A stretch of 9,195 nucleotides of DNA from Gemmatimonadota bacterium. Lineage in GTDB: Bacteria; GCA-2686955. Location of the stretch: positions 1-9,195 of the forward strand of contig NYZA01000155.1 in the NCBI GenBank assembly GCA_002686955.1, read 5' to 3'. This document shows positions 1-9,195 of the stretch, piece after piece. The first letter of the stretch is position 1, and every line of letters begins with the position of its first letter. Under the pieces are notes generated by a model. That model did not search any database. It was given only the letters and a program-made list of their open reading frames with translations, and was not told where the DNA came from. The translations under genes and the position numbers were made by a program.

Positions 1-183
1 CGAGAGGTGTTCGCACGAGATGGCGGACGCTGCGCCTTCGTCGATCGTCACGGCCGTCGGTGCAACAGCCAATGGCTCCTGGAGCTCGACCACATACACC
101 CCTTCGCCCTCGGCGGGTCGCATCATCCGGACAACCTGCGGCTCTTGTGCCGAGCCCACAATCAGGGGCGTGGATCGGGCTGA
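1..183 (+). CDS. HNH endonuclease domain, 3' end of gene (5' end outside window)
   Basis: Frame 1 is open from the first base to a TGA at 181-183 and gives about 60 residues of a typical HNH nuclease domain. It begins REVFARDGGRC, followed by a second cysteine (GRRC), the core LELDHIHPFALGG, and the closing NLRLLCRAHN. The paired cysteines plus the DH and HN elements are the metal-binding and catalytic parts of the fold, so the protein would be expected to nick or cut DNA. In this family the domain usually runs about ten residues past RAHN. Here the frame ends after NQGRGSG, so the extreme C-terminus is shortened or frame-shifted. The upstream domain is not visible, so the full protein type cannot be stated. 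The downstream DNA is decayed sequence on the other strand, which suggests the 3' end of this gene was lost in a rearrangement. Confidence 0.72.
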   Translation, partial: REVFARDGGRCAFVDRHGRRCNSQWLLELDHIHPFALGGSHHPDNLRLLCRAHNQGRGSG

Positions 184-285
184 ACCGCTACCGGCTCCGC
201 CCGGGATTCCGGCGCGACCTGCGTCCCTCCACACCCTCGCCGAGACTTGGAGAACCACGCGCACGCGCCAACCCGTCCCGCGCCG

Positions 286-342
286 ATCCGGATTGGCGCG
301 CATCTCGCCGCGGGCGGCCGATCCGAAGAGAACGATCCGCAT
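286..342 (-). pseudogene. remnant of an MNT-type nucleotidyltransferase
   Basis: Reading leftward from an ATG at 342, about 19 codons spell MRIVLFGSAARGEMRANPD. The string RIVLFGSAARGE is the signature strand-turn-helix of the minimal nucleotidyltransferase (MNT) fold, in which the GS pair helps bind the nucleotide. Intact members follow at once with a SDxDLLV-type segment carrying the two metal-binding aspartates. Here the reading after NPD becomes RRGTGWRVRV and the family pattern is lost, so the active site is incomplete. MNT proteins are commonly antitoxins of HEPN/MNT pairs, but no HEPN partner is visible. The match is short, though this motif rarely arises by chance. I regard it as a gene fragment, not a working gene. 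Confidence 0.5.
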
Positions 343-344
343 GG

Positions 345-599
345 GGTGGCGGGGACTTTGAACTCCGTTGCCGAAGTGATGGTCTTTGGGCGCGCCTCGG
401 CTGCCGCGAAGCGGATGGCGCCGTGACCGCAGGCTGAAGTGTCGGCGACGGTTTCGAATCCGATCATCGTGTTGGCGGACTCGGCCTCGCGGTAGAGATC
501 TTTATGGTAGGCGCCGGTGTGCCAATTGTCGTAGAGCCAGGTGCCGCACTCGATCCGTTTGCAGTCCCAAATGTCGGGATTGTCCCAGACGTGGATCAA
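345..599 (-). pseudogene. coding-like fragment, function unknown
   Basis: From a possible TTG at 599 leftward there are about 85 codons with strong G/C bias at third positions, unlike the opposing frame. The peptide is rich in W, D, H, Y and C, for example IHVWDNPDIWDCKRIE near the start and DTSACGHGAIRF near the middle. After about position 345 the composition turns random while the frame stays open to 162, so the coding signal ends before the frame does. There is no ribosome binding site ahead of the TTG. The frame is the same as that of the ATPase gene upstream and is reached through its stop codon, but nothing suggests that the two belong together. I do not recognise the family. The likeliest reading is an internal piece of a decayed gene lying between the MNT remnant and a 41-bp repeat. 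Confidence 0.3.
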
Positions 600-607
600 C
601 GCGTCGT

Positions 608-648
608 AGCCAAGGGGCGTGCCTGGCGACGAGGGGCGGGGAGGCGAT
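608..648. repeat. imperfect 41-bp direct repeat, copy A
   Basis: This copy matches 2003-2043 in the same orientation at about 35 of 41 positions. The core tgcctggcgacgaggggcgg (20 bp) is identical in both. The two copies lie on either side of the AAA/DUF4143 ATPase gene, about 1.4 kb apart. Read on the minus strand, both copies can encode SPPLVARH followed by PWL, so they may descend from a duplicated coding fragment or belong to a dispersed repeat family. I see no third copy in the window. Confidence 0.65.
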
Positions 649-695
649 CCCTGACTCCCGGACCTGCGAATGCCGTATGCGACAGTTCGCTCGAG

Positions 696-1862
696 TCATC
701 CGAGCAACGATTCCAACCGCGCGCTGAGTCCGCACAACGAGCAGAGCTCCACGCCCGGCCTCAGCCGTTCCTCCCCGGGTTCGGGCGTGACCACCAAAAG
801 TGTCTCTAAGTCGCACTGGACCATACTTCCGGGCAGAGCCTTCGAGAGGCGGCGCGCGATCGAGAGTTTGCATTCGATACCGACGCGTCGGCCCCGGCGC
901 TCGATGATCAGATCGATCTCCGCACCGGATGAAGTGCGATAGAAGGAGAGTCCGGCGTCGGGTACCAGATTAGCGACAGTTTCGACCACGAAGCCCTCCC
1001 AAGATGCTCCCACGATCGGGTGGCCCATCAGCTCGTCCCAGGTGCGAAGGTCGAGCAAGCGATGGACGATGCCGGTATCCCGAATGTACATCTTTGGGGA
1101 CTTGACGAGCCTCTTCTTGGTATTGACCTCCAGAGGCGGAAGCAGGCGGACCATGAAAGTCTGCTCGAGGGCCCGCAGCCAACGACGAATCGTAGCGTCG
1201 CTGACGTCCATGGACTGGCCCAGTTTGGAGTAGTTGAGTGCCTGCCCGTGGTAGTGCGCCAACATTGTCCAGAAGCGCCTCATACTCACTCCCGGAAGTG
1301 AGTAGCCGAAGCCGGGCAAGTCCCTTTCGAGGAATGTGCGGATGAACTGCTCTCGCCAATCGCTGCTCATCTCGTCTCGTTCGGCGAGCAGGCTGTCGGG
1401 GAAGCCTCCCCGTCCCCAAAGTTCACTGAGGGGCGTCTCGGGTGCGACCTCGTCGTAGTGGAAGGGGCTCAGTTCGAGATACGCGATGCGGCCGGCCAAC
1501 GACTCCGAACTCTGACGCAAAAGCTCCGGGGAAGCCGAACCTAGGAGCAGAAAGCGGCCGGGATGCCGCGCCCTGTCGATTAGTACTCGGAGTATCGTGA
1601 AGAGTTCCGGACTCCGCTGGACCTCGTCGATGCAGACGAGCTCATGGGCGTGCTGCGCGAGGTAGTACTCCGCATCGTCGAGTCGGGCAAGATCCGCGGG
1701 GCTTTCGAGGTCGAGGAATAGAGCATTCTCCCGGTGTTTCTCGAACTCCCTTGCGAGCGTTGACTTACCGCATTGCCGGGGGCCGATGAGAGCGACCGCG
1801 GGGAAACTGGCGAGTGCCGCCGACAGCCGAGCTTCCATGCTACGCGCGATGTAAGTTTGCAT
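696..1862 (-). CDS. AAA_14 / DUF4143 family ATPase
   Basis: The protein has 388 residues, normal for this family. The N-terminal half is a P-loop ATPase: Walker A GPRQCGKST (residues 27-35), Walker B LVCIDEVQ (75-82), and a sensor-like LLLGSAS (105-111). The C-terminal half is DUF4143, with a helix-turn-helix-like stretch (about 213-235), WEGFVVE (288-294), and GAEIDLIIERRGRRVGIECK (313-332). The E..D..ExK spacing in that last stretch recalls PD-(D/E)xK nuclease-like folds. Members are widespread, patchily distributed accessory genes of unclear role, often near toxin-antitoxin or mobile DNA. I chose the ATG at 1862 (MQTYIARSME) because family members start about here and GGGAA lies 6 nt upstream. 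A TTG nine codons earlier is also open. The gene stands alone among decayed fragments, is bordered by a 41-bp repeat, and has its own promoter and palindrome. No frameshift or lost motif is seen. Confidence 0.9.
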   Translation of the reverse strand: MQTYIARSMEARLSAALASFPAVALIGPRQCGKSTLAREFEKHRENALFLDLESPADLARLDDAEYYLAQHAHELVCIDEVQRSPELFTILRVLIDRARHPGRFLLLGSASPELLRQSSESLAGRIAYLELSPFHYDEVAPETPLSELWGRGGFPDSLLAERDEMSSDWREQFIRTFLERDLPGFGYSLPGVSMRRFWTMLAHYHGQALNYSKLGQSMDVSDATIRRWLRALEQTFMVRLLPPLEVNTKKRLVKSPKMYIRDTGIVHRLLDLRTWDELMGHPIVGASWEGFVVETVANLVPDAGLSFYRTSSGAEIDLIIERRGRRVGIECKLSIARRLSKALPGSMVQCDLETLLVVTPEPGEERLRPGVELCSLCGLSARLESLLG

Positions 1863-1890
1863 ATTCGATTCCCAGGAATGAATATGCAAA
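1856..1890 (-). promoter_or_regulatory. palindromic operator or leader hairpin over the ATPase start
   Basis: The plus strand reads TTTGCATATTC (1856-1866), then a single G, ATTCC (1868-1872), CA, GGAAT (1875-1879) and GAATATGCAAA (1880-1890). The outer 11 bases and the inner 5 bases are perfect inverted repeats, giving 16 paired positions interrupted by one unpaired G. The palindrome contains the ATG (1860-1862) and the GGGAA ribosome binding site of the ATPase gene, and it begins 1 nt downstream of the predicted -10 box. It could be an operator for a dimeric repressor, possibly the gene's own product, or an mRNA hairpin that hides the start site. The symmetry is seen directly; the function is inferred. 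Confidence 0.75.
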
Positions 1891-1891
1891 G

Positions 1892-1920
1892 AAAATAGGC
1901 CCTGTGTATGCTGCGATCAA
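1892..1920 (-). promoter_or_regulatory. sigma70-like promoter of the ATPase gene
   Basis: On the minus strand, TTGATC (1920-1915) and TATTTT (1897-1892) are separated by exactly 17 bp. Each hexamer matches the sigma70 consensus at 4 of 6 bases. Transcription would begin around 1884-1886, inside the right arm of the palindrome, so a protein bound there would block initiation. This AT-rich patch stands out from the GC-rich surroundings. Confidence 0.55.
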
Positions 1921-2143
1921 GTGCGGAACCACGCGCCCGCTGCCCCCACCGCGAATCAGGATGCCGGAAGAGGCGAGCTGAAAGGCAGGTTCGGGGTTGA
2001 GGAGCCACGGGGAATGCCTGGCGACGAGGGGCGGCGAATCGATCGCCAGTGCGCGGTCACCCATCCACTCCTTGAATCGACCGATCGGCGCCGGGGAGAG
2101 CGCCCGGTCGCGATTTCGCTCAGGCGGCCGAAGAGGGAGTCGT
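1921..2143. other. gene-free stretch
   Basis: No supported gene is visible in this stretch. Several open frames cross it on both strands, but none has coherent domain motifs. One minus-strand frame (about 2110-1925) has mildly coding-like composition, including IGRFKEWMGDRALAI and the repeat-encoded SPPLVARHSPWL. It may be a decayed gene end. The 41-bp repeat copy B lies inside. Confidence 0.4.
2003..2043. repeat. imperfect 41-bp direct repeat, copy B
   Basis: This is the partner of 608-648, same orientation, with an identical 20-bp core and about 35 of 41 matches overall. It lies some 110 bp beyond the palindrome and upstream of the ATPase promoter, so the two copies bracket the whole ATPase transcription unit. 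Differences in the shared minus-strand frame are A/D and A/S changes, which is compatible with a common coding origin. Confidence 0.65.
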
Positions 2144-2313
2144 CTAGGAACCTGTTGCGCATAGTCTTCGCTTCGCCCAGCATCCGTCTTCGTTCCGATC
2201 TCTGCGTCGCTAAGTCCTTAGAAAGGCAACCAGCCTTCCCGCGGACTCAGCTCCTTGATCTCGAAACGAGCTCGAACACTGGGCTCGAAAGCCTATGCGC
2301 AACAGGCTCCTAG
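2144..2313. mobile_element. MITE-like element with 4-bp CTAG ends
   Basis: The ends form an inverted repeat of 21 bp with one mismatch (2144-2164 against 2293-2313). After CTAG the left end begins GAACCTGTTGCGCATAG, and the right end read inward begins GAGCCTGTTGCGCATAG. The CTAG at 2144-2147 and 2310-2313 can be read as a 4-bp target duplication, the kind made by IS5-family transposases (YTAR targets). The terminal sequence also looks IS5-like, though this is from memory and not checked. Weaker pairing continues inward. The 160-odd bases between hold short hairpins but no transposase, so this is a non-autonomous element that would need a transposase elsewhere. Its right end touches the next inverted-repeat element. 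Confidence 0.6.
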
Positions 2314-2490
2314 CCCGGATATCTCACCAACTTTCGTCGCGAGGCGGCGCAGGTTCTTGTCCTGCCGGTGCTTCGCACCGTTTCGCGCCGAGGCGTGCTG
2401 GTTGCACGTCGCACAAAGCGAAACGGGGGGAAGTGGCGCCAGGGTGCGGAGATGCGCCGCCACAGCAGAAAGTTTGTGAGATATCCGGGC
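2313..2490. mobile_element. second inverted-repeat element, highly foldable
   Basis: A 23-bp inverted repeat with one mismatch (2313-2335 against 2468-2490; outer sequence GCCCGGATATCTCAC) encloses about 130 bp. Further pairings nest inside it: GGCGGCGCA (2343-2351) with TGCGCCGCC (2453-2461), CCGTTTCGC (2378-2386) with GCGAAACGG (2418-2426), and a small hairpin CGGTG-cttcg-CACCG (2366-2380). The whole could fold into one long branched hairpin. No transposase is present. No clean target duplication is seen at the edges, so both a MITE and a structured RNA remain possible. The right edge falls exactly where the homology of the CDP-alcohol phosphatidyltransferase remnant ends, which favours an insertion. 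Open frames of about 66 codons cross it on both strands, but they are by-products of the symmetry. Confidence 0.6.
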
Positions 2491-2803
2491 CATAGATCGG
2501 TCGCGATCGTGCGCGTGATCGTGATGATGACGACCGGGACCCAGAAGGGCACCAGCGCCTCCCCGGGGGCGTCTCGGCGGATCGCGAAGAAGCTCCAGAG
2601 CACCAGCTCCACGATCCGATCCCCCGCGATGTCGAGCAGGGCACCGACCTCCGACTCCTCATTATTGCGGCGCCGCGCCACCCGGCATCGAGCAATGTCT
2701 TACGCGCCCATGTGGCGACGACCACGAAGAGCAGGGCGACGCGCGCCAGAGTGAGGAGGTTCGCCACGCCGGTGAACCCAACAGAGGCGCATAGGCTGTG
2801 CAT
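2491..2803 (-). pseudogene. CDP-alcohol phosphatidyltransferase, broken
   Basis: Family members are membrane enzymes that join a CDP-activated lipid to an alcohol such as glycerol phosphate, serine or inositol. From an ATG at 2803 the first frame gives a hydrophobic start including ANLLTLARVALLFVVVATWA, the usual first membrane helix. Near 2681-2690 the frame changes. The next frame gives VARRRN...SEVGALLDIAGDRIVELVLW, the second part of the catalytic motif DGxxAR-x8-GxxxDxxxD. The bases at the junction would read LLDGRVARRR if one G were added, so the active-site residues can almost all be reconstructed. However, only about 17 residues separate the first-helix arginine from DG, roughly 20 fewer than usual. 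An internal block is therefore also missing. The C-terminal half ends after RTIATDLW, where the inverted-repeat element begins. The second frame then runs through that element to a stop at 2310. A functional enzyme is not expected. Confidence 0.75.
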
Positions 2804-2995
2804 CCGCCGCGGAACGGGCCATTGCCCCCGGCTCGTTCGCCCGGCCGCGCGGCCACGGGGCATGCGTGGCGCCGATCGACGGAACCCGATTCCAATGCGT
2901 CCCACCCCATCCGGAAGTTCCTCTACGACACCCGCTACCGAGTCTGAAAGCCGCCCGACGCGGGCCAAATCGGCCATCCGAAGCGCCGCGGGCGA

Positions 2996-3039
2996 TTGAC
3001 CGTGCTCAGCCGAAAGTGATAGCCTCAAACGCTTTCGGC
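2996..3039 (+). promoter_or_regulatory. candidate promoter with overlapping inverted repeat
   Basis: TTGACC (2996-3001) and TAGCCT (3020-3025) are 18 bp apart and could act as -35 and -10 boxes. The first is a good match (5 of 6), the second weak (3 of 6). A perfect 8-bp inverted repeat, GCCGAAAG (3009-3016) and CTTTCGGC (3032-3039), straddles the -10 region with a 15-nt loop. It could be an operator or a leader hairpin for the downstream phosphatase gene. There is no T-run after it on either strand, so it is not a typical terminator. Confidence 0.35.
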
Positions 3040-3094
3040 CAAGAGAAATGCGCACCACGACGAACTCAATCACCGCTGGAATCGAGGACGCAGA

Positions 3095-3592
3095 TTGCGC
3101 CAAGGCGCCTTCCAGATTCTCTTTGTTTGCACCGGGAACACCTGCCGGAGCCCGATGGCGCAGGTGCTTCTCGAGGCCCGGCTGCCGGAAGATCTGCGAG
3201 ACCGCGTCGTCGTTTCGTCGGCCGGCTCTTTCGGCATGACCGGGGCACCCGCGGCGGTTCACGCGGTCGATGTCACGGCCGGCGCCGGGATCGATCTGCG
3301 ATCCCACGAGGCCCGGCGCTATGCCCCCGAGATGGCGGCGGAAGCCGATCTTGTGTTGGCCATGGACGAAGGAAATCGCGATTTCGTGCTCGGGCAAAGC
3401 CCGGACCAAAGCGACAGGATCTTCTGCCTGCGCGAAGCGGCGGCAACCGATGCGGGCGATGAGATTTCGATCCGCGATCCTTTCGGCGGCGATGCCGAGG
3501 ACTACCGCCGCTGCTTCGAAGAGATCGAGCGGGAGATCGAGAACCTGATGCCGCGATTGCGGCAATGGCTCGACGGAGAGCCGACGAACTGA
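3095..3592 (+). CDS. low-molecular-weight protein phosphatase (YwlE/arginine phosphatase-like)
   Basis: The 165-residue protein carries the family P-loop CTGNTCRSP (residues 12-20), with nucleophile Cys12 and phosphate-binding Arg18. The general-acid motif RDPFGG (around 131-136) carries the catalytic Asp. Such enzymes cleave phosphate from protein tyrosine or, for YwlE, from protein arginine by a cysteinyl-phosphate route. The Thr between Asn and the second Cys (GNTC) is typical of YwlE-like arginine phosphatases, where most tyrosine enzymes have Ile. Substrate specificity is thus suggested, not shown. The start is a TTG at 3095 with GAGGA six bases upstream. An ATG at 3048 is out of frame, and no in-frame ATG precedes the P-loop. 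It is the first gene of the plus-strand cluster. In Bacillus the homologue sits beside rpiB and glyA, both found downstream here. Confidence 0.92.
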   Translation: MRQGAFQILFVCTGNTCRSPMAQVLLEARLPEDLRDRVVVSSAGSFGMTGAPAAVHAVDVTAGAGIDLRSHEARRYAPEMAAEADLVLAMDEGNRDFVLGQSPDQSDRIFCLREAAATDAGDEISIRDPFGGDAEDYRRCFEEIEREIENLMPRLRQWLDGEPTN

Positions 3593-3671
3593 GCCGAGCG
3601 TTACCGAGAAGGAACGTCCAGGCGTGGGAGAAACAGAGAAGGAGCGAGGAAGCAGCTCCCCGGAGACAGTC

Positions 3672-4443
3672 ATGGAGATCAGAAGACCGGGCGTGATCGG
3701 CGCCGGAACGATGGGCAACGGAATCGCCCAGGTCTTTGCCCAGTCGGGCTACGAAGTGAAGGTGGTCGACACGGAGCAGGGGCGTCTCGACGCCGCGATG
3801 GCGGGGATCGAAAAGAGCCTTGGGCGGCTCGTCAAGAAAGAGAAAATCTCGTCCGATCAGAAGGATGCGACCCTCTCGCGGATCTCCGGCACTCTCGATT
3901 TGGCGAGCCTGGGCGACCGCGACGATCCTAGCCACCAACACCTCGAGCATCTCGATCACGCGGTTGGCCGCGGCGACCGGCCGTCCCGACAAGGTGATCG
4001 GTATGCACTTCATGAACCCGGTTCCGCTCATGCGCCTGATCGAGGTGATCCGGGGCATGCACACGAGCGACGAGACCTGCGCGACCGTGGCCGGCCTCTC
4101 CGAAGCGCTCGGCAAGGTGCCTTGCGAAGTGAACGACAATCCCGGCTTCGTCGCCAACCGCGTGCTCATGCCGATGATCAACGAAGCGGTTTTCGCATTG
4201 ATGGAGGGAGTGGCGACCCGCGACGCGATCGACACCGTCATGAAGCTCGGCACGAACCAACCTATGGGTCCGCTCACTCTGGCCGACTTCATCGGACTCG
4301 ATGTTTGCCTGCACATCCTCAATGTCCTCTACGATGGGTTCAAGGACTCGAAGTATCGGCCCTGCCCTCTTCTGGTGAAGATGGTCGACAGCGGCGACCT
4401 GGGCAGGAAGACCGGCAGGGGGTTCTACGACTACAAAACCTGA
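3672..4443 (+). pseudogene. hbd: 3-hydroxybutyryl-CoA dehydrogenase, internal deletion and frameshift
   Basis: The enzyme interconverts acetoacetyl-CoA and 3-hydroxybutyryl-CoA with NAD(P)H. The first frame starts at ATG 3672, with GGAG 6 nt upstream. It shows the dinucleotide fold with GAGTMG (residues 9-14) and VVDTE (31-35), and runs well to SLGD ending at 3917. A second frame, open from about 3919, resumes with [14 protein letters not shown] and continues to a stop at 4441-4443. It holds the family's catalytic Ser (TNTSS), His (GMHFMNP), Glu (LIEVIRG) and Asn ([10 protein letters not shown]). Intact enzymes have about 27 further residues between these blocks, including the DLVIEA segment that lines the cofactor site. 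The remaining 772 nt correspond to a full gene less about 83 nt, a number that also breaks the frame. Either the gene is dead or the assembly lost a block. A GTG at 3624 is in frame but less likely as the start. Confidence 0.85.
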
Positions 4444-4524
4444 TCGGTGCGAGGATCTAGACGAACTGAAACCAACAAAGAACAGAGCACGGGCCACGGC
4501 CCGGCCAGATAACGGAAACCACGC

Positions 4525-5592
4525 ATGAGCATCTTCCAAAAAATGGCGGCCCACGATCATGAAGAGATCGTGTTCTGCAACGACGCGTCATCCGGCCTCA
4601 AAGCCATTATCGCAATCCACAACACGACCCTGGGGCCGGCGCTCGGCGGATCCCGCATGTGGCCCTACGAAACGGCGGAAGAGGCGCTGGAAGATGTGCT
4701 CCGCCTCTCGCGCGGGATGACCTACAAGGCGGCGGTGGCCGGTCTCGATCTGGGCGGTGGCAAGACGGTCATCATCGGCGACCAGAAGAAGGACAAGTCG
4801 GAAGCGCTCTTCCGTGCCCTGGGCCGCTTCATCGAGGGGTTGAACGGGCGCTATATCACCGCCGAGGACGTGGGGACGAGCACGGGTGATATGGCCGATA
4901 TAGCCCGGGAAACCAACCACGTTCGGGGCTGCTCGCAGGGCGCGGGCGGCAGCGGCGATCCCTCTCCGGTGACGGCCTTCGGCGCGCTCCGGGGGCTGCA
5001 GGCGGCGGTGAAATGGACGCTCGACAAGGACGATCTCGAAGGTCTGACCGTCGCGATTCAGGGAGCCGGCCAGGTCGGCTACTACCTCGCGAAGCAGCTC
5101 GCGGCCAAAGGCTGCAAGCTAGTTGTCGCCGACATCGATGATCGACGCACGGCGAGGGTGAAGGAGGAGTGCGGTGCGCGGGTCGTCGGCACCGAAGCGA
5201 TCTTCGACGAGCCCTGCGATGTCTTCTCACCCTGCGCGCTCGGTGCGATTCTCAACTCCGAGACGATCCCGAGATTGAAGTGCAAGATCGTGGCGGGCGC
5301 GGCCAACAACCAGATCGCTCGTGAAGAGGATGGGGACGCGATGGTGAAGCGGGGCATCCTTTATGCGCCGGACTACATCGTCAACGCCGGTGGGCTGATC
5401 AGCGTGTGGCACGAGGGACCGAACTACAACCGAGACATGGTGATGGACCAGGTCGACAAACTCTACGACACGACCCTGAAGGTCTTCGAGCTGGCCGAGA
5501 ACTACGATCTGAAACCGGAAGACGCCGCGCAGCGCCTGGCCGAGCAGCGGATCGCGCAGGTCGGCAAGCTGCGCAGGATCCACCGCTCGTGA
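4525..5592 (+). CDS. leucine dehydrogenase (Glu/Leu/Phe/Val dehydrogenase family)
   Basis: It catalyses NAD-dependent oxidative deamination of leucine, valine and isoleucine to the branched 2-oxo acids, or the reverse. The 355-residue length fits leucine dehydrogenases. The substrate region GGSRMWPY (41-48) is followed by GMTYKAAVAGLDLGGGK, with Lys68 and Lys80 at the positions known in the Bacillus enzyme, and by ITAEDVGTS with Asp115. GGSGDPSPVTAFG (141-153) leads into the NAD-binding Rossmann domain with GAGQVG (180-185) and VADID (201-205). The C-terminal APDYIVNAGGLI is also conserved. The start is ATG 4525, with only a weak GGA-containing site upstream. An 81-nt gap separates it from the broken dehydrogenase gene; 34 nt separate it from rpiB. 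The branched oxo acids it makes feed branched-chain fatty acid synthesis or acyl-CoA breakdown, consistent with the acyl-CoA dehydrogenase neighbour. All expected residues are present. Confidence 0.93.
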   Translation: MSIFQKMAAHDHEEIVFCNDASSGLKAIIAIHNTTLGPALGGSRMWPYETAEEALEDVLRLSRGMTYKAAVAGLDLGGGKTVIIGDQKKDKSEALFRALGRFIEGLNGRYITAEDVGTSTGDMADIARETNHVRGCSQGAGGSGDPSPVTAFGALRGLQAAVKWTLDKDDLEGLTVAIQGAGQVGYYLAKQLAAKGCKLVVADIDDRRTARVKEECGARVVGTEAIFDEPCDVFSPCALGAILNSETIPRLKCKIVAGAANNQIAREEDGDAMVKRGILYAPDYIVNAGGLISVWHEGPNYNRDMVMDQVDKLYDTTLKVFELAENYDLKPEDAAQRLAEQRIAQVGKLRRIHRS

Positions 5593-5626
5593 TCGGGAGC
5601 GACGCCCGGCGGGAGGAGGCGGAACA

Positions 5627-6070
5627 GTGAAGATCGCCCTCGCCTCCGACCATGCGGGCCTGGATCTCCGGCAGGAGCTCGTTCGATTCGTGCGCGATCT
5701 CGGGCACGAGGCGGTCGATCTCGGCACCGAGAGCGGCGCTTCTTGCGACTATCCGGACTATGCGAAGACCGCGGCGCGGAGCCTGGCCGCGGGCGAAGTG
5801 GATCGGGCGATTCTGGTGTGCGGGACCGGTCAGGGTGTGGCGATGACCGCGAACCGATTCGCCGGTGTGCGCTGCTGCGTCTGCACCGAGACATTCAGCG
5901 CCCGCATGTCACGCGCGCACAACGATGCCAACGCGCTCGCGATGGGCGCTTGGGTCGTGGGCACGGGGCTCGCCCAAGAGATCGTTCGGGTGTGGCTCGA
6001 TGCTGCCTTCGATGGGGGGCGTCATACGGGCCGGGTCGCGAAGATCGACGCCGGCGAGATTCCAGAATGA
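5627..6070 (+). CDS. rpiB: ribose-5-phosphate isomerase B
   Basis: A cytoplasmic enzyme of the pentose phosphate pathway that interconverts ribose 5-phosphate and ribulose 5-phosphate. The 147-residue protein matches the RpiB/LacAB fold. It has SDHAG near the N-terminus (7-11), the active-site loop VCGTGQG (64-70) with catalytic Cys65, and SARMSRAHNDANALAMG with a conserved His98. The loop has Gln where many homologues have Ile (CGTGIG), a mild variation next to the active site. The start is GTG 5627 behind a very strong purine-rich site (GGGAGGAGG at 5611-5619, 7 nt away), which decides the start. Its stop lies 12 nt ahead of glyA, and GAGGA of the glyA binding site overlaps that stop, so the two are probably co-translated. 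The rpiB-glyA pairing is common in bacteria. Confidence 0.96.
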   Translation: MKIALASDHAGLDLRQELVRFVRDLGHEAVDLGTESGASCDYPDYAKTAARSLAAGEVDRAILVCGTGQGVAMTANRFAGVRCCVCTETFSARMSRAHNDANALAMGAWVVGTGLAQEIVRVWLDAAFDGGRHTGRVAKIDAGEIPE

Positions 6071-6082
6071 GGACAAGCCATC

Positions 6083-7327
6083 GTGAAGCATCTCCCTGAG
6101 CTGGACCCTGAGCTCCATGCCGCCTTCGCGGCGGAGTTGGACCGGCAGCGTCATACTCTCGAGCTGATCGCATCGGAAAACATGGTGCACCCCGCCGTGC
6201 TCGAGGCGGCCGGGTCGATCATGACCAACAAATACGCCGAGGGCTACCCGCACAAGCGGTACTACGGTGGCTGCGACCACGTCGACACGGCCGAAGATCT
6301 GGCGCGGGACCGCGCGTGTCTGCTCTTCGGCGCCGAGCATGCGAATGTGCAGCCCCACTCCGGCTCCCAGGCGAATATGGCCGCCTATCTGGCACTGCTA
6401 GAGGTGGGCGATCCGGTTCTCGGCATGGGTCTCTCCGAGGGGGGGCATTTGACGCACGGCCACAGCGTCAATTTCTCCGGGCGGCTCTTCGACGTGAAGA
6501 GCTACGGCGTCGGGGAGGATGGGCGGATCGACTACGAGCAGGTCGCCGCGCTCGCCAAGGAACACCGGCCAAGGATGATCATCGCCGGGGCTTCCGCCTA
6601 CGCGCGCACCATCGATTTTAGGCGTTTTCGGACGATCGCCGACGAGGTGGACGCCATGCTCCTGGTCGACATGGCGCATATCGCCGGTCTGGTCGCGGCC
6701 GGGGTTCATCCCTCGCCGATCCCGTACGCCGAAGTGGTCACATCGACCACCCACAAGACTCTTCGCGGGCCGCGGGGGGGACTGATCTTGACGCGCGAAG
6801 AGAACGCGTCGGAGATCGACAAGATGGTCTTCCCCGGCATTCAGGGGGGGCCGCTGATGCATGTCATCGCGGCGAAGGCGGTCGCCTTCAAGATGGCGCT
6901 GCAAGAGGATTTCAAGCGGTACATGACGCAGGTCGTATCCAACGCGCGGGCGCTGGCACAGGGGTTGGTCGACACAGGGCTTTCGGTCGTGTCGGGTGGG
7001 ACCGATACCCATCTCTTCCTGGTCGATCTCAGCCCGCTCGGGAACATCTCGGGCAAGAAGGCGGAGAGGCTCCTGCATCAAGCCGGCATCACGACCAACA
7101 AGAACACGGTGCCCGGAGAGACCCGTTCCCCCTTCATCACCAGCGGGCTGCGGATCGGAACACCGGCGATCACGACGCGCGGAATGGGCGAGGCGGAGAT
7201 GCGATCGATCGCCGAGATGATCGCGGCGGTGATCGAGAGCCGCGGCGATCCCGATGTCGAGGCACGCACGCGCACGCGTGTGCGTGAGCTCTGCGAGGAG
7301 TTCCCGATGTACGGCGAGCTCGACTGA
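6083..7327 (+). CDS. glyA: serine hydroxymethyltransferase
   Basis: A pyridoxal-phosphate enzyme that converts serine and tetrahydrofolate to glycine and 5,10-methylene-tetrahydrofolate, the main source of one-carbon units. The 414-residue length is typical. Recognisable blocks are [10 protein letters not shown] (27-35), [15 protein letters not shown] (49-63), the PLP-ring region PHSGSQAN (91-98), [11 protein letters not shown] (195-205) with Asp196, and [13 protein letters not shown] (221-233) with Lys225 forming the Schiff base. The C-terminal part has TNKNTVPGE and [14 protein letters not shown] as usual. The start is GTG 6083, with GAGGA 9 nt upstream overlapping the rpiB stop codon. The nrdR ATG follows its stop by a single base. 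A long open frame on the opposite strand is a composition artefact. Nothing unusual is seen. Confidence 0.98.
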
Positions 7328-7328
7328 G

Positions 7329-7784
7329 ATGCGTTGCCCCTTCTGCTTCTGCGACGACGACAAGGTGATCGAAACCCGGAGCGCGCGGAACCAGACCTCG
7401 GTCCGTCGCCGGCGGGAGTGCACGGCTTGTCACCGCAGATTTACCACCTATGAGTCGGTCGAGCTGAACCCTCTTCGGGTCGTGAAACGGAACGGCGGGC
7501 GGGAAGCGTACGATCCGGAAAAGCTGCGTCATGGGGTTCGCACGGCCTGCGTCAAACTGCCGATCCCGAGCAGCGAAGTCGATGCCCTGGTGTCGCGCGT
7601 CGAGGTGCAGCTTCACAACGCATTGGGGGGTGAGGTCTCCTCGGAAGAGATCGGCGACCTGGTGCTCAGAGAGCTCGCTGGGCTCGATCCGGTGGCCTAT
7701 ATCCGTTTCGCCTCGGTCTACCGGCGCTATCAGGATCTACAGAAGTTCCTGGACGAAGTACGCGTCCTGCTGAAGAGCACTTGA
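7329..7784 (+). CDS. nrdR: transcriptional repressor NrdR
   Basis: NrdR represses ribonucleotide reductase operons when its ATP-cone domain senses high dATP. The 151-residue protein begins MRCPFC and carries a four-cysteine zinc ribbon (Cys3, Cys6, Cys31, Cys34) with the basic VRRRREC stretch that contacts DNA. It continues with FTTYE and the ATP-cone start VVKRNGGREAYDPEKL (51-66). The conserved AYIRFASVYRRY is near the end. The start is the ATG at 7329, one base after the glyA stop, so translation is probably coupled. An upstream in-frame GTG or ATG would add non-homologous residues inside glyA and is rejected. Its stop overlaps the candidate TTG start of tatC (TTGA at 7781-7784). No NrdR box or nrd gene is seen in the window, so its target lies elsewhere. 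Confidence 0.97.
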   Translation: MRCPFCFCDDDKVIETRSARNQTSVRRRRECTACHRRFTTYESVELNPLRVVKRNGGREAYDPEKLRHGVRTACVKLPIPSSEVDALVSRVEVQLHNALGGEVSSEEIGDLVLRELAGLDPVAYIRFASVYRRYQDLQKFLDEVRVLLKST

Positions 7785-8914
7785 AGCCGCGAGACGATCT
7801 GCCAGGGGACGATCCGGCGCCGTTGGAATCGACCGAGATCCGCCCCAAGGCCGATGCCGGCCTACAGGCCGAGCCTACGCCCCCCCCTGAAGAATCCGCA
7901 TCGGACATGTCGTTTCTCGATCATCTCGAGGAGCTCCGGCGAAGACTGGGGATCGTGGTGCTCTCGGTCATTCTCGGCGCCGGTATCGGCTATGCGATCG
8001 CACCGCGGGTGTTCGAGGTGGCGATCGGCCGGCTACCGGAATCGCTCGAGCAGAGACCGCTCGGCGGCGGCATGCGGGCCTGGGTGGAGGGTCTGAGGGG
8101 AGCGGAGCCGGAGCCGGTCGACGAGGGCGATGAGCAGGTGGCCGGGGACCCGATGCCCGGAGCGGAGTATCCCGATGCGGCGGCGGCCGCGGCGGCGCTC
8201 GATACTCTCCTTCAACAGGTGATCCGCGGCGATGTAGATGCCGGAGCCGAGATTCCGGAGGCGATCTCGACCCTGGTGCGTGCCGAGGCGGAGGCCGCCG
8301 TCCGCCGCGCTCTCGATGACGCGCCGGCTCGATCGCCCCACGACCCTCCCGCGGAGCTGATCGTGACAACGCCGGCGGGCGCGATCCTCACCAAGCTGAA
8401 GCTGGCGGTTTTCGTGGGGATCGTCCTTTCGGTTCCGGTGATCCTCTATCAGGCCTGGATGTTCGTCGCGCCGGGTCTTCTGAAGAACGAGAAGAGGATC
8501 GCGGCGTACCTCGTCGCGCCCACTACCCTATGTTTTGGCTTGGGCGTGTACTTCTCCTATCGCATACTCCCCCTGATCACCGCCTTCTTCAGCTCCGTGA
8601 GCGCGGATCTGGGGATAGAGCAACGGTGGATCGCGGACGACTATCTGGGCTTTGTCCTCAAGCTATGCCTGGTCGGCGGGGTCTCTTTTCAACTCCCCGT
8701 CATCTCGTACGGCCTCGCCAGCTTGGGCGTCATCGGCCCTTCGCTTCTGCGACGTTACCGCCGCATCGCGGTGGTGATCATCTTCATCGCCGCGGCGACC
8801 TTCACGCCGCCCGACCCACTGTCCATGATCTTCATGGGCGTGCCACTTCTGGTGCTCTACGAGATCTCGATCGGAGTTGCGGCACTCGCGCGGCGCGGAT
8901 CCGAGGAAGCCTGA
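7781..8914 (+). CDS. tatC: Sec-independent translocase TatC with enlarged first periplasmic loop
   Basis: TatC is the six-helix membrane receptor that recognises twin-arginine signal peptides and, with TatA/TatB, exports folded proteins. Landmarks are FLDHLEELRRRL (45-56) before the first helix, LYQAWMFVAPGLLKNEKR (222-239) with the conserved FxxPGLxxxE loop, and TFTPPDPLS with the conserved Asp before the last helices. Usual TatC proteins have about 250 residues; this one has 377. Two additions account for this. One is a 42-residue acidic, proline-rich N-terminal tail, present only if the TTG at 7781 is used. The other is a block of about 100 residues (roughly 92-190) between helices 1 and 2. 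That insert is acidic, contains seven alanines in a row, and a predicted helical region. The alternative start is ATG 7907 (MSFLDHLEE), which lacks a clear binding site; the TTG overlaps the nrdR stop. No tatA or tatB is in the window. Confidence 0.95.
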   Translation: MKPRDDLPGDDPAPLESTEIRPKADAGLQAEPTPPPEESASDMSFLDHLEELRRRLGIVVLSVILGAGIGYAIAPRVFEVAIGRLPESLEQRPLGGGMRAWVEGLRGAEPEPVDEGDEQVAGDPMPGAEYPDAAAAAAALDTLLQQVIRGDVDAGAEIPEAISTLVRAEAEAAVRRALDDAPARSPHDPPAELIVTTPAGAILTKLKLAVFVGIVLSVPVILYQAWMFVAPGLLKNEKRIAAYLVAPTTLCFGLGVYFSYRILPLITAFFSSVSADLGIEQRWIADDYLGFVLKLCLVGGVSFQLPVISYGLASLGVIGPSLLRRYRRIAVVIIFIAAATFTPPDPLSMIFMGVPLLVLYEISIGVAALARRGSEEA

Positions 8915-8917
8915 GAC

Positions 8918-9195
8918 ATGTTGAAGACCGATTCGCCCTTCGGAGTGATCGACGCGCAGCTCGGACGATTCGAGGCATCGTGGCTCGAGGCGCTGACCTC
9001 CGATCTGCGACTCATACGAGAAGTCTCCCATCATCTACAGCGTATGCGCGGTAAACGCTTCCGGCCCGCCCTCACCTTCCTGAGCGCCGGACCGGACCTC
9101 GATGGCCCGATCGCGGATCGGGTGCTGACCTCGGCACTGGTCGTCGAGATGATCCACACGGCCACCCCCATCCACCACGACATCATCGAGCATTC
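8918..9195 (+). CDS. trans-polyprenyl diphosphate synthase, 5' part (3' end outside window)
   Basis: Ninety-two codons are visible from ATG 8918, three bases after the tatC stop, with GAGGA about 10 nt upstream. The family condenses isopentenyl diphosphate units onto an allylic primer to make the side chains of quinones or carrier lipids. Seen here are the N-terminal helix, GKRFRPALTFLSA (about 46-58) with the Lys-Arg-Arg diphosphate contacts, and EMIHTATPIHHDIIEH at the window end. The last segment corresponds to the first aspartate-rich motif, usually HDDxxD. Here it reads HHDIIE: the first Asp is His and the last is Glu. That would be expected to weaken magnesium and substrate binding. The second aspartate-rich motif lies beyond the window, so activity cannot be judged. 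The identity is sound but chain length (IspB, HepT or GGPP-type) is not decidable. Confidence 0.88.
   Translation, partial: MLKTDSPFGVIDAQLGRFEASWLEALTSDLRLIREVSHHLQRMRGKRFRPALTFLSAGPDLDGPIADRVLTSALVVEMIHTATPIHHDIIEH

What the first reader, a model, noticed from the sequence alone, without database searches (positions are those of the whole stretch)
1856..1920. Large palindrome over transcription start, ribosome binding site and ATG of an AAA_14/DUF4143 gene
A 16-pair nearly perfect palindrome (one bulged G) begins 1 nt after a -10 box in a promoter with ideal 17-bp spacing, and it contains the start codon. The placement suggests repression at both the DNA and RNA level. AAA_14/DUF4143 proteins have no settled function, and a built-in control site could point to autoregulation or to a host or phage-sensing role. 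The sequence is seen directly; the control is inferred.
Basis: partly seen in the sequence, partly recalled or inferred. Interest (0 to 1): 0.6.

Follow-up and report, generated by a model that had tools for sequence, protein, structure and literature searches.

The report
ATPase-nuclease gene carrying its own operator
The palindrome over the start of this gene belongs to a very large family of DNA sites that each AAA_14/DUF4143 protein appears to read with its own winged helix, with a readable amino-acid-to-base code, so the gene most likely controls itself and probably travels together with its private switch.

Summary
In detail: 35-nt palindrome at 1856-1890, minus-strand gene 696-1862, ATG inside. 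It is not a local curiosity. Homologues across many phyla carry a palindrome at the same place: 52% of 269 genes versus 1.2% of shuffles. The main class has fixed geometry: a 33-bp core centred on a base, lying on the -35/-10 or on the start codon. Arm letters covary with the protein. In an unsupervised scan of 6080 residue-base pairs, the top four couplings join half-site bases -7, -6, -5 and -8 to residues 222, 223, 223 and 212: the start of the recognition helix and the helix before it. This replicated on new loci, survived phylogenetically independent pairs, and predicted sites in another subfamily. Each main-class site occurs once per genome, directly before its own gene. So the DUF4143 protein (PADLOC candidate PDC-S01, function unproven) most likely binds its own promoter as an autorepressor. 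An RNA switch is not supported. Unexpectedly, gene plus operator is often bracketed by direct repeats (34 of 241 loci; 3 inverted; 1 in swapped control) and sits as a sharp-edged 1.35-1.4 kb unit in different places in Agrobacterium and Thermus plasmids. Binding, repression, cleavage and mobility are untested at the bench.

The parts
1856..1890 (.). Palindromic operator; 33-bp core centred on base 1873; half-sites (gene strand) TCTTTGCATATTCATT and, from the other side, AGTTTGCATATTCGAT
   Evidence: geometry shared with homologues; only copy in its genome within 3 mismatches
696..1862 (-). AAA_14/DUF4143 gene, 388 aa (AAA+ ATPase, winged helix, PD-(D/E)XK-type domain); PADLOC PDC-S01
1860..1862 (-). 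Start codon ATG, inside the downstream arm
   Evidence: sequence; N-terminus aligns with homologues
1892..1920 (-). Possible promoter TTGATC-17-TATTTT, ending 1 nt before the palindrome
   Evidence: sequence; weak, 8 of 12; TATTTT kept in L009
1870..1873 (-). GGGA, possible weak ribosome-binding site in the centre of the palindrome (AGGAAG at the same place in L009)
   Evidence: sequence
1446..1802 (-). AAA_14 ATPase domain (residues 21-139); Walker A GKST and Walker B DE invariant in the family
1140..1292 (-). Winged helix-turn-helix (residues 191-241)
   Evidence: AlphaFold2 model, mean pLDDT 90.7
1161..1199 (-). Recognition helix (residues 222-234); D222 (1197-1199) and A223 (1194-1196) couple to half-site bases -7 and -6/-5
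1227..1229 (-). S212, second helix of the winged helix; couples to half-site base -8
867..998 (-). PD-(D/E)XK-type motif residues E289, D317, E330-x-K332, 98-100% conserved
   Evidence: secondary structure
608..649 (+). Direct repeat, copy beyond the gene's 3' end (86% identical to the other copy)
2003..2044 (+). Direct repeat, copy upstream of the operator

Best explanation
The palindrome is a DNA operator for the protein encoded directly behind it. A dimer of the AAA+/winged-helix/PD-(D/E)XK protein reads the two half-sites. The N-terminus of each recognition helix (residues 222-223) and residue 212 in the preceding helix contact bases -5 to -8 of each half-site; another part of the protein, possibly the loop at residues 311-312 of the nuclease-like domain, reads the outer bases near -13 and -16. 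Because the site covers the core promoter (main class) or the region from just after the -10 to the start codon (the window's class), occupancy would block transcription of the gene: a self-limiting, single-gene circuit with one private operator per copy. Shown here: conserved geometry, one site per genome next to its own gene, and replicated residue-base covariation. Inferred: direct binding, the dimer, repression rather than activation. Unknown: what relieves it (ATP state, a DNA or phage signal) and what the nuclease-like domain does.
For: Enrichment at the gene start: palindrome score 10 or more in 52% of 269 distinct homologues versus 1.2% of shuffles and 0.6% of gene-interior windows; first 87 homologues, score 8 or more 83% versus 12%. 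Main class consensus AACCTTGAAAATTCGGATTGACANTCCGAATTTTCAAGGTATAAT; all 58 class A sites have odd length. In class A the best -10 lies at about +18 in 46 of 123 genes (about 4 expected) and the ATG 6-8 nt later. Mutual information over 6080 residue-base pairs: (-7,222), (-6,223), (-5,223), (-8,212) rank 1-4 on all data and 1, 2, 4, 5 on an independent set. Prediction on new loci: 65, 70, 62, 78% correct against permutation maxima of 43, 52, 47, 62%. In 95 phylogenetically independent pairs the best of 388 columns is 222 for -7 (1e-6), 223 for -6 (2e-6) and -5 (2e-7), 212 for -8 (6e-6). Counts: D222 with C at -7 120/124, H222 with G 59/62, Y222 with A 16/16, K223 with G at -6 123/128, P223 with A at -5 76/80. 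The same code predicts sites in a second subfamily, 36 genes: log-odds 1.30, best of 2000 permutations 0.76. The model places 222 as the first residue of the recognition helix. Site unique in 17 of 19 genomes scanned (two had no match), always about 60 nt before the AAA_14/DUF4143 domain; window site unique.
Against: No binding, footprint or expression data. About 30% of main-class genes lack a site of this strict geometry (191 of 271 score 9 of 12 or better; 6% of shuffles do). Residue A223 of the window protein is rare, so only its D222/C(-7) and S212/T(-8) contacts can be checked; both fit. The outer-base couplings (-13, -16) are weaker once phylogeny is controlled: 312 p=0.001, 311 p=0.02, 309 and 343 not significant. 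The winged helix of STAND/NLR-type ATPases, the closest folds apart from SSO1545 and PABY2304, is often structural (own knowledge). Covariation shows recognition, not the sign of regulation. In class B the promoter-in-palindrome signal may only reflect the conserved arm letters.
Confidence: 0.8

Rival explanations
1. The palindrome is mainly the place where the protein acts as a nuclease or recombination factor on its own DNA, so that gene plus operator is a minimal selfish mobile unit and autoregulation is secondary.
For: Nuclease-like active-site residues 98-100% conserved. Direct repeats bracket the unit in 34 of 241 loci, versus 3 inverted and 1 in a swapped-locus control. Sharp-edged 1.35-1.4 kb units sit in different contexts: Thermus L499 versus L507 at 99.4%, Agrobacterium L496 versus L505, with gene-less relatives L503 and L504. 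Many copies per genome.
Against: No copy of the palindrome at the 3' end; no terminal inverted repeats; the palindrome is intact beside the gene, so it is not a spent target; repeats are variable in length and absent from about 86% of loci; another enzyme or homologous recombination could move the unit.
Confidence: 0.2
2. RNA-level control: a hairpin in the 5' leader hides the ribosome-binding site and ATG.
For: In the window the strand folds at -14.5 kcal/mol, z -3.4, over GGGA and ATG.
Against: Main-class sites lie upstream of the -10; L009 has no hairpin (z +0.5); G.U-type mismatches are not clearly favoured over A.C (24 versus 19 in class B); the letters covary with a DNA-reading helix; no Rfam match at the site.
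Confidence: 0.06
3. Binding site of some other host regulator.
For: Palindromic operators are common for many repressors (own knowledge); no tool result points to another regulator.
Against: One site per genome next to this gene only; the same geometry in many phyla; covariation with this protein's recognition helix.
Confidence: 0.03

Closest known systems
PDC-S01, PADLOC single-gene phage defence candidate (AAA_14/DUF4143, COG1373-type ATPase)
   Same: The window protein is a member by HMM (E 7e-89). The published description, ATPase fused to a PD-(D/E)XK superfamily domain, fits (PMC12988326).
   Different: Known only as an unvalidated candidate; in the papers found, nothing is said of an operator, a recognition code or flanking repeats.
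SSO1545 / PABY2304 archaeal AAA+ ATPases (PDB 2fna, 2qen)
   Same: AAA+ plus winged helix over residues 1-271, Z 16-17, rmsd 3.0.
   Different: Sequence identity only 18-19%; DNA reading through the winged helix is the new point here.
Autoregulated winged-helix repressors, e.g. AbiEi of the AbiE toxin-antitoxin defence system (PMC3985639 listed; details from own knowledge)
   Same: A defence-linked gene controlled through inverted repeats at its own promoter.
   Different: Here reader, ATPase and nuclease-like domain are one protein from one gene, with a different private operator for each copy.
Insertion sequences and gene cassettes
   Same: Discrete unit, direct repeats, changing genomic context.
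   Different: No terminal inverted repeats; repeats of 17-292 nt rather than short fixed duplications.

Membership tests
Pfam AAA_14 + DUF4143 | Both domains above the curated cut-off, Walker motifs present | tested here: met
   146.6 and 97.3 bits versus cut-offs 28.1 and 27; Walker A and B invariant
PDC-S01 (PADLOC) | HMM match | tested here: met
   E 7e-89 and further models
PDC-S01 (PADLOC) | Anti-phage activity | not testable with these tools
   Validation pending for most such candidates according to PMC12988326
PD-(D/E)XK nuclease superfamily | D...E-x-K active site on a beta-sheet core | tested here: met
   D317, E330, K332 at 98-100%; strands 304-310, 315-322, 325-331
PD-(D/E)XK nuclease superfamily | Fold match to solved nucleases | tested here: inconclusive
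   Foldseek rows to Cdn1 and Card1 have low TM-scores; the domain was barely tested by the alignments
Autoregulated DNA-binding repressor | Operator overlapping its own promoter or start | tested here: met
Autoregulated DNA-binding repressor | Operator read by its own product | tested here: met
   Residue-base covariation, replicated and phylogeny-controlled; indirect, no binding assay
Autoregulated DNA-binding repressor | Binding and repression | not testable with these tools
   Needs EMSA and a reporter
Cis-regulatory RNA (Rfam) | Match to a known family at the site | tested here: not met
   No match at gathering score at the start region of 12 loci including the window gene
Insertion sequence / DDE-type transposon | Terminal inverted repeats | tested here: not met
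   Terminal matches within the range of shuffles in three units
Insertion sequence / DDE-type transposon | Short fixed target duplication | tested here: not met
   Repeats 17-292 nt, present in 34 of 241 loci

The most novel reading that the evidence does not exclude
AAA_14/DUF4143 genes (PDC-S01) are minimal self-governing mobile units: one protein that reads its own private promoter palindrome through a modular recognition code, represses itself, and uses its ATPase and nuclease-like parts to help insert or recombine the unit, often at the 3' ends of host genes with duplication of the target. Their huge numbers, now counted as anti-phage defence, would then partly reflect selfish spread.
Probability: 0.2. 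Interest if true: 0.95.

Novelty: new variant of a known kind. Interest (0 to 1): 0.85.

Why it matters
This family is reported as the fourth most common defence system in prokaryotes (PMC12988326), yet its action is unknown. The code gives a direct, cheap handle: a defined DNA ligand for each protein, predictable from two or three residues, and point mutants that should switch specificity. It makes the open question whether this is defence, selfish element or both testable, and offers many orthogonal, differently addressed repressors in one scaffold.

Tried and rejected
Chance palindrome: rejected. RNA switch: rejected as the main reading. Regulon of a shared regulator: rejected, one site per genome. 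Terminal palindromes or inverted repeats at the 3' end: none. Avoidance of cross-talk between paralogues: operators differ within a genome, but no more than between genomes. Insertion exactly at host stop codons as a general rule: only 9 of 34 versus 4.3 expected. Nuclease-domain residues 309 and 343 reading base -13: not significant in independent pairs. Virus scan for the protein gave nothing. No homologue by sequence in the PDB. Literature: DUF4143 occurs in one held paper, PF13635/PF13173 in one, COG1373 in seven, none with 'palindrom' beside DUF4143; subscription journals and preprints are not held, so prior work may exist.

Full report
What is there. The minus strand at 1890-1856 reads TTTGCATATTCATTCCTGGGAATCGAATATGCAAA, with 11 perfect outer pairs and 4 inner pairs around one bulge. 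The ATG of a 388-aa AAA_14/DUF4143 gene (696-1862) lies in the downstream arm. It is the only inverted repeat of its length in the window and unlikely by chance at this place (0.18% of shuffles). The suggested promoter is weak by consensus, but its -10 is kept in the closest relative.

Homologues. Eighty loci chosen only by protein similarity, plus paralogues from the same genome, were read at the gene start. Most show a palindrome, with different letters from gene to gene: score 8 or more in 83% versus 12% of shuffles. In 269 distinct genes score 10 or more is reached by 52%, against 1.2% of shuffles and 0.6% of windows inside the genes. The main class has a rigid geometry: all 58 class A sites are centred on a base, with arms CCTTGAAAATTCGGA, a TTGACA-like -35 in the centre and TATAAT directly after. 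In this class the ATG mostly follows the -10 by 6-8 nt, so the message would be leaderless and would not contain the palindrome. The window belongs to class B: the same 33-bp core and half-site (TTGCAWATT), placed about 15 bp nearer the gene, over the start codon. Cultured strains show it too, e.g. Spirosoma linguale DSM 74 plasmid pSLIN02.

One site, one gene. The window's palindrome occurs nowhere else in its genome (84.5% complete) within 3 mismatches. A pattern for the main class was scanned in 19 genomes: 17 had exactly one site, two none, and the reversed control pattern none; every site lay about 60 nt before an AAA_14/DUF4143 domain.

Who reads it. Half-site bases were compared with all protein columns by mutual information, with sites chosen blind to the protein. 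The strongest couplings were -7 with 222 and -5 and -6 with 223, with -8/212 sixth. The letters make chemical sense: D222 with C, H222 with G, Y222 with A, K223 with GG, P223 with AA. New loci, mostly from phyla little used before, were then collected. Rules learned on the first set predicted the new sites far better than permuted residues, and the same four couplings ranked 1, 2, 4 and 5 of 6080 in the new set alone. In 95 phylogenetically independent pairs the best of 388 columns is exactly 222, 223, 223 and 212 for the four bases. The code also predicts sites of a second subfamily never used for training (36 genes, 0 of 2000 permutations as good). An AlphaFold2 model (mean pLDDT 90.7) puts residue 222 at the first turn of the recognition helix of a winged helix and 212 in the helix before it. 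In the window, S212/T(-8) and D222/C(-7) fit; the close relative L009 has A212 and one half-site with C at -8, as the code expects, and one with T.

What the protein is. AAA+ ATPase with invariant Walker motifs, winged helix, and a PD-(D/E)XK-type domain with E289, D317, E330 and K332 conserved in 98-100%. The closest solved folds are SSO1545 and PABY2304, then NLR/STAND proteins including Avs5. PADLOC calls it PDC-S01, reported as the fourth most common defence candidate in prokaryotes and unvalidated (PMC12988326). In Thermus thermophilus HB27 the AAA_14/DUF4143 gene TT_P0211 was 6.6-fold up with a plasmid present, only when Argonaute was present (PMC4406477).

Most likely working. A dimer of the product binds the palindrome and blocks its own promoter. 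Shown: geometry, uniqueness, covariation. Inferred: direct binding, dimer, repression. A further coupling of outer bases -16 and -13 to loop residues 312 and 311 of the nuclease-like domain is suggestive but weaker after phylogenetic control.

The unit. The window gene and operator lie between imperfect 42-nt direct repeats (608-649, 2003-2044). Across homologues such bracketing repeats occur in 34 of 241 loci; inverted repeats in 3, a swapped-locus control in 1, repeats within one flank in 11 and 5 (positional test 34 bracketing versus 6 not, 14% expected). Repeats run from 17 to 292 nt. Some are 3' ends of host genes, including the 3' half of a tRNA-Arg gene (L384); ends at stop codons are only about twice the chance rate overall (9 of 34 versus 4.3). 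In Agrobacterium plasmids a 1392-bp unit sits after an integrase gene in L496 and at the 3' end of a DUF6428 gene in L505, while L503 and L504 lack it; the DUF6428 stop codon lies in the first 15 nt of the unit. In Thermus plasmids a 1351-bp unit at 99.4% identity lies in two contexts, the second beside transposase genes that may have moved it. The unit therefore moves or is moved; no terminal inverted repeats were found. Whether the protein itself drives this is open and is the most novel reading.

Verdict. The wider result, a family-wide operator with a replicable recognition code in a hugely abundant uncharacterised gene family, is not described in the literature available here.

Noticed in passing
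window 608-649 and 2003-2044: Imperfect 42-nt direct repeats (86%, 20-nt exact core) bracket the gene and its operator; similar bracketing repeats occur in 34 of 241 homologue loci.
   Followed up: partly
L496 2436-3827, L505 1501-2891, L499 1952-3302, L507 1501-2852: The gene with its operator lies as a sharp-edged 1.35-1.4 kb unit in different contexts in Agrobacterium and Thermus plasmids; L503 and L504 lack it.
   Followed up: partly
L384: The direct repeat flanking the unit is the 3' half of a tRNA-Arg gene, as at many island insertion sites.
   Followed up: partly
main-class homologues, residues 308-312 and 343: Outer half-site bases -13 and -16 couple to residues of the nuclease-like domain (Q/N312 with A at -16: 72 of 74), suggesting that this domain also reads DNA; weaker after phylogenetic control.
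   Followed up: partly
own genome G000 and G009, G011, G559, G561: The family is multi-copy: 16 matches in the window's genome, 20-21 in a Smithella and a 1.9-Mb Chlamydiales genome, 41 matches (some split) in one gammaproteobacterium.
   Followed up: no
window 3624-4443: The 3-hydroxyacyl-CoA dehydrogenase-like gene appears frameshifted near 3915-3930 (reading passes from the 3624 frame to the 3820 frame); assembly error or pseudogene.
   Followed up: no
L161, L029, L455, L162, L257: A second, similar operator copy lies further upstream of the gene in a few homologues.
   Followed up: no
window 1-183 +: HNH endonuclease fragment at the contig edge.
   Followed up: no
L262, L265: Homologues in two genomes of the Bacteroidota group carry 1-2 in-frame TAG codons: pseudogenes or stop-codon recoding.
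   Followed up: no
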